Assembly: GCF_002998435.1 (NCBI RefSeq)
Contig: NZ_CP027231.1
Location: forward strand, 558,001 to 622,000
Length of the DNA: 64,000 nt
Direction of reading: 5' to 3'
Source of the DNA: Bacteroides zoogleoformans
GTDB lineage: Bacteria > Bacteroidota > Bacteroidia > Bacteroidales > Bacteroidaceae
The notes below the pieces were generated by a model. That model ran no database searches, had not been told where the DNA came from, and saw only the letters and a program-made list of their open reading frames with translations. A program made the translations under genes and the position numbers. Shown here in pieces: positions 1 through 64,000 of this stretch (its first letter is position 1; every line of letters starts with the position of its first letter).

Positions 1-1
1 G

Positions 2-985
2 AATGATAAAGTTATTAAATGGGGATTTATAGGTTGCGGAGAAGTGACCAAATATAAAAGTGGACCCGCATTCCAAAAAATAAAAAACTCCGAAGTCGTA
101 GCCGTCATGAGCCGAAATGGAGAGAAGGCCAAAACTTACGCTAAAGAAAGAGGAATTCCTAAATGGTACGATGATGCTCAAGAATTAATCAATGATGAAG
201 AGGTAAATGCGATATACATTGCTACTCCTCCTTCATCGCACGCTACTTATGCCATCATGGCCATGAAAGCCGGAAAGCCCGTATATATAGAGAAACCGAT
301 GGCTGTTACTTACGAGGAATGCTGTCGCATAAATCGCATCTCTAAAGAGATGGGAGTACCATGCTTTGTAGCCTATTATCGCCGCTATCTTCCCTATTTC
401 CAGAAAGTAAAATCATTGGTGGACGAAGGAGCTATTGGCAACATTATTAATATACAAATCCGTTTTGCCCAGCCACCTCGCGATTTGGACTATAATAAAG
501 AGAACCTGCCTTGGCGTGTACAGCCCGATATTGCCGGAGGAGGTTATTTCTATGACCTTGCCCCCCACCAGATAGATTTATTGCAAGAAATGTTCGGCTG
601 CATACTTGAAGCCAGTGGTTATAAAAGTAATCGCGGTGGCTTGTATCTTGCTGAAGACACTATTAGTGCATGCTTCCAATTTGACAATGGGTTAGTAGGC
701 AGCGGCTCCTGGTGTTTTGTGGCTCATGATTCTGCCCGTGAAGATCGTGTGGAGGTTATTGGTGATAAAGGGAGAATCTGTTTTTCCATGTTCACTTATG
801 ATCCTATTGCGCTACATACAGAAGGAGGCCGTGAAGAGATTATGATAGAGAATCCCACTTATGTTCAACAACCACTCATTCAGGCTGTAGTCGATCATCT
901 GCTTGGTAAGTCTGTCTGCAACAGTGATGGAGAAAGTGCTACACTAACCAATTGGGTGATGGATAAAATATTGGGCAAGTTGTAG
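2..985 (+). CDS. Gfo/Idh/MocA family NAD(P)-dependent oxidoreductase (5' end just outside window)
   Basis: Probable sugar or cyclitol dehydrogenase; the substrate cannot be told from sequence. The open frame reaches base 2 and opens with a Rossmann strand and glycine motif (VIKWGFIGCGEV), so the GTG at 44 lies inside the fold and the true start is only a few codons before the window. The family motif EKPMA (the catalytic-lysine region) follows at roughly residue 100 of the visible frame, and the C-terminal half matches the usual alpha/beta GFO_IDH_MocA C domain. Total length near 330 residues is normal for the family. It converges on the sigma factor gene with only 23 bases between stop codons. 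Family assignment is secure; role is unknown. Confidence 0.88.
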   Translation, partial: NDKVIKWGFIGCGEVTKYKSGPAFQKIKNSEVVAVMSRNGEKAKTYAKERGIPKWYDDAQELINDEEVNAIYIATPPSSHATYAIMAMKAGKPVYIEKPMAVTYEECCRINRISKEMGVPCFVAYYRRYLPYFQKVKSLVDEGAIGNIINIQIRFAQPPRDLDYNKENLPWRVQPDIAGGGYFYDLAPHQIDLLQEMFGCILEASGYKSNRGGLYLAEDTISACFQFDNGLVGSGSWCFVAHDSAREDRVEVIGDKGRICFSMFTYDPIALHTEGGREEIMIENPTYVQQPLIQAVVDHLLGKSVCNSDGESATLTNWVMDKILGKL

Positions 986-1008
986 AACTTATCGAAGATG
1001 AGATAAAA

Positions 1009-1590
1009 CTATAACCCCCAAAGAACGACGGCCAGAAGCGAGGGGAGAAATTTTTTCAATGCCATTCGAAGAAGCTTTAAAGCCTGCCCTACTCTATAGT
1101 TTACAGTTTGAGAAGATACATTCAATCTGGAAGCAATTTCTTTACGAGTGATTTTTTTGCTCCTGGTCAGTAGATAAACTTCCCGAAACTCTTTCGGTAA
1201 ATTTTTTACGGCTTGTTCATAGGCTTTGAATAACTCATCAGTCATATAAAAATCAGGTGACTCAAACTTTGTTTTATATTTTTCCGCAATCTCTTGATAT
1301 ACTTTCCGTTTGATTTCATAATGGCTTATACGATTCAGCGCCTTGTTTTTGACTATGACAAAAAGCAGAGTTTTTAAGCTTAAATCAACCATCAGCGTAG
1401 AAGTGTTCTCCCAAAGCCACAGCATAGTTTCTTGTACCACCTCTTCTATATCCTCTTGCTCATTGAGATATTGTGAGCAGAAAGCACAAAGTCTCGGAAA
1501 GTAGGCTCTATAAACAAAATCGAATGCAACTTCTTTATCGGTTTGCAAAGCAATAATCAAACCCTTATTGTCATTGATATTCAATAGCAT
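1009..1590 (-). CDS. ECF RNA polymerase sigma-70 factor, Bacteroides expansion family
   Basis: A 193-residue alternative sigma factor that should direct RNA polymerase to a small regulon. Region 2 spans about residues 20-90 (DFVYRAYFPRLCAFC, then the DIEEVVQETMLWLWEN stretch), and region 4 with its helix-turn-helix is near residues 130-180 (LPKEFREVYLLTRSKKITRK, then IASRLNVSSQTVNYRV). The last residues (FLPSLLAVVLWGL) form a hydrophobic tail. In Bacteroidetes such sigmas are normally paired with a FecR anti-sigma and a SusC-type receptor. Here the divergent neighbour at 1765 is only the FecR N-terminus, so control may be altered. A TACTTTTG box lies 38-45 bases upstream. Confidence 0.9.
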   Translation of the reverse strand: MLLNINDNKGLIIALQTDKEVAFDFVYRAYFPRLCAFCSQYLNEQEDIEEVVQETMLWLWENTSTLMVDLSLKTLLFVIVKNKALNRISHYEIKRKVYQEIAEKYKTKFESPDFYMTDELFKAYEQAVKNLPKEFREVYLLTRSKKITRKEIASRLNVSSQTVNYRVGQALKLLRMALKKFLPSLLAVVLWGL

Positions 1591-1627
1591 ATAAGATAAT
1601 AGTATTCACTTTAACTTTAAGGTAAAA

Positions 1628-1635
1628 CAAAAGTA
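1628..1635 (-). promoter_or_regulatory. -7 box for the ECF sigma gene
   Basis: Reads TACTTTTG on the minus strand, matching the Bacteroides -7 consensus TAnnTTTG, and lies about 40 bases ahead of the sigma start at 1590. The -33 element was not clear. Confidence 0.5.
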
Positions 1636-1764
1636 ATCAAAGCAATGTTCAAAATGAAATAAACGAATAAAAAAGATTTTTATTTCAGATTTTAGTATCA
1701 TTGCACAGCTAAATGTATTACAAATAAAGGGTATATTAAAGTAAAAAGATTAGCCGGTATTTAT

Positions 1765-2016
1765 ATGGACGACACTATCTTGATAAAATACTTGCAAGGT
1801 GAATGTAATGATGAAGAATGTTGCCAAGTGGAAACATGGTATGAAGCATCTCTTGATAACCAAAAGTTACTGGAACAGCTTTATTATGTCCTTTTTGTGG
1901 GTGAATGTGTTGCGGAAATCAGTGCAATAAATACAGAAACGTCATTGAGTAAGTTTAAATCGGTTCTCCGTAAAGAGGAGAGACTGACCTATACAAAAGG
2001 CTCCTTGCATGCGTAA
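1765..2016 (+). pseudogene. Truncated FecR-family anti-sigma factor (N-terminal remnant)
   Basis: An 83-residue frame resembling the cytoplasmic N-terminus of Bacteroides FecR anti-sigma factors: it opens MDDTILIKYLQGECNDEE, followed by an acidic helix (QVETWYEASLDNQKLLEQLY). Family members are usually 300 or more residues, with a transmembrane helix and a periplasmic FecR domain. Neither is present: the frame stops just where the basic linker to the membrane helix would begin, and no frame downstream continues the domain. Repeats start six bases after the stop. It may be a dead remnant, or a soluble mini anti-sigma that still binds the divergent sigma factor. The family call rests on the N-terminal pattern alone. 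Confidence 0.68.
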
Positions 2017-2021
2017 TTTTA

Positions 2022-2111
2022 CGGTTGTACAAGTGAAAGCCTACGGTTGTATAAGTGAGGGCTTACACTTGTACAAGTGTGAGGCGGTACCTGTACAAGT
2101 GTAAGCTCTTG
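2022..2111 (+). repeat. Four tandem copies of a 22-24 bp unit with TTGTACAAGTG core
   Basis: Imperfect units at 2022-2043, 2044-2065, 2066-2089 and 2090-2111 share a (T)TGTAcAAGTG core. The last two are so arranged that 2061-2074 and 2093-2106 form a perfect 14-bp inverted repeat with an 18-base loop. It lies between the truncated FecR frame and the 3' end of glutamine synthetase and could fold as a transcript end or be a protein-binding palindrome. Confidence 0.75.
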
Positions 2112-2185
2112 AATATCTATGGATTACAAGACAAAGGGCTATTTCTGCCCATAATCTTTGTCCGATATCTCTGTGTTACGTCGGA

Positions 2186-3688
2186 TTAGCCGCAGTGGAA
2201 GTAACGTTCCACTAATTTCAGCATTTCTTCCTGATTGTTCTGTATTTCGCTACGCAAAGTTTTATCTCCGTATGAACGTAACTTGGCGATGATTCCGTCA
2301 ATCATTGCAGGGCTGAATACTTGATGCTGCTCAAATATGGCGCGCTGCTTTTCCAGACAGTCGGCAGAAGCCGAGCAACTATCCGGCAATTGTGCCAGCT
2401 GTTTCAATTTATCCGCATTTTCTTTCTGATGAATATTCACGTTCACGTAAGTCTTTTCTGCAACAGCCAACGCATCTTCCATCTCAAAACCATGACGACA
2501 TGCCACGGCCAAGCCTGCTATCAACTGATACAAGTTGGCCGAACCGTCTGGAGAGCGCATCTCCACAGTTTGTTTCTGCGTAGTGTCATAATGGCTTGGC
2601 TTCTCCAGCGGATTGGCCAGCACGCACATATCTGTTTTGGCCGACCATCCCAATGGTACACGTACCAATACGGAACGGTTCCGGTCGCCCCAGCACACAT
2701 TGGTTGGTGCTTCCTGATGAGGCACAAGACGGAAATACGACGTAGGATTCGTATTGCCGAAAGCCGTAATGGAGGGTGCCAAAACCATCATTCCTGCAAT
2801 GGCTTTGCGAGCCGTTTCAGAGAGCACACCGTCTTTCAACATCTGATTCTGTCCGTCTTTCACGATGCGCATGTGGATATGCAGACCCGAACCGGCTTTC
2901 CCGGCCGTTATCTTAGGTGCGAAAGTTATATTATAACCATATTGAGAAGCCAGATTGCGAATAACCCATTTGGCTATCATCAGTTGGTCGGCAGCCTGTT
3001 CGGCAGGCACGGGCAGGAATTCTATCTCATTCTGCTCGTATATCTTGTCGCCAAGCGTAAAGTTGCCCACCTCGGAATGACCGTATTTTATCTGTCCGCC
3101 AATTTGCGCAATAGTCAACATACACTCTGTGCGGAACTCATTGAATTTGGCATACGGAGCCGATTCGTGATAACCACGCTGGTCGGTGGCAGGAAACATT
3201 CCGTCATTTTCCGAAATCACATAGTATTCCAACTCGCCCATAGCCTGAAACTCCATTCCCGTTACATTCTTGAATGCCTGACAAGCCTTGCGTAATGTAT
3301 ATTCGGGTGAGCTCTCCAGCGGTTCGCCGTCTTTATTGAAAAAAGAACAAAGCATCGAGAGTGTGGGTATCTGTGCAAAAGGATCAACAAAAGCAGTCCG
3401 GAAACGGGGCACTACATACAAATCGCTGCTGCCCGCCTCTATAAACGGAAAGAGGCTCGATCCGTCCACACGCTCTCCGCAAGTAAGAATTGCGTCCAGA
3501 TAAGCAGCGTTGTTAATAACAAAATTCAGCGTTTTCAATCGTCCGTCTGCTGCCGGATACATGAAATTCACCATACTGATATCATTATCCTCAATATAAG
3601 AAATGATATCCTCTTTCGTAAATTCAGAAGCCGGTTTCTGAAGTTCATCCACCAACGAATGGGGGCACATCGACAATTCTTGATTCAT
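2186..3688 (-). CDS. glnA: Glutamine synthetase
   Basis: Joins ammonia and glutamate to glutamine using ATP, the main entry of nitrogen at low ammonia. The 500-residue length and motifs fit a dodecameric class I-like enzyme: an N-terminal beta-grasp region to about residue 110, metal-binding glutamates around GELEYYV (151-157), the ATP/glutamate motif GSGLHIHM (266-273), the NVCWGDRNRSVLVRVP block (330-345) and EMRSPDGSANLY (376-387). I see no clear adenylylation site near the C-terminus, so control is probably transcriptional or by feedback. The gene is monocistronic, with a leader of about 100 bases after a TACCTTTG box. The 3' end borders the repeat cluster. Confidence 0.93.
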   Translation of the reverse strand: MNQELSMCPHSLVDELQKPASEFTKEDIISYIEDNDISMVNFMYPAADGRLKTLNFVINNAAYLDAILTCGERVDGSSLFPFIEAGSSDLYVVPRFRTAFVDPFAQIPTLSMLCSFFNKDGEPLESSPEYTLRKACQAFKNVTGMEFQAMGELEYYVISENDGMFPATDQRGYHESAPYAKFNEFRTECMLTIAQIGGQIKYGHSEVGNFTLGDKIYEQNEIEFLPVPAEQAADQLMIAKWVIRNLASQYGYNITFAPKITAGKAGSGLHIHMRIVKDGQNQMLKDGVLSETARKAIAGMMVLAPSITAFGNTNPTSYFRLVPHQEAPTNVCWGDRNRSVLVRVPLGWSAKTDMCVLANPLEKPSHYDTTQKQTVEMRSPDGSANLYQLIAGLAVACRHGFEMEDALAVAEKTYVNVNIHQKENADKLKQLAQLPDSCSASADCLEKQRAIFEQHQVFSPAMIDGIIAKLRSYGDKTLRSEIQNNQEEMLKLVERYFHCG

Positions 3689-3792
3689 AATACATCAATT
3701 GTTTTTAAGTTTATATATGGTTAACAAAAAAATGTGTCAACACAGAATCCTGTCATTATCCTATCATCAACATTTGGCACACTCTCGTGAGA

Positions 3793-3800
3793 CAAAGGTA
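3793..3800 (-). promoter_or_regulatory. -7 box for glutamine synthetase
   Basis: TACCTTTG on the minus strand, a full match to TAnnTTTG, about 105 bases upstream of the glnA start. The leader in between is AT-rich and shows no strong fold that I could identify. Confidence 0.55.
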
Positions 3801-3839
3801 GTAAAAAATAATATTAGAAAAAGACATATGCCGGATATT

Positions 3840-4499
3840 TTATGACATCCTGTTCACCAGTTCGTCACAAAGCCGCTTCTTTACTTCTGCCATCGGCACC
3901 TCGCACCCCAACTCTTTTTGCAGGGAAGTGACTCCTTTATCTATAAATCCGCAAGGATGAATGTAGCTGAAATAGCGCAAATCGGTGTTTACATTCAGAG
4001 CTAATCCGTGCATGGTGACAAAATGGCTGCTGCGTACCCCGATAGCACAGATTTTACGGGCGCGGGAAGTATCACCTTCCAACCAGACTCCGGTAGCCTT
4101 TTCCAAACGTCCGGCCACGATTCCATACGAAGCGCATATACCGATTACCGCCTCTTCCAACAAGTGTACATACTCTTTCAACCCTAAAGAATAATCCTCA
4201 AGATTCAATATGGGATAACAAACCAACTGCCCCGGACCATGATAAGTGATGTCTCCGCCCCGGTCTATGTGGTAGAGCGTGGCTCCTATCCTATGAAGCT
4301 GCTCATCATTCAGCAACATATTACCGCCTTTCCCGCTGCGTCCCAATGTATAGACATGGGGGTGCTCGCAGAGCACAATATGATTTACATACTCCACTCC
4401 CGTTTGTTTGGCTTGCACAAGTGTGTCAAACCATTCCGTCTGCCGTTTCCATGCCTCGGCATAAGGTATTGCATTCCAATCTGATATTTCCGGTTTCAT
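3840..4499 (-). CDS. lipB: Octanoyltransferase (lipoate biosynthesis)
   Basis: Moves the octanoyl group from acyl carrier protein to lipoyl domains, the first step of lipoate synthesis; the glycine cleavage system, whose P protein is encoded in this window, needs lipoate on its H protein. Signatures are RGGDITYHGPGQLVCYPI, the block KICAIGVRSSHFVTMHGLAL carrying the catalytic lysine, and HPCGFIDKGVTSL carrying the catalytic cysteine. The ATG at 4499 gives 219 residues and begins right at the conserved N-terminus; an in-frame start at 4538 would add 13 residues of no obvious value. It lies 48 bases past the SusD stop and could be read from the same transcript, with no functional link evident. 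Confidence 0.93.
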   Translation of the reverse strand: MKPEISDWNAIPYAEAWKRQTEWFDTLVQAKQTGVEYVNHIVLCEHPHVYTLGRSGKGGNMLLNDEQLHRIGATLYHIDRGGDITYHGPGQLVCYPILNLEDYSLGLKEYVHLLEEAVIGICASYGIVAGRLEKATGVWLEGDTSRARKICAIGVRSSHFVTMHGLALNVNTDLRYFSYIHPCGFIDKGVTSLQKELGCEVPMAEVKKRLCDELVNRMS

Positions 4500-4547
4500 G
4501 TGGGCAAATATAGGCTTTTTCTGATAATCACCAAGCATCCTCCTCTA

Positions 4548-6182
4548 TCAATATCCTTTATTCTGCACCAGTCTGCCATTCATCTTCAGCACATTGCCCG
4601 GAATGGGGAATACGGTAGTATAGCCATTTGCTTCTTTCGGCAATTGGGGACGGCTGTCATAGGCACGGGTAAACATTCCGAAACGTATAAGGTCTTGGCG
4701 CCTCCATCCTTCCCATGCGAGTTCCAACAGCCGTTCGTCCAGCAAAGTAGCCAATGTGGCCGGACGAGAAGCAGCCTTCACACGGCTGCGTACTTTCGCC
4801 AACTCTTCGTCTCCGCTTTCTCCGTTACGTACTTTTGCCTCGCTCTTCATCAGCAGCACATCCGCATAGCGAAACAACACGACATCATTCTCCATCAATT
4901 TGCCATCTTTGGTAGCGTTCACATCTATCTCATATTTTTTCATCCGCGCGCCCGCAGTTTTTTCATAAGGTGTATCGGATATATCTACTGCCACTTCCCA
5001 CGGATGATATTCCAGCACAGTACCGTCATCCAGTTTGACAATCTTTCCCTGCAAGTCATATACCTCATGTGCAAAGTAACATTTATCAAAGCGGGGATCC
5101 TGCCCATCCGTATCATAGCCAAACACGCGCAATGCATCTACCGTTGCACTGGAGCCGTTTTCACCGCCCAGCCCGTAAGCCTTGGCATGATTATAGTGCC
5201 GGGAACGGAACAGATATTGCAACTGATTGGTATATAAAGTCTTATTCATGGGAATAGTGTATATATTCTCCACCGAAGACTCATTATATACGGCAAAGTT
5301 CGTTTCATATCGGGCTTCCAATCGATATCCCGACGCAGTGATGCTGTCACAATAGGCCATCACTGTTTGCCAAGCATTCAACAACTGTCCGCCCACCGTA
5401 AAGTAAATTTCCTTTCCGTCAGGATGTACACCGTCAGTCCAATCATTGTCGGTATAAACTTCGGCGTTTAATGCCAACTTTGCAAGCAGGAAATAGACCA
5501 CCGGACGCGTGATACGTCCATAATAATCTCCCGGCCGGTTGCTATGAGCCTCTGACAACAGAGGAGCCGCTTGTTGCAATTCTTTCACCGCAAAATCAAA
5601 TATATCTTTCCGTTCCTTCTGCACCACTTTTTCCATAGAAACAGAAGAAGAAAGTACCAACGGCACACGACCGAACAAATCCATCAGATAATAGTAATAC
5701 ATGGCACGCAACGCACGCACCTCTGCATTATATTCCGATAGTTTCGGTTCGTTGTGAGTGACCGGAAAATTTTCGATTCTCTCTACCGACCTGTTGCTCA
5801 GCATCACCACCTTATAGAGATACTCCCATGTGGCTTGAATGGCATCATTGTTCACCCCCCATCGATGCAGAAACAATCCTTGCCAAAAGCCACCATCATA
5901 CCAATCACCACCGCGAGTGGGCATAATGGCTTCATCGGAGGTAAACGTATTCAAGTCATAAACACCGCGTCCCGTTCCTTGCAGCCCCTGACTGTCGGCA
6001 CATCCACCCACATAATTATAAAGTGACGCCACTGCGTTCAAATACAAGTCGGAAAGTGTGCGGTATGCTTCCTCTTTATCTATCTTGTCGTGAGGTACCT
6101 CCTTCAAAAAAGCATCGCAAGTCGTCAACAAGAAAAGACTGCAAAATGCCGCCAGCCAATATTGAATCCGAAAATTCTTCAT
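4548..6182 (-). CDS. SusD/RagB family outer-membrane nutrient-binding lipoprotein
   Basis: Surface lipoprotein that caps a SusC-type channel and captures a glycan or other nutrient. The N-terminus is a lipoprotein signal with lipobox LLTTC (mature Cys near residue 22), followed by the family opening FLKEVPHDKIDKEEAYRT, TPR-like helices, and a C-terminal SusD domain ending in the usual FPIPGNVLKMNGRLVQNKGY. Its 544 residues are typical. It starts 10 bases after the SusC stop, so the two form an operon. No glycoside hydrolase, lyase or sensor lies nearby, so the substrate cannot be inferred. Confidence 0.93.
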   Translation of the reverse strand: MKNFRIQYWLAAFCSLFLLTTCDAFLKEVPHDKIDKEEAYRTLSDLYLNAVASLYNYVGGCADSQGLQGTGRGVYDLNTFTSDEAIMPTRGGDWYDGGFWQGLFLHRWGVNNDAIQATWEYLYKVVMLSNRSVERIENFPVTHNEPKLSEYNAEVRALRAMYYYYLMDLFGRVPLVLSSSVSMEKVVQKERKDIFDFAVKELQQAAPLLSEAHSNRPGDYYGRITRPVVYFLLAKLALNAEVYTDNDWTDGVHPDGKEIYFTVGGQLLNAWQTVMAYCDSITASGYRLEARYETNFAVYNESSVENIYTIPMNKTLYTNQLQYLFRSRHYNHAKAYGLGGENGSSATVDALRVFGYDTDGQDPRFDKCYFAHEVYDLQGKIVKLDDGTVLEYHPWEVAVDISDTPYEKTAGARMKKYEIDVNATKDGKLMENDVVLFRYADVLLMKSEAKVRNGESGDEELAKVRSRVKAASRPATLATLLDERLLELAWEGWRRQDLIRFGMFTRAYDSRPQLPKEANGYTTVFPIPGNVLKMNGRLVQNKGY

Positions 6183-6192
6183 AATATTCTCT

Positions 6193-8931
6193 TTAGAAAT
6201 TAATATTCAACCCCAAAGTAAAAGTTCTGGCAAGCGGATAGTTCCGTTTATCATCGAGGCCTAACGTATTGTTGACGGTAGAACTGTTTATCATAGGTGA
6301 AACTCCCGAATAACCGGTAATCGTAGCCAAATTATTCACCGTAAAAGTAAGACGCAGGTTTTGAATATACTTTTTTGTCCCCCGCAACGGAATGTTCCAT
6401 CCCGCCGTCACATAGTCTAAGTTCACATAATCTCCCCGTTCCAGCCAATAATCAGTAGCCGTCTGGTCTTTGATGTTGGCTTGCGGAGCCTTCTTCATCA
6501 CATTATAGTCAGGAAATATCCCCATATTCATGTAAGTCAGCGAAGTTCCATTATAAATTTTATGCCCGAAAGCCCCATTGATTTGTACCGACAGGTCGAA
6601 ATCCTTATAACGGAAACTGATATTGGAACCGACAATGGCTTTCGGCATGGCTTGTCCGGCTATATAACGGTCTTCTCCATCCTCCAAACTTATGCCTCCT
6701 CCGTTCAAGTCGGCAACCCCATATTTATAACCGCCATTCCCGTCAGTCACCAATCCGCTATTGCGTGGGAGATAAAATACCCCCAACGGCTGTCCCACAA
6801 TCTGATATACAATGTGATTGTAGCCTCCGTGAAAGCCGGCTCCATCCAAGCTTGAAATGCTTTTATATGTTGCTGCACTGAGATATTCTCCATCATACAT
6901 GCCGCTCAAAGACAGCAACTTGTTTCGCTGGAAAGAAACATTGGCATTAATGTTCAGTTCCATATCTTTGGTTTTCAAAGGAGTAACTCCCACTGCCATT
7001 TCCAAACCGCTGTTGCGCATCGAGCCCATATTCGCCACTAATGTGCCATAAGTGAATGGAGGAACACTCACATTATAAGTATAAAGCATGTCGTCTGTCT
7101 TGGACAGATAATAGTTGGCGGAAAGCAACAGGCAATTACCGAATAGTGCCAAATCCACCCCGGCATTCAGATTGTGTTTTACTTCCCATTTCAAATTGGG
7201 ATTTGTATTGCGCAATTCGGTAAGAGAAACCACTTGCGAACTACCTACGGGCACCACTCCGTTGGGCTGTGCCAACCGAAGGGTAGTATAAGAATCTATC
7301 CCGCTCTGATTTCCCGCCAATCCGTATCCTACGCGAATTTTCAGGCTATTCACCTGAGGCAGTTGTTTCATAAACTCTTCCCGAGACACATTCCAGGCTG
7401 CTGAAACTGAAGGGAAGAATCCCCATTTATGATTGCTCCCGAATTTAGAAGAAGCATCTGCACGGGCATTCACGGTCAGGATGTAACGGTCGGCATATGT
7501 ATAATTGACACGTCCCATGTAGGAAACCAGACGAGGGCGTTCATAATATGAGTTCGTCCCTTCCCAAGGTCGTAAGGCACCGGCTTGCAGGTTGTCATAC
7601 CCAAACAAATCGGAACTGAAATTGGTGACTGTTGTATAAAAACCCGTATAGCCCTCCTGCTGAACCTCGGCCAAGGCCAGCGCATCGATAAAATGGCGCC
7701 TCACATGCTTCCTGTATGTCAGTATGGCATTCCCGACCAATGCTTCCGATTTACGTATTCCGCGATAAGCCTGTCCATGTGCCCACACTGCCGTCGGGAG
7801 GTATTGGGAATTTTCAATCATATTATAGGAATAGGAACCGAAAAGCTGAAAGTTCAAATACGGCATAAGATTAAACTTCAGCTTGGCATAAGTGCTCATG
7901 TGCGAGGTCGATTCTTTGTCTTTCACCTCCATCCAAGCCAAAGGATTGGTGATTTGGCTTGCGTTGGTCACACCATCCCACGAACCTTCCGCATTCTTAT
8001 GATCAGGATAAGTAGGATTGAATGCGGCTGCCGAATAAAAAGTCTTTTGTACGTCTACCGGATTGCGATTCTTCTGCACTGAACCGAACATGCCCACATC
8101 GCACTGCACAAATCCGCCGAAAAGTTTCTGAGTCATATTCATGTTCGATGTAAAGTTAGTCATATGTTCATTGACGATAACCCCTTCTCTACGCATAAAA
8201 CCAAGAGAGACCCGATAGTCGGAATCGTCCTTTCCTCCATAGAAAGCCACATGATGATCTTGTTGCCAACCGGCTCGCTGTATCTCTTTCAGAAAATCCG
8301 TATCATTACCTAAGTCTACGATGGATATTCCTTCTTTCCGTGCCACATCGCGATATTCGTCGGCCGACAACATTTTAAGACTTTTATAAACGGCGGCAAC
8401 ACCGAAATTACCATTGTAGCTTACCCGCGTCTTGCCTTTCATGCCTTTTTTTGTCGTAATTTCAATGACACCGGACGCACCACGCGAACCATATTGGGCA
8501 GTCTCCGAAGCGTCTTTCAGAATCGTGAAACTCTCTATATCAGTAGGATAAACAGAAGTAAGCAAAGAAATATCTCCAAACACTCCGTCAATGATAATCA
8601 GCGGGTCGTTGCCACTGGTCAATGAAGTTGTTCCGCGAAGACGAACAGCATCCAAGGCAGCCATGCCATTTGCCGCACGATGTATCGTCAACCCCGGCAC
8701 CTTACCGTAAATGGCCTCCAGAGGATTGGTAATCTGGTCGACCTTCAGCAGTTTTCCGGTAACTTTTTCAACAAGGGAAGAGACGTTTTTCTCATGTCCC
8801 ATAGTATATCCGATGGTTATCATGGAGTCGGGCACAGCAATATGCAGCGTTTTTTGCGCATGTATAGACACCCCCGCTCCGAAGACACAGAGACATACTG
8901 AGACGACAAATTTATAACACAGTTTCATCAT
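6193..8931 (-). CDS. SusC/RagA family TonB-dependent outer-membrane receptor
   Basis: TonB-driven outer-membrane importer partnered with the SusD protein downstream. After a signal peptide (cleavage near GAGVSIHAQ), the protein goes almost directly to the plug domain (ITNPLEAIYGKVPGL, then DPLIIIDGVFGD, and LKDASETAQYGSRGASGVIE), and then a long beta-barrel ending in an aromatic strand (TFTLGLNINF). At 912 residues it is shorter than common SusC proteins because the usual N-terminal carboxypeptidase-D-like domain is absent, as is any STN signalling domain. A sigma/anti-sigma relay through this receptor is therefore not supported. Two adjacent ATGs (8931, 8928) are equivalent. Confidence 0.93.
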   Translation of the reverse strand: MMKLCYKFVVSVCLCVFGAGVSIHAQKTLHIAVPDSMITIGYTMGHEKNVSSLVEKVTGKLLKVDQITNPLEAIYGKVPGLTIHRAANGMAALDAVRLRGTTSLTSGNDPLIIIDGVFGDISLLTSVYPTDIESFTILKDASETAQYGSRGASGVIEITTKKGMKGKTRVSYNGNFGVAAVYKSLKMLSADEYRDVARKEGISIVDLGNDTDFLKEIQRAGWQQDHHVAFYGGKDDSDYRVSLGFMRREGVIVNEHMTNFTSNMNMTQKLFGGFVQCDVGMFGSVQKNRNPVDVQKTFYSAAAFNPTYPDHKNAEGSWDGVTNASQITNPLAWMEVKDKESTSHMSTYAKLKFNLMPYLNFQLFGSYSYNMIENSQYLPTAVWAHGQAYRGIRKSEALVGNAILTYRKHVRRHFIDALALAEVQQEGYTGFYTTVTNFSSDLFGYDNLQAGALRPWEGTNSYYERPRLVSYMGRVNYTYADRYILTVNARADASSKFGSNHKWGFFPSVSAAWNVSREEFMKQLPQVNSLKIRVGYGLAGNQSGIDSYTTLRLAQPNGVVPVGSSQVVSLTELRNTNPNLKWEVKHNLNAGVDLALFGNCLLLSANYYLSKTDDMLYTYNVSVPPFTYGTLVANMGSMRNSGLEMAVGVTPLKTKDMELNINANVSFQRNKLLSLSGMYDGEYLSAATYKSISSLDGAGFHGGYNHIVYQIVGQPLGVFYLPRNSGLVTDGNGGYKYGVADLNGGGISLEDGEDRYIAGQAMPKAIVGSNISFRYKDFDLSVQINGAFGHKIYNGTSLTYMNMGIFPDYNVMKKAPQANIKDQTATDYWLERGDYVNLDYVTAGWNIPLRGTKKYIQNLRLTFTVNNLATITGYSGVSPMINSSTVNNTLGLDDKRNYPLARTFTLGLNINF

Positions 8932-8969
8932 TCTGCCTATTAGAAAGGTTAACTCTTTTTTATAGCAAC

Positions 8970-8977
8970 CAAAAGTA
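8970..8977 (-). promoter_or_regulatory. -7 box for the SusC-SusD operon
   Basis: TACTTTTG on the minus strand, 39 bases upstream of the SusC start, matching TAnnTTTG. Confidence 0.5.
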
Positions 8978-9058
8978 AGAAAATCTTTTCACTTTTCCAA
9001 GAAAGATTGGATAACAGTTTTTTTTTCTTTTTTATGCATACAGTTCGTTTATATGTTC

Positions 9059-9066
9059 TATATTTG
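9059..9066 (+). promoter_or_regulatory. -7 box for the DUF3298 lipoprotein gene
   Basis: TATATTTG, 49 bases upstream of the ATG at 9115; matches TAnnTTTG. Confidence 0.5.
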
Positions 9067-9114
9067 TCGATAAAGATTCTTGGTTGAAGTATTGAATTAT
9101 AAATAAAACCGAAA

Positions 9115-9972
9115 ATGAAAAAGCAAACTGTCAGTCTACTTGTCTTTCTGCTTGCGACAAGCAGTTTTTTCTTTTCTTGCAATAACACCGTGAACAAAAA
9201 CGCCGGAGCGTTGGAGTTCGACAGTATACAAGTAAATGAAACATCGCATCTTTTTGGAGATACAGCCAAACCGGCCTGCAACCTTGTTGTAAAATTCACT
9301 TATGCCGCAAAATCATCCGATACAAAACTGAAGGACAGTCTCAACACCTTTCTTGTTTCCACCTTCTTCGGCGATAAATACATGATGGCAACGCCGGAAG
9401 AAGCCATAAAGAAATACACGGAAAAATACATCAACGATTATCGCAACGATCTGGAACCGATGTATAAAAAAGACGAACAGGAAAAAGAAGAAGGCGCAAG
9501 CATGGAAGCATGGTACTCGTATTATAAAGGTATAGAAAGTCGCGTACAACTCTACATCAAGCATCTGCTGGTCTATCGCATCGACTACAACGAATATACC
9601 GGCGGAGCACACGGCATCTACATGACCACATTCCTCAACATGGACTTGCGCACATTAAGCCCCGTCCGCTTGGACGACTTGTTCGTCGATGATTACAAAG
9701 AAGCGCTGACCGACTTGCTGTGGAACCAATTGATGGCTGATAATAAGGTAACCACCCGTCAAGAGTTGGAAGACATGGGCTATGCCACCACAGGTGAACT
9801 GGCGCCGACCGAGAATTTCCACCTCACCCCCCAAGGCGTCACGTTTTATTATAATGTCTACGACATAGCTCCTTACGTAATGGGGCCGATAGAAATTTCT
9901 CTTCCATATGAAATGGTGCAACACTTGCTGAAAGACGATTGCATGGTGCTGAATGAAATACGAAACTCTTAA
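9115..9972 (+). CDS. DUF3298 (RsiV-like) lipoprotein
   Basis: Envelope lipoprotein of unknown function, 285 residues. The signal peptide ends in lipobox FFFSC (Cys near residue 22). The body has the DUF4163/DUF3298 layout: an N-terminal beta region (about 35-150), then the signature YTGGAHGIYMTTFLNMD near residue 163 and a C-terminal segment with FHLTPQGVTFYYNVYDIAPY. DUF3298 domains are known from RsiV-type lysozyme-sensing anti-sigmas, but there is no transmembrane anti-sigma segment here. It is the first gene of a plus-strand run with rsmG, the MBL hydrolase and gcvP (gaps of 20-38 bases), so it may be cotranscribed with them. Confidence 0.8.
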   Translation: MKKQTVSLLVFLLATSSFFFSCNNTVNKNAGALEFDSIQVNETSHLFGDTAKPACNLVVKFTYAAKSSDTKLKDSLNTFLVSTFFGDKYMMATPEEAIKKYTEKYINDYRNDLEPMYKKDEQEKEEGASMEAWYSYYKGIESRVQLYIKHLLVYRIDYNEYTGGAHGIYMTTFLNMDLRTLSPVRLDDLFVDDYKEALTDLLWNQLMADNKVTTRQELEDMGYATTGELAPTENFHLTPQGVTFYYNVYDIAPYVMGPIEISLPYEMVQHLLKDDCMVLNEIRNS

Positions 9973-10010
9973 TTAAAAACAATCTGTCATACATTGTAAT
10001 TGATAATCAA

Positions 10011-10631
10011 ATGGAACTAATCCTGAAGTATTTTCCCGATCTGACAGAGAAGCAGAAAGAACAGTTCGCCGCCATCTATGATCTTTATTTGGATTGGAAC
10101 TCCAAAATAAATGTCATTTCACGCAAAGACGTTGAGAACCTCTACGAACATCATGTGCTCCATTCTTTGGGTATAGCCAAAGTGATTCGTTTTAAGCCGG
10201 GAAGTCAAATCATGGATCTCGGCACCGGAGGTGGCTTTCCGGGCATACCGTTGGCCATTCTCTTTCCCGAAGTGAAATTTCATCTGGTGGACAGCATTGG
10301 CAAGAAAGTGCGCGTGGCCACGGAAATAGCCAACAGCATCGGATTGGAAAATGTCACATCGCGCCATGCTCGTGCAGAAGAAGAAAAAAGGACATTTGAT
10401 TTCGTAGTGAGTCGTGCTGTGATGCCACTGCCCGATTTACTCAAAATCGTCCGCAAAAATATATCCGCCAAGCAACAGAATGCCTTGCCCAACGGACTGA
10501 TTTGTTTGAAAGGCGGAGAGTTGGCACAAGAAGCAATGCCTTTCAGGAACAAAACCACCATGTGGGACTTGAAAAACATCTTTGAAGAAGATTTTTTCAG
10601 TACGAAGAAAGTAGTGTATGTAACCGTCTGA
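10011..10631 (+). CDS. rsmG: 16S rRNA (guanine-527-N7)-methyltransferase
   Basis: Methylates N7 of G527 in 16S rRNA using S-adenosylmethionine. The Rossmann methyltransferase fold carries the SAM motif IMDLGTGGGFPGIPLAILFP (about residues 65-84), the acidic strand VKFHLVDSIGKKVRVA and the FVVSRAVMPL region. A length of 206 residues is normal. It starts 38 bases after the DUF3298 gene and is followed after 23 bases by an MBL-fold gene. Confidence 0.95.
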   Translation: MELILKYFPDLTEKQKEQFAAIYDLYLDWNSKINVISRKDVENLYEHHVLHSLGIAKVIRFKPGSQIMDLGTGGGFPGIPLAILFPEVKFHLVDSIGKKVRVATEIANSIGLENVTSRHARAEEEKRTFDFVVSRAVMPLPDLLKIVRKNISAKQQNALPNGLICLKGGELAQEAMPFRNKTTMWDLKNIFEEDFFSTKKVVYVTV

Positions 10632-10654
10632 GAAGCGTAACAAATAATATAAGA

Positions 10655-11296
10655 ATGAAGATAAAGAGATTTGAATTCAACATGTTTCCCGAAAACAGCT
10701 ATGTACTGTGGGATGAAACCAATGAAGCTGTAGTCATTGATCCGGGCTGTTTTTATGAAGAAGAGAAACAGACATTGAAGAACTTCATCATAAAAAATGA
10801 ACTGAGCGTAAAACACTTGTTGAATACACACCTGCATTTGGATCATATATTCGGCAATCCGTTCATGCTGAAAGAGTTCGGCCTGAAAGCTGAAGCTAAT
10901 CAGGCAGATGAATTTTGGATTGACGAAGCTCCCAAGCAAAGTCGCATGTTCGGCTTCCGGTTGCAAGAAGCCCCCGTGCCCTTGGGCACATATCTCCACG
11001 ATGGAGATATCATCAGTTTCGGTAACACGAAGCTGGAAGCCATTCACGTACCGGGGCATTCACCGGGCAGTTTGGTGTACTATTGCGCAGAAGACCATTG
11101 CATGTTTTCGGGTGACGTATTGTTTCAAGGCAGCATCGGCCGCGCCGACCTTGCCGGTGGAAACTTCGACGAACTGATAGAACATATCTGTAGTCGTCTG
11201 TTCGTTTTGCCCAATGATACCGTTGTCTATCCCGGACATGGAGCCCCCACAACAATCGGAATTGAAAAAGCAGAAAATCCTTTCTTCAGAAAGTAA
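10655..11296 (+). CDS. Metallo-beta-lactamase-fold hydrolase (glyoxalase II-like)
   Basis: Zinc-dependent hydrolase of 213 residues. The metal motif is NTHLHLDHIFG (residues about 56-66), with later ligands in HVPGHSPGSLVYY, FSGDVLFQGSIGRADL and YPGHGAPT. The layout is that of the short glyoxalase II/YcbL-like branch without the C-terminal substrate helices of true GloB, so the natural thioester or other substrate is uncertain. It lies between rsmG and gcvP with short gaps. Confidence 0.88.
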   Translation: MKIKRFEFNMFPENSYVLWDETNEAVVIDPGCFYEEEKQTLKNFIIKNELSVKHLLNTHLHLDHIFGNPFMLKEFGLKAEANQADEFWIDEAPKQSRMFGFRLQEAPVPLGTYLHDGDIISFGNTKLEAIHVPGHSPGSLVYYCAEDHCMFSGDVLFQGSIGRADLAGGNFDELIEHICSRLFVLPNDTVVYPGHGAPTTIGIEKAENPFFRK

Positions 11297-11316
11297 ACTT
11301 TAAAATCACTATAATT

Positions 11317-14166
11317 ATGAAAAACGACGTATTCTCCAGCCGTCACATCGGCATCAGTGAACAAGATGAAGAACAAATGCTCCGGAAAATCGGAGTGAAC
11401 AGCCTGGACGAGCTGATTGACAAGACCATTCCTGCCAATATTCGCCTGAAAGAGCCGCTGGCACTGCCAAAAGCCATGACGGAATATGAGTTTGGGCAAC
11501 ACATTGCCGATCTGGCCGCGAAAAACAAACTTTACGCCACTTACATTGGCATGGGGTGGTATAACACCGTCACACCTGCCGTTATCCAACGTAACGTATT
11601 CGAGAACCCCGTCTGGTATACCTCTTATACTCCTTACCAGGCTGAAGTGTCACAAGGACGATTGGAAGCTTTGATGAACTTCCAGACCGCCGTTTGCGAC
11701 CTGACCGGAATGCCTCTTTCCAACTGTTCCTTGCTGGACGAAGCCACAGCGGCTTCCGAAGCTGTAACCATGATGTATGCCATGCGTCCGCGCGACATGC
11801 AAAAATCCGGGGCAAACATTGTGTTTGTTGACGAAAATATATTCCCGCAGACCTTGGCGGTCATGACCACCCGCGCCATTCCGCAAGGCATCGAACTGCG
11901 TGTAGGCAAATGGAGCGAAATGGAATTCACCCCGGGCATCTTTGCCTGCATACTTCAGTATCCTAATGCCAACGGTAATGTGGAAGACTATCGGGCTTTT
12001 GTGGAAAAAGCACATGCCGCAAACTGCAAAGTGGCTGTTGCCGCCGACATCTTAAGCCTTGTCTTGCTCACTCCTCCGGGAGAATGGGGAGCAGACATTG
12101 TTTTCGGCACGACACAACGGCTGGGTACACCGATGTTCTACGGAGGACCATCGGCCGCTTATTTTGCCACGCGTGATGAATACAAGCGCAACATGCCGGG
12201 ACGCATTATAGGCTGGTCGAAAGATAAATACGGTAAACTCTGTTATCGCATGGCCTTGCAAACCCGCGAGCAACACATCAAAAGGGAAAAAGCCACTTCC
12301 AACATATGTACCGCACAAGCGTTATTGGCCACAATGGCAGGATTCTATGCCGTATATCATGGTCCGAAAGGCATTCATACCATAGCAGAGCGCATACACA
12401 GCATTGCCGTATTTTTGGAAAAGAGCATCACCAAGCTGGGATACAAGCAAATGAACGTACAGTATTTCGACACACTGCGTTTCGCACTGCCCGATACCGT
12501 ATCCGCACAACAAATCCGCACCATCGCACTGAGCAAAGAGGTGAACCTGCGCTACTTCAAAAACGGTGATGTGGGCATGAGTATTGATGAGACCACAGAT
12601 GTACCGGCAGTAAACATTCTATTATCCATTTTTGCCATTGCTGCCGGAAAAGACTGGGAAAGAATATGCGATGTCCCGGCAGGCAGCAACATCGGCAAAA
12701 ACCTGAAACGTCAAAGTTCCTACCTGACTCATGAAGTATTCAACAAGTATCACACGGAAACAGAAATGATGCGCTATATCAAGCGCCTCGACCGCAAGGA
12801 CATTTCTTTGGCACATTCCATGATCTCACTCGGTTCGTGCACCATGAAGCTGAATGCAGCCGCAGAGATGCTGCCGCTCAGCCGTCCCGAATTCATGAGC
12901 ATGCACCCTCTGGTACCCGAAGATCAGGCAGAAGGCTACCGGAAGCTGATTGACAATCTCAGCGATGAACTGAAGACGATAACCGGATTTGCCGGAGTCA
13001 GCCTGCAACCTAATTCGGGTGCGGCGGGCGAATATACCGGATTGCGCGTCATCCGTGCTTATCTGGAACACATCGGACAAGGCCATCGTAATAAAGTGCT
13101 GATACCGGCATCCGCACACGGCACCAATCCGGCATCAGCCATACAGGCAGGGTTTAACATCGTGACATGCGCTTGCGATGTACAGGGCAATGTGGATATG
13201 GAAGACCTTCGTGCCAAAGCGGAAGAGAACAAGAACGAACTTGCCGCCCTGATGATTACCTATCCCTCAACGCACGGTATCTTTGAGACGGAAATCGTGG
13301 AAATCTGTAATATTATCCATGCTTGTGGAGCACAAGTGTATATGGACGGTGCCAACATGAATGCGCAAGTAGGCCTGACCAATCCTGGCTTTATCGGTGC
13401 CGACGTATGCCATCTGAACCTGCACAAGACGTTCGCTTCACCCCACGGTGGCGGTGGTCCCGGCGTAGGTCCTATTTGCGTAGCCGAGCATCTGGTTCCG
13501 TTCCTGCCGGGACATGTATCGTTTGGCAATGCCGCCAATGAAGTATCTGCCGCTCCGTTTGGCAGTGCCGGCATCCTGCCCATCACCTATGGTTATATCC
13601 GCATGATGGGAACGGAAGGGCTGACACGTGCCACTAAAACAGCCATCCTCAGCGCCAATTATCTGGCAGCTTGCCTACAAGATACATACGGCACTGTTTA
13701 TCGAGGAGTAAACGGCTACGTAGGTCACGAAATGATACTGGAATGCCGCAATGTCCATGAGGAAACGGGCATCAGCGAGAATGATATCGCCAAGCGCCTG
13801 ATGGATTACGGTTATCACGCCCCCACCCTGTCTTTCCCCGTACATGGCACATTGATGATTGAGCCCACAGAAAGTGAAAGTCTTGCCGAGCTCGACAATT
13901 TCGTACATGTGATGCTGACCATCTGGAACGAGATTCAGGAAGTAAAAGAGGGTAAGGCCGACAAAGCGGACAATGTGCTAATCAATGCGCCACATCCCGA
14001 ATATGAAGTCGTGTCCGACAGATGGGAGCACAGCTATACACGCGAGAAAGCGGCCTATCCGATGGAAAGCGTACGGGACAACAAGTTCTGGGTGAACGTG
14101 GCACGTGTAGATAACACATTGGGCGACCGCAACCTGTTGCCTACATGCTACGGATGCTTCGACTGA
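11317..14166 (+). CDS. gcvP: Glycine dehydrogenase (decarboxylating), P protein of the glycine cleavage system
   Basis: PLP enzyme that decarboxylates glycine and passes the aminomethyl group to lipoyl-GcvH. At 949 residues it is the fused full-length form with both halves; the PLP lysine is in NLHKTFASPHGGGGPGVGP in the C-terminal half. The N-terminal half begins with the expected SSRHIGISEQDEEQML pattern. GcvT and GcvH are not in the window, so the genes are split as often seen in Bacteroidales. No riboswitch is visible in the 20-base gap ahead of it. A strong hairpin follows the stop. Confidence 0.96.
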   Translation: MKNDVFSSRHIGISEQDEEQMLRKIGVNSLDELIDKTIPANIRLKEPLALPKAMTEYEFGQHIADLAAKNKLYATYIGMGWYNTVTPAVIQRNVFENPVWYTSYTPYQAEVSQGRLEALMNFQTAVCDLTGMPLSNCSLLDEATAASEAVTMMYAMRPRDMQKSGANIVFVDENIFPQTLAVMTTRAIPQGIELRVGKWSEMEFTPGIFACILQYPNANGNVEDYRAFVEKAHAANCKVAVAADILSLVLLTPPGEWGADIVFGTTQRLGTPMFYGGPSAAYFATRDEYKRNMPGRIIGWSKDKYGKLCYRMALQTREQHIKREKATSNICTAQALLATMAGFYAVYHGPKGIHTIAERIHSIAVFLEKSITKLGYKQMNVQYFDTLRFALPDTVSAQQIRTIALSKEVNLRYFKNGDVGMSIDETTDVPAVNILLSIFAIAAGKDWERICDVPAGSNIGKNLKRQSSYLTHEVFNKYHTETEMMRYIKRLDRKDISLAHSMISLGSCTMKLNAAAEMLPLSRPEFMSMHPLVPEDQAEGYRKLIDNLSDELKTITGFAGVSLQPNSGAAGEYTGLRVIRAYLEHIGQGHRNKVLIPASAHGTNPASAIQAGFNIVTCACDVQGNVDMEDLRAKAEENKNELAALMITYPSTHGIFETEIVEICNIIHACGAQVYMDGANMNAQVGLTNPGFIGADVCHLNLHKTFASPHGGGGPGVGPICVAEHLVPFLPGHVSFGNAANEVSAAPFGSAGILPITYGYIRMMGTEGLTRATKTAILSANYLAACLQDTYGTVYRGVNGYVGHEMILECRNVHEETGISENDIAKRLMDYGYHAPTLSFPVHGTLMIEPTESESLAELDNFVHVMLTIWNEIQEVKEGKADKADNVLINAPHPEYEVVSDRWEHSYTREKAAYPMESVRDNKFWVNVARVDNTLGDRNLLPTCYGCFD

Positions 14167-14223
14167 TGGAAAACAGACGTAGCGGACTATTTACAGTCCG
14201 ATAGAAGAAACCGTCAATTCAAT

Positions 14224-14252
14224 CTCCCATGGCATAGGTTTTGCCATGGGAG
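14224..14252. terminator. Bidirectional hairpin between gcvP and dsbD-like gene
   Basis: Perfect 11-bp stem CTCCCATGGCA / TGCCATGGGAG with a 7-base loop, followed by TTTT on the plus strand. It sits between two convergent stop codons and can serve both. Confidence 0.85.
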
Positions 14253-14281
14253 TTTTATTACCGTTCCCCTTTCTTTAAAGT

Positions 14282-16315
14282 TTACTTTTCAGCATTGTAA
14301 TTCTCTAAACCGGTCTGTAAGAACTCGATGTATTTGGGTATATCCTCATTGTAAGAATAAGATTTGTTAAGAGGTTTCCCTTCGTTGTCAATCAGCACAT
14401 AGAAAGGCTGTGCATTGGCCCCGAACTTCACCCGTTGCAGATAGCTCCACTTATCGCCCACTGTGCGCAAGGTACGCTCGGTATCGTTTTCCACAATCTT
14501 CACAGGCGCAGGAAGCGGCGTCTTATTGTCCACATAAAGGGTGATAAGTACATAGTCGTTATTGATGATATCACTCACTTTCGGATTTGTCCATACGGAA
14601 AGCTCCATTTTACGGCAGTTCACGCAACCATAACCGGTAAAGTCGAGCATCACAGGCTTTCCATGCCGGCGTGCATACTCCATGCCGAGATCATAGTCAT
14701 CGAACTTGGCATGTACTTCATTATTATAGAGATTGAAATCCTGAGTCTGCATGGGCGGAGCAAAAGCACTGACCGCTTTCAATGGGGCTCCCCACAAACC
14801 GGGAACCATGTAAACGGCAAATGCCAACGAAGCCAAAGCCATGAAGAAACGAGGGACACTGACCTTTGTGTCATCGTCATCGTGAGGGAACTTGATTTTA
14901 CCCAACAGATAAAAGCCGAGTAGAGCAAACAGCACAATCCATAAGGCAAGGAATGTTTCACGGTCAAGGATACGCCAGCCATAAGCCAAATCGGCCACCG
15001 AAAGGAACTTCAAGGCAAATGCCAGTTCCAAAAATCCAAGGGTTACCTTAATGATATTCATCCAGCCTCCCGACTTGGGCATGGACTTCAGCCAAGACGG
15101 GAACAGCGCAAACAATGTAAACGGCAATGCCAAAGCTACCGCAAAACCAAGCATGCCAATGGCCGGGGCCACTATACTGCCCGTAGTAGAAACCTGCACC
15201 AAAAGAAAGCCGATAATAGGCCCGGTACATGAGAAAGACACCAATGACAACGTGAACGCCATCAAGAAAATGCTAAGCAGACCACTCGTAGCCTCCGCCT
15301 TGCTATCTACGGCCGTACTCCATTTGGAAGGCAGAGTTATCTCGAATGCTCCGAAAAACGAAGCTGCAAATATGACCAACATCAGACAGAACAAGATATT
15401 GAATATCGCATTGGTAGAAAGCGCATTCAAGGCACTGGCACCAAAAATAAGCGTAATGGCCAGACCCAGCGTAACGTAAATGACAACGATTGACGCACCG
15501 TACGTCCAAGCGTCACGAATACCTTTTTTCTTATCCTTGCTACGTTTCAGGAAGAAACTGACCGTCATTGGAATAATGGGCCACACGCACGGGGTAAACA
15601 AGGCCAAAAGCCCTCCGACAAATCCGGTAATGAAAATGTAAAGCCATGACATGTCCTCGTGAGAGGTGGATTCACCCAAAGACCGCAATTCGCTGATTAC
15701 AGGCTTCCACAAGTCAGACTTATCCGTCGCATCTCTTCCCGCAAACATTTCCGCTTCATCAACCTTTCCATCAGAAACAGTATCGGCAACAGCTTCTTGC
15801 GATTCCGGTACATTATCCGCGCTTGTTTCCGCTACAGAAGTTGCATTTTCCTTGGCAACGCCCTCCGCTTTTCCGGAAAACTTAAAAGGTTCCTGGGTGG
15901 GAGGCAAGCAATTCTCGTCATTGCAGGCGCCATATTCCAGATATCCTTCTACTTGATAAGTACTGCCTGTAAGTCTTAGCTTCTGTACAAACCGGGCGGT
16001 ATGCTCAAAGTAGCGCACCTTCATCTCAAACAACCGGTCGAATGTGGAAATCTCCTTACCTGCCGGCTTTAATTTCCCCACGGTTTCCACTCCCGAAAGC
16101 TTCTCAACATTGAAAGTAGCCGAAATGGGGCCGCCATCACCCAAATCGGTGGAATAAACATGCCAGCCCTTATCGATGGCCGCAGTGAACACTATTTCCG
16201 CCTCACCACCCGGTAAATTTTTCCATTCCGACTTAAACTTAACGGGATCTTGCATCTGCGCTTGCGCCATCATGGCAAAGAGCAACAGAAAGAGAGAGAG
16301 AGAGATTTTCTTCAT
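14282..16315 (-). CDS. DsbD-family thiol:disulfide interchange protein
   Basis: Carries reducing power from cytoplasmic thioredoxin across the inner membrane to periplasmic thiols. Domains in order: signal peptide (to about AQAQ, residue 20); periplasmic alpha domain with the cysteine pair in YGACNDENCLPP; a variable acidic linker; a membrane domain of about eight helices with the key cysteines in FTPCVWPIIPM and SFSCTGPIIGF; and a C-terminal thioredoxin-like domain with active site YGCVNCRKME. All three redox pairs are present. Length (677) is somewhat above E. coli DsbD. It starts 33 bases upstream of nothing but the Dabb gene stop, so the two may share a transcript. Confidence 0.92.
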   Translation of the reverse strand: MKKISLSLFLLLFAMMAQAQMQDPVKFKSEWKNLPGGEAEIVFTAAIDKGWHVYSTDLGDGGPISATFNVEKLSGVETVGKLKPAGKEISTFDRLFEMKVRYFEHTARFVQKLRLTGSTYQVEGYLEYGACNDENCLPPTQEPFKFSGKAEGVAKENATSVAETSADNVPESQEAVADTVSDGKVDEAEMFAGRDATDKSDLWKPVISELRSLGESTSHEDMSWLYIFITGFVGGLLALFTPCVWPIIPMTVSFFLKRSKDKKKGIRDAWTYGASIVVIYVTLGLAITLIFGASALNALSTNAIFNILFCLMLVIFAASFFGAFEITLPSKWSTAVDSKAEATSGLLSIFLMAFTLSLVSFSCTGPIIGFLLVQVSTTGSIVAPAIGMLGFAVALALPFTLFALFPSWLKSMPKSGGWMNIIKVTLGFLELAFALKFLSVADLAYGWRILDRETFLALWIVLFALLGFYLLGKIKFPHDDDDTKVSVPRFFMALASLAFAVYMVPGLWGAPLKAVSAFAPPMQTQDFNLYNNEVHAKFDDYDLGMEYARRHGKPVMLDFTGYGCVNCRKMELSVWTNPKVSDIINNDYVLITLYVDNKTPLPAPVKIVENDTERTLRTVGDKWSYLQRVKFGANAQPFYVLIDNEGKPLNKSYSYNEDIPKYIEFLQTGLENYNAEK

Positions 16316-16348
16316 TGCATAATATTATTTAATGGTTATACATGTTTC

Positions 16349-16648
16349 TTACAACTCATAATCCACACAAGCGCGACTTTCTTTCACTGTGGCAAGGAGT
16401 TTCCCGGCAGCCACATGATCGGGATGAACGGCATAGGCCCTCACATCATCCAAGGTGTCGAACTCACTGTAAAGAGCAATGTTCCACGTCTCGCCCGGAT
16501 TCATATTCAATCCCACTTCAATCTTACGAATAACGGGAATTTTTGCCGGAAGCGCTTCAATAGCTGCTTTAAAATCATTCATTACAGCCAACTTTTCGTC
16601 AGCCGAAACCTCATCTTTCAATTTAAATAATACAATGTGTTTTACCAT
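16349..16648 (-). CDS. Dabb (stress-responsive A/B barrel) family protein
   Basis: Small dimeric ferredoxin-like barrel protein of 99 residues; function unknown in bacteria. The start MVKHIVLFKLKDE is the usual Dabb N-terminus, and the C-terminal ALYSEFDTLDDVRAYAVHPD block is the conserved signature. The open frame continues upstream to 16804, but that extension would overlap the likely promoter region of udk and has no family match. It lies 33 bases ahead of the dsbD-like gene on the same strand. Confidence 0.85.
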   Translation of the reverse strand: MVKHIVLFKLKDEVSADEKLAVMNDFKAAIEALPAKIPVIRKIEVGLNMNPGETWNIALYSEFDTLDDVRAYAVHPDHVAAGKLLATVKESRACVDYEL

Positions 16649-16674
16649 AAGTTGTTGTTCTAATGATTTATGTC

Positions 16675-16682
16675 TATATTTG
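16675..16682 (+). promoter_or_regulatory. Candidate -7 box upstream of udk
   Basis: TATATTTG on the plus strand matches TAnnTTTG but is 158 bases from the udk start, implying a long leader; it could be fortuitous. Confidence 0.3.
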
Positions 16683-16840
16683 TCAATCGAAACGGCTGCT
16701 TCTTCCATGAATGGCTGAAACTTAAGAACGACAGAGCACAAAAGAATGTTCATCTTCGTTTTGGCGGGATGGTTGGCAGAATAAAGCCGGCTTTCATGCA
16801 ACAAAAATACAGATTATGTTTTAAATATGCACTTAAACGG

Positions 16841-17449
16841 ATGTTAATAATAGGAATTGCAGGAGGAACCGGTTCGGGAAAGACCACCGTAGTACGTAAA
16901 ATCATTGAAAGCCTACCGGCCGGTGAAGTGGTATTATTGCCACAAGACTCTTATTACAAAGATAGCAGCCAAGTGCCTGTGGAAGAAAGGCAGAACATCA
17001 ACTTCGACCACCCGGACGCATTTGAATGGAGCCTGCTTTCCAGACATGTGACCATGCTGCGCGAAGGAAAAAGCATTGAACAGCCCACTTACTCCTACCT
17101 GACGTGTACCCGGCAGCCCGAAACCATTCACATCGAACCTCGCGAAGTAGTCATCATCGAAGGAATCCTCGCCCTGTGCGATAAAAAATTGCGCAACATG
17201 ATGGACCTCAAGATATTTGTAGACGCCGACCCCGACGAACGTCTGATTCGCGTAATTCAGCGTGACGTGGTGGAACGAGGACGTACGGCCGAAGCGGTAA
17301 TGGAGCGTTACACCCGTATTCTGAAACCCATGCACCAACAATTCATCGAGCCCTGTAAACGGTATGCCGACCTCATTGTGCCGGAAGGTGGAAATAACCG
17401 GATAGCCATTGATATCCTGACCATGTTTATCAAGAAACACTTGGGATGA
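16841..17449 (+). CDS. udk: Uridine kinase
   Basis: Phosphorylates uridine and cytidine to the monophosphates for pyrimidine salvage. The P-loop GIAGGTGSGKTTVV begins at residue 4, and LLPQDSYYKDSS and NFDHPDAFEW are the nucleoside-binding blocks; EGILALCD and RYTRILKPMHQQFIEP are typical of Udk. The ATG at 16841 gives 202 residues, the family length; the frame is open further upstream to 16670 but that part has no similarity to the family. The lytic transglycosylase gene follows after 56 bases. Confidence 0.95.
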   Translation: MLIIGIAGGTGSGKTTVVRKIIESLPAGEVVLLPQDSYYKDSSQVPVEERQNINFDHPDAFEWSLLSRHVTMLREGKSIEQPTYSYLTCTRQPETIHIEPREVVIIEGILALCDKKLRNMMDLKIFVDADPDERLIRVIQRDVVERGRTAEAVMERYTRILKPMHQQFIEPCKRYADLIVPEGGNNRIAIDILTMFIKKHLG

Positions 17450-17505
17450 CAATACGCTAAGGGCTGAAAAACCGATGATTGACAATCAACAGCAATAGAT
17501 AGAGT

Positions 17506-18954
17506 ATGATTGACCTGATTTGCTTCCGGAAGCCATGGCCGCTGATGAACAGCCATTCATTATCGGTCATTCTGTCACTGTTGCTTTGCTGCATAGCCGG
17601 ATGTCGTGGCAGCCATAGTACAGAAGAGAACAGACACGACGGTTTGCAACAAATAAAAGACAGCGGCGAACTGGTCGTGCTGACCTTATACAGTTCCACA
17701 TCCTATTTCATCTATCGCGGTCAGGATATGGGATTCCAATATGAGTTGAGCGAACAGTTTGCCAAAAGCCTGGGAGTAAAGTTGAGAATAGAAGTCGTGC
17801 GAAGCGTACACGAACTCATCGAACAATTGCAGGCCGACAAGGGAGACCTTATCGCATACAATCTGCCCATCACCAAGGAATGGAAAGACAGCCTGATTTA
17901 TTGCGGCGAGGAGATCATCACTCATCAAGTCATCGTACAACGAACCGGTGGGGGAAGCAAACCACTGAAAGATGTTACGGAACTCATCGGAAAGGATGTG
18001 TATGTGAAACCGGGAAAACATTATGAACGCCTGGTCAATCTGGATGAAGAACTCGGAGGAGGCATTCACATCCATCAGGTCACCAACGACAGCATCAGCA
18101 CCGAGGATTTGATCAGGCAAGTGGCGCAAGGAGAAATTCCCTATACCGTAGCCGACAATCATGTGGCGCAACTGAATGCCACCTACTACCCCAACCTAAA
18201 CATCGGACTATCCATCAGTTTCGACCAACGCTCCTCATGGGCGGTACGCAAAGACAGTCCGCAACTGGCTGCCATTGCCGACAAGTGGCACGCAGAGAAT
18301 GTGACTTCGCCTGCCTATACAGCCAGCATGAAGCGCTACTTCGAAATCAGCAAGACCTTTTTGCACTCTCCTATTCTTTCATTGCGCGAAGGCAAAATAT
18401 CCCATTACGACGATTTGTTCAAGAAATATGCACCCGAGATTGATTGGGACTGGCGCCTGCTGGCTTCCTTGGCCTACACGGAGTCGAACTTTGACACCAC
18501 TGCCGTATCATGGGCAGGAGCCAAAGGGTTGATGCAGCTGATGCCGGCCACAGCAAGGGCAATGGGAGTGCCTGCCGGTAAAGAGCAAAACCCGGAGGAA
18601 AGCATCAAAGCGGCCATCAAATATATAGCCGCTACGGATAAAAGCTTCACGCAGGTTCCTCAAGATGAACGTATCAACTTCGTATTGGCTTCCTACAACT
18701 CCGGAATCGGACATGTGCAAGACGCCATGGCGCTGGCTGAAAAGTACGGCAAAAAAAAGTATGTGTGGAAAGATAATGTAGAGACTTTCATTCTGCTGAA
18801 AAGTAATGAAGAATACTTCACCGATCCCGTATGTAAGAATGGATATTTCCGCGGCATCGAGACGTGTAATTTTGTGAGGGACATTATTTCACGATTTGAG
18901 CAATACAAAAAAAAGATAAAGGATACCTCGCATCCTCGTGCGAAGAAAATATGA
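17506..18954 (+). CDS. MltF-like membrane-bound lytic transglycosylase
   Basis: Cleaves peptidoglycan between MurNAc and GlcNAc at the envelope. Modular: lipoprotein signal with lipobox-like IAGC (Cys near residue 27), a periplasmic solute-binding (SBP_bac_3) domain to about residue 280, and a C-terminal SLT domain with catalytic Glu in AYTESNFD and the GLMQLMPATARAMGV motif (about 320-350). This two-domain layout is that of MltF. An alternative ATG at 17545 (MNSHSLSV) would give a cleaner signal peptide. It faces metH tail to tail. Confidence 0.9.
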   Translation: MIDLICFRKPWPLMNSHSLSVILSLLLCCIAGCRGSHSTEENRHDGLQQIKDSGELVVLTLYSSTSYFIYRGQDMGFQYELSEQFAKSLGVKLRIEVVRSVHELIEQLQADKGDLIAYNLPITKEWKDSLIYCGEEIITHQVIVQRTGGGSKPLKDVTELIGKDVYVKPGKHYERLVNLDEELGGGIHIHQVTNDSISTEDLIRQVAQGEIPYTVADNHVAQLNATYYPNLNIGLSISFDQRSSWAVRKDSPQLAAIADKWHAENVTSPAYTASMKRYFEISKTFLHSPILSLREGKISHYDDLFKKYAPEIDWDWRLLASLAYTESNFDTTAVSWAGAKGLMQLMPATARAMGVPAGKEQNPEESIKAAIKYIAATDKSFTQVPQDERINFVLASYNSGIGHVQDAMALAEKYGKKKYVWKDNVETFILLKSNEEYFTDPVCKNGYFRGIETCNFVRDIISRFEQYKKKIKDTSHPRAKKI

Positions 18955-19014
18955 TTATCCAATCTGTAGAGCTCTGAAGGGTTACACTTATAACCGAAGA
19001 AAAAAACAGCTGTC

Positions 19015-21780
19015 TCAAAACAAGTTCAGCTTGTTCTTTTGCGCTTCTTCCAGCGAAACCGTCTCGACGTTTCTTTCCTGATTCTTTTTACACAATTGCG
19101 CATACTGCTCGTTAAGTTCCTTCTCCAGCTCCTCCTTTGTTGCGGGATTCATCAGTTTCACCGCTACCGTAGCATTCTGCGAAGCATCTTTCAGATGGAC
19201 AACCGGAGCGCGATACACCGGAGCAATCTTCAATGCCGTGTGAAGCTGCGAAGTCGTAGCCCCTCCTATCAGCAAAGGGATATTCAGCCCCGCCTTTTCC
19301 AACTCGATGGCCACATGCACCATCTCGTCCAGAGAAGGAGTTATCAAGCCGCTCAATCCTATCATGTCCACTTGTTCTTCTACGGCACGCTGTACGATGG
19401 TTTCGGCAGGCACCATTACGCCAAGGTCTATAATTTCATAACCGTTGCAAGCCATAACCACCGAAACGATATTCTTACCGATGTCATGCACATCGCCTTT
19501 CACCGTGGCAAGCAATACTTTACCGGCAGACACTGTCCCTTTTTCCTTTTCCGATTCAATCACAGGCTGAAGTATGGCCACCGCTTTCTTCATGGTGCGC
19601 GCCGTCTTCACCACTTGTGGCAAAAACATCTTGCCGGCTCCGAATAAATCGCCTACATGGTTCATGCCTGCCATCAAGGGACCTTCAATGATAGACACTG
19701 CCGTGGGGTAAAGCTTTAACGCCTCGACAAGGTCTTCCTCCAGATAATCGCCTATACCTTTGGTCAAAGCATATTTCAAGCGGTCTTCCACGGTTGTTCC
19801 CTCTCTCCATGCCAAGGGAGAATGGCCCGAAGCCGTCTTTTTATCATCGGTTCCTTTTGCCTCGCCGGCTTCTGCCTTGAGGCGCTCGGCAGTTTCTATC
19901 AAACGCTCGGCAGCGTCGGGACGCCTGTTCAGCACCACATCTTCAATGCGTTCCAAAACGTCAGCGGGTATATCCGTATAAAGAACAGATGTCGCCGGAT
20001 TCACGATGCCCATATCCATCCCTTCGCCGATGGCATGATAAAGAAAAACGGCATGCATCGCTTCACGGATATAATTATTGCCGCGGAATGAGAAAGAGAG
20101 GTTACTTACCCCTCCGCTGACATGCGCACCCGGCAAGTTCTTCCTAATCCAGCCGGTGGCACGGATAAAATCCACGGCATAGTTGTTATGCTCGTCCATC
20201 CCCGTGGCTACGGCAAGCACATTCGGGTCGAAAATAATATCATGAGGATTGAAGTTGATCTTATCGACCAAAAGGCGATATGCGCGTTTGCAGACTTCAA
20301 TTTTGCGTTCAAAAGTATCAGCCTGCCCCTGCTCGTCGAAAGCCATCACTACGACAGCCGCTCCATATCGCTTGATGATGCGCGCATGCTCCAGAAACTT
20401 CTCCTCGCCTTCTTTCAAAGAAATGGAATTGACAACGGATTTGCCTTGCAGGCATTTCAATCCCGCAACAATCACTTCCCACTTGGAAGAGTCTATCATC
20501 ACAGGAACGCGCGCAATTTCGGGCTCGGAGGCTATCAGGTTCAGGAAAGTGGTCATTTCCTCACGGGCATCCAACAATCCGTCATCCATATTGATGTCGA
20601 TGATTTGGGCGCCATCCTCCACTTGCCGGCGGGCAATGCCAAGCGCTTCATCGTATTTTTTTTCATTAATCAGGCGCAGGAACATACGCGAACCTGCCAC
20701 ATTGCAGCGCTCTCCCACGTTTACAAAATTGTTTTCCGGTTTCACCTCCAGCAATTCAAGTCCCGAAAGCCATAAATTGGCTGGTTTCGGAGCGGGACAA
20801 CGAGGTGACACTCCTTCTATCAACGCTGCATAACGGGCAATGTATTCGTCCGTGGTTCCGCAACATCCTCCAATAATATTGACCAAGCCTTCATGAACGT
20901 ATTCCTCCACTTCATGTGCCATGTCGTCAGGACTTTGGTCGTATTTTCCCAGACTGTTGGGCAAACCGGCATTGGGGTAAGCACTGATATAATAAGGCGC
21001 GCGGGCAGCAAGCCGTTCCAGAAAAGGCTTCAATTGGCGGGCTCCGAACGAACAGTTCAGCCCTACGGAGAAAAGGTCGGCATGCTGCACGGAAGCAAGG
21101 AAAGCATCCAGCGTCTGGCCGGAAAGTGTACGCCCGGCTATATCAGAAACCGTAACGGAAAGCATCAGAGGAACACGTATGCCGACAGTCTGCATGGCTT
21201 GCTCTGCCGCAAAAACAGCAGCCTTTGCATTCAGCGTATCAAAAATGGTTTCTATTAACAAGGCATCTACTCCCCCTTCAAGCAAAGCTTCCATCTGCTC
21301 TTGATAGTCGGCGGCCAGTTGGTCGTAGGTCAAAGCACGGAAAGCCGGATTGTTGACATCGGGACTCATTGAGCACGTTTTGTTTGTAGGCCCCACGGAA
21401 CCGGCCACAAAACGAGGCTTATCAGGGGTAAGGGCGGTAAACTCATCGGCCACCTCACGAGCCAGCTTTACAGCCGCAAGATTCATTTCACGCACATATT
21501 CCTGCACATGATAATCGGCCATACTGACACGGGTGGAACTGAAAGTATTCGTTTCAATGATGTCTGCGCCCGCTTTCAGATATTTGCGATGGATATCTTC
21601 TATCACATCGGGACGCGTCAGGCAGAGTAAATCATTATTACCCTTCATCTGCCCGGCGACGTGTGCAAAACGTTCGCCCCGAAAGTCTTTCTCCGTTAAG
21701 TTGTATTGTTGTATCATGGTACCCATGGCACCATCCAGAATAAGGACGCGCTCACGCACCAACTCGCTCAGTTGCTTCAT
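19015..21780 (-). CDS. metH: Cobalamin-dependent methionine synthase without reactivation domain
   Basis: Transfers a methyl group from 5-methyltetrahydrofolate through cobalamin to homocysteine. Domains in order: homocysteine/zinc barrel (to about residue 320, with VGLNCSFGA and the zinc ligands in IIGGCCGT), pterin-binding barrel (about 340-610, opening NFVNVGERCNVAGS), B12 cap helices and the B12 domain with the axial histidine in DVHDIGKNIV (about 740). The protein stops soon after the B12 domain at 921 residues, so the roughly 330-residue AdoMet reactivation domain of E. coli MetH (1227 residues) is absent. ATG 21780 is preferred; an upstream ATG at 21834 would overlap the smpB stop. Confidence 0.94.
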   Translation of the reverse strand: MKQLSELVRERVLILDGAMGTMIQQYNLTEKDFRGERFAHVAGQMKGNNDLLCLTRPDVIEDIHRKYLKAGADIIETNTFSSTRVSMADYHVQEYVREMNLAAVKLAREVADEFTALTPDKPRFVAGSVGPTNKTCSMSPDVNNPAFRALTYDQLAADYQEQMEALLEGGVDALLIETIFDTLNAKAAVFAAEQAMQTVGIRVPLMLSVTVSDIAGRTLSGQTLDAFLASVQHADLFSVGLNCSFGARQLKPFLERLAARAPYYISAYPNAGLPNSLGKYDQSPDDMAHEVEEYVHEGLVNIIGGCCGTTDEYIARYAALIEGVSPRCPAPKPANLWLSGLELLEVKPENNFVNVGERCNVAGSRMFLRLINEKKYDEALGIARRQVEDGAQIIDINMDDGLLDAREEMTTFLNLIASEPEIARVPVMIDSSKWEVIVAGLKCLQGKSVVNSISLKEGEEKFLEHARIIKRYGAAVVVMAFDEQGQADTFERKIEVCKRAYRLLVDKINFNPHDIIFDPNVLAVATGMDEHNNYAVDFIRATGWIRKNLPGAHVSGGVSNLSFSFRGNNYIREAMHAVFLYHAIGEGMDMGIVNPATSVLYTDIPADVLERIEDVVLNRRPDAAERLIETAERLKAEAGEAKGTDDKKTASGHSPLAWREGTTVEDRLKYALTKGIGDYLEEDLVEALKLYPTAVSIIEGPLMAGMNHVGDLFGAGKMFLPQVVKTARTMKKAVAILQPVIESEKEKGTVSAGKVLLATVKGDVHDIGKNIVSVVMACNGYEIIDLGVMVPAETIVQRAVEEQVDMIGLSGLITPSLDEMVHVAIELEKAGLNIPLLIGGATTSQLHTALKIAPVYRAPVVHLKDASQNATVAVKLMNPATKEELEKELNEQYAQLCKKNQERNVETVSLEEAQKNKLNLF

Positions 21781-21830
21781 AATGTTCGTAGAAAAAAACT
21801 TGTAATTTGCGGTTTGCTGTTTGATAATCA

Positions 21831-22283
21831 TCATCGTTTGAACATACGCGCCATATCGCGTTTATCCTCTTTTTCCTTCAAAGACTGGCGCTTGTCAAAC
21901 TCTTTTTTACCTTTGGCGAGGGCCACTACCACTTTGGCCAAACCTTTCTCGTTGATAAACAAACGAACCGGGACAATGGTAAAGCCGGGAGTTTTCGTGT
22001 CACGTGCCAACTTATCCAATTCCTTCTTGTTTAGCAAAAGTTTACGCTCCCTGCGTGCCGAATGATTGTTGTATGACCCGTAGAAGTATTCGGCAATATG
22101 CATATTCTTCACCCATAGTTCGCCGTTTGCAAAATAACAGAATGTATCGACCAGGCTTGCTTTTCCCAAGCGTATGGATTTAATCTCCGTACCCGTAAGC
22201 ACAATACCGGCCGTATAGGTATCTATCAGTTCGTAATCGAATGTGGCACGCTTGTTCTTTATATTTACAGGAGCTTGTTTCAT
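21831..22283 (-). CDS. smpB: SsrA-binding protein SmpB
   Basis: Binds tmRNA and delivers it to stalled ribosomes for trans-translation. The 150-residue product beginning [19 protein letters not shown] shows the OB-fold core ([40 protein letters not shown]) and the basic tail [20 protein letters not shown], which becomes helical in the decoding site. The start at 22283 matches the family; the frame extends to 22313. metH follows 50 bases downstream. The tmRNA gene itself is not in the window. Confidence 0.95.
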
Positions 22284-22343
22284 GATTCTGTTCACCCTTT
22301 CAAAATAACCCATTACCTAAAAAAACCTACACATGGAAAGCAC

Positions 22344-22916
22344 TTAATTCAGCGCCGCCGTCAATTGATTGAATATCCATTCCACCATTGCCGGACAAAC
22401 AATCAGCAAAACAGAAGAAAGAATGGTGAAACGCAAACGTTCTTTTTCGGCTATCCGCATCACCTTGCCACTCCCTTCCCACACCACATACACGGTGTAA
22501 AACTGAAACAGCAAAGCTATGATATAGAAATCGGGCAGTATACCGATGACCATCTTCATCAGAAACACCACCGCTAAGGCATAGCCTGCAAACTGTTGTA
22601 CCAACGGGATGTCACTCACCATTCCAAGCATGCGGACACACAACCCGTTGATGAGATATGCAGCCAGGAAGTAGCCTCCGAACAAGGAAACAGCCACAGC
22701 ACAACATCGCGTCATGGCATACTGAAAACTTTGCGGCTCACTCCACCCCATCCTTATCAATGAACCAATGAAGACGGACAACCCGCATAAACCAATCATA
22801 GGATAGACAAAGGCCATGAAGACCTTTCGCCTATCCTGTAAACTAATTTCCTCCCACGTACGGGCCGGGGAGGTAATTAGTCGCAGAGCTATGTAAAATA
22901 ATTCTTTATAGTTCAA
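22344..22916 (-). CDS. Yip1-family multi-pass membrane protein
   Basis: Inner-membrane protein of 190 residues with about five hydrophobic helices. The N-terminal motif SPARTWEEI is typical of the Yip1/DUF1282 family; bacterial members have no assigned biochemical role. The start is a TTG that sits one base after the TAA of the NigD-like gene (TAATTTG on the minus strand), with no ATG before residue 33, suggesting translational coupling. smpB begins 60 bases downstream. Confidence 0.75.
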   Translation of the reverse strand: MNYKELFYIALRLITSPARTWEEISLQDRRKVFMAFVYPMIGLCGLSVFIGSLIRMGWSEPQSFQYAMTRCCAVAVSLFGGYFLAAYLINGLCVRMLGMVSDIPLVQQFAGYALAVVFLMKMVIGILPDFYIIALLFQFYTVYVVWEGSGKVMRIAEKERLRFTILSSVLLIVCPAMVEWIFNQLTAALN

Positions 22917-22917
22917 A

Positions 22918-23715
22918 TTACTTCAGTTTATTAAGGTCACTGCTGTCTATCTCAAAATCCGTATAAGTTTCCGGCATCGTCTTTCCATCGGCAGCAACCT
23001 TAGCTTTGATTATGATTTTCCCAGGATATTTCCCGGTATTGCTTTTGATAGCACTCATGATACTTTTAATGTCGTAAGCCTTATACCGGAGTAAATCGGC
23101 TTCTGTTTTGGCATCCGTTCCCTTGTTATGTTGCAAATAAAGCACCAGCTCCGATGCGTTTTTCTGCATATCCTTTACATATACCAACTGAAATGAATGC
23201 TGCTCCAATGCTTCCTTTTTATTTTCCATCTTCCAATGGATAGGCAAAACCACCATTTCAGAACCATAGATGAACGGTTTGTAGGTTTCACTATATTGGG
23301 CAGTAGGAGTCAAAGTCACGATAGGTGCATCTCCAAGAAGCATATCGGCTTCGGTTTCTGCGGTTTGGGCTCTATAAGAATCGATGGCCATGGCTCCCAC
23401 AAGCTGAATGGTGCGATTGGTTGTTGTTTCTGTTTCTTTTCCCGTCTTCGTTTCTACGTTTTTGTATTGAATGAAGACTAAATCGCTTTGTGTTATATCA
23501 AAGCCACTGTTAGCCTTCACCGTAGCAAGCGAACTTGCAGTAGGGAAATATTTATTCCCTCCCAAATCTTCAAACCAAGAGCTTCCTAAGTATTGTTTTG
23601 CACGTACGTAACCATAGCCATCAAAAGTACTTTCATTATCACTACTCAGACACGAAGTCAACGAAACACCCAACAAAAGGGTAAAAGCAATCATCAAAAA
23701 ATTCAAATGTTTCAT
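22918..23715 (-). CDS. NigD-like lipoprotein
   Basis: Exported lipoprotein of 265 residues with lipobox VSLTSC (Cys near residue 22). The layout, a small N-terminal OB-like part (FDGYGYVRAKQYL onwards) followed by a C-terminal beta-sandwich with conserved LPIHWKMENK, resembles the NigD-like family common in Bacteroides. Function is unknown; the family name comes from a bacteriocin-linked cluster, but nothing here resembles bacteriocin genes. It is the first gene of a probable operon with the Yip1 protein, smpB and metH. Confidence 0.62.
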   Translation of the reverse strand: MKHLNFLMIAFTLLLGVSLTSCLSSDNESTFDGYGYVRAKQYLGSSWFEDLGGNKYFPTASSLATVKANSGFDITQSDLVFIQYKNVETKTGKETETTTNRTIQLVGAMAIDSYRAQTAETEADMLLGDAPIVTLTPTAQYSETYKPFIYGSEMVVLPIHWKMENKKEALEQHSFQLVYVKDMQKNASELVLYLQHNKGTDAKTEADLLRYKAYDIKSIMSAIKSNTGKYPGKIIIKAKVAADGKTMPETYTDFEIDSSDLNKLK

Positions 23716-23737
23716 TTTTCTTTAATATTAGAGTTTG

Positions 23738-23745
23738 CAAATTTA
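23738..23745 (-). promoter_or_regulatory. -7 box for the nigD-like/yip1/smpB/metH cluster
   Basis: TAAATTTG on the minus strand, 23 bases upstream of the first ATG; full match to TAnnTTTG. Confidence 0.5.
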
Positions 23746-23936
23746 GATAAAAGAATCGAGTAACAAGACACCCCACTCTTTTTTTCATTGTTTTTAAGAG
23801 TAAACGGAAAACCCATCCGAATACTGCAAACACATCCGCTTTTTAACATTTTTTCATTCCGGTACCGACACAATCAACCTGTCCGTTTCGTGCTTTTTGC
23901 AAGCGGTTTTATCTGCTCATGAAAAGCGGTTCGAAA

Positions 23937-24440
23937 TTATGCTATCACGGCAAACAATTCGATATGTTCATCCACATATGCAGCCACGGCAGCGGTATAT
24001 TCTTCTTCCTTTTCCAAAAATTTGTCTTCCAAATCGTCGAAGGCCTCGTATTGTTCATACATTGCCATAAACTCCTCATCCGTGCGCTCACGCTCCAAAT
24101 CCTCACGATGAGCATCGTATATCTTCTTAGCGGCATAAATCAGCTTGCTCAAATCGCCTATTCCCCACAGACGCATCACCTTGGCAAACGGATTATCGAA
24201 GACATATCCGCCATAGCCATTCTGAATCAATTGGCAAAACCCACCTTCCATCACCTCATCGCGGAAAATCCGGTAGGCCAGCAACGAATGCTGCTCTGCC
24301 GTGAGCATACTCATCGTATCGATTGCCAAATTGCCATTGCCACCCATTTCTTGTTCATAAGCCTCGGTAAATACATGGATAAAGGCATCCATCCCGTCGG
24401 CAGCAGCCTGACGCAAAGCTGCATCTGTCACTTTTATCAT
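23937..24440 (-). CDS. DUF4375 (DMP19-like) domain protein
   Basis: Cytoplasmic protein of 167 residues, acidic (C-terminal DLEDKFLEKEEEYTAAVAAY). The central block RDEVMEGGFCQLIQNGYGGY is the DUF4375 signature, a domain seen in DNA-mimic protein DMP19 and in many proteins of unknown role. The start MIKVTDAALR at 24440 is chosen because the longer frame to 24536 is basic, low-complexity and crosses the AT-rich leader. Stand-alone gene. Confidence 0.72.
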   Translation of the reverse strand: MIKVTDAALRQAAADGMDAFIHVFTEAYEQEMGGNGNLAIDTMSMLTAEQHSLLAYRIFRDEVMEGGFCQLIQNGYGGYVFDNPFAKVMRLWGIGDLSKLIYAAKKIYDAHREDLERERTDEEFMAMYEQYEAFDDLEDKFLEKEEEYTAAVAAYVDEHIELFAVIA

Positions 24441-24552
24441 AATGAATTGTTTTTTAGAAGTTTGTTGAAACCAAACTCGACGTTTTTCCAATCTCCTTAG
24501 TTTGCAACAGATATTTTTCTGTCTTATAAGAAGCATCGCCGAGCATGCGCCG

Positions 24553-24560
24553 CAAAGTTA
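24553..24560 (-). promoter_or_regulatory. -7 box for the DUF4375 gene
   Basis: TAACTTTG on the minus strand, 113 bases upstream of the chosen ATG. Confidence 0.4.
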
Positions 24561-24627
24561 AGGGTTTGATTCAATAATTACGCCTGAAAAGGACAAAATA
24601 TCAACAAGCATCAAGCGGTAAAGCCAC

Positions 24628-24731
24628 TCCGTACCTGTCCGCATCTCCTCCGTATCAACTCCGTATAACCTCTGCAGTTACTTTGTCCTTATAGATGCGG
24701 AGCAGATACGGTGTTGGTACGGTGCAGATAT
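24628..24731. repeat. Imperfect long inverted repeat built of CCGTA/CCGCATC words
   Basis: The left half carries CTCCGTAC, CCGCATCTCC, CCGTATC and CTCCGTAT; the right half carries the reverse complements (AGATGCGGAG, GATACGG, GTACGG) in mirrored order. It fills part of the 495-base divergent gap between the DUF4375 gene and the IscU-like gene. It could fold into a long hairpin or be a dispersed intergenic element. Apart from this element and the two promoter boxes I see nothing coding in the gap. Confidence 0.5.
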
Positions 24732-24867
24732 CCGGAGGATGAAAAAGAGGGGAACAAAACCGAAAAGAAGCAGGAAGAAATAGTTGAGGAAAAATTTAAT
24801 TAAGGGCTAAAATAAGCTCTTGATAAAAAAGTCAAATTGAAGAGTTGGCAGAAACAGAGAAAAGCAC

Positions 24868-24875
24868 TAACTTTG
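24868..24875 (+). promoter_or_regulatory. Promoter of the IscU-like/GGGtGRT operon
   Basis: TAACTTTG -7 box with a TTGG at 24845-24848, 19 bases upstream, as a -33 element; both spacing and sequence suit the Bacteroides housekeeping promoter. The leader to the ATG at 24936 is about 55 bases. Confidence 0.6.
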
Positions 24876-24935
24876 TACCGACTAACAAAAGTGGATTACG
24901 TTTTTTTATTATATCATTTTTAAAAAGAGCTAATT

Positions 24936-25637
24936 ATGACTTATTCACACGAAGTGGAACACATGTGTGTTGTGAAGAAAAGTCCTAACCACGGACCGGC
25001 TCCTATTCCCGAAGAAGGTAAATGGGTAAAAGCTAAAGAAATTGTTGACATCTCTGGTTTGACACACGGTATCGGCTGGTGTGCTCCTCAGCAAGGTGCA
25101 TGTAAATTAACCCTCAACGTAAAGGAAGGCGTCATTCAGGAAGCGTTGGTCGAGACTATCGGTTGCTCCGGCATGACTCACTCTGCTGCCATGGCGTCAG
25201 AAATCCTCCCGGGAAAGACTATTCTCGAAGCGCTGAACACCGACCTCGTTTGCGACGCTATCAACACTGCCATGCGCGAACTTTTCCTGCAAATCGTTTA
25301 CGGCCGCACGCAATCCGCTTTCTCGGAAGGCGGTTTGATGATCGGTGCCGGTTTGGAAGATTTGGGTAAAGGTCTGCGCAGTCAGGTAGGCACGCTGTAT
25401 GGCACTTTGGCCAAAGGTTCCCGCTATCTGGAAATGGCCGAGGGGTACATCAAGACTATCGCTCTGGACAAGAACGATGAAATCTGCGGATACGAATTCG
25501 TTCACCTTGGCAAGTTCATGGATGAGATCAAGAAAGGTACGGACGCCAATGAAGCTTTGAAGAAAGTAACCGGTACGTACGGTCGCTTCACTGCCGAACA
25601 AGGCGCAGTTAAACACATTGACCCACGTCACGAATAA
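24936..25637 (+). CDS. IscU/NifU-like iron-sulfur scaffold-type protein
   Basis: A 233-residue protein whose middle resembles the IscU/NifU N-terminal fold: the segment ACKLTLNVKEGVIQEALVET followed by IGCSGMTHSAAMASEILPGK parallels the two cysteine loops of IscU (Cys56 and Cys77 here). Further cysteines are C11, C49 and C106. It differs from true IscU in its N-terminal extension (about 50 residues) and a long C-terminal half (EMAEGYIKTIALDKNDEICG onwards). A role in Fe-S handling is inference. It forms a two-gene operon with the GGGtGRT gene, whose ATG follows after 19 bases; no other isc, suf or nif genes are nearby. Confidence 0.72.
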   Translation: MTYSHEVEHMCVVKKSPNHGPAPIPEEGKWVKAKEIVDISGLTHGIGWCAPQQGACKLTLNVKEGVIQEALVETIGCSGMTHSAAMASEILPGKTILEALNTDLVCDAINTAMRELFLQIVYGRTQSAFSEGGLMIGAGLEDLGKGLRSQVGTLYGTLAKGSRYLEMAEGYIKTIALDKNDEICGYEFVHLGKFMDEIKKGTDANEALKKVTGTYGRFTAEQGAVKHIDPRHE

Positions 25638-25640
25638 TAT

Positions 25641-25650
25641 AAGGAGGAAA
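25641..25650 (+). promoter_or_regulatory. Strong Shine-Dalgarno site for the GGGtGRT gene
   Basis: AAGGAGGAAA ends six bases before the ATG at 25657. Purine-rich sites this close to consensus are rare among the genes of this window; it fixes the start codon and suggests high translation. Confidence 0.8.
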
Positions 25651-25656
25651 GACATT

Positions 25657-26667
25657 ATGATTAGAGAAGTAAAATTTGAAAGCCAAGACCGTCGTATCAA
25701 ACAGATTCTTACTGCCTTGAACGCTAACGGTATCAAAGACATCGAAGAAGCTAACGCTATCTGCGAAGCTCATGGTCTCGATCCTTATAAGACTTGTGAA
25801 GAAACCCAGCCCATCTGTTTTGAGAATGCCAAATGGGCTTATGTGGTGGGTTGTGCCATTGCTATCAAGAAAAGTTGTAAAAATGCCGCCGAGGCTGCCG
25901 AAGCAATCGGTATCGGCCTGCAGGCATTCTGTATTCCGGGTTCCGTAGCCGACGATCGTAAGGTTGGTATTGGCCATGGCAATCTGGCAGCCATGTTGCT
26001 ACGCGAAGAAACTAAATGTTTCGCATTCCTGGCCGGTCACGAATCATTCGCCGCTGCCGAAGGCGCCATCAAGATTGCCGCTAAAGCCGATAAGGTGCGT
26101 AAAGAGCCGCTGCGTTGCATCTTGAACGGTTTGGGCAAAGATGCCGCACAGATTATCTCTCGCATCAACGGTTTCACTTATGTACAGACTCAATTCGACT
26201 ATTATACGGGCGAACTGAAAGTTGTCCGTGAAATAGCATATAGCGACGGTCCTCGCGCCAAAGTAAAATGCTACGGTGCCGATGATGTTCGTGAAGGTGT
26301 AGCCATCATGTGGAAAGAAGGTGTAGACGTTTCCATCACCGGTAACTCTACCAACCCGACCCGCTTCCAACATCCCGTTGCAGGTACTTACAAGAAAGAA
26401 CGCGTACTTGCCGGCAAACCTTATTTCTCTGTGGCATCAGGTGGTGGTACCGGTCGTACGCTCCATCCGGACAACATGGCAGCCGGCCCTGCTTCTTACG
26501 GTATGACGGACACGATGGGACGTATGCACAGTGACGCTCAGTTCGCAGGTTCTTCATCCGTTCCCGCTCACGTGGAAATGATGGGATTCTTAGGAATCGG
26601 CAACAACCCGATGGTAGGTTGCACTGTGGCTTGCGCTGTAGACGTGGCTCAGGCTTTGGGTAAATAA
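25657..26667 (+). CDS. GGGtGRT protein (conserved, function unknown)
   Basis: A 336-residue protein carrying the family-naming motif GGGTGRT at residues 262-268. It has eleven cysteines (36, 47, 54, 66, 74, 92, 121, 154, 205, 322, 326), glycine-rich loops (VGIGHGNLAA, FLGIGNNPMVGC) and no signal peptide or membrane helix, suggesting a cytoplasmic enzyme or metal/cluster-binding protein. I know of no assigned activity. It follows the IscU-like gene in one operon, has its own strong ribosome-binding site and ends 22 bases before a perfect hairpin terminator. Confidence 0.85.
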   Translation: MIREVKFESQDRRIKQILTALNANGIKDIEEANAICEAHGLDPYKTCEETQPICFENAKWAYVVGCAIAIKKSCKNAAEAAEAIGIGLQAFCIPGSVADDRKVGIGHGNLAAMLLREETKCFAFLAGHESFAAAEGAIKIAAKADKVRKEPLRCILNGLGKDAAQIISRINGFTYVQTQFDYYTGELKVVREIAYSDGPRAKVKCYGADDVREGVAIMWKEGVDVSITGNSTNPTRFQHPVAGTYKKERVLAGKPYFSVASGGGTGRTLHPDNMAAGPASYGMTDTMGRMHSDAQFAGSSSVPAHVEMMGFLGIGNNPMVGCTVACAVDVAQALGK

Positions 26668-26689
26668 ATTAAAGTTTCCCACATAAAAA

Positions 26690-26721
26690 AACTCCCGTAA
26701 CCAGATAAAATTACGGGAGTT
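26690..26721. terminator. Hairpin terminator shared by GGGtGRT gene and engB
   Basis: Perfect 11-bp stem AACTCCCGTAA / TTACGGGAGTT with a 10-base loop, followed by TTCTTTT on the plus strand and A-rich sequence on the other side, so it can act in both directions. Confidence 0.88.
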
Positions 26722-26740
26722 TCTTTTATGGCTGTATTAT

Positions 26741-27343
26741 CTACTTATTCAAATCTTTGTTAATACTTTCCATGTAATCTAATAATTCCTTCTTTCCCAA
26801 TCGGTTTTCGGAAGAGGTCACGAAATAAGGCGGCAGTTCCTCCCACTGTTCCTGCAACTTTTGAAGATATTGACTGATATTGCTGTTCAGTCTGCCTCCT
26901 TTCAACTTATCGGCTTTGGTAAAAACAATAGCAAAAGGAATGGCATTCTCACCCAGCCACTCTATGAATTGGAGGTCGATGGTCTGCGGCTCCAGCCTGC
27001 TGTCTATCAAAACAAACAGATTAGTCATTTGCTGACGCTGCAAGATATAGCTTTCGATGATATTTCTTATTTGCTCCTTGCCTTTCTGTCCCCGCTTGGC
27101 ATATCCATAACCCGGAAGGTCTACAATGTACCAGCTCTTATTGATAAGAAAATGATTGATGAGCATCGTCTTGCCGGGAGTGGCAGAGGTCATGGCAAGG
27201 CCTTTCCGCCCGGTGAGCATATTGATCAGGCTGGATTTTCCTACATTAGAACGTCCGATAAAGGCATATTCGGGGAAAGACCCTTCCGGACATTTTTGCA
27301 CATCTGTATTACTGATGGTAAATTCCGCACTTGTAATATCCAT
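26741..27343 (-). CDS. engB: Ribosome-biogenesis GTPase EngB/YsxC
   Basis: Essential small GTPase that acts in assembly of the large ribosomal subunit. G1 [11 protein letters not shown] (about residues 31-41), the G2/G3 region ending [12 protein letters not shown]4 TKADK and G5 TSSE are all present in a 200-residue protein of normal length. It shares a 93-base divergent promoter region with recR. Confidence 0.95.
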
Positions 27344-27374
27344 GATTGTTTCTGCTTTTTTATGTTACAAGCGA

Positions 27375-27382
27375 CAAAGGTA
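27375..27382 (-). promoter_or_regulatory. -7 box for engB
   Basis: TACCTTTG on the minus strand, 32 bases upstream of the engB ATG. Confidence 0.55.
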
Positions 27383-27405
27383 GCACTTATTTCATAAGAT
27401 TACAC

Positions 27406-27413
27406 TATCTTTG
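27406..27413 (+). promoter_or_regulatory. -7 box for recR
   Basis: TATCTTTG on the plus strand, 24 bases upstream of the recR ATG and only 24 bases from the opposing engB box, so the two promoters overlap in their -33 regions. Confidence 0.55.
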
Positions 27414-27436
27414 CGCCCAATAGGAAGATTTTAAGT

Positions 27437-28054
27437 ATGAATGGACAATTTCCCTCAACATTATTGGAAAAGGCAGTGAGCGAATTTGCCAAGTTGCCCG
27501 GAGTGGGACGTAAAACGGCTATGAGGCTGGTTCTTCATTTACTGCGCCAGGATACGGCTACAGTAGAAGCGTTCGGTAACGCAATCGTCAGATTAAAACA
27601 CGAGGTGAAATATTGTAAGGTCTGTCATAACATATCTGATACAGAAACGTGCCGCATCTGTTCCAATCCTCAGCGGGATGCTTCGGTGATTTGTGTGGTA
27701 GAGAATATCCGTGACGTGATGGCAGTGGAAGCTACACAGCAGTTTCGCGGTCTGTATCATGTATTAGGAGGTGTCATCTCACCGATGGACGGCATAGGTC
27801 CGGGAGATTTACAAATAGAAAGTCTGGTGCAGCGAGTACTTGCCGGTGGCATTGATGAAGTTATCCTGGCGCTAAGCACAACGATGGAAGGAGATACGAC
27901 CAACTTTTATATCTATCGTAAACTGGAAAAGCTCGGAGTGAAGCTTTCGGTCATAGCTCGCGGCATTTCGGTGGGTGATGAGTTGGAATATGCCGATGAA
28001 GTAACTTTAGGGCGTAGTATTGTAAACCGTACTCCATTTTCGGGAACGATATAA
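27437..28054 (+). CDS. recR: Recombination mediator RecR
   Basis: Works with RecO to load RecA at gapped DNA. In order: helix-hairpin-helix [20 protein letters not shown] (residues about 14-33), a zinc finger [19 protein letters not shown], the Toprim core [15 protein letters not shown] and the Walker-B-like end. The 205 residues are the expected length. Two further plus-strand genes follow with short gaps. Confidence 0.96.
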
Positions 28055-28099
28055 AAATTCTTTGAGATTCTATAAATTTTGACAATCATATAATCATAT

Positions 28100-28546
28100 A
28101 TGGAAGAAGCAATAAAAAAGACTATAGTACACGTCAAAGTAGCTTTTACTTGTTTTTGGACACTTCCCATTCTGTTTATCCTGTCCGGAGAGATGGGAAG
28201 TGACTGGGTGGGACTGTATGCAGGGAATATTTCCGCGACTTATGTGACTGAAACAATAACCATTTTACTGACCGCGTCTTGTGTGCCGGTCTCCCTGAAA
28301 CTTTTCTCGCGGGTTCTTATCCGAAAAATAGATGTTGCAAACCTTCCCGAAGCTCTTCGCCTTTATGCTTTATGGAGTGACGTTCGGTTGGTCTTGCTAA
28401 GTTTACCGGTTTTGGCCGGTTTTTTCACCTACTATATGGCGCTGAGTACCACAGGGGCACTCTGTGCGATGATAGGATTGACCGCCTCCCTTTTCTGTTT
28501 ACCCGGCGAAGGGCGTTTGCGTAAAGAACTGCATATTGACAAGTAA
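28100..28546 (+). CDS. Small integral membrane protein of unknown function
   Basis: A 148-residue protein with four hydrophobic segments (about residues 12-28, 50-66, 92-110 and 113-130), a helical linker with charged residues between the second and third, and a basic tail. I do not recognise the family. The gene lies 45 bases after recR and 19 bases before the acetyltransferase, so it is probably transcribed with both. Confidence 0.7.
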   Translation: MEEAIKKTIVHVKVAFTCFWTLPILFILSGEMGSDWVGLYAGNISATYVTETITILLTASCVPVSLKLFSRVLIRKIDVANLPEALRLYALWSDVRLVLLSLPVLAGFFTYYMALSTTGALCAMIGLTASLFCLPGEGRLRKELHIDK

Positions 28547-28565
28547 GAATGTGACTGATTTAGCA

Positions 28566-29102
28566 ATGGATAAATCTTATTTCCGTAGTGAACGAATATA
28601 CCTCCGGGCCATGGAACCGGAAGATCTGGAAGTAATGTATGAAATGGAAAACGACCCCGCGATGTGGGAAGTGACCAACTTCACCGTACCTTACTCAAAG
28701 TTCATATTAATGCAATACATAGAACACTCCGAATGTGACATGTTTGCCGACCGTCAGCTACGTATGATGATTGTACGCATGAAAGACAACATAGTGATGG
28801 GAACCATAGACATCACCGAGTTTGTTCCCATGCACGCCCGTGCGGAAGTGGGTATTGCGATGCGAAGAGAGTATAAAGGAAACGGTTATGCCAGAGAAGC
28901 ATTGGAACTACTATGCAACTATGTTTTTAACTTCTTGAACCTGAAGCAGCTGATTGCTCACATCGCCACAGACAACGAAGCAAGCATACGCCTTTTTGAG
29001 TCGTGCGGTTTCGTGTCATGCGGACTTCTGAAAGAGTGGTGGCGCGTTGGCGGCATATACAAGGATGTAGTATTGCTGCAATGTCTGCGAAAGGCTAATT
29101 GA
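28566..29102 (+). CDS. GNAT-family N-acetyltransferase (RimJ/SpeG-like)
   Basis: Acetyl-CoA-dependent transferase of 178 residues. It begins with the RimJ-type pattern [20 protein letters not shown], has the acetyl-CoA loop [20 protein letters not shown] (about residues 97-116) and ends with the usual [11 protein letters not shown] block. The SpeG/RimJ branch acetylates polyamines or protein N-termini; which applies is unknown. ATG 28566 is preferred over an upstream TTG. Its last 8 bases overlap the convergent YqgE gene. Confidence 0.87.
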
Positions 29103-29688
29103 ATGTGGGTATTTGCGGAAAACGCGACCAAATTTCATACTTCCCTCCCAACTTGCAGAGGGCTTTTTTCCAAAGTTGGTCACTGGCCTCTTCATCCATC
29201 AGTGAAGCGGTATTTTCCTTGCCCACCAGCCATGTGTTCTCGTGAATTTCCCGGCACAATTGTTTATGCTCCCATCCGGAGTATCCCAAAAAGAATCTGA
29301 TTTTACCCTTTATGGGATGTCCCTGCATAATATATGCTTTAATAGCTTCAAAATCGCCATTCAGATAAAAATCCCTGTCTATAGGAAGCGCACCTTCAAT
29401 GCCATCGAGAGTATGTAGATAAAATAAAGTATCCATACTAAGTGGACCGCCCTTGTAAACCGGTATGTTTTCCCGACAATGGAATCCTTCGAGAATATCA
29501 TCCAAACAAACGGGAAGCGGCTTATTCATGACAAGCCCCATGGTGCCATCGTGTGTATGATCTACCAATAAAATAACAGAGCGACCAAATACATGATCAC
29601 ACAAAAAAGGTTCGGAAATCAACACCTTTCCTCGCGCCGGAACAACGTGGTTTGTCTCTATTTTGAATATATCTATATTGGTATGCAT
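29095..29688 (-). CDS. YqgE/AlgH family protein
   Basis: Conserved protein of 197 residues, often annotated as a putative transcriptional regulator but without a proven biochemical role. Signatures: [20 protein letters not shown] near the N-terminus, [27 protein letters not shown] and [14 protein letters not shown]. The start [11 protein letters not shown] at 29688 is preferred over the ATG at 29703. The gene ends inside the 3' end of the acetyltransferase gene (8-base antisense overlap). Confidence 0.9.
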
Positions 29689-29829
29689 GCCCCTAATATA
29701 CAAAATATTTCACAACAAGCAACCAAACTCTATTATTTTTTTCTAACCAAGCACGATTTTCTTAACAGATGATTGTTTTAAGAGTCGGCTTAGAAACTGT
29801 CTTGATTTCTTTTATCTCCACTCCATACT

Positions 29830-31146
29830 CTATTTAATTGGATGGTTTGCCGCAAAAACTGCCATTCGTTCATCCAATAGCGCGTATTGATGATCGTATA
29901 TGAAAGAAGTACATGCACGCAGTCCTTCCTGATTACTTCCGGTAGTGACCAAAGAGATGGCACTGACTCCGTAATACATCAATTCTTTGGCAAGTTCGCC
30001 GCTACTCATTCCGGGATAGCCAATGGTGAAGTAGAACCCGTCGGCGATAGGTTCGCCAAGGTCATTGTCGTACACCAAATGGAAGCCATGACGCAAGAAT
30101 ATCTGTTTGAGGCGGTTCGCACGGTCACCATATACTTTCACTTCATCAAGGAAATTATATTGCCCTTCATGAGCAGCCTTCAACATAGCCGCCAAAGCAT
30201 ATTGAGCCGAATGGCTGGTTCCTGAAGAGAGCGCATACAACACTCGGTGAATGAATACCGTACCGAAAGTACCCCCACCATACCGTTTCGTCAGTCCGGG
30301 ATAGGCGCGATTATAAAGTTTATCAGAAATACAGCTCACTCCGATACGCTGGCCGGCATAGCTGAACGCCTTGGAACCTGAGATAAGCAATACATAACAA
30401 TCGGTATAGTGTGCCACGGAAAGTTGATAAGGCGGCCGGAAAGGTTGGCCCAAGTCTTGGCGGAAGTCCATGGCAAAATAAGCAAGGTCTTCCAAAACAA
30501 TGGTATCATATAAGGTGGCAAGTTCACCGATGATACGCAATTCTTCCTCTTTCAGACAAATCCAGCTGGGATTATTCGGGTTGGAATAAATAATCGCCGC
30601 AATATTACCTTTGCAGAGATAGCTTTCAAGTTTATTTTTCAGTTTGTCTCCACGATATTCATACACATCGAAAGTTTCAAACTTATATCCCATTACCACC
30701 AATTGCTGCTTTTGTACCGGAAACCCGGGATCAATGAAGAGAATGGTGTCTTTTTTTTCGTCACACTGACAACAAGTAAGGAACGAAGCAAAAGTGCCCT
30801 GCATAGAGCCGGTCACGGGCACGCACCCTTCGGCAGCTACATCGACATTGATAAAAGCTTTGATGAAGCGTGAGGCTTCTTCTTTCAGGGAAGGTAATCC
30901 ATTAATATCCGGATAAAGGCTGGCAATACCATTCTGTAAAGCCTCAATTTCAGCTTTCACTCCGACACCGGAAGGTGGCAGGCCCGGTACTCCCATTTCC
31001 ATTTTAATAAATTCCACCCCCGATGTGGCTTCCACTTTAGCCGCAATGGCCTTCACCTCACGTATGGTTGCTTTTGCAAAGTCTGCAATGTGAAAATCTT
31101 CGATAGCTTTATCTACTAACTGACGTTCAATAGGGGTATTTTTCAT
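29830..31146 (-). CDS. PLP-dependent aminotransferase, class I/II
   Basis: Fold-type I aminotransferase, 438 residues; amino-acid substrate unknown. The PLP-binding lysine is in SGSKAFSYAGQRIG (about residue 270), with the cofactor aspartate/tyrosine region VLEDLAYFAMDFR and NPNNPSW preceding it. The N-terminal 50 residues (FAKATIREVKAIAAKVEA, then the EMGVPGLPPSGVG block) resemble the aspartate aminotransferase superfamily. Start at ATG 31146; a TTG at 31155 is possible but less likely. Confidence 0.9.
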   Translation of the reverse strand: MKNTPIERQLVDKAIEDFHIADFAKATIREVKAIAAKVEATSGVEFIKMEMGVPGLPPSGVGVKAEIEALQNGIASLYPDINGLPSLKEEASRFIKAFINVDVAAEGCVPVTGSMQGTFASFLTCCQCDEKKDTILFIDPGFPVQKQQLVVMGYKFETFDVYEYRGDKLKNKLESYLCKGNIAAIIYSNPNNPSWICLKEEELRIIGELATLYDTIVLEDLAYFAMDFRQDLGQPFRPPYQLSVAHYTDCYVLLISGSKAFSYAGQRIGVSCISDKLYNRAYPGLTKRYGGGTFGTVFIHRVLYALSSGTSHSAQYALAAMLKAAHEGQYNFLDEVKVYGDRANRLKQIFLRHGFHLVYDNDLGEPIADGFYFTIGYPGMSSGELAKELMYYGVSAISLVTTGSNQEGLRACTSFIYDHQYALLDERMAVFAANHPIK

Positions 31147-31170
31147 AATTTCCAAATTAAATTAGTTTCG

Positions 31171-31178
31171 CAAAGGTA
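31171..31178 (-). promoter_or_regulatory. -7 box for the aminotransferase gene
   Basis: TACCTTTG on the minus strand, 25 bases upstream of the ATG. Confidence 0.55.
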
Positions 31179-31260
31179 GTATAAATCTAACAGAATCAAT
31201 AGACATAAAAAATAAAGATATTTTTTCCTTCCAAGCTATTGCAGATATCAAAGAAATGCC

Positions 31261-31268
31261 TACCTTTG
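31261..31268 (+). promoter_or_regulatory. -7 box for tRNA-Asp
   Basis: TACCTTTG, 39 bases upstream of the mature tRNA 5' end, with a TTGC about 17 bases further upstream as a possible -33 element. Confidence 0.55.
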
Positions 31269-31307
31269 CAACCGCCATTGAGGGAAATGGCAAGAAAACA
31301 AGATTAT

Positions 31308-31381
31308 GGTGCGTTAGTTCAGTTGGTTAGAATACATGCCTGTCACGCATGGGGTCACGGGTTCGAGTCCCGTACGCACCG
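31308..31381 (+). tRNA. tRNA-Asp (anticodon GTC)
   Basis: Full cloverleaf: acceptor stem GGTGCGT / ACGCACC, D arm with GTTCAGTTGGTTAGAA, anticodon stem CATGC / GCATG with loop CTGTCAC (anticodon GTC at 31342-31344), T arm ACGGG-TTCGAGT-CCCGT, discriminator G at 31381. CCA is not encoded. Stand-alone tRNA with its own promoter. Confidence 0.97.
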
Positions 31382-31590
31382 CTTAAAATTACCCCGACAA
31401 GTCTAAATACTAAATAGCATATACAGAACTTATGAGACAGTTCGGTGCATATATCACTAAACAAATTCACGCGTAAAATTAATTGAAGTACATTATTATG
31501 CGGATAATCATTTTGTACTAAACTTCTCCCCCTTCACATAAAGAAATAAAAATAATACAAAGTTTTTTGCCCATTACTCCCCAAAAGAAC
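31382..31590. other. Non-coding spacer after tRNA-Asp
   Basis: About 355 bases separate the tRNA from the next start codon at 31737. Apart from the promoter box at 31591 and its leader I see no gene, attachment-site duplicate or strong hairpin. No second copy of the tRNA 3' end is present in this stretch, so there is no sign of an integrated element here. Confidence 0.6.
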
Positions 31591-31598
31591 TATCTTTG
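31591..31598 (+). promoter_or_regulatory. -7 box for the exported hypothetical gene
   Basis: TATCTTTG, preceded at suitable spacing by TTTTTTGC. It overlaps the first codons of the longest reading frame (31596), which supports the later start at 31737 and a leader of about 130 bases. Confidence 0.5.
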
Positions 31599-31736
31599 TC
31601 AAATCTGTCGTTTGTAGGGCTTTCATACAATGTTTACAAACAGTTAGGACAGCATTTGCATGTGTGCATAGACTACCGATACGGTCTCTTTAAACTGTAT
31701 GTACGGCAGGATGAGAACTTAATAGTGAGTGAATCG

Positions 31737-32270
31737 ATGAGACGAATATTATTATGCATCATAGTGTTGTTTGCCGGCATTTTGTCAGCCGTTGCGCAGA
31801 ACGAGATATCTGCGGATACGATAACGAAACTTCCACCAAATATAAGGAATTACGACGGCTTCCTGCTCGATATGGGTCTGATGAACGTATCTCTTCCTAC
31901 CCTTCCAAAGTTTACACTGGAGATTCCGGATGCAAGTAAAGACTACAGCCGTGCTTTCCGCCTGAATGCTGATGCGATTTACTCGCAAGGGCTTTCAAAC
32001 CTGTTCTCGCTTAGCAACTCCCATTATTTCGGATTAACCGGCTTTGGTTCTCCTACCGATAACTTACAGATGGGAAGCTTCCGCCTGAAAAACGGTATAC
32101 GCATCAACACATATGGAGAATATGATAAAGATGGACGGAAAGTGTACAATCCTTCTGCTCTTCCGTGGGAAAAGAACAATTTCAAAGGTGCGTTCGAGTT
32201 GAAATCGGCCAACGGAGCGTTCGGCATACGCATTGAAGTGCAACAAGGAAGAAAAACGCCATGGCCCTGA
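31737..32270 (+). CDS. Exported protein of unknown function
   Basis: A 177-residue product with a clear Sec signal (MRRILLCIIVLFAGILSAVA, cleaved near AVAQ). The mature part is rich in aromatic, Asn, Ser and Gly residues (LFSLSNSHYFGLTGFGSPTD, FRLKNGIRINTYGEYDKDGR) with alternating patterns, suggesting beta-strands of an outer-membrane or periplasmic protein. No lipobox. I do not recognise the family. It converges on the helicase gene 88 bases away and stands alone under its own promoter. Confidence 0.7.
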   Translation: MRRILLCIIVLFAGILSAVAQNEISADTITKLPPNIRNYDGFLLDMGLMNVSLPTLPKFTLEIPDASKDYSRAFRLNADAIYSQGLSNLFSLSNSHYFGLTGFGSPTDNLQMGSFRLKNGIRINTYGEYDKDGRKVYNPSALPWEKNNFKGAFELKSANGAFGIRIEVQQGRKTPWP

Positions 32271-32358
32271 CAAGCATTATATATGCCCCTGATTTATAAA
32301 AAGAAGGTATTGGTTGCAGGTGCAAACGGCTTTACCGGCCGACACACCCTCAATGATT

Positions 32359-34584
32359 TTACAATTCCGGTTCCGGCACTCCTTTTTCTTTCCGATAAGC
32401 ACGCACCATCTGCAAAATGATATCTCCATATTTTTCGACGCTTTTCTTTCCGAAATACGGAATATGCACCAACATGGCCTTATCCGGAGGAAGTAGGTTG
32501 CTGATTCCCAATATCGCCTTTTGCTGAATGACCGCATATACAGGTAGTCCCAATCGCGAAGCTTCCGCATTGCGCCACGCCACCAACCGATTGTAAAGCA
32601 CCGGATGCAACACATCGGCAGGGACTTCAAGAGCTGCAACCTCACGTTTCCGTTCTCGTTTTCTTTCTCCGCCATTCTCAAGCTGATGTTTCCAGCTCTC
32701 TGACGATGCTTCTCCTACCCTTGCAACTTCTTTTCCTCGAAGTTTCTTCTTTTGCAAAACCGAATCGTCAAGGGTGAGAATCGATTTTTTTCTCAAATAA
32801 TCTGTAACTTTGAAACCGTTTTCCTGAATATGTTGTAGCAGGTCGGACTTCAAATCATACAAACTTTCCAATTCCTCCAACGCATCCCGGAGTTTCTTCT
32901 TCAGCTCCTTATTGTCAGCCACTACGTCACTCATCAACAGCACATCCAATGGTTGCAACTGTTCCAGAAAATAAACGGCAGCAGCGTGTATGCGCTCGTG
33001 CAACACCTTGTCCGTGGCATAATCTTCCGCAGCAGCAATCAGACGGGTATATTGGAGGCCGAACCGTGCTGCCACCTTCGTCACCTTTTCGTGGAAACGC
33101 TCTACTTCTTCTTTGCAGGCTGCCAACAGCTTGGGAAAGAGTTTATACAAATGCTCGTCTATCAAGCGTACATACCTCCGCAGAGCTTGTTCCAGAGGCT
33201 GAAAGTCGAATAATCCCGACAATAAATATCCAAAATAGGTTTGCTGTAAAGAACGAAAATGTTGTTCGTCCGGTTCGTTCAGACGTGCTTCTGTAGTAAA
33301 AGCATCTATTGCATGGTCGCTAATAACAGCTTTTTCTGAAAGCGGGGCACTGAGCACCACTCCCTCCAAAGTCTTACAGCGACTCAAGGCCACATACGTC
33401 TGCCCATGTGCAAACGATGCGCTGGCATCGATTACTGCACGTTCAAACGTCAATCCTTGGCTTTTATGAATGGTGATTGCCCAAGCCAACTTCAACGGAT
33501 ATTGCCGGAAAGTGCCTTCAATGGCTTCGGTTATCTCTTTGGTTTCTTCATCCAACACATATTTAGCATTTGTCCACTCCTCTTCTTGAAGGACAAAAGA
33601 CACATTGCTTTCTTTGCTGCGCACCTCTACCCCACCTGCCGAAAGAGCCGTCACCTCTCCAATCATACCGTTATAGTAACGACACTCACCCGAAGTGTCG
33701 TTTTTTACGAACATCACCTGTGCACCGCGTTTCAGTTCCAATACCTCGTCCGTGGGATACGAATAATCGGGAAACTTTCCTTCAATCCGGGCACGAAAAG
33801 TATAAGAGCGTCCCGGGAGTTGGGCCAGTTCATGGTCGTTGATCCGTTGTGCTTGATAGTTATGAGTGACCAGACGGATATATCCATCCTCCTTTTTAGG
33901 CTCGAACCCGGGTATATAACGACGGTTCAAGACCTCTAACACCCGGCTGTCACAATGGTTCTCACGGATGCGGTTCAGCAGTTCAAGAAAGGCTTCATCA
34001 TTCTGCCGATACACTTTCCGCAATTCAATGGTACAATATTCCGTCCGTTTCAAGGCCTGGCAGGAAAAGAAATAAGGGGTATCATAATATTTACCCAGCA
34101 TTTGCCACTCCTCTTCCTTTACTACGGGAGAGAGTTGCCGAAGGTCGCCAATCATCAGCAGTTGCACCCCACCGAAAGGTTTGCCCCTGTCGCGGAAGCG
34201 CCTCAACACTGCATCTACCGAGTCGAGCAAATCGGCGCGTACCATACTGATTTCATCAATCACCAACAAATCGATACTGCGGATAATGTTTATCTTCTCT
34301 TTGCCGTAGCGAAAACGGTAAGATGTCTTGCCATGGGCGCTGAACGAACTCTCAGGAATATAAGGGGCAAAAGGAAGTTGGAAGAAAGAATGTATCGTCA
34401 CCCCGCCCGCATTGATGGCAGCAATCCCCGTCGGAGCCAATACAATCATTCGCTTCGGGCTTTCCGATTTCAGCCTTCGCAAGAAAGTGGTTTTACCGGT
34501 ACCGGCCTTGCCGGTCAGGAAAAGATGCGTACCGGTAGTTTCTATTAATTGCCATGCAAGAGCCAACTCTGAATTTTGATCCAT
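32359..34584 (-). CDS. PIF1-like superfamily 1 helicase with C-terminal HRDC domain
   Basis: ATP-driven DNA helicase of 741 residues. Walker A is GKAGTGKTTFLRRL (near residue 25), motif II is LLVIDEISMVRADLLD, and the RecD/UvrD-type motif is AITIHKSQGLTFERAVIDAS with YVALSRCKTLEGV. A helical linker leads to an HRDC domain (about 650-735; LYNRLVAWRNAEASRLGLPV), which binds nucleic acid in RecQ-type helicases. Fusion of a PIF1-like motor to HRDC is common in Bacteroidetes. Likely role is fork or structure processing; not proven. Promoter TACCTTTG is 80 bases upstream. Confidence 0.9.
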   Translation of the reverse strand: MDQNSELALAWQLIETTGTHLFLTGKAGTGKTTFLRRLKSESPKRMIVLAPTGIAAINAGGVTIHSFFQLPFAPYIPESSFSAHGKTSYRFRYGKEKINIIRSIDLLVIDEISMVRADLLDSVDAVLRRFRDRGKPFGGVQLLMIGDLRQLSPVVKEEEWQMLGKYYDTPYFFSCQALKRTEYCTIELRKVYRQNDEAFLELLNRIRENHCDSRVLEVLNRRYIPGFEPKKEDGYIRLVTHNYQAQRINDHELAQLPGRSYTFRARIEGKFPDYSYPTDEVLELKRGAQVMFVKNDTSGECRYYNGMIGEVTALSAGGVEVRSKESNVSFVLQEEEWTNAKYVLDEETKEITEAIEGTFRQYPLKLAWAITIHKSQGLTFERAVIDASASFAHGQTYVALSRCKTLEGVVLSAPLSEKAVISDHAIDAFTTEARLNEPDEQHFRSLQQTYFGYLLSGLFDFQPLEQALRRYVRLIDEHLYKLFPKLLAACKEEVERFHEKVTKVAARFGLQYTRLIAAAEDYATDKVLHERIHAAAVYFLEQLQPLDVLLMSDVVADNKELKKKLRDALEELESLYDLKSDLLQHIQENGFKVTDYLRKKSILTLDDSVLQKKKLRGKEVARVGEASSESWKHQLENGGERKRERKREVAALEVPADVLHPVLYNRLVAWRNAEASRLGLPVYAVIQQKAILGISNLLPPDKAMLVHIPYFGKKSVEKYGDIILQMVRAYRKEKGVPEPEL

Positions 34585-34664
34585 TGAAATGCTTTTTTCA
34601 ACTTATCCGCTCCTCTTCAAAATGTCAAGCGAACTTCATCTGCAATAATACTTTCACGACAAGA

Positions 34665-34672
34665 CAAAGGTA
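34665..34672 (-). promoter_or_regulatory. -7 box for the PIF1/HRDC helicase
   Basis: TACCTTTG on the minus strand, 80 bases upstream of the helicase ATG and just after the end of atpG. It suggests that the helicase is not simply read through from the atp operon. Confidence 0.5.
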
Positions 34673-34719
34673 ATGTTTTTATTTTTTTACCTCTCATCCT
34701 CTCCGGAAAATAATTAGTA

Positions 34720-35613
34720 CTACCTCAAACTGCCTCCCACAATATCAAGCAACTCATTGGTTATGGCTTGCTGTCGGCTCTTGTTGTACTGTTTCGTCAA
34801 ATCCTGAATCAAGTCGTTGGCATTATCTGTTGCAGCCTGCATAGCAAGCATACGGGCAGCATGCTCGGAAGTATTGGAGTCAAGAAGCACAGTAAATATC
34901 TTCTGGCTCAGCACTTTGGGAAGAAGTTCGGCAATCAGTCCATCGACGGAAGGCTCTACGATATAGTCATTCTTTAAACAGCGAGTAGAATCAGCAACCG
35001 TTTCGTGCCTTGCTTCTTCCGCCACCCGAACAAGGTCAATAGGTAAATAAGTCTCACGAAGCAGCTCTTGCGTTCCCATTGACTTGAAATGATGGTAAAT
35101 GAGCTCCACACGGTCAACGTTTTTCATCGCAAATTCTCGTATCAGCCGTGCCGCCAGCTCATAGGCCTCTGTAAACAAAGGCGTATCGGCCATCAAGCGA
35201 TAGCTGCCTTGCGGCTCATACCCCATCTTCCTGACAGCTTCTTCTATTTTCTTTCCTATCGGATAAATAAGTATATTCTCTCTGCTCAACGATTGATATT
35301 CTGTCAACGTCCGCTCCAGCATCTTGGTCACATTTGAGTTGAAAGAACCACATAGAGAAGTATTGGACGAGAAGACAACAAATGCCATCCGCATCACCGG
35401 CCTTTCCTCTGTATAAGGTGACTCAAATGAAGCATCCGTACATAGGAAATTGGTCAGAATCTCATTCAGTTTCTGTTGATAAGGCAACATATTCTCAATC
35501 CGCCCTTGCGCTTTATGCAATTTGGCAGAAGCCACCATTTTCATCGCCGAGGTTATCTGGCGTGTACTCATGACGGAGTTTATCCTACTCTTTACTTCTT
35601 TCAGTGAAGCCAT
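34720..35613 (-). CDS. atpG: F1Fo ATP synthase gamma subunit
   Basis: Central rotor shaft of F1. The N-terminal helix MASLKEVKSRINSVMSTRQI and the C-terminal helix NDLIQDLTKQYNKSRQQAIT, then ELLDIVGG, form the antiparallel coiled coil inside the alpha3beta3 ring. Length 297 is normal. Last gene of the atp operon, 18 bases after atpA. Confidence 0.96.
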   Translation of the reverse strand: MASLKEVKSRINSVMSTRQITSAMKMVASAKLHKAQGRIENMLPYQQKLNEILTNFLCTDASFESPYTEERPVMRMAFVVFSSNTSLCGSFNSNVTKMLERTLTEYQSLSRENILIYPIGKKIEEAVRKMGYEPQGSYRLMADTPLFTEAYELAARLIREFAMKNVDRVELIYHHFKSMGTQELLRETYLPIDLVRVAEEARHETVADSTRCLKNDYIVEPSVDGLIAELLPKVLSQKIFTVLLDSNTSEHAARMLAMQAATDNANDLIQDLTKQYNKSRQQAITNELLDIVGGSLR

Positions 35614-35631
35614 AGTTTTTCTTTCATTTCA

Positions 35632-37218
35632 TTACATGAATTGTCTTGCAACCATCTCGGCAGTCTCTTCTATTTTCTTGCAGACATCATCGTTGATGAC
35701 ACCATTTTTTAAGACATCGAGCACTTCCGCACGGTAGTTCATCTCCAGAGAATCAAGAAAGATGTGTTCAAACTCTCCGACTTTATCCAATGGCACGTTC
35801 TTCAGCAAGCCATGTGTGCCACAATAGAGAGTAGCCACTTGCTTTTCCACTGCCATTGGAGCATACTGAGGCTGTACCAGCAGACGCTTATTTTTCTGCC
35901 CTTTGTCAATAGTCAGTGCAGTCACAGGATCCATGTCGCCACTGAACTTTGTAAACGCCTCCAACTCACGATACTGCGCCTGATCTATTTTCAGTGTGCC
36001 CGCCACTTTCTTCATCGCCCTTATTTGAGCGTTACCACCTACACGGCTCACTGATATGCCGACATCAATGGCCGGACGATTGCCTTGATTAAAAAGACCT
36101 GAGTCAAGAAATATCTGTCCGTCGGTTATGGAAATTACATTTGTAGGAATATAAGCCGAGACATCTCCGGCCTGTGTTTCAATGATAGGCAATGCAGTGA
36201 GCGAGCCACCGCCTTTTACCTTACCTTTCAAACTATCAGGCAGGTCATTCATTTCACGGGCCACCTCTTCCTGGCTGATAATCTTCGCCGCACGTTCCAG
36301 CAAACGAGAGTGCAGATAAAAAATGTCTCCCGGATAAGCTTCACGTCCTGACGGCCGGCGCAGAATCAGAGACACCTCGCGATATGCAACCGCCTGTTTG
36401 GACAAATCGTCGTATACCACCAAGGCATGGCGACCTGTGTCGCGAAAATATTCACCAATGGCAGCTCCTGCAAAAGGAGCATAATACTGCAACGCTGCCG
36501 GGTCGCCTGCCGTGGCAGCTACCACAATGGTATAATCCATAGCACCATATTGGCGTAATGTATTCACGATAGAAGCTACCGTAGAACCCTTCTGACCAAT
36601 GGCCACATAGATGCAATAAACCGGTTCGCCTGCTTCGAAGTTGGCACGCTGGTTGATAATAGTATCAATGGCAATCGCCGTCTTTCCCGTTTGACGGTCG
36701 CCAATGATCAATTCACGCTGGCCTCTACCGATAGGTATCATGGCATCCACGGCCTTCAGTCCGGTTTGCAGCGGCTGAGTCACCGGCTGGCGAAAGATGA
36801 CTCCCGGCGCTTTACGTTCCAATGGCATCTCACAGAGTTCTCCACCTATTATCCCTTTTCCATCGAGAGGCACTCCCAACGGATCTATCACACGTCCCAA
36901 CATACTTTCTCCCACCATGATGGAAGCAATGTGTTTGGTACGTTTCACAATGAAGCCTTCTTTTATCTTATCCGTAGAGCCAAGCAGTACGGCACCCACG
37001 TTATCTTCTTCCAGATTCATCACAATGGCTTTGATGCCGTTATCAAACTCCAGCAACTCGTTTGCTTCGGCATTACGTAATCCGTATATGCGCGCCACGC
37101 CGTCACTGACTTGCAACACCGTGCCAATCTCGTCCAGCTGCACACGGGTGTCGATGCCTTCAAGCTGACGGCGAAGAATATCCGATACTTCGCTTGCTTT
37201 TATATTTTCAGAAACCAT
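35632..37218 (-). CDS. atpA: F1Fo ATP synthase alpha subunit
   Basis: Non-catalytic nucleotide-binding subunit of F1, 528 residues. P-loop [15 protein letters not shown] (about 170-184), and the alpha signature with the arginine finger [15 protein letters not shown]. Preceded by an 81-base spacer after atpH that contains a hairpin (37238-37293), a possible point for differential expression within the operon. Confidence 0.97.
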
Positions 37219-37237
37219 GTTTTCAGTGTTTAGTTGA

Positions 37238-37293
37238 TTAGTGATGAGTACTCACCAAACGGCATTGCTATGTGCTTGACCGCTCATCACTAA
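37238..37293. repeat. Inverted repeat in the atpH-atpA spacer
   Basis: Perfect 11-bp arms TTAGTGATGAG (37238-37248) and CTCATCACTAA (37283-37293) around a 34-base loop. The right flank reads ATCACTAACCATTATTA, close to the 14-bp tandem unit found at 46587-46712. Every other gap inside the atp operon is 70 bases or shorter. Confidence 0.7.
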
Positions 37294-37299
37294 CCATTA

Positions 37300-37860
37300 T
37301 TATACTATTCTTCTGTTCTTGTCGACAAATTGCTGCTTCACTTTCTTAAGTTGGGTAGCAACACTTGCATCGAGACGGAAGTCGTTAATGTCGAAAATAA
37401 AGCCACCTCCTATGGTGGGATCCACTTCAGTCTGTAACTCCATGCTGACATGCAGCAGAGAAGAAGCACTGTCACGAATGCGCTCCCATATGGCCCGATT
37501 GACCGGCACGGAGGTAATCAACCGCCCCACAGCGATATGCTTGTCCTTCCGATATAAACTCAGAAAGCTTAAGCAGATATATTGGAGGAAACTTTCTCGC
37601 CGGTTCTTCAGCACCAAAGAGATGAAACGTGTAAACTCTCTTCCTATGGGAGCATCACCCGCAGCAGCCGTACAGATGAGTGCAAACTTTTCGCGCACAG
37701 TGAGAACAGGATTTGCCAATGCTTTAGATAGTTCCGGATACTTACTGAAACTACGGTGCAACATATCAAATCTCTTATATAAGAGTTCTTCTGCACCTAC
37801 ACTTTTAGCATATCCCATCAAAGCCTTCGCATAACGCATCGAAATGATTCCTATATCCAT
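37300..37860 (-). CDS. atpH: F1Fo ATP synthase delta subunit
   Basis: Peripheral-stalk subunit linking F1 to subunit b; 186 residues. N-terminal six-helix region (ISMRYAKALMGYAKSVGAEE) and the C-terminal family signature VDPTIGGGFIFDINDFRLDA are both visible. Starts 12 bases after atpF. Confidence 0.94.
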   Translation of the reverse strand: MDIGIISMRYAKALMGYAKSVGAEELLYKRFDMLHRSFSKYPELSKALANPVLTVREKFALICTAAAGDAPIGREFTRFISLVLKNRRESFLQYICLSFLSLYRKDKHIAVGRLITSVPVNRAIWERIRDSASSLLHVSMELQTEVDPTIGGGFIFDINDFRLDASVATQLKKVKQQFVDKNRRIV

Positions 37861-37872
37861 CTTTCAATCATT

Positions 37873-38379
37873 CTAATTGTTTCGGCTTGCCGCCAATACT
37901 TCATCCAACATCCGATCGATCATCTCCATCTGTTCATTCTTTTCATTCAAGCTCTTCCGGAGTATCTTCTCGGCTATGTCCACAGACAAAACAGCTACTT
38001 GACGGCGGATGTCATGAATAACCTCTTCCTTCTCCTGGCGTATTTGCCTTTTCGCCTCTTCCAGTTCTTTTTGCGCAGCAGCTTCCGCCTGCTTGTGTGC
38101 TTCGATAATTATCTTATCACGCTCGTGCATCGCTTCCCGCAAAATGCGTCCTTGCTCTTTATTAGCTGCCGCAATCAGTGCTTCGCCTTCCGCTTTCAGT
38201 TCGGCAAGCCGCGCATTTGCCTCACGGGCCATTTCCAAAGAGTGGTCTATGTAGGCTTTGCGCTCTTCCACCATATTGGTAATGACGGGAAAGCCGTATT
38301 TGGCAAGCACCGCAAACACCACCCCGAACGAAAGGAGCATCCAAAACAGCAAACCACTATCAGGTACTAACAATGACAT
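37873..38379 (-). CDS. atpF: F1Fo ATP synthase subunit b
   Basis: Peripheral stalk, 168 residues: one N-terminal membrane helix ([20 protein letters not shown]) and a long charged helix with heptad character ([20 protein letters not shown] onwards) that dimerises. Single b-type gene; no b' copy is present. Confidence 0.95.
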
Positions 38380-38418
38380 AATCTTGATTTATGTTTTTGA
38401 CTATTGTCCTATTGTATA

Positions 38419-38688
<270 letters not shown>

Positions 38689-38718
38689 TTAAGATGTTTA
38701 TTAATCCTATATACTTTT

Positions 38719-39909
38719 CTATTTTATCTCTTTATGTTCGAGGACTTTCGTCTCCTTCTTCTCTTCATGTCCCTCTTCTTGCGCCAATCCGATGAACACC
38801 GCAGACAGCATGGTGAACACGTAGGCTTGAATAAAAGCAACCAGCAACTCCAAAGCATTCATGAAGATATTGAACAACACCGACGCCACCGTCAGCGAAC
38901 CGTTCAGTACCGGCCCCATACTTGCCGAGATAAAAACAAGAGACGTCAGCACCAGCATCGCCATGTGCCCGGCAAGCATGTTGGCAAACAGACGAATCAT
39001 CAGGGCAAAAGGTTTAGTGAAGATGCCAAATAACTCTATCATAGGCATCATCGGGAATGGGACCTTCAACCACCAAGGCACATCGGGCCAGAATATGTCT
39101 TTCCAGTAAGCCTTTCCTCCGAAGATGTTGACGGCAAGGAAAGTGCAAAGAGCCAGAATCATCGTAACGGCGATGTTTCCCGTCACATTGGCTCCACCGG
39201 GAAAGAAAGGCACCAGCCCCATCAGATTGTTGATGAATATAAAGAAGAAAGCAGTCAGAAGATAAGGAGAAAACTTGCGATAGTTAGGGCCTACACACCC
39301 CTTGATGACATCATCGTTCACCATCGTGATGAACATCTCCATGAAACCTACAAAGCCTCCGGGAGTGACATTGTCTTGAGAGTGCCTGCGATACCACCGG
39401 GCTACACTCAAGATGATTATGATCAGCAGTGCGCTATTGATAATCAAAGCAAATACTATCTTGGTTATGGAGAAATCCCATGGACGGACTTCATTTCCCG
39501 CCGCGTCGTGTTCCACCAGTTTGCCTTCAAAGCGGCTTCCCTCCGGAGCAATCGACAACCCGTCGTAGCTACCTCCGTTCTCTTCCAAACGAGCGGATGA
39601 GAAGATGTGCCATCCCGATATCCGACTGTATACGATGATAGGCAACGGGACGGTGATATGCATCTTGCCCCAAGTCGTGATATGCCATTGATAAGCATCG
39701 CCGATATGTCCGAAGACAATCTCTTTCACATCCACTCCGTTTTTTGTCTCTGTCGGAACCGCTTCATTGCTTCCTACCTGCTGCACGGTGGCGGCAACCG
39801 GATGATGTATGGCGACGCTATCGGCATGCACGCCGACGGAGGTCAACAACCCCATCAACACAAACAAACCGATAAAAGACATAGTATGCTTTTGTTTTAT
39901 CCTTTTCAT
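38719..39909 (-). CDS. atpB: F1Fo ATP synthase subunit a
   Basis: Fixed half-channel subunit of Fo. Unusually long at about 396 residues, because a cleavable signal-like N-terminus (ending near VGVHADSV) and a periplasmic stretch of about 110 residues precede the first true membrane helix; this extended form is usual in Bacteroidetes. The essential arginine is in the conserved KPFALMIRLFANMLAGHMAM helix. ATG 39909 is chosen; a GTG at 39921 would overlap the atpC stop by four bases (GTGA). Confidence 0.93.
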   Translation of the reverse strand: MKRIKQKHTMSFIGLFVLMGLLTSVGVHADSVAIHHPVAATVQQVGSNEAVPTETKNGVDVKEIVFGHIGDAYQWHITTWGKMHITVPLPIIVYSRISGWHIFSSARLEENGGSYDGLSIAPEGSRFEGKLVEHDAAGNEVRPWDFSITKIVFALIINSALLIIIILSVARWYRRHSQDNVTPGGFVGFMEMFITMVNDDVIKGCVGPNYRKFSPYLLTAFFFIFINNLMGLVPFFPGGANVTGNIAVTMILALCTFLAVNIFGGKAYWKDIFWPDVPWWLKVPFPMMPMIELFGIFTKPFALMIRLFANMLAGHMAMLVLTSLVFISASMGPVLNGSLTVASVLFNIFMNALELLVAFIQAYVFTMLSAVFIGLAQEEGHEEKKETKVLEHKEIK

Positions 39910-39917
39910 TCTCTTCT

Positions 39918-40160
39918 TCACTCTATGCAGACAGTGACTTTGTTATTGTTCATTTCGATGAATCCGCCTTGAATCAGCGAGTCGTGTTTTTCGCCATTCA
40001 CCATATAAGTCAGTTTTCCTGCTTTCAAGGACGATACAATAGGAGCATGCTGCGGTAATATCATGAACGAACCGCCAGAACCCGGCAACGTCACGCTTTC
40101 TACTTCACCCTCGAAAACTTCTTTTTCGGGTGACACAATAACCAAATGTAATTTCTTCAT
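39918..40160 (-). CDS. atpC: F1Fo ATP synthase epsilon subunit
   Basis: Short epsilon of about 80 residues: only the N-terminal beta-sandwich (LHLVIVSPEKEVFEGEVESV, FMILPQHAPIVSSLKAG) is present, without the C-terminal helical hairpin that inhibits ATP hydrolysis in E. coli. Alternative ATG at 40166. It lies between atpD and atpB. Confidence 0.93.
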   Translation of the reverse strand: MKKLHLVIVSPEKEVFEGEVESVTLPGSGGSFMILPQHAPIVSSLKAGKLTYMVNGEKHDSLIQGGFIEMNNNKVTVCIE

Positions 40161-40235
40161 ATTCATTTACGGGTTTGTTCATTTACACATGTCCGATATT
40201 GAAGGAACAGAACCATCCGCCAAAAGGCCCACATC

Positions 40236-41768
<1,533 letters not shown>

Positions 41769-41929
41769 TCAGTTTTTTAATAATACCCTACTAATGAAAT
41801 GCGGTCAATTTCGCATACACACGCAGATTACCTGACGTTTATACGTATACGAACCACATAAGTATCTTCACTTATAAATGTTTACTCTCAAACCGTTTGT
41901 TCCCTCCAATAGTTAAACAAACAACTTTG

Positions 41930-41937
41930 CAAAAGTA
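41930..41937 (-). promoter_or_regulatory. -7 box for the atp operon
   Basis: TACTTTTG on the minus strand, about 177 bases upstream of atpD; matches TAnnTTTG. Confidence 0.5.
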
Positions 41938-42063
41938 GAAACAAATCGCATACCGTTATTCTATACCAATGCTTTTTTTTGCTAAAAAACCTATATTGAA
42001 GGGGTATCACCACGAATGGAACGAATTTGAGACATCACACCCGGCACGCGTTTTGCAAACAGA

Positions 42064-42097
42064 AAAAAGGGATTCACCCCAAAGCAAATCCCTTTTT
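42064..42097 (-). terminator. Hairpin terminator after ppdK
   Basis: 11-bp stem AAAAAGGGATT / AATCCCTTTTT with a 12-base loop, followed on the minus strand by further T residues; it starts 33 bases after the ppdK stop. Confidence 0.82.
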
Positions 42098-42129
42098 CAG
42101 TCATATCCCTTTTTTTAGATACCTCTATT

Positions 42130-44856
42130 TCAGTTCAAATCTTCGATTGCAGCCTGCGCCGCCGCCAAACGTGCGATAGGCACGCGGAACGGAGAGCAGC
42201 TGACGTAGTTCAAGCCTACCTTATGGCAGAACTTCACGGAAGAAGGTTCGCCGCCATGCTCGCCGCAAATGCCGCACTTCAGATCCGGACGGATGGCACG
42301 CCCTTTCTCTGTGGCCATGCGTATCAACTGACCTACACCGTTTTGGTCGAGCACTTGGAACGGGTCGACTTTCAGAATCTTCTTTTCCAGATAGATGGGA
42401 AGGAAAGATGCGATATCGTCGCGTGAATATCCAAATGTCATCTGTGTCAAGTCGTTCGTACCGAATGAGAAGAATTCCGCGGAGGATGCAATGCGATTGG
42501 CTGTCAGAGCGGCACGCGGAATCTCGATCATGGTACCCACCTTGAAGTCGATGCTGTCTCCTGCTTCTTCAAACAATTTGGCTGCTTCGCCGCGAATCAC
42601 CTCTTCCTGTTGCTTGAACTCGTACAAGATACCGGTAAGCGGCACCATGATTTCGGGATGCGTTTCAACACCTTGTTTCTTAAGTTCCAGTGCGGCACCC
42701 AGAATGGCGCGCGTCTGCATCTGAGTGATTTCGGGATAGGTATTGCCCAAACGGCAGCCACGGTGTCCCAGCATCGGGTTATGTTCGCAAAGCGACTCAA
42801 CACGCTGCTGGATATATTGCAAGCTTACTCCCATGGCATCTGCCATCTCTTGCTGGCCTTTCAAATCGTGAGGAACAAACTCGTGCAAAGGAGGATCGAG
42901 CAGACGGACGGTCACCGGACATCCGGCCATAGCCTTGAAGATTCCCTTGAAGTCGGCTTGCTGATACGGCAGAATCTTGTCCAAAGCCTTACGGCGCCCT
43001 TCGGCATCTTCCGCAAGAATCATTTCGCGCATGGCTTTGATTTTCTCGCCTTCGAAGAACATGTGTTCCGTGCGACAGAGGCCGATGCCCACCGCACCGA
43101 AGCTGCGCGCCACCTCTGCGTCGTGCGGAGTGTCGGCATTGGTACGAACTTGCAGTTTGGTATATTTATCGGCCAAATTCATCAATTCGGCGAAATCGCC
43201 GGAGAGTTCGGCAGCTTTTGTTTCTACCTTGCCATTATATACCTGGCCCGTGCTGCCGTTCAAAGAGATGTAATCTCCCTCTTTCAGGACAACGCCGTCC
43301 ACCTCTACCGTACGTGCCTTATAGTCGATATTCAACGCTCCCGCGCCCGACACGCAGCACTTACCCATGCCGCGAGCCACTACGGCAGCGTGCGAGGTCA
43401 TACCTCCGCGAGCCGTCAAGATGCCTTCGGCAACCGCCATACCGGCCAAGTCTTCGGGAGAAGTTTCGATACGCACCATTACAATCTTCTTGCCGGCAGC
43501 ATGCCATTCGGCTGCATCGTCCGCAAAGAAGACGATTTGTCCGCAAGCAGCGCCCGGAGATGCGGGCAAGCCGCGGGTCAAAGTCTGTGCCTGCTTCAGA
43601 GCCTTCGTATCGAATATGGGATGAAGCAACTCGTCCAGCTTGTTGGGCTCGCAACGAAGCAATGCCGTTTTTTCGTCAATCATTCCCTGACGGAGCAAAT
43701 CCATGGCAATCTTCACCATAGCGGCACCCGTACGTTTTCCGTTACGCGTCTGAAGGAACCAGAGCTTGCCTTCCTGCACGGTGAACTCCATGTCCTGCAT
43801 GTCTCTGTAGTGATTTTCGAGCTTGGTTTGCAGCGCGTCCAACTCTTTATAGATTTCGGGCATGGCCTCTTCCATGGAAGGATACTTGCTTGCACGCTCT
43901 TCCTCGCTTACACCGGCCAGTTCGGCCCAGCGTTGCGAGCCTATCTTTGTAATCTGCTGCGGGGTACGAATGCCTGCCACCACATCTTCGCCTTGCGCAT
44001 TAATCAGATATTCGCCGTTGAAGAGGTCTTCGCCCGTGGCAGCGTCGCGGCTGAAGCAAACACCCGTAGCCGAGGTCTCTCCCATATTGCCGAATACCAT
44101 GGCCTGAACACTGACTGCCGTGCCCCATTCGTCGGGAATCCCCTCCATCTTGCGATAGAGAATGGCACGTTCGTTCATCCACGAGTTGAACACGGCGCAT
44201 ACAGCCCCCCACAACTGCTCGTAGGCAGACGTCGGGAAGTCCTTGCCGGTCTGTGCCTTTACGGCAGCTTTGAATTTCTTCACCAGCTCTTTGAGGTCTT
44301 CCACCTCCAGCTCGTTATCCAGCTTCACGCCTTTGGCATGCTTCACCTCTTCTATGATGGCTTCAAACGGGTCAACGTCTTCTTTGTTCACCGGCTTCAT
44401 GCCCAGCACCACATCGCCGTACATTTGCACGAAGCGGCGGTAAGAATCCCAAGCAAAGCGCGCGTTGCCGGTTTTGCGTGTCAGGCCCTCTACCACTTCA
44501 TCATTCAAACCCAGATTCAGGATGGTATCCATCATACCCGGCATGGAAGCGCGCGCACCCGAACGGACGGAAACCAACAACGGGTTCTCCACGTCGCCGA
44601 ACTTGGAACGCATCAGCCTTTCCACATGAGCAATGGCCTGCTCCACTTCGTTTTTCAACAGGGCGACGACCTTCTCCTGCCCCATTTCATAATACTCGGT
44701 ACAAACTTCCGTCGTGATTGTAAAACCCGGAGGAACCGGAACTCCTATCAGGTTCATTTCCGCAAGGTTGGCACCCTTTCCCCCCAAAAGATTTCTCATG
44801 TCAGCCTTTCCCTCTGCCTGGCCGTTTCCAAATGTGTAAACTCTTTTCTTGTCCAT
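42130..44856 (-). CDS. ppdK: Pyruvate, phosphate dikinase
   Basis: Interconverts pyruvate, ATP and phosphate with phosphoenolpyruvate, AMP and pyrophosphate, allowing reversible glycolysis. 908 residues: N-terminal ATP-grasp part (NLLGGKGANLAEMNLIGVPV), swivelling domain with the phosphohistidine in ARGGMTSHAAVVARGMGK (about 455), and the C-terminal PEP/pyruvate barrel with the catalytic cysteine in CGICGEHGGEPSS. Monocistronic, with a TAGATTTG box 63 bases upstream and a hairpin downstream. Confidence 0.96.
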   Translation of the reverse strand: MDKKRVYTFGNGQAEGKADMRNLLGGKGANLAEMNLIGVPVPPGFTITTEVCTEYYEMGQEKVVALLKNEVEQAIAHVERLMRSKFGDVENPLLVSVRSGARASMPGMMDTILNLGLNDEVVEGLTRKTGNARFAWDSYRRFVQMYGDVVLGMKPVNKEDVDPFEAIIEEVKHAKGVKLDNELEVEDLKELVKKFKAAVKAQTGKDFPTSAYEQLWGAVCAVFNSWMNERAILYRKMEGIPDEWGTAVSVQAMVFGNMGETSATGVCFSRDAATGEDLFNGEYLINAQGEDVVAGIRTPQQITKIGSQRWAELAGVSEEERASKYPSMEEAMPEIYKELDALQTKLENHYRDMQDMEFTVQEGKLWFLQTRNGKRTGAAMVKIAMDLLRQGMIDEKTALLRCEPNKLDELLHPIFDTKALKQAQTLTRGLPASPGAACGQIVFFADDAAEWHAAGKKIVMVRIETSPEDLAGMAVAEGILTARGGMTSHAAVVARGMGKCCVSGAGALNIDYKARTVEVDGVVLKEGDYISLNGSTGQVYNGKVETKAAELSGDFAELMNLADKYTKLQVRTNADTPHDAEVARSFGAVGIGLCRTEHMFFEGEKIKAMREMILAEDAEGRRKALDKILPYQQADFKGIFKAMAGCPVTVRLLDPPLHEFVPHDLKGQQEMADAMGVSLQYIQQRVESLCEHNPMLGHRGCRLGNTYPEITQMQTRAILGAALELKKQGVETHPEIMVPLTGILYEFKQQEEVIRGEAAKLFEEAGDSIDFKVGTMIEIPRAALTANRIASSAEFFSFGTNDLTQMTFGYSRDDIASFLPIYLEKKILKVDPFQVLDQNGVGQLIRMATEKGRAIRPDLKCGICGEHGGEPSSVKFCHKVGLNYVSCSPFRVPIARLAAAQAAIEDLN

Positions 44857-44918
44857 AATATATATTTAAAAATTTCTGATTATTACTTTTATTTCCCCGA
44901 TACTTCATTTTCGGTTCG

Positions 44919-44926
44919 CAAATCTA
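44919..44926 (-). promoter_or_regulatory. -7 box for ppdK
   Basis: TAGATTTG on the minus strand, 63 bases ahead of the ATG. Confidence 0.5.
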
Positions 44927-45051
44927 AGTATATTTCACAGACTATAAAACTTTTTCCAACAAAAACTTCATGCCAGAATGCAATTTCGACATTGCAATCT
45001 TTTATCCTCCGTCCGATAGGGAGAAATCCCGAAAAAACACTTACTTTTGCG

Positions 45052-45059
45052 GCAAATTT
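45052..45059 (+). promoter_or_regulatory. -7 box for rlmD
   Basis: TACTTTTG, 20 bases ahead of the proposed GTG start of rlmD at 45079, which leaves only a very short leader. Confidence 0.45.
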
Positions 45060-45078
45060 CATTATATTTGGTGTAGAA

Positions 45079-46551
45079 GTGGCAAGAAAGAGAAAAGAAC
45101 TCCCCCTGTTGGAGAGAGTGACGATAACAGATGTGGCTGCCGAAGGAAAAGCCATCGCAAAAGTCGATGATTTGGTTGTATTCGTACCCTATGTGGTTCC
45201 CGGCGACGTGGTCGACTTGCAAATCAAGAGAAAAAAACATCATTACGCCGAAGCCGAGGCGGTGAAGTTTCATGAGTATTCACCGGTAAGGGCAGTCCCG
45301 TTCTGCCAACACTATGGCGTATGCGGCGGGTGCAAATGGCAAGTGCTCCCCTATTCCGAACAAATCAGATACAAGCAAAAGCAGGTTGCCGACAACCTTA
45401 CGCGCATCGGCAAGATAGAACTTCCTGAAATATCGCCCATCTTAGGTTCGGAAAAGACCCGATTCTACCGAAACAAGTTGGAATATACTTTTTCCGACAA
45501 ACGGTGGCTGACGGCGGAAGAAGTGCGGCAAAACACGGTGTACGAACAGATGAACGCCGTGGGCTTTCATATCCCCAACGCTTTCGACAAAGTGCTGGCC
45601 ATCGAGAAATGCTGGTTGCAGGACGACATATCCAACCGCATCCGCAATGCCGTGCGCGACTATGCCTGCGAGCACGATTACCCCTTCATCAACCTGCGCA
45701 CCCACGAAGGCATGCTGCGCAACATGATTGTGCGCACATCCACCACAGGCCAACTGATGGTAATCCTCATCTGCAAGATAGAGAAAGAAGAGGAAATGGC
45801 GCTCTTCAAGCAACTGCTGCAATACGTTGCAGACACATTCCCCGAAATCACGTCGCTGCTCTATATCATTAATAATAAGCTGAACGACACCATTACCGAC
45901 CTTGATGTGCATACCTTTAAGGGGAAAGACCACATCTTTGAAGAGATGGAGGGCCTGCGCTTCAAAGTAGGGCCGAAATCATTTTATCAAACCAACTCCG
46001 GACAGGCATATAATCTTTATAAAGTGGCACGCCACTTTGCCGGACTGACCGGTGACGAGTTGGTGTACGACCTCTACACGGGCACGGGAACCATCGCCAA
46101 TTTCGTTTCGCGCCAGGCCCGTCGGGTCATCGGCATAGAATACGTGCCCGAAGCCATTGAAGACGCCAAAGTCAATGCCGAAATCAACGGAATAGAGAAT
46201 ACCTTGTTCTTTGCCGGCGACATGAAAGACCTGCTGACGGAAGACTTCATCGACCGATACGGTCGCCCCGACGTCATCATCACCGACCCTCCACGTGCCG
46301 GAATGCATCAGGACGTAATAGACGTCATCCTCTTTGCCGAACCCGAACGCATTGTATACGTCAGCTGCAATCCCGCCACGCAAGCGCGCGACCTGCAACT
46401 GCTCGATGCAAAATACCGTGTAAAAGCCGTTCAGCCGGTAGATATGTTCCCGCATACCCACCATGTGGAAAACGTAGTACTGCTCCAACTGAAGCCCGGT
46501 AACGAGAAATCACCGGCCACTCACCACCAACCACTCACCGCCGACCGTTAA
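45079..46551 (+). CDS. rlmD: 23S rRNA (uracil-1939-C5)-methyltransferase RlmD/RumA family
   Basis: Methylates C5 of a uridine in 23S rRNA. N-terminal TRAM domain (ERVTITDVAAEGKAIAKVDD), Fe-S cluster cysteines in CQHYGVCGGCKWQ, SAM motif VYDLYTGTGTIANFVSRQA and the catalytic cysteine in YVSCNPATQARDL. The GTG at 45079 (then ARKRKELPLLE) gives 490 residues; there is no ATG at the family start, and the open frame further upstream is only antisense to ppdK. The last dozen residues (SPATHHQPLTADR) are encoded by degenerate copies of the repeat that fills the spacer downstream. Confidence 0.92.
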   Translation: MARKRKELPLLERVTITDVAAEGKAIAKVDDLVVFVPYVVPGDVVDLQIKRKKHHYAEAEAVKFHEYSPVRAVPFCQHYGVCGGCKWQVLPYSEQIRYKQKQVADNLTRIGKIELPEISPILGSEKTRFYRNKLEYTFSDKRWLTAEEVRQNTVYEQMNAVGFHIPNAFDKVLAIEKCWLQDDISNRIRNAVRDYACEHDYPFINLRTHEGMLRNMIVRTSTTGQLMVILICKIEKEEEMALFKQLLQYVADTFPEITSLLYIINNKLNDTITDLDVHTFKGKDHIFEEMEGLRFKVGPKSFYQTNSGQAYNLYKVARHFAGLTGDELVYDLYTGTGTIANFVSRQARRVIGIEYVPEAIEDAKVNAEINGIENTLFFAGDMKDLLTEDFIDRYGRPDVIITDPPRAGMHQDVIDVILFAEPERIVYVSCNPATQARDLQLLDAKYRVKAVQPVDMFPHTHHVENVVLLQLKPGNEKSPATHHQPLTADR

Positions 46552-46586
46552 CCATCGACCGTTAATCACTAACTACTAACCATTAA

Positions 46587-46712
46587 CCATTAATCACTAA
46601 CCATTAATCACTAACCATTAATCACTAACCATTAATCACTAACCATTAATCACTAACCATTAATCACTAACCATTAATCACTAACCATTAATCACTAACC
46701 GTTAATCACTAA
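46587..46712. repeat. 14-bp tandem repeat array (nine copies)
   Basis: Unit CCATTAATCACTAA repeated head to tail: eight identical copies from 46587 to 46698 and a ninth with one change (CCGTTAATCACTAA) to 46712. Degenerate copies continue on both sides, from within the rlmD 3' end to about 46750, ten bases before the next ATG. Non-coding, apart from the rlmD tail. Confidence 0.95.
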
Positions 46713-46759
46713 CCACTAACCATTAATCACTAACCACTAATCACTAATCCCCAACCGAC

Positions 46760-47671
46760 ATGACAAAAGAAAGAATTGCGGCAAGAGCCCGCGCGCAATA
46801 TACGGACTACACAGTGAAAGAGCCCATGGAGCTTATGACATTTTTGGCAACCAAGATGCCTGACGCCAGCCGCACCAAACTGAAATCCTTGTTGAGCAAG
46901 CGGATTGTCCACGTAGACAGCGTCATCACCACGCAATACAACTTCCCCTTGAAGCCCGGCATGAAAGTACAAATCAGCCGCGCGAAAGGCCGAAAAGAAT
47001 TCAACCACAGGCTGATAAAGATTGTGTATGAAGACGCCTACATCATCGTCATCGAGAAGAAGCAAGGACTGCTGTCCGTCAACACGGAAAGACAGAAGGA
47101 ACGCACGGCCTGTACGATACTGAACGAATACGTGCAGCGTTCGGGCAGGCAGCACCGCGTCTACATCGTCCACCGGCTGGACCGCGACACCTCCGGCTTG
47201 ATGATGTTCGCCAAAGACCAAAAGACGCAGAACACCTTGCGCGACAATTGGCACAACATCGTGTTCGACCGCCGCTACGTGGCCGTTGTCCGCGGAGAGA
47301 TGGAGAAAGACGCCGGCGTAGTGTCGTCGTGGCTCACCGACCGCACACTCTACGTACATTCCAGCCCCACGGACGACGGCGGCAAAGAAGCCATCACACA
47401 CTACCGCACCATCAAACGCGCCAACGGCTACTCCTTGATGGAGTTGGTGCTCGAAACCGGACGCAAAAACCAGATACGCGTGCACATGCAAGACCTGGGA
47501 CACCCCATCGTCGGCGACGGACGCTACGGACCGGACGACGACCTCAACCCGATAGGAAGACTGGCCCTGCATGCCTTCAAACTATGCTTCTACCATCCTC
47601 TGACGGGCGAAAAGATGCATTTTGAGACCCCCTACCCCGGAGAGTTCAAGAAAATCCTTACGAGACGCTGA
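46760..47671 (+). CDS. RluA-family pseudouridine synthase
   Basis: Converts uridine to pseudouridine in rRNA or tRNA; target not assignable. N-terminal S4 RNA-binding domain (FLATKMPDASRTKLKSLLSK, about 28-95), then the catalytic domain with the active aspartate in VHRLDRDTSGLMMFAKD (about 140) and the C-terminal TGRKNQIRVHMQDLGHPIVG block. 303 residues. The leader is made of the 14-bp repeat array, so its promoter is either within rlmD or in the repeats. Confidence 0.93.
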   Translation: MTKERIAARARAQYTDYTVKEPMELMTFLATKMPDASRTKLKSLLSKRIVHVDSVITTQYNFPLKPGMKVQISRAKGRKEFNHRLIKIVYEDAYIIVIEKKQGLLSVNTERQKERTACTILNEYVQRSGRQHRVYIVHRLDRDTSGLMMFAKDQKTQNTLRDNWHNIVFDRRYVAVVRGEMEKDAGVVSSWLTDRTLYVHSSPTDDGGKEAITHYRTIKRANGYSLMELVLETGRKNQIRVHMQDLGHPIVGDGRYGPDDDLNPIGRLALHAFKLCFYHPLTGEKMHFETPYPGEFKKILTRR

Positions 47672-47965
47672 AAAAAAGTTGTCATTCTCCCTTATCTAAA
47701 GTTTGCGAGATAGAGAAATAAACTTTATCTTAGCCGTGCGAACGCATATCCGCACGGCGCGAACATATATCCGCACACTGCGTTTATCCGTTCGCGCACT
47801 GCGAACAGAGATTTCGCGCCTAAAAGAGATAAGTTTTCTCGCCTACGACGGAATAGTTTAGAAGCCCTACTCCGCAAGTTTTTTTCACAATCGCGGCCGG
47901 CGCTTCGCTTATATCACGGGAAGGACGCCTCAAGGAAGACGGGACGCATCGGAGCGGAGAAGCTG

Positions 47966-48164
47966 CGTCGGAACAAGCAGGAAAGCGACATCGGGGCGCT
48001 AAAGAAAGCGGCATCGGGACAAGCAGGAAAGCTGTATCGGGGCACTAAAGAAAGCGGCGTCGGAACAGGCAGGAAAGCGACATCGGGGCACTAAAGAAAG
48101 CAGCTTCGAGACCGGCAGGAAAGCGGCATCGAAGCGCTAAAAAAACTGCATCGGAACAGGCAGG
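47966..48164. repeat. 46-bp minisatellite, four units plus a partial
   Basis: Units at 47966-48011, 48012-48057, 48058-48103 and 48104-48148 (the last 45 bp), then a partial unit to 48164. Each unit is itself two related 23-bp halves of the form C(A/G)TCGG..C....GAAAGCG. The period is not a multiple of three, which argues against a coding role. Confidence 0.9.
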
Positions 48165-48190
48165 CCGAAAAGAAAGACTCATAAGAGATG

Positions 48191-48297
48191 AGACGATAAA
48201 CAATAGGCGACAATAAACAATAGACGATAAACAATAGGCGACAAACAATAGGCGACAATAAACGATAGACAATAGACGATAGACAATAGACGATAAC
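48191..48297. repeat. Short AT-rich tandem repeats (ACAATAGRCGA words)
   Basis: Irregular run of ACAATAGGCGA, ACAATAGACGATA and AATAAAC words ending 13 bases before the HU-like ATG. Unit length varies, unlike the array just upstream. Confidence 0.85.
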
Positions 48298-48310
48298 CAA
48301 AACCGACGAT

Positions 48311-48955
48311 ATGGCAGAATATGACATGCAGGAACTCACCCTGCCCGGCAAAGACGGCAAGCGCATCTTTTATCCCAAGATGCAACTGTACGGACAGAAA
48401 GATTTGGACGACATTGCGGAGAACATCGCAAGGGGCACCACCTTCTCGCAAGGAGAAATCAAGGGACTGGTGCAGGCCGTCACCGAAGAGATTGCCCACA
48501 GGATGGGCGAAGGATATTCGGTGAAGATTAAAGGATTGGGCGTATTCACCCCGGCACTGGGCCTGCGCAAAGGCAAAGAACCGGAAAGCGACGAAGAAGG
48601 AAAGCGAAAGCGAAACGCGGCAAGCATCCGCCTGAAGGACATACACTTCAAGGCCGACAAAGAGTTTGTGTACGAAGCGGGAAGATACTGCAACCTGCAA
48701 CGCTCCAGCTCCAAGAAATGCCGGCGCTCCTCGCAACTCTTCACCCCGCAGGAGAGGCTGGCAATGGCCAAGGCATACATCGGCAGGAACCTCATCATCA
48801 GCGTCGCGGAATACTGCGCACTGACGGGACTGCTGAAAACCGCCGCGGCCAAAGAGCTGAAGCTGTGGGCTTCGGACCCCGAAACGGGCATCGACAGCAA
48901 AGGACGGGGCACGCACAAGGTCTATGTGCTGCGCCGGGAGGAGGCCGACGTGTAA
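48311..48955 (+). CDS. HU-like (HU-HIG) DNA-binding protein
   Basis: Bacteroidetes-type histone-like protein of 214 residues. The N-terminal two thirds follow the HU fold (MQLYGQKDLDDIAENIARGT, GEIKGLVQAVTEEIAHRMGE, YSVKIKGLGVFTPALGLRKG), with a basic arm (EEGKRKRNAASIRLKDIHFK). The C-terminal part (FTPQERLAMAKAYIGRNLII onwards, about 140-210) resembles a small helical DNA-binding add-on. Probably bends or coats DNA, or serves in recombination. Its 3' end, with the stop codon, is partly duplicated 69 bases downstream. Confidence 0.82.
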   Translation: MAEYDMQELTLPGKDGKRIFYPKMQLYGQKDLDDIAENIARGTTFSQGEIKGLVQAVTEEIAHRMGEGYSVKIKGLGVFTPALGLRKGKEPESDEEGKRKRNAASIRLKDIHFKADKEFVYEAGRYCNLQRSSSKKCRRSSQLFTPQERLAMAKAYIGRNLIISVAEYCALTGLLKTAAAKELKLWASDPETGIDSKGRGTHKVYVLRREEADV

Positions 48956-49049
48956 GAGGCCGTGTGCTTCATCGGATATTGCACAACTTACTCTCTCTCA
49001 CCTCGAACGGACGCCGGCGTGTAAGAGGCCGTGTGCTTCATCGGATATT
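48949..49049 (+). repeat. 32-bp direct repeat spanning the HU-like stop codon
   Basis: Copies at 48949-48980 and 49018-49049 are identical; the first includes the TAA stop of the HU-like gene. The sequence just before each copy (GAGGCCGA / GACGCCGG) is also similar. Confidence 0.92.
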
Positions 49050-49087
49050 TTTATGCACGAGAAGCACAACCGCACCGCATTATTCCG

Positions 49088-49095
49088 TATTTTTG
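49088..49095 (+). promoter_or_regulatory. -7 box for map
   Basis: TATTTTTG, 32 bases upstream of the map ATG. Confidence 0.5.
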
Positions 49096-49126
49096 CGCAT
49101 CAATTTATTAAGAAAGAAGAAAAAGT

Positions 49127-49981
49127 ATGAAGAAGGTTATGAAAGGAGTACGGTTTACTCCCAAAAACTATTCCGACGAGGTAGAAGCCCGGATTCAACA
49201 CTATAAGAGGGAAGGATGCAAGCTGCCGTCGCGACACCTGTTGCGCACGGAAGAGCAACTGGCCGGCATACGCGAAAGCGCCAAGATAAACACGGCACTG
49301 CTGGATTATATCTCGGCCAACATACGCGAAGGCATGTCCACCGCCGAGATAGACCACATGGTGTACTGCTTCACCACCGACCACGACGCCATCCCTGCCC
49401 CTTTCCTCTACGAGGGTTTCCCGAAAAGCGTGTGCACAAGCATCAACGATGTGGTGTGCCACGGCATACCCCGCACCAAGGAGTTTCTGCGCAGCGGCGA
49501 CATCGTGAATGTGGATGTTTCGACCATTTATAAAGGCTACTTCTCCGATGCCTCGCGCATGTATATGATTGGAGAGGTAGAGCCCGAAAAGCGGCGTCTG
49601 GTGCAGGTGACGAAAGAGTGCCGCGACATCGGTGTGCGGGCAGCCCGCCCCTGGGCACGCCTCGGCGATATAGGCGCGGCCATTCAGGAACATGCCGAGA
49701 AGAACGGCTACAGCGTGGTGCGCGACCTTTGCGGACACGGCGTGGGAATCAAATTCCACGAGGAACCGGACGTGGAGCACTTCGGCAAACGCGGCACGGG
49801 CATGCTGATAGTGCCGGGCATGACGTTCACCATCGAACCGATGATTAATATGGGAAGCCATGAGGTGTTCATTGACCAGGCAGACGGCTGGACCGTATGC
49901 ACGGACGACGGACTGCCCTCGGCACAATGGGAAAGCATGATATTGATTACGGAAGACGGAAACGAGATATTGACCGAATAG
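49127..49981 (+). CDS. map: Methionine aminopeptidase, type I, with N-terminal extension
   Basis: Removes the initiator methionine from new proteins with a two-metal centre. Ligands and catalytic residues are visible: His112 (VVCHGIP), Asp130 (NVDVS), Asp141 (YFSDAS), His204 (CGHGVG), His211, Glu237 (TIEPM) and Glu269 (AQWESM). About 37 residues precede the catalytic core (LPSRHLLRTEEQLAGIRESA), longer than in the E. coli enzyme. The rmuC gene follows after 38 bases. Confidence 0.94.
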   Translation: MKKVMKGVRFTPKNYSDEVEARIQHYKREGCKLPSRHLLRTEEQLAGIRESAKINTALLDYISANIREGMSTAEIDHMVYCFTTDHDAIPAPFLYEGFPKSVCTSINDVVCHGIPRTKEFLRSGDIVNVDVSTIYKGYFSDASRMYMIGEVEPEKRRLVQVTKECRDIGVRAARPWARLGDIGAAIQEHAEKNGYSVVRDLCGHGVGIKFHEEPDVEHFGKRGTGMLIVPGMTFTIEPMINMGSHEVFIDQADGWTVCTDDGLPSAQWESMILITEDGNEILTE

Positions 49982-50019
49982 AGACTTTTTTTTAAAGATT
50001 CACCCTAACAAACAGCGAC

Positions 50020-51396
50020 ATGGATGCAATAGTTCTCATCACGGGCATCGGCACCGGCTTTGTCATCGGCTATCTGCTTGCCGCACGCAGAGTAGATGCC
50101 ATACGGGCCGAAATAGGCGGAAAAGAGAAAGAAATGGAGCTGCTGAAACAGCAGCAAGAGAAGGAAACGGAACTGCTGAAGCAACAGCAGGAGAAAGCCA
50201 TAGAACTGCTGAAGCAGCAACAGGAGAAGGAAACGGAACTGCTGAGGCAACAACAGGAGAAAGCCATAGAACTGCTGAAGCTGCAGCAGGAAAAGGAAAT
50301 AAATGTGCTGAAGCAGCGGCAAGAAGAGGCTGAGGCGCTGCACAAGCGCATGAGCGTTGAATTCGAGAATCTCTCCAACCGCATCTTCCAAGACAGGGCC
50401 GAAGACTTCAAGAAGCTGAACGCCGAGCACCTTGGCAACTTGTTGCGCCCTCTCGGAGAGAATCTGAAAGACTTCCGCGAGAAAGTAGAGCAGGTCTACG
50501 ACAACGAATCAAAAGAGCGTTTCTCGCTCGGCGAGCGTATCAAGGAATTGGTGGGGTTGAATAATCGCCTCAGCGAAGAAGCCAACAACCTGACCCGTGC
50601 CTTGAAAGGCGACTCGAAAGTGCAGGGCAATTGGGGGGAGATGATTCTGGAACGCTTGCTGCAAGCCTCCGGCTTGATTGAAGGGGAACATTATACGCGC
50701 CAGGAATATCTGAAGGACGAGCACGGCAATGTCATCTCCAACGAAGAGAGCGGCCGGAAGATGCAACCGGACATCATCGTGAAGTATCCCGACGACAGGG
50801 AAATGATTATAGACTCCAAAGTCTCACTTGTCTCCTATACCGCCTATACCGCCGCCGAGAGCAAGGAAGAGCAGGCCCGCCTGCTGAAGGCGCATCTGCA
50901 ATCTGTCCGTACGCACATAGACGAGCTGAGCCGGAAGGATTATTCGCGCTACAACATCAAATCGCCGGACTTCGTGATGATGTTCATCCCTACCGAGGGG
51001 GCTTATCTGCTTGCCGTCCAGGCCGACGCCACTCTTTGGGAGTATGCTTACGGTAAAAAGGTGGTGTTGATAAGCCCCACCAACCTCATCAGTGCCCTGC
51101 GCCTTTCGCTGGACCTCTGGAAGAAAGAAAATCAGGTGAAGAATGTACAGGCCATCATCAAACGCGGCACGGCCCTCTACGAAAAGATAGCCGGCTTCAC
51201 CGATACTTTCCTGGCCGTGGGCGACAGGCTTGCCGGCATGCAAAAAGATTATGAACGTGCCTTCAACCAACTGTCCGACGGCAACGGAAGCATTGTGCGC
51301 CAGGCGGAAATGCTGAAAAGCATGAGCCTTACGCCGAAAAAGAGTATCTCGCCCAAACTCCTGCCCAAAGATAAAGAGGGGGAAGAAACGGAATAG
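50020..51396 (+). CDS. rmuC: RmuC-family DNA recombination protein
   Basis: Membrane-anchored protein thought to limit inversion recombination; contains a nuclease-like core. N-terminal membrane helix ([20 protein letters not shown]), a coiled coil made of six 11-residue repeats (residues 40-105), then the RmuC domain ([75 protein letters not shown]). 458 residues. The 3' end and stop codon are partly duplicated downstream. Confidence 0.92.
50137..50334 (+). repeat. 33-bp coding tandem repeat in rmuC
   Basis: Six 11-residue units of the form [11 protein letters not shown], with the last pair alternating ET and AI, so the DNA period is 33 bp with a 66-bp higher order. Later units diverge. An 11-residue period favours a hendecad (nearly straight) coiled coil. 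Confidence 0.93.
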
Positions 51397-51499
51397 GGGC
51401 GGCCAGACGGAACTGACCCTTATTCTCACGTCAGATTGGAAGTGCGGTTAGAGGATGAAACGGTGAATAGGCGGCCAAACCGAACTGACCCTTATTCTC
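51391..51499 (+). repeat. Direct repeat spanning the rmuC stop codon
   Basis: Copy one at 51391-51427 begins GAATAGGGGCGGCC and contains the rmuC TAG; copy two at 51465-51499 begins GAATAGGCGGCC. Both end in GAACTGACCCTTATTCTC. They differ by a 2-base indel and a few substitutions. Confidence 0.88.
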
Positions 51500-51752
51500 T
51501 CTTTCCGGAGTGATAGAGATTGGGAAAAGAGGGAAAGAGGAAAAGAGGGAAAGAGTGTTTTGATTTTCTTTTTTAAGTTTTATCGGCACTTGCCGGGTTT
51601 ATTTTCGGTCTTTTTGCCTGTTTTCCTTCGCCGCATAACCTCGCTATGCCTTGAGAAAAACAGGCAAAATCTTCAAGCAACGTCTCTCGGAAAGAGGTTG
51701 AAACAGAATCAAAACAGTCCCTAAAGGGTGCCGGGGAATCTCTGCCTCGGGA
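51500..51752. other. Non-coding spacer between rmuC and nhaA
   Basis: The full gap from 51397 is 356 bases. After the direct repeats it has a purine-rich stretch (51510-51555), an AT-rich segment, and the long hairpin at 51612-51669. No gene is supported. Confidence 0.6.
51612..51669. terminator. Long bipartite hairpin between convergent rmuC and nhaA
   Basis: Outer 13-bp stem TTTTGCCTGTTTT (51612-51624) / AAAACAGGCAAAA (51657-51669); the inner loop holds a 5-bp stem GCATA / TATGC. T-rich on both strands, so it may end both transcripts; it may also be a dispersed Bacteroides intergenic element. Confidence 0.6.
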
Positions 51753-53069
51753 TTATGCCTCTTTCTTGGGCAATACGCTGTTCAAGACAATATAGCCAAG
51801 CAAACCGGCGACTATCGTGCCCGAGAGCACTCCGAACTTCGCCTGATTCAACAGTTCCGGATGAGCGCCGGCAAAGGAAAGATTGGCCACAAACAAAGAC
51901 ACCGTAAAACCAATGCCTCCCAACAAGGATACGCCGGCAATGTTCTTCCAGTTCATGCCCGAAGGCATGGGTGCCAATCTGCTTTTTATGGCCATCCATG
52001 TGAAGAGGTAGATGCCGATGAATTTCCCGAAAAGCAATCCTACGGCCACGGCTATGCTGACGTCGCCCATCACATTGCCACCGCCTCCAAGCACTACACC
52101 GGCATTGGCAAAGGCAAACAACGGGAGGATGACGAAATTCACCACTCCATGCAGGTTGTCTTCCAATGACTGCAACGGACTGATGACGAAATCCGAAGCA
52201 CGCTCCACGCGCTTCAGTTTGGCAATCTGTTCATTGTCCAGCACAATATCGTCTGAATGAGAGACCGGGAAACTGTTTATGACGGCACGGATGTGTTTGA
52301 TGTATCGTCCCGCATCCAGGCGCGGACGTGCCGGTATCACAAATGCCAATATCACACCAGAAATAGTGCTGTGGATGCCCGACTGAAGGAACATGTACCA
52401 GATGACAATTCCTCCCGAGAGGTAGAAAAGCTTTTGCGTCATTCCCCGTTTGCCCAAATAGTAGAGAATAGCGTAGAGCACTGCCGCTATCAACAAATAC
52501 CCATATGCCACATTCGAACTATAAAACAAAGCTATCACCAGAATGCCTCCGATATCGTCGACTACGGCGAAGGCTGTCAGAAACACCTTCAGACTCAAAG
52601 GTACCCGCTTGCCCAGCAGACTGAGTACTCCCAACGAAAAAGCGATGTCGGTGGCCATCGGTATGGCCATGCCGCGCGCATCGGGTGTGCCTTGCACTAC
52701 CAACAAAGAGTAAAACACTACCGGCAATATCATTCCTCCGCAAGCCGCAATGAAAGGAAGCGCCGCCTTGCGGAAAGAGGACAACTCGCCTACCAGCAGC
52801 TCGCGTTTTATCTCCAGCCCTACGGACAAAAAGAAAATGGTCATCAGGCAGTCGTTGACAAACTCAAGCATCGTGAGCGGATGTCCTCCGTGTGAAAACA
52901 GGTTGAAGCCTCCGATGCGGAGATGCAATTCTTGCGACAAAAAGTCTTGATACACCGGCGACATCGGCGAATTGGCCACACAGGCCGCTATTATTGCCAC
53001 TACGAACAACAGAATACTTGCCCAGACATTGAGCGACAACCGACTTTTGATGGAAAAATGCTTTTTCAT
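51753..53069 (-). CDS. nhaA: Na+/H+ antiporter NhaA
   Basis: Exchanges external protons for internal sodium, for pH and salt homeostasis. About twelve membrane helices; the paired aspartates are in VVDDIGGILVIALFY, with the conserved MATDIAFSLGVLSLLGKRVP block just before. The ATG at 53069 gives 438 residues (MKKHFSIKSRLS); the open frame to 53132 overlaps the lepA terminator and is unlikely. Confidence 0.95.
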   Translation of the reverse strand: MKKHFSIKSRLSLNVWASILLFVVAIIAACVANSPMSPVYQDFLSQELHLRIGGFNLFSHGGHPLTMLEFVNDCLMTIFFLSVGLEIKRELLVGELSSFRKAALPFIAACGGMILPVVFYSLLVVQGTPDARGMAIPMATDIAFSLGVLSLLGKRVPLSLKVFLTAFAVVDDIGGILVIALFYSSNVAYGYLLIAAVLYAILYYLGKRGMTQKLFYLSGGIVIWYMFLQSGIHSTISGVILAFVIPARPRLDAGRYIKHIRAVINSFPVSHSDDIVLDNEQIAKLKRVERASDFVISPLQSLEDNLHGVVNFVILPLFAFANAGVVLGGGGNVMGDVSIAVAVGLLFGKFIGIYLFTWMAIKSRLAPMPSGMNWKNIAGVSLLGGIGFTVSLFVANLSFAGAHPELLNQAKFGVLSGTIVAGLLGYIVLNSVLPKKEA

Positions 53070-53100
53070 ATTGATCAGATTTTGGAATCGTTTTCGGAAA

Positions 53101-53127
53101 GGAGAATGCCGGAACGGTGCATTCTCC
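53101..53127 (-). terminator. Hairpin terminator after lepA
   Basis: 9-bp stem GGAGAATGC / GCATTCTCC with a 9-base loop, 15 bases past the lepA stop; followed by a short TTT on the minus strand. It precedes nhaA on the same strand. Confidence 0.65.
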
Positions 53128-53141
53128 CTCAAAAGATTTTA

Positions 53142-54923
53142 TTAATCCAGCTTCAGCACTGCAAGGAAAGCCTTCTGAGGTACTTCTACATTGCCAATCT
53201 GCTTCATTCTTTTTTTGCCTCTTTTCTGTTTCTCGAGCAACTTGCGCTTACGGCTCACATCTCCGCCATAACACTTTGCCGTCACATCCTTACGCACCGC
53301 CTTAATCGTTTCGCGGGAGATAATCTTAGCGCCGATAGCTGCTTGAATGGCCACATCAAACTGTTGGCGGGGAATCAAATCTTTCAGTTTCTCGCACATC
53401 CGGCGCCCCAATTCATAGGCGTTGTCAAAATGTGTCAGAGTGGAAAGAGCATCCACCGGCTCGCCGTTCAGCAAGATATCCAGCTTCACTAATTTGGAAG
53501 GGCGAAAGCCATTGGGATGATAATCGAAAGAGGCATACCCCTTGGATATGCTCTTCAGCTTGTCATAAAAATCGATGACTATCTCGCCAAGCGGCATGTC
53601 ATAATAGATTTCCACCCGATTGCCCGAAATGTATTCCTGCTTCACCAATTCGCCGCGTTTGCCCAGGCAAAGGGTCATGATAGGACCGATATAATCGGTA
53701 GCGGTAATCACCGAGGCGCGGATATAGGGTTCTTCGATATGATCGATCAGTGTCGGTTCGGGCATGCTGCCGGGATTATGCACCTCGGTCATGTTGCCTT
53801 GCTTGTCGTAGATATTATAAGAGACATTGGGCACTGTTGTGATGACATTCATATCGAACTCGCGATCGAGACGCTCCTGCACAATCTCCATGTGGAGCAA
53901 ACCGAGAAAACCGCAGCGAAAACCAAAGCCCAAAGCCAACGAAGATTCCGGCTGGAAAGTCAGCGAAGCGTCGTTCAGCTGCAACTTCTCCAACGAAGAA
54001 CGCAAATCTTCAAAATCTTCGGCCTCAATGGGATATACGCCTGCGAAGACCATCGGCTTCACTTCTTCAAAACCGGCAATGGCTTCTTTGCAGGGACGTA
54101 TGACGTGCGTGATGGTATCACCCACTTTCACTTCTTTGGAGGTTTTGATGCCTGAGATGATATAGCCCACGTCACCGGTACGCAGTTCGGAACGCGGAAG
54201 CATATCCATTTTGAGCACACCGATTTCATCTGCATCATACTCCTTGCCGGTATTGAAGAACTTCACCTTATCTCCTTTACGGATTACGCCGTTCACTATC
54301 TTGAAATAAGCAATGATGCCACGGAAAGAATTGAATACGGAATCGAAAATCAAAGCCTGAAGCGGGGCTTCTTCACTGCCTTTCGGATGAGGAATGCGTT
54401 CAATGACGGCAGCAAGGATTTCTTCCATGCCCATGCCCGTCTTGCCGGAAGCACGAATGATTTCTTCACGCTTGCAGCCCAGCAACTCTACGATTTCATC
54501 TTCCACCTCTTCGGGCATGGCACTCGGCATGTCGCATTTATTGATGACCGGAATAATCTCCAAATCATGTTCAATGGCCATATAAAGATTGGAAATTGTC
54601 TGGGCCTGCACGCCCTGCGAAGCATCTACAATGAGCAACGCGCCTTCGCAAGCGGCAATGGAACGCGATACTTCATACGAGAAATCCACGTGCCCCGGAG
54701 TATCAATCAGATTCAGGATATATTTCTCGCCTTTATACGTATATTCCATCTGTATGGCATGGCTTTTAATGGTAATGCCTCTCTCTTTCTCGAGATCCAT
54801 GTCATCCAGCATCTGTCCGTTAGTCACTTGTATGGTGTCGGTGAACTCCAGCAGACGGTCTGCCAGTGTAGATTTACCATGGTCGATATGGGCGATAATG
54901 CAGAAATTGCGTATATTATTCAT
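53142..54923 (-). CDS. lepA: Elongation factor 4 (LepA), ribosome back-translocase-type GTPase
   Basis: Translational GTPase that binds ribosomes and affects initiation or translocation under stress. G1 is [13 protein letters not shown], with [14 protein letters not shown] and NKCDMP downstream; the C-terminal LepA-specific domain ends [20 protein letters not shown]. The ATG at 54923 ([14 protein letters not shown]) gives 593 residues, the usual length; the frame has another ATG at 54932. Confidence 0.96.
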
Positions 54924-54952
54924 TGTCAACAACTATCTATTTATTCGGTGCG

Positions 54953-54960
54953 CAAAGATA
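54953..54960 (-). promoter_or_regulatory. -7 box for lepA
   Basis: TATCTTTG on the minus strand, 30 bases ahead of the ATG. Confidence 0.55.
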
Positions 54961-54979
54961 ATGAAAACGGGGCAAATAA

Positions 54980-55022
54980 AAAAGATGCGTTGACAACATA
55001 TACATGCCTCAACGCATCTTTT
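54980..55022 (-). terminator. Hairpin terminator after the winged-helix gene
   Basis: 14-bp stem AAAAGATGCGTTGA / TCAACGCATCTTTT with a 15-base loop, 25 bases past the stop; the arms supply T-tracts in both directions. Confidence 0.85.
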
Positions 55023-55046
55023 TATAGCCAGTTAATCAACCTCCGC

Positions 55047-55247
55047 TTAGTTCAGCTTCACAAACAATTCGCCTTCCACTTCAGAGGTAGCGACCTTGTC
55101 TTCTCTCAATAACCAACCCAAACCGAGGAAGAAATCCTTATCAACCAGTTTGGTTACTTTCTTGATTTGCTTGTGTGTCAAGCCATCTGTGCCATTCAAT
55201 GCTGTCCAAATCTGTCCTGCAACATTTCCAGCTTTTTCTTTTAACAT
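55047..55247 (-). CDS. Small winged helix-turn-helix protein (DUF2582-like)
   Basis: A 66-residue protein, MLKEKAGNVAGQIWTALNG at the N-terminus, a helix-turn-helix region (LTHKQIKKVTKLVDKDFFLG) and a beta-wing (VATSEVEGELFVKL). Similar small proteins are widespread in Bacteroides and are labelled winged-helix; DNA binding has not been shown to my knowledge. Monocistronic, with its own promoter and terminator. Confidence 0.82.
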   Translation of the reverse strand: MLKEKAGNVAGQIWTALNGTDGLTHKQIKKVTKLVDKDFFLGLGWLLREDKVATSEVEGELFVKLN

Positions 55248-55318
55248 TTTTCTTTGCTTTTAGTTAAACGTTATCCTCATCTCTGTTAACAAAGATGCAG
55301 GTGTTTCTTATATCGCTG

Positions 55319-55326
55319 CAAAGATA
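55319..55326 (-). promoter_or_regulatory. -7 box for the winged-helix gene
   Basis: TATCTTTG on the minus strand, 72 bases ahead of the ATG. Confidence 0.5.
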
Positions 55327-55401
55327 GACAATAAATGTGTTATAGAACACATTTGTAAGCATATTTTTTTATATAAAGAGGCTGAAAGTTACGTTTCATT
55401 A

Positions 55402-55869
55402 CTATTGATGCGCTTTTTCCATATATTCAACCCAGATTCGGGCAGCTTCTTCTACCATCTTTGCACAGGGACGCTTGGCGTAATATTCTTCTGTGCGCAC
55501 TTCGGGAATAGGCGATCTTTCCGTCTTTCTAAGTTTCAGTAATTCTGCACAAATCACAGAACCATTACGTTTCTCAAATTCTTGGGCCAGTTCCTGCACC
55601 AAAGCATAATTTGCCGCCTTACCTTCGCGGTCTCCGCCATTCACAGTTCCTTTTTCCAATCCGGCCAACAAGAACATGCCGCATGCGGCGCCGCACGTCT
55701 GACGCATACGGCCGATTCCTCCCCCGAAAGACGCCGACATGCGCAGCGCTTGTTCCGCAGTAAATCCATACATGTCGGCAAAAGCCGCCACCACCGACTG
55801 AGAACAATTGTACCCATCCATGAAAAGCCCGACAGCCTTTTTTATCCTATCCCTCATCTCCATAATCAT
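55402..55869 (-). CDS. C_GCAxxG_C_C family (split-Soret-like) protein
   Basis: A 155-residue protein with the family's spaced cysteines: C22 (YNCSQSV), C59 and C63 (TCGAACGMFLLAG), C107 (VICAELL) and C135 (RPCAKMV). The pattern suggests redox or metal/cluster binding, but no activity is established. The chosen ATG at 55869 overlaps the TGA of xth by four bases (ATGA), implying translational coupling; ATGs at 55863 and 55857 are alternatives. Confidence 0.85.
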   Translation of the reverse strand: MIMEMRDRIKKAVGLFMDGYNCSQSVVAAFADMYGFTAEQALRMSASFGGGIGRMRQTCGAACGMFLLAGLEKGTVNGGDREGKAANYALVQELAQEFEKRNGSVICAELLKLRKTERSPIPEVRTEEYYAKRPCAKMVEEAARIWVEYMEKAHQ

Positions 55870-56630
55870 TCTGCTATTTCCAGCAACATCGGGCAGTGAT
55901 CGGAATGAACGGCATCGCCCAATATCCTGGCTTCTCTCAGCATCGGACGCACCGGTTCGTTTACCATACAATAATCTATACGCCAACCTTTATTCTTGGC
56001 GCGAGAGTTGAAACGATAACTCCACCATGTATATTCCTGCTTATCGGGATGAAGAAACCGGAAACTGTCGACGAAACCGGCTTCGAGGAAACGTGTCATC
56101 CACTCCCGCTCTTCGGGCAGGAAGCCGCTATTGGAGGCATTGCGCACAGGGTCGTGAATGTCTATAGCCTCATGACATATGTTATAATCGCCGCAAAGAA
56201 TCAGTTTAGGGCGGGTACGCTCGAGTTCGAGCACATATTCCTGAAATTTTTCCAGCCAAATCATCTTAAACGCTTGGCGTTCGTCGCCGCTGGTGCCGGA
56301 AGGATGATAAACGCTTACAATGGAGAGGTCTCCATAATCGGCACGAATAAAACGGCCCTCATTGTCATATGCTTCCATACCCATGCCGTATGCCACATGG
56401 TCCGGTTCTCGTTTACTCAAAATAGCGACTCCGCTATAGCCTTTCTTCTGTGCAGAATAGAGGTAATGCTTGTAGCCCAATGTATCCAACGCTTCCGCCG
56501 GATATTGTTCCGGTTGCAGTTTTGTTTCTTGCAAGCATAACACATCGGGGTGCTCTTGGCCTAACCAATCGGTAAATCCCTTTGCAACGGCAGCGCGCAA
56601 GCCGTTTACATTGTATGTGATAATTTTCAT
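55866..56630 (-). CDS. xth: Exodeoxyribonuclease III (AP endonuclease)
   Basis: Cuts DNA at abasic sites and removes 3' blocks in base-excision repair. Motifs: MKIITYNVNGLRAAVAKGF at the N-terminus, CLQETKL (catalytic Glu), YSGVAILS, LCGDYNICHEAIDIHDP and the C-terminal RIDYCMV and HSDHCPMLLEI with the catalytic Asp-His pair. 254 residues from ATG 56630; an ATG two codons upstream is possible. Confidence 0.95.
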   Translation of the reverse strand: MKIITYNVNGLRAAVAKGFTDWLGQEHPDVLCLQETKLQPEQYPAEALDTLGYKHYLYSAQKKGYSGVAILSKREPDHVAYGMGMEAYDNEGRFIRADYGDLSIVSVYHPSGTSGDERQAFKMIWLEKFQEYVLELERTRPKLILCGDYNICHEAIDIHDPVRNASNSGFLPEEREWMTRFLEAGFVDSFRFLHPDKQEYTWWSYRFNSRAKNKGWRIDYCMVNEPVRPMLREARILGDAVHSDHCPMLLEIAE

Positions 56631-56708
56631 ATTCAATCTTGTTTATATTTACAGACTTCACATTTACAGACATACGAATACAAAGAGTCTTCTTTCAAGG
56701 AATTGCAT

Positions 56709-57974
56709 TCAAGATGTCAGTTCGGAGATTAACAACATGATATTCAAAACCGTAACAACAGTTGCTATGGAATAAAGCACAAAGGTGCTCCATTTACTGT
56801 TTACATACTGTCCCATTACTTTTCGAGAAGAGGTCAACCCCACTTGCAGGAAGACTGTGAAAGGTAGCTGAATACTCAATACCATCTGAGATATCAACAA
56901 TCCTTTGAAGGGGTCGCCTATAAAAAATATCAGCAGCAAAGCAATGCCTAACGAAAGTATCACGCCCACTTGAGAATGACTGTCTTTAATGTGATAAGCT
57001 TCTCCGAATATTCCGGCAAAAATAGAACCGGCAGCCATACCGCTGGTGATTGTAGAAGATATGCCGGCCATCAGCAGCGCCAAAGCAAAAACCACGGCGG
57101 CGCTGTTTCCCAACAACGGCTCCAACAAAGATTTGGCTTGTTGCAGTTCTTCCACCTGAATGCCGCCTTTATAGAACGTTGCCGCTGCCAGCAGTATCAT
57201 GGCGCTATTGATGGCCCACCCCACAATCATTGAAAACAATGTATCGAACAGTTCGTATTTCAATACTTTCCGGATGGAAGCATCATCTTTTTTATTGTAT
57301 TCATGGCTTTGTATCACCTCCGAATGAAGAAACAGGTTATGAGGCATCACCACTGCTCCGAGCACACTCATGATAATCAGCATGCTGCCATGTGGGAAAG
57401 CAGGGGTCAACCATCCCTGCACAGCCACAGGCCAGTCTATCTTCACCAGAAAAAGTTCATAAATGAAAGAAAGTCCGATGACAGAGACGAATGCGATAAT
57501 GGAACGTTCAATCTTTTTATAGGAGTTGGTGAAAAGCATGATGCTGACAAATGCGGTTGTTAAAACCGACCCCCATACAACGGGAATATCAAACAGCATT
57601 TGCAAGGCAATGGCCCCACCCAGGATTTCTGCCAAAGAAGTAGAGACAGAAGCCAATACCGCAGTGCCGAGTATGGGACGTGATACCCACGAGGGAGTAT
57701 ATTTGGTGGCGGCCTCGGACAAACACAAACCGGTCACGATGCCCAAGTGTGCCACATTGTGCTGCAACACTATCAACATGATGGTGGACAAGGTAACCAC
57801 CCATAACAAGGAGTAACCGAATTCGGAACCGGCAGCAAAATTAGAGGCCCAGTTGCCCGGATCGATAAATCCCACTGTCACCAACAGTCCGGGACCGATA
57901 TATCTAAAGAGGTCAAGACCACCCAGATAACGTTTATGGTCTTTCCGTTTCAGGTCTTTGATAATATTCTTCAT
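56709..57974 (-). CDS. Nramp-family divalent metal transporter (MntH-like)
   Basis: Proton-coupled importer of manganese or ferrous iron; 421 residues and about eleven helices. The metal-binding motifs are DPGN in helix 1 (GFIDPGNWASNFAAGS) and MPHN in helix 6 (VVMPHNLFLHSEVIQS). No recognisable metal box or riboswitch was seen in the upstream spacer. Confidence 0.93.
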   Translation of the reverse strand: MKNIIKDLKRKDHKRYLGGLDLFRYIGPGLLVTVGFIDPGNWASNFAAGSEFGYSLLWVVTLSTIMLIVLQHNVAHLGIVTGLCLSEAATKYTPSWVSRPILGTAVLASVSTSLAEILGGAIALQMLFDIPVVWGSVLTTAFVSIMLFTNSYKKIERSIIAFVSVIGLSFIYELFLVKIDWPVAVQGWLTPAFPHGSMLIIMSVLGAVVMPHNLFLHSEVIQSHEYNKKDDASIRKVLKYELFDTLFSMIVGWAINSAMILLAAATFYKGGIQVEELQQAKSLLEPLLGNSAAVVFALALLMAGISSTITSGMAAGSIFAGIFGEAYHIKDSHSQVGVILSLGIALLLIFFIGDPFKGLLISQMVLSIQLPFTVFLQVGLTSSRKVMGQYVNSKWSTFVLYSIATVVTVLNIMLLISELTS

Positions 57975-58140
57975 CGTATTGGTTTATTTAAGAGCGTAAA
58001 AATATTGAAATAACAACAAATACGCTCATATTAAGTTCAAAAGAAGATGGATACTGAAATAAAAAAGGGAAGATTAACCCTGGAAGTGTGGGAATAACAG
58101 ACCTAACATGCGGACTTACGATTGTGCAACCATAAATTAT

Positions 58141-58212
58141 CAGGCGCAGATTTCACAAGATGAGCACGGTTCTCATTGACAGAATCCGTGAATTCCGCGT
58201 AATCCGCACCTG
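58141..58212. repeat. Imperfect inverted repeat with inner hairpin
   Basis: Outer arms CAGGCGCAGATT (58141-58152) and AATCCGCACCTG (58201-58212) pair at 10 of 12 positions; inside, ATGAG / CTCAT (58160-58164, 58172-58176) forms a second stem, and a word close to AATCCG.GTAATCCGC is repeated near the right arm. It lies 55 bases past the TSCPD stop in the 293-base gap before the Nramp gene; the rest of the gap shows nothing else. Confidence 0.45.
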
Positions 58213-58267
58213 AAAAATCATATGGGTAGTTTTGGGTTATCCATCCTTTGTGTTTCAAACAAAAAGC

Positions 58268-58513
58268 TTAATAACCCATCTCATGCAGCGCTTTGCACAG
58301 CTGGTCGGGACAAGAAGTGGAACGCCTGCCGCAACGAATACCTTCCAGACGGCTTATCACCATATCCACCGGCATTCCTTTTACCAAGCGCGAAACACCT
58401 TGCAGGTTTCCATTGCATCCGCCCCAGAACGTCACTTCATTCACAATGCCATCTTCCACTTCAAGCTCGATGTTGCTGCTGCATGTACCTTGAGTTTTGT
58501 ATGTATACGTCAT
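58268..58513 (-). CDS. TSCPD-domain protein (TIGR03905 type)
   Basis: An 81-residue protein with cysteines in GTCSSNI, WGGCNGNLQG, GIRCGRRS and the name-giving STSCPDQL. TSCPD domains also occur at the C-terminus of some vitamin B12-dependent ribonucleotide reductases; the stand-alone form has no assigned role. Its ATG shares one base with the stop of yebC (TAATG), so the two are translated in tandem. Confidence 0.87.
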   Translation of the reverse strand: MTYTYKTQGTCSSNIELEVEDGIVNEVTFWGGCNGNLQGVSRLVKGMPVDMVISRLEGIRCGRRSTSCPDQLCKALHEMGY

Positions 58514-59250
58514 TATTCTTCGCCTTCTTCCGGTTTCATATTGGTATAAACCGTCTGCACATCGTCAAACTCCTCAAGACGTTCCACCATTTTGTCAATA
58601 GTCTCGCGTTGTTCGGGAGTCACGTCTTTCTGGTCGTTCGGGATATATGTAAATTCGCCGCCGACATCCTCGAATCCGCATTCTTCCAGATGCTTCTGAA
58701 TGGCAGCATAGCTCTTCGGATCACCGTAAATCGTGATGGTACCTTCTTCCTCATCCTCCTCATAATCTTCTTCCACATCATAGTCTATCAGGTCGAGGAT
58801 TAGTTCTTCCATATCAATGTCGTTTTTCTTTTTGAAGGTAAACACGCATTTATGGTCAAACAGGAAAGCCAAAGAGCCCATGGTTCCCAAATTACCGCCA
58901 AACTTATTGAATACGGAACGAACATCCGCCACCGTACGGGTAGTGTTATCCGTCAGCGTATCCACAAAAACGGCAACGCCATGAGGGCCATATCCTTCAT
59001 AAGTCATGCTTTTGTATTCGCTTTGGTCTTTACCCATGGCATTCTTTATGGCACGCTCGATGTTATCTTTCGGCATATTTTCACGTTTACAAGTAGCGAT
59101 GACCGAACGCAAAGCCGGATTGTTTTCCGGTTCCGGGCCACCGGCCTTTACCGCAATAGCAATTTGTTTACCCAACCTCGTAAAGGTCTTTGCCATGTGG
59201 CCCCATCTTTTAAGTTTGGCAGCCTTTCTATATTCAAATGCTCTTCCCAT
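58513..59250 (-). CDS. YebC/PmpR family protein
   Basis: Cytoplasmic protein of 245 residues; the family has been linked to transcriptional control and, more recently, to translation of difficult sequences. Opening MGRAFEYRKAAKLKRWGHMA, followed by NPALRSVIATCKRENMPKDN, TYEGYGPHGVAVFVDTLTDN and an acidic insertion (EEDYEEDEEEGTI) near residue 150. Overlaps the TSCPD gene by one base. Confidence 0.94.
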   Translation of the reverse strand: MGRAFEYRKAAKLKRWGHMAKTFTRLGKQIAIAVKAGGPEPENNPALRSVIATCKRENMPKDNIERAIKNAMGKDQSEYKSMTYEGYGPHGVAVFVDTLTDNTTRTVADVRSVFNKFGGNLGTMGSLAFLFDHKCVFTFKKKNDIDMEELILDLIDYDVEEDYEEDEEEGTITIYGDPKSYAAIQKHLEECGFEDVGGEFTYIPNDQKDVTPEQRETIDKMVERLEEFDDVQTVYTNMKPEEGEE

Positions 59251-59294
59251 TGGATCTGTATTTATTTTTTAATTATTAATTGTTCAATACTAAA

Positions 59295-61757
59295 TCAACG
59301 CAACTTGGCTTCCAACTTGTTTTCCAAGTTGGCAACCAGCTTCGACATAATCTTGTCGATTTGTTTATCGTTTAGTGTTGCATTCTCGTCTTGCAACAAG
59401 AAACTTACCGCATAGCTCTTCTTACCGGCCTCCAGATTCTTGCCTTCGTACACATCGAAAAGGGCGACTTCTTTCAGCAACTTCCTTTCCGTTTCATAAG
59501 CAATCTTCTCTATTTCGGCAAATTGCACTTTCTTGTCGAGCAACAAAGCCAAGTCGCGCTTCACGGCAGGGAATTTGGATAGTTCCGTATAATTCACTTT
59601 CACGTTTTTGATGGCTTTCAGCAGTTCTTTCCAATTCAGGTCGGCGTAATACACCCCATTGTCAATGTCGAATGCTTTCAGCAACTTCTTCGAGACAGAA
59701 CCAAATGTTGCCAGCCTCTTCCCTCCTCTTGTCTGTACGGACAAAGCGGCAGCATAGATATCATCCGTCAAATTTCCGACAACCAAATCGTGCATTTGCA
59801 AGCCCAGACGTGCAAAGATATTTTCAACGTATGCCTTCAGTTCGTACACGGAGCTGTCTTCATCCGGATGTGCCCATGAGTTGGAAACCCTCTTACCGGT
59901 TACCCACAAGCCAAGATGGAAATCTTCCGAGTAGGCTGCCAACGCTTTTTCTTGATTCTTCTTTTCCTCATGGAAGTAGTAACAATTGCCATATTCAAAG
60001 AACTTCAAGTCGGCATTCTTACGATTGGCATTATGAGCAATGCTTTCCAACCCTCCGAAGAGAAGTGTCTGACGCATTGCATTCAAATCCGCGCTCAACG
60101 GGTTCAAGAGCATCACCAGGTTCTTTGAGGGATAGGATTCCAGATTGTCGTAGTAAGCTGCACGGGTCAATGAGTTATTCAATATTTCATTGAATCCGCA
60201 ACCCACCAGCTGTTCGGCAATGAGATTCTGCAATTTATTTGATTTATCATGCTCACCTTTTGTCGTCAGGCAGGATTTCAAAGTAGACGGAATTTCCACA
60301 TTATTATATCCGTAGATACGCAGGATATCCTCTATCACGTCGCAGTCGCGCTGCACGTCCACCCGATAAGGGGGCACAGCCAATGTAAGCGCTTCGGCGG
60401 TTTCCTTCACAATCTTCATCTCCAAGCTTGTCACAATGCGCTTGATTGTATCCGCCGGGATAATCTTTCCAATCAACGAATGTACCTTTTCATACGAAAG
60501 TTCCACGTTGAAATCTTCTACGGGAGCACCGCATACATCCTTTATCTCGGAAGAGACGGTACCTCCCGCAAGTTCTTTTATCATCAGCGCGGCAAGTTTC
60601 AGGCAATAGATTGCATTATTCGGGTCTACTCCTCTCTCAAAACGGAAAGAGGCATCCGTATTCAGTCCATGCCGGCGAGCCGTCTTACGCACCCACGTAG
60701 GATGAAAATAAGCGCTTTCAAGGAATACATCTTTAGTGGTCTCGGTGGAACCGGAATCCAGCCCTCCGAAAACACCGGCAATGCACATGGCATCTTCCTT
60801 GTTGCAAATCATCAGGTCGCGTTCGTTCAGTTTACGTTCCACGCCATCAAGTGTAACAAACGGCGTGCCTTCGGGCATTGTTTTCACAATCACCTCATGT
60901 CCTTTAATCTTATCGGCATCAAAGCAATGAAGCGGTTGCCCGAAAGCGTGAACAATGTAGTTTGTGATATCTACCACATTATTTATAGAACGCAGACCGA
61001 TGATACGAAGTTTGTTCTGCAGCCACTCCGGACTTTCTTTTACGGTAACACCTTTCACCGTCACTCCGGCATATCGGGGACATGCTTCCGCATTCTCTAC
61101 CTTTACCGCAATATCCAGGTCGTGGTTTTCAACGGCAAAAGCATCCACAGAAGGTTTCTTCAATGTGGTCGGCTTTCCGTTCTGCGTCAGATAGGCATAT
61201 AAGTCGCGAGCCACGCCATAGTGCGAACAAGCGTCGGCACGGTTCGGAGTGATGTCCACCTCCAATACATAATCACTTTTGATACTATAATAATCCTTGG
61301 CGAGCGTGCCCGGAACTGCCGCATCAGGCAGCACAATGATACCCGCATGGTCTGTACCGATACCTATTTCATCTTCGGCGCAAATCATGCCGACAGACTC
61401 TACGCCGCGAAGTTTTGATTTTTTGATAGTGAAACATTCGTCACCGTCATACAGTTTGGTTCCTAAGGTAGCCACTACCACCTTTTGTCCGGCTGCAATA
61501 TTGGGAGCGCCGCATACAATCTGTACGGGGGCGCCTTGTCCCAGATTAACGGTAGTAACGTGCATGTGGTCTGAATCAGGATGAGGTTCGCATGTCAATA
61601 CTTCACCGATAACCAATCCCTCCAATCCACCTTTGATGGTTTGTACCTCTTCCACACTTCCTGTTTCCAGTCCGATAGATGTCAGTGCGGCAGCAACCTC
61701 ATCCGGTGTCAAATCAAAATCGACATACTCCTTCAGCCAATTATAAGAAATATTCAT
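59295..61757 (-). CDS. pheT: Phenylalanyl-tRNA synthetase beta subunit
   Basis: Beta subunit of the alpha2beta2 enzyme. Domains in order: EMAP/tRNA-binding domain (about 40-150, VIGEVLTCEPHPDSDHMHVT), B3/B4 editing domain (about 210-360), B5 (about 400-470), the catalytic-like core and a C-terminal FDX-ACB domain (ELSKFPAVKRDLALLLDKKV). 820 residues. pheS is not adjacent, as is common in Bacteroidales. Promoter TAACTTTG lies 45 bases upstream. Confidence 0.96.
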   Translation of the reverse strand: MNISYNWLKEYVDFDLTPDEVAAALTSIGLETGSVEEVQTIKGGLEGLVIGEVLTCEPHPDSDHMHVTTVNLGQGAPVQIVCGAPNIAAGQKVVVATLGTKLYDGDECFTIKKSKLRGVESVGMICAEDEIGIGTDHAGIIVLPDAAVPGTLAKDYYSIKSDYVLEVDITPNRADACSHYGVARDLYAYLTQNGKPTTLKKPSVDAFAVENHDLDIAVKVENAEACPRYAGVTVKGVTVKESPEWLQNKLRIIGLRSINNVVDITNYIVHAFGQPLHCFDADKIKGHEVIVKTMPEGTPFVTLDGVERKLNERDLMICNKEDAMCIAGVFGGLDSGSTETTKDVFLESAYFHPTWVRKTARRHGLNTDASFRFERGVDPNNAIYCLKLAALMIKELAGGTVSSEIKDVCGAPVEDFNVELSYEKVHSLIGKIIPADTIKRIVTSLEMKIVKETAEALTLAVPPYRVDVQRDCDVIEDILRIYGYNNVEIPSTLKSCLTTKGEHDKSNKLQNLIAEQLVGCGFNEILNNSLTRAAYYDNLESYPSKNLVMLLNPLSADLNAMRQTLLFGGLESIAHNANRKNADLKFFEYGNCYYFHEEKKNQEKALAAYSEDFHLGLWVTGKRVSNSWAHPDEDSSVYELKAYVENIFARLGLQMHDLVVGNLTDDIYAAALSVQTRGGKRLATFGSVSKKLLKAFDIDNGVYYADLNWKELLKAIKNVKVNYTELSKFPAVKRDLALLLDKKVQFAEIEKIAYETERKLLKEVALFDVYEGKNLEAGKKSYAVSFLLQDENATLNDKQIDKIMSKLVANLENKLEAKLR

Positions 61758-61801
61758 TGTATATAAATTAATTATTTTTTATTGTTTCCAAAAGTGACCT
61801 G

Positions 61802-61809
61802 CAAAGTTA
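61802..61809 (-). promoter_or_regulatory. -7 box for pheT
   Basis: TAACTTTG on the minus strand, 45 bases upstream of the pheT ATG. The region between pheT and the permease stop (257 bases) holds nothing else. Confidence 0.5.
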
Positions 61810-62014
61810 ATAAGTTTTTTCGGTTGGCAGGGAATTATCCCACAAGAAAATAATAAAAAGGAGCGGCGAATGAAACTTCTGTTTTTCTGCCCCTTGATAT
61901 TGAAGAACGTGACAAAGAAAGAAAAACCTGCGAATATATACGATGAAGATACAAAGAAACACTTATTGAAGAATTTCAAAACAGATTCCAAGCCCAAAGA
62001 CATAAGTTCTCCCT

Positions 62015-63100
62015 TCAACCATTCTTCTTGTAGCTCCGCACCGCCCAGCCTCCCATAAAGAGACCGATGACAGAGAGAGCAAGGACTTGATGCCAAATAC
62101 TCTGGAGGTCGCCACCACGGATAAAGACGGTACGGACGGCCTCAATGAAGTAGCAGACGGGATTGATGTAGGTGGTGAGATATGACCACGAAGGCATGGA
62201 ACGCGTGGGAGTGAAGAGACCACTGAGAAGCAACAAGATGACCACAAAAAACCACATAACGAAGACAGCCTGCTGCATAGTGTCACTGTAGTTAGAGATA
62301 ATGAGCCCAAACGACGAGAAGAATAGGGCCAGCAGCATGGCCAGCAGATAGATGAGCCACAACGAGCCTATAGGTGCGATGCCATAGATGAGCCATGCCA
62401 GGAAGAGGCAAACAGTGATGACAAACAAGGCAACGAGCCAGTAAGGAATGAGTTTGGCTAATATGAATAACCATTTGCTGACAGGCGTAACATTAATCTG
62501 CTCGATGGTGCCCGATTCCTTCTCGCTCACAATGTTCAGTGCAGGCAAGAAACCGGTCATCAACATCATCACAATGGCGAAGAGGGCGGGAATCATGAAG
62601 AGCTTGAAGTTCAAGTACTTGTTGTAGAGAAACAAAGTAGAGAACTTCTGCCCGATAGCGCTAACATCGGGATTGACATTGGCTGCGACAATCTGCGAGA
62701 GATAGGCTGCGCCCATACTCCCCTTGATGCCATTCACCGCATTGGCGGCAATGAGTACTTGCGGCTGCTTGTTGCGTGTCAAACCCTTGCTATAGTCCTG
62801 CGGAATGACTACCACAATATCGGCGTCAGTGTGCTCGATGTCTTTCAGAGCTTCGGCGTAAGAGGATTTCCGGCCGTGAAAGATGAAATAACTGTTGTGC
62901 TCAATGTCGTGGACGAGACGTTCTGACTGCGTGGAGTGGTCGAGGTCAACCACATCGACCACAATATTTTTCACCTCCATATTCATCACCCACGGCGTGA
63001 CACACATAATCACAATGGGGAACACGACAATGAGCCTGGGCAGAAACGCATTGCGGCGAATCTGTATAAACTCTTTTTGGATAAGATGTTTCAGTACCAT
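62015..63100 (-). CDS. ABC-2 type transporter permease
   Basis: Inner-membrane permease of a YhhJ/YbhR-type exporter, 361 residues. N-terminal helix (LIVVFPIVIMCVTPWVM) and a periplasmic region (to about 170), then five more helices. The cytoplasmic loop with IVSEKESGTIEQINVTPVSK is the ABC-2 coupling signature. The stop of a second, homologous permease is 8 bases upstream, so the pair probably forms a heterodimer; the ATPase, membrane-fusion protein and outer-membrane channel should lie beyond the window. Confidence 0.9.
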   Translation of the reverse strand: MVLKHLIQKEFIQIRRNAFLPRLIVVFPIVIMCVTPWVMNMEVKNIVVDVVDLDHSTQSERLVHDIEHNSYFIFHGRKSSYAEALKDIEHTDADIVVVIPQDYSKGLTRNKQPQVLIAANAVNGIKGSMGAAYLSQIVAANVNPDVSAIGQKFSTLFLYNKYLNFKLFMIPALFAIVMMLMTGFLPALNIVSEKESGTIEQINVTPVSKWLFILAKLIPYWLVALFVITVCLFLAWLIYGIAPIGSLWLIYLLAMLLALFFSSFGLIISNYSDTMQQAVFVMWFFVVILLLLSGLFTPTRSMPSWSYLTTYINPVCYFIEAVRTVFIRGGDLQSIWHQVLALSVIGLFMGGWAVRSYKKNG

Positions 63101-63107
63101 ATAGTGT

Positions 63108-64000
63108 TTATTCTAAGCGTCTGTTAAACTTTACAAGCGATAGCGACAGCAGGACGACGAGCATGGTTGAGAGGATGACCAGCTCTGAAAAAACTTGCTC
63201 GATGCCCACACCCATGATCATCATCTTGCGCATAGCTGAGATGTAGTAACGCGTAGGAATGATGGCCGACACCCATTGCAGTATCCTGGGCATTGACTCC
63301 ACAGGGAAGATCATGCCTGAGAGCATCACAATAGGCATCAAAAGCACCATGGCCGATATGAGCAACGCCACAATCTGTGTCTGCGCCACATTCGACACCA
63401 GTAGTCCCAGCGACAGTGCCAACAGGATATATACCGTGGAAATGAAGAATATCCAGAACAGAGACCCCGCCAACGGTACACCCAGCACAAAATGCGCCAT
63501 GAACAAGATAATGATGAGAATGACAAAAGCCAATACCATATAGGGTACCGCTTTCGAAATGATGATCATCAACGGCTTTGCGGGTGAAACGAGCAGTACC
63601 TCCATAGTTCCTCTTTCCTTCTCGCGGACAATTGATATCGAGGTCATCATGGCACACACCAGCATCAGCAACATGCCCATGATGGCAGGCACGAAGTTGT
63701 AGGCCGATTTGGTTCGAGGATTGTAGAGCATCTTTGCGTTCACAAGCCCGCCGGCAGGATTAAGCAACACCTGCGTCGCATAGCTCGTCCACTGCTGCGC
63801 CATGTTGGGGTCTATACCGTCAACAATGAACTGGATGCCGTTCTTTTTACTGGCGAACTTAGAGCTGAACACCACCGCCATATCCGCCTTCTGATTGCGA
63901 ATGATACGCTCCGCCTCCTGCGGCGTGCTGACAGTCTCGGCAATTGTGAAAAACTCCGACTGCGAGAGCCGTTCGACAGCAGCCTGTGTTGCTTGGTCAC
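63108..64000 (-). CDS. ABC-2 type transporter permease (5' end beyond window)
   Basis: Second permease of the exporter. The frame stays open from 63881 to the end of the window, reading through a periplasmic segment (RIIRNQKADMAVVFSSKF), so the ATG at 63881 is internal and the gene continues past base 64000. The coupling loop is ISIVREKERGTMEVLLVSPA, the same signature as in its downstream neighbour. The visible part has five hydrophobic helices and ends 7 bases before the next permease start. Confidence 0.9.
   Translation of the reverse strand, partial: DQATQAAVERLSQSEFFTIAETVSTPQEAERIIRNQKADMAVVFSSKFASKKNGIQFIVDGIDPNMAQQWTSYATQVLLNPAGGLVNAKMLYNPRTKSAYNFVPAIMGMLLMLVCAMMTSISIVREKERGTMEVLLVSPAKPLMIIISKAVPYMVLAFVILIIILFMAHFVLGVPLAGSLFWIFFISTVYILLALSLGLLVSNVAQTQIVALLISAMVLLMPIVMLSGMIFPVESMPRILQWVSAIIPTRYYISAMRKMMIMGVGIEQVFSELVILSTMLVVLLSLSLVKFNRRLE

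Follow-up and report, generated by a model that had tools for sequence, protein, structure and literature searches.

An IscU-like protein and a GGGtGRT protein encoded by a conserved gene pair in Bacteroides zoogleoformans and other, mainly anaerobic, bacteria: a possible two-subunit iron-sulfur enzyme

Background

What is the role of an IscU-like protein and a GGGtGRT protein that are encoded side by side, in an operon of their own, in Bacteroides zoogleoformans? The gene pair is small, and not all bacteria carry it. It is spread over five phyla and is reported to be abundant in gut and rumen anaerobes, yet neither a function for GGGtGRT nor an account of the pair as a system was found in the literature searched, outside which lay most subscription papers and all bioRxiv preprints. 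The GGGtGRT family has already been named in print, and the two genes have been reported to be co-regulated. In the present study, we analyzed the operon in a 64-kb stretch of the genome (64,000 nucleotides, hereafter the window), together with related loci and genomes and with published data. The most economical account, to which we give roughly an even chance, is a two-subunit Fe-S enzyme with an IscU-type partner that holds the cluster; this reading combines the pairing, the abundance, the conservation of gene 2, and the iron dependence. If it is true, gut anaerobes have a substantial iron-consuming activity that has escaped notice, and the IscU fold has a use beyond assembly.

Organization of the operon

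The two-gene operon of the original prediction was confirmed. Both genes lie on the forward strand, gene 1 (IscU-like) from the ATG at 24936 to the stop at 25637 and gene 2 (GGGtGRT) from the ATG at 25657 to the stop at 26667, and the predicted gap of 19 bases between them holds. A promoter of the expected Bacteroides type is present on the same strand at 24845-24875, in which TTGG (24845-24848, the -33 element) and TAACTTTG (24868-24875, the -7 element) are separated by a 19-base spacer, an arrangement that we take to be the Bacteroides promoter consensus. The TAnnTTTG box at -7 was invariant in all nine aligned upstream regions of related Bacteroidales, the window counted. Bare TAANTTTG occurred in the 64-kb window no more often than by chance (12 found versus 13.8 expected). 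The ribosome-binding site of gene 2, AAGGAGGAAA (25641-25650, forward strand), which had been described as uncommon, is indeed the sole match in the whole window (one copy, with 0.17 expected; 15 of 100 shuffles held at least one). The terminator also proved to be a strong hairpin (26682-26730, forward strand), with a folding energy of -20.3 kcal/mol and a z-score of -6.5 relative to shuffles; a simple hairpin scan missed it because its loop consists of 10 bases. The next long open reading frame (26741-27343) converges on the operon and ends just past this hairpin. Between the promoter and the terminator there is no cysteine desulfurase gene or other assembly gene, and the operon, with its two genes alone, differs in this respect from an ISC or NIF assembly operon.

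The IscU-like protein

Gene 1 encodes 233 amino acids. Its score against PF01592 (NifU_N), the family of IscU, NifU_N and SufU, lies at the threshold: 21.1 bits as a protein, with a cut-off of 22, then 21.9 bits in the genome search and 22.2 bits with neighbours. It falls far below the equivalog cut-offs of NCBIfam, namely NifU_clost (24.3 versus 187.9 bits), IscU (20.2 versus 192.4 bits), SufU (18.5 versus 92.5 bits), and NifU (13.9 versus 273.3 bits). Searched against the PDB, a profile of 57 gene 1 sequences matched structures of the IscU family (best E 6.2e-5), and a fold search with the predicted model, which is of moderate quality, placed an IscU-like core with the IscU fold at residues 38-125. 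Thus, the predicted likeness to IscU was found both by profile search and by fold search. An extra C-terminal region of about 85 residues (approximately residues 150-233) follows the core and is a difference from IscU and SufU, as is the fixed partner, which is not a cysteine desulfurase.

The protein has six cysteines (C11, C49, C56, C77, C106, and C184) and not five as had been claimed; the count of 11 for gene 2 was correct. Four of the six are nearly invariant and, in the model, surround the place of the IscU active site. C49 and C56 (codons 25080-25082 and 25101-25103, forward strand), which in the modelled core lie in the first loop and where the second strand begins, are conserved in 229 and 228 of 229 aligned proteins, respectively. 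C77 (25164-25166, forward strand; 229/229) aligns with the active-site C63 of IscU, and in the model its turn is likewise followed by a helix. C106 (25251-25253, forward strand; 229/229) sits in the model at the N-terminus of the last core helix, before which IscU has its H105-C106 motif, although the motif itself is unaligned. The two-cysteine layout of IscU does not hold in the form originally proposed: C77 corresponds to C63, but C37 and D39 of the IscU active site are absent, falling in the sequence alignment on Q53 and A55, and the resemblance is at best topological. Q53 is itself kept in all 229 proteins, with C49 and C56 close by.

If the pair is a two-subunit enzyme, C49, C56, C77, and C106 would bind an Fe-S cluster or its metal, and the gene 1 product would be a permanent, roughly stoichiometric partner of the gene 2 product in a physical complex, not a general scaffold. 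An alternative is that gene 1 encodes a true scaffold of an accessory Fe-S assembly unit, to which gene 2 contributes sulfide, electrons, or transfer, and which serves, alongside SUF, a group of Fe-S proteins of anaerobic metabolism. The IscU-like core is in favour of this, as is the fact that gene 1 is the sole NifU_N match in the genome (profile search, E 1e-3) while SUF is present elsewhere. However, other residues stand at the canonical positions of C37 and D39 in the sequence alignment and the operon has no desulfurase, and we consider such a unit unlikely.

The GGGtGRT protein

The 336-residue product of gene 2 is, as predicted, a full-length member of the GGGtGRT family (PF14057; profile positions 1-327 of 327, 638.5 bits versus a cut-off of 27). 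Gene 2 itself does not differ from the family; what lies outside the family definition is the fixed IscU-like partner. The predicted model (pLDDT 87.5, pTM 0.86) consists of a helical N-terminal domain (residues 1-118) and a Rossmann-like alpha/beta core (residues 119-336), for which the fold search indicated a generic Rossmann-like architecture without a close solved relative. Against the PDB, the single sequence gave nothing at E 1, and a profile of 143 sequences gave nothing convincing (best E 0.92). As expected for the undescribed system of the original prediction, no clear match to a solved enzyme was thus obtained in the PDB searches or the fold search of the model. Comparison by hhalign with SDH_alpha (PF03313, serine dehydratase / cysteine desulfidase) gave a probability of 1.6 over 28 columns, with 0.1 for the reversed control and a shallow gene 2 profile (Neff 1.96), and comparison with prismane / hybrid cluster protein (PF03063) gave 0.3 over 31 columns.

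Although gene 2 does hold the 11 cysteines for which the pair had been called cysteine-rich, most of them are incidental, and four are kept throughout the 143 aligned proteins: C92 (25930-25932, forward strand), C121, and C205 (26269-26271, forward strand) in 143 and C36 in 142. C54 is kept in 105 of the 143, and the remaining six in 11 to 32. The conservation extends well beyond the cysteines, with 92 invariant columns, many of them polar and often located in loops behind strands. The invariant loops AGHES, NGLGKD, TGN, SGGGxGRT, and SSSVPAH mostly follow strands; the first belongs to the stretch CFAFLAGHESF (26017-26049, forward strand), which comprises C121 and the loop after strand 1 and includes the invariant H128, E129, and S130. 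The GGGTGRT motif (residues 262-268; 26440-26460, forward strand) lies in a low-confidence part of the model and is perhaps a flexible loop. Loops after strands are placed as in the active site of an alpha/beta enzyme, and gene 2 would accordingly be a candidate for the catalytic subunit, and its C36, C92, C121, and C205 could bind either its own cluster or one received from gene 1. A further step, which we propose tentatively and regard as somewhat doubtful, is that GGGtGRT is the founder of a new class of abundant anaerobic Fe-S enzymes, in which the permanent IscU-fold subunit carries the working cluster, a scaffold fold having been turned into part of a catalyst.

Linkage and co-occurrence of the two genes

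We collected 130 loci by their match to gene 2 (more than 250 residues; the window's own locus and some near-duplicates are counted). In 128 of them the IscU-like gene immediately precedes gene 2 on the same strand, in none does it follow, and both exceptions (L025 and L104) start at a contig end. Measured from the last sense codon of gene 1, the intergenic gap is -4 to 57 bases in 117 of the 128 loci and 91 to 470 bases in the other 11. Among 198 Bacteroidales genomes, each gene was found in 36, both in 34, and neither in 160; the singles (gene 2 alone in G220 and G351, gene 1 alone in G334 and G379) are all cut by a contig end. Among 249 genomes from the phylum of the genome with the Clostridium neonatale locus (G395), the same 16 carry both genes, and one of these with two copies of gene 2 also has two copies of gene 1. 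The sampled genomes are related and these counts are not independent observations, for which reason we give no weight to the Fisher values of the co-occurrence. The adjacency and co-occurrence on which the original prediction depended are thereby borne out, and the pair is effectively obligate among all loci and genomes examined. Since the gene order is fixed and the copy numbers match, the two genes probably form one functional unit, and they may encode two parts of one iron-dependent enzyme.

One of the 34 Bacteroidales genomes counted with both genes (G293; L212:264-957) has them as a decayed remnant only, in which the start of the IscU-like gene abuts the last half of the GGGtGRT gene and stops occur inside the IscU-like part. 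It looks as if both genes had been lost together there. In Parabacteroides distasonis (L145:7791-9948), a hydrophobic frame of 63 codons separates the two genes, and downstream of the pair, on the same strand, lies a 4Fe-4S ferredoxin-nitroreductase fusion.

Natural fusions were considered as proof of contact between the two proteins and were rejected, because indels or sequencing errors would explain them. The database search returned many matches of 540-585 amino acids, of which we read 10 sequences (eight from the GGGtGRT search and two from the IscU-like search). The two proteins are joined in six of the eight (P0006, P0007, P0011, P0034, P0041, and P0091). In five of these six, the linker resembles a frameshifted reading of the gene 1 end and the junctions differ, and P0006 resembles a lost stop. 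No fused gene was present in 115 loci.

Iron dependence and abundance

In published studies, expression of the pair is reported to be iron dependent and high. In Bacteroides thetaiotaomicron, BT0173-BT0174 drop 11- to 12.8-fold under iron depletion; ferritin and a rubrerythrin gene drop 2.7- to 3-fold and hcp 3.6-fold, and some other loci drop more than the pair (PMC10434189). In Clostridium pasteurianum under iron excess, the GGGtGRT spot was up 7.1-fold in the early phase and 2.2-fold in the late phase, and the two spots of the adjacent 'NifU-related' protein were up 2.4- and 3.7-fold in the early phase and 1.6- and 2.9-fold in the late phase (PMC5395762). In anaerobes of the chicken caecum, GGGtGRT is described as highly expressed in vivo (PMC11204068). 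'Nitrogen-fixing protein NifU', a label that may cover the IscU-like protein, was among the top 25 protein families in all three rumen samples (0.28, 1.72, and 1.47 percent; PMC6043501). A table of gut proteins from patients gives both, under neighbouring locus tags, as decreased (PMC12014591). In Clostridium innocuum, GGGtGRT received one of the highest scores of a virulence-factor predictor (PMC9942572); the label is doubtful because the family is widespread in gut bacteria.

Codon use is in agreement with these reports. Counted from its own start, gene 2 scores 0.66, above all 48 listed open reading frames of the window (mean 0.563, sd 0.048; a mechanical list that may include non-genes), whereas the listed frame with 13 extra codons ranks third; gene 1 scores 0.613 (rank 6), and 30 open reading frames of the ribosomal-protein region average 0.705. 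The prediction that the pair is made in high amounts is thus supported by codon use and by published abundance. Under the two-subunit enzyme reading, the pair would be a bulk protein of mainly anaerobic metabolism, possibly sensitive to oxygen, made when iron is plentiful and strongly reduced when it is scarce.

The same data could be explained by an Fe-S (or iron) reservoir, which would bind and buffer iron and sulfur when iron is plentiful and release them to apo-proteins when it is short, as a cytoplasmic counterpart of ferritin or IssA. The steep drop without iron, which exceeds that of ferritin in the same B. thetaiotaomicron study (PMC10434189), the reported abundance, and the lack of a fixed third pathway gene beside the pair in the loci are consistent with this possibility. 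With the thioferrate storage protein IssA (PMC5524996) the pair may share a role in holding Fe and S, but gene 2 looks like a folded enzyme. Furthermore, gene 2 shows the enzyme-style conservation described above, which storage would presumably not need, and just 4 of its 11 cysteines are kept throughout. Because of this conservation pattern we favour an enzyme over storage, and a reservoir seems rather improbable to us.

Another alternative is that the pair works with zinc or persulfide, in the manner of SufU, or has some other non-Fe-S function, the iron dependence being purely regulatory. SufU, which has the same fold, bears the molecule name of a zinc-dependent sulfurtransferase in the PDB, and the identity of a metal is not readable from sequence. 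However, in the iron studies cited, expression of the pair tracks iron as that of the PFOR, ferredoxin, and rubrerythrin genes does. The pair resembles these proteins and hcp in dropping when iron is short, although it has no sequence relation to them in Pfam or PDB searches. Because of the iron dependence and of the four conserved cysteines in each protein, we favour an Fe-S role and regard the zinc or persulfide explanation as quite improbable.

Distribution and genomic neighbourhood

The original prediction that no isc, suf, or nif gene lies nearby is true of the B. zoogleoformans genome, where two SufB/D-type genes are 2.3 Mb away along the 3.36-Mb contig (or, should the contig be circular, approximately 1.0 Mb away in the opposite direction). 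It does not hold for Collinsella aerofaciens (L144:122-8999), in which sufC-sufB-sufD-sufS-sufU lies 1.9 kb upstream of the pair and a transposase gene separates the two. This proximity in Collinsella is in favour of the accessory assembly unit. Against it, the two organisms checked already possess SUF, and 160 of the 198 sampled Bacteroidales genomes do without either gene. A mere assembly factor is also disfavoured because the reported abundance is high, seemingly too high for such a factor. The two-subunit enzyme is our preferred reading.

The pair occurs in Bacteroidota, Bacillota, Spirochaetota, Pseudomonadota, and Actinomycetota, the named sources being Bacteroidales, Treponema, Clostridium, Oscillospiraceae, Succinivibrio (many of these are metagenome bins), and Collinsella. 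The suspected bias toward anaerobes is present but not absolute, as replicons of Vibrio sp. THAF and Persicobacter, which are not strict anaerobes, have both genes. Gene 2 was found in one of 198 genomes drawn from the phylum, the window's own, and in one of 14 control genomes, Bacteroides ihuae. In two Treponema assemblies (L065 and L076), the GGGtGRT protein falls inside a mostly Bacteroidota clade (100/99), while its IscU-like partner clusters with Bacillota (84/93). The two proteins may differ in origin, or the bins may be contaminated.

The 3' end of the GGGtGRT gene (26460-26667 in the window) resembles an integration site (loci L005, L008-L012, L047, L049, L050, L056, L057, L065, and L103). 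Five loci on viral contigs (L008-L012) hold just the last 54-67 codons of the gene, and on one contig (L005 and L011) gene 2 sequence occurs both at the start and close to the end. A tyrosine recombinase of approximately 400 amino acids is encoded near the end of gene 2 in all six loci tested (L005, L008, L009, L011, L012, and L047); in five of these, the distance downstream is 293-372 bases. Exact repeats of at least 18 bases, taken from the last 250 bases of gene 2 or the following 60, recur further downstream in 6 of 79 loci.
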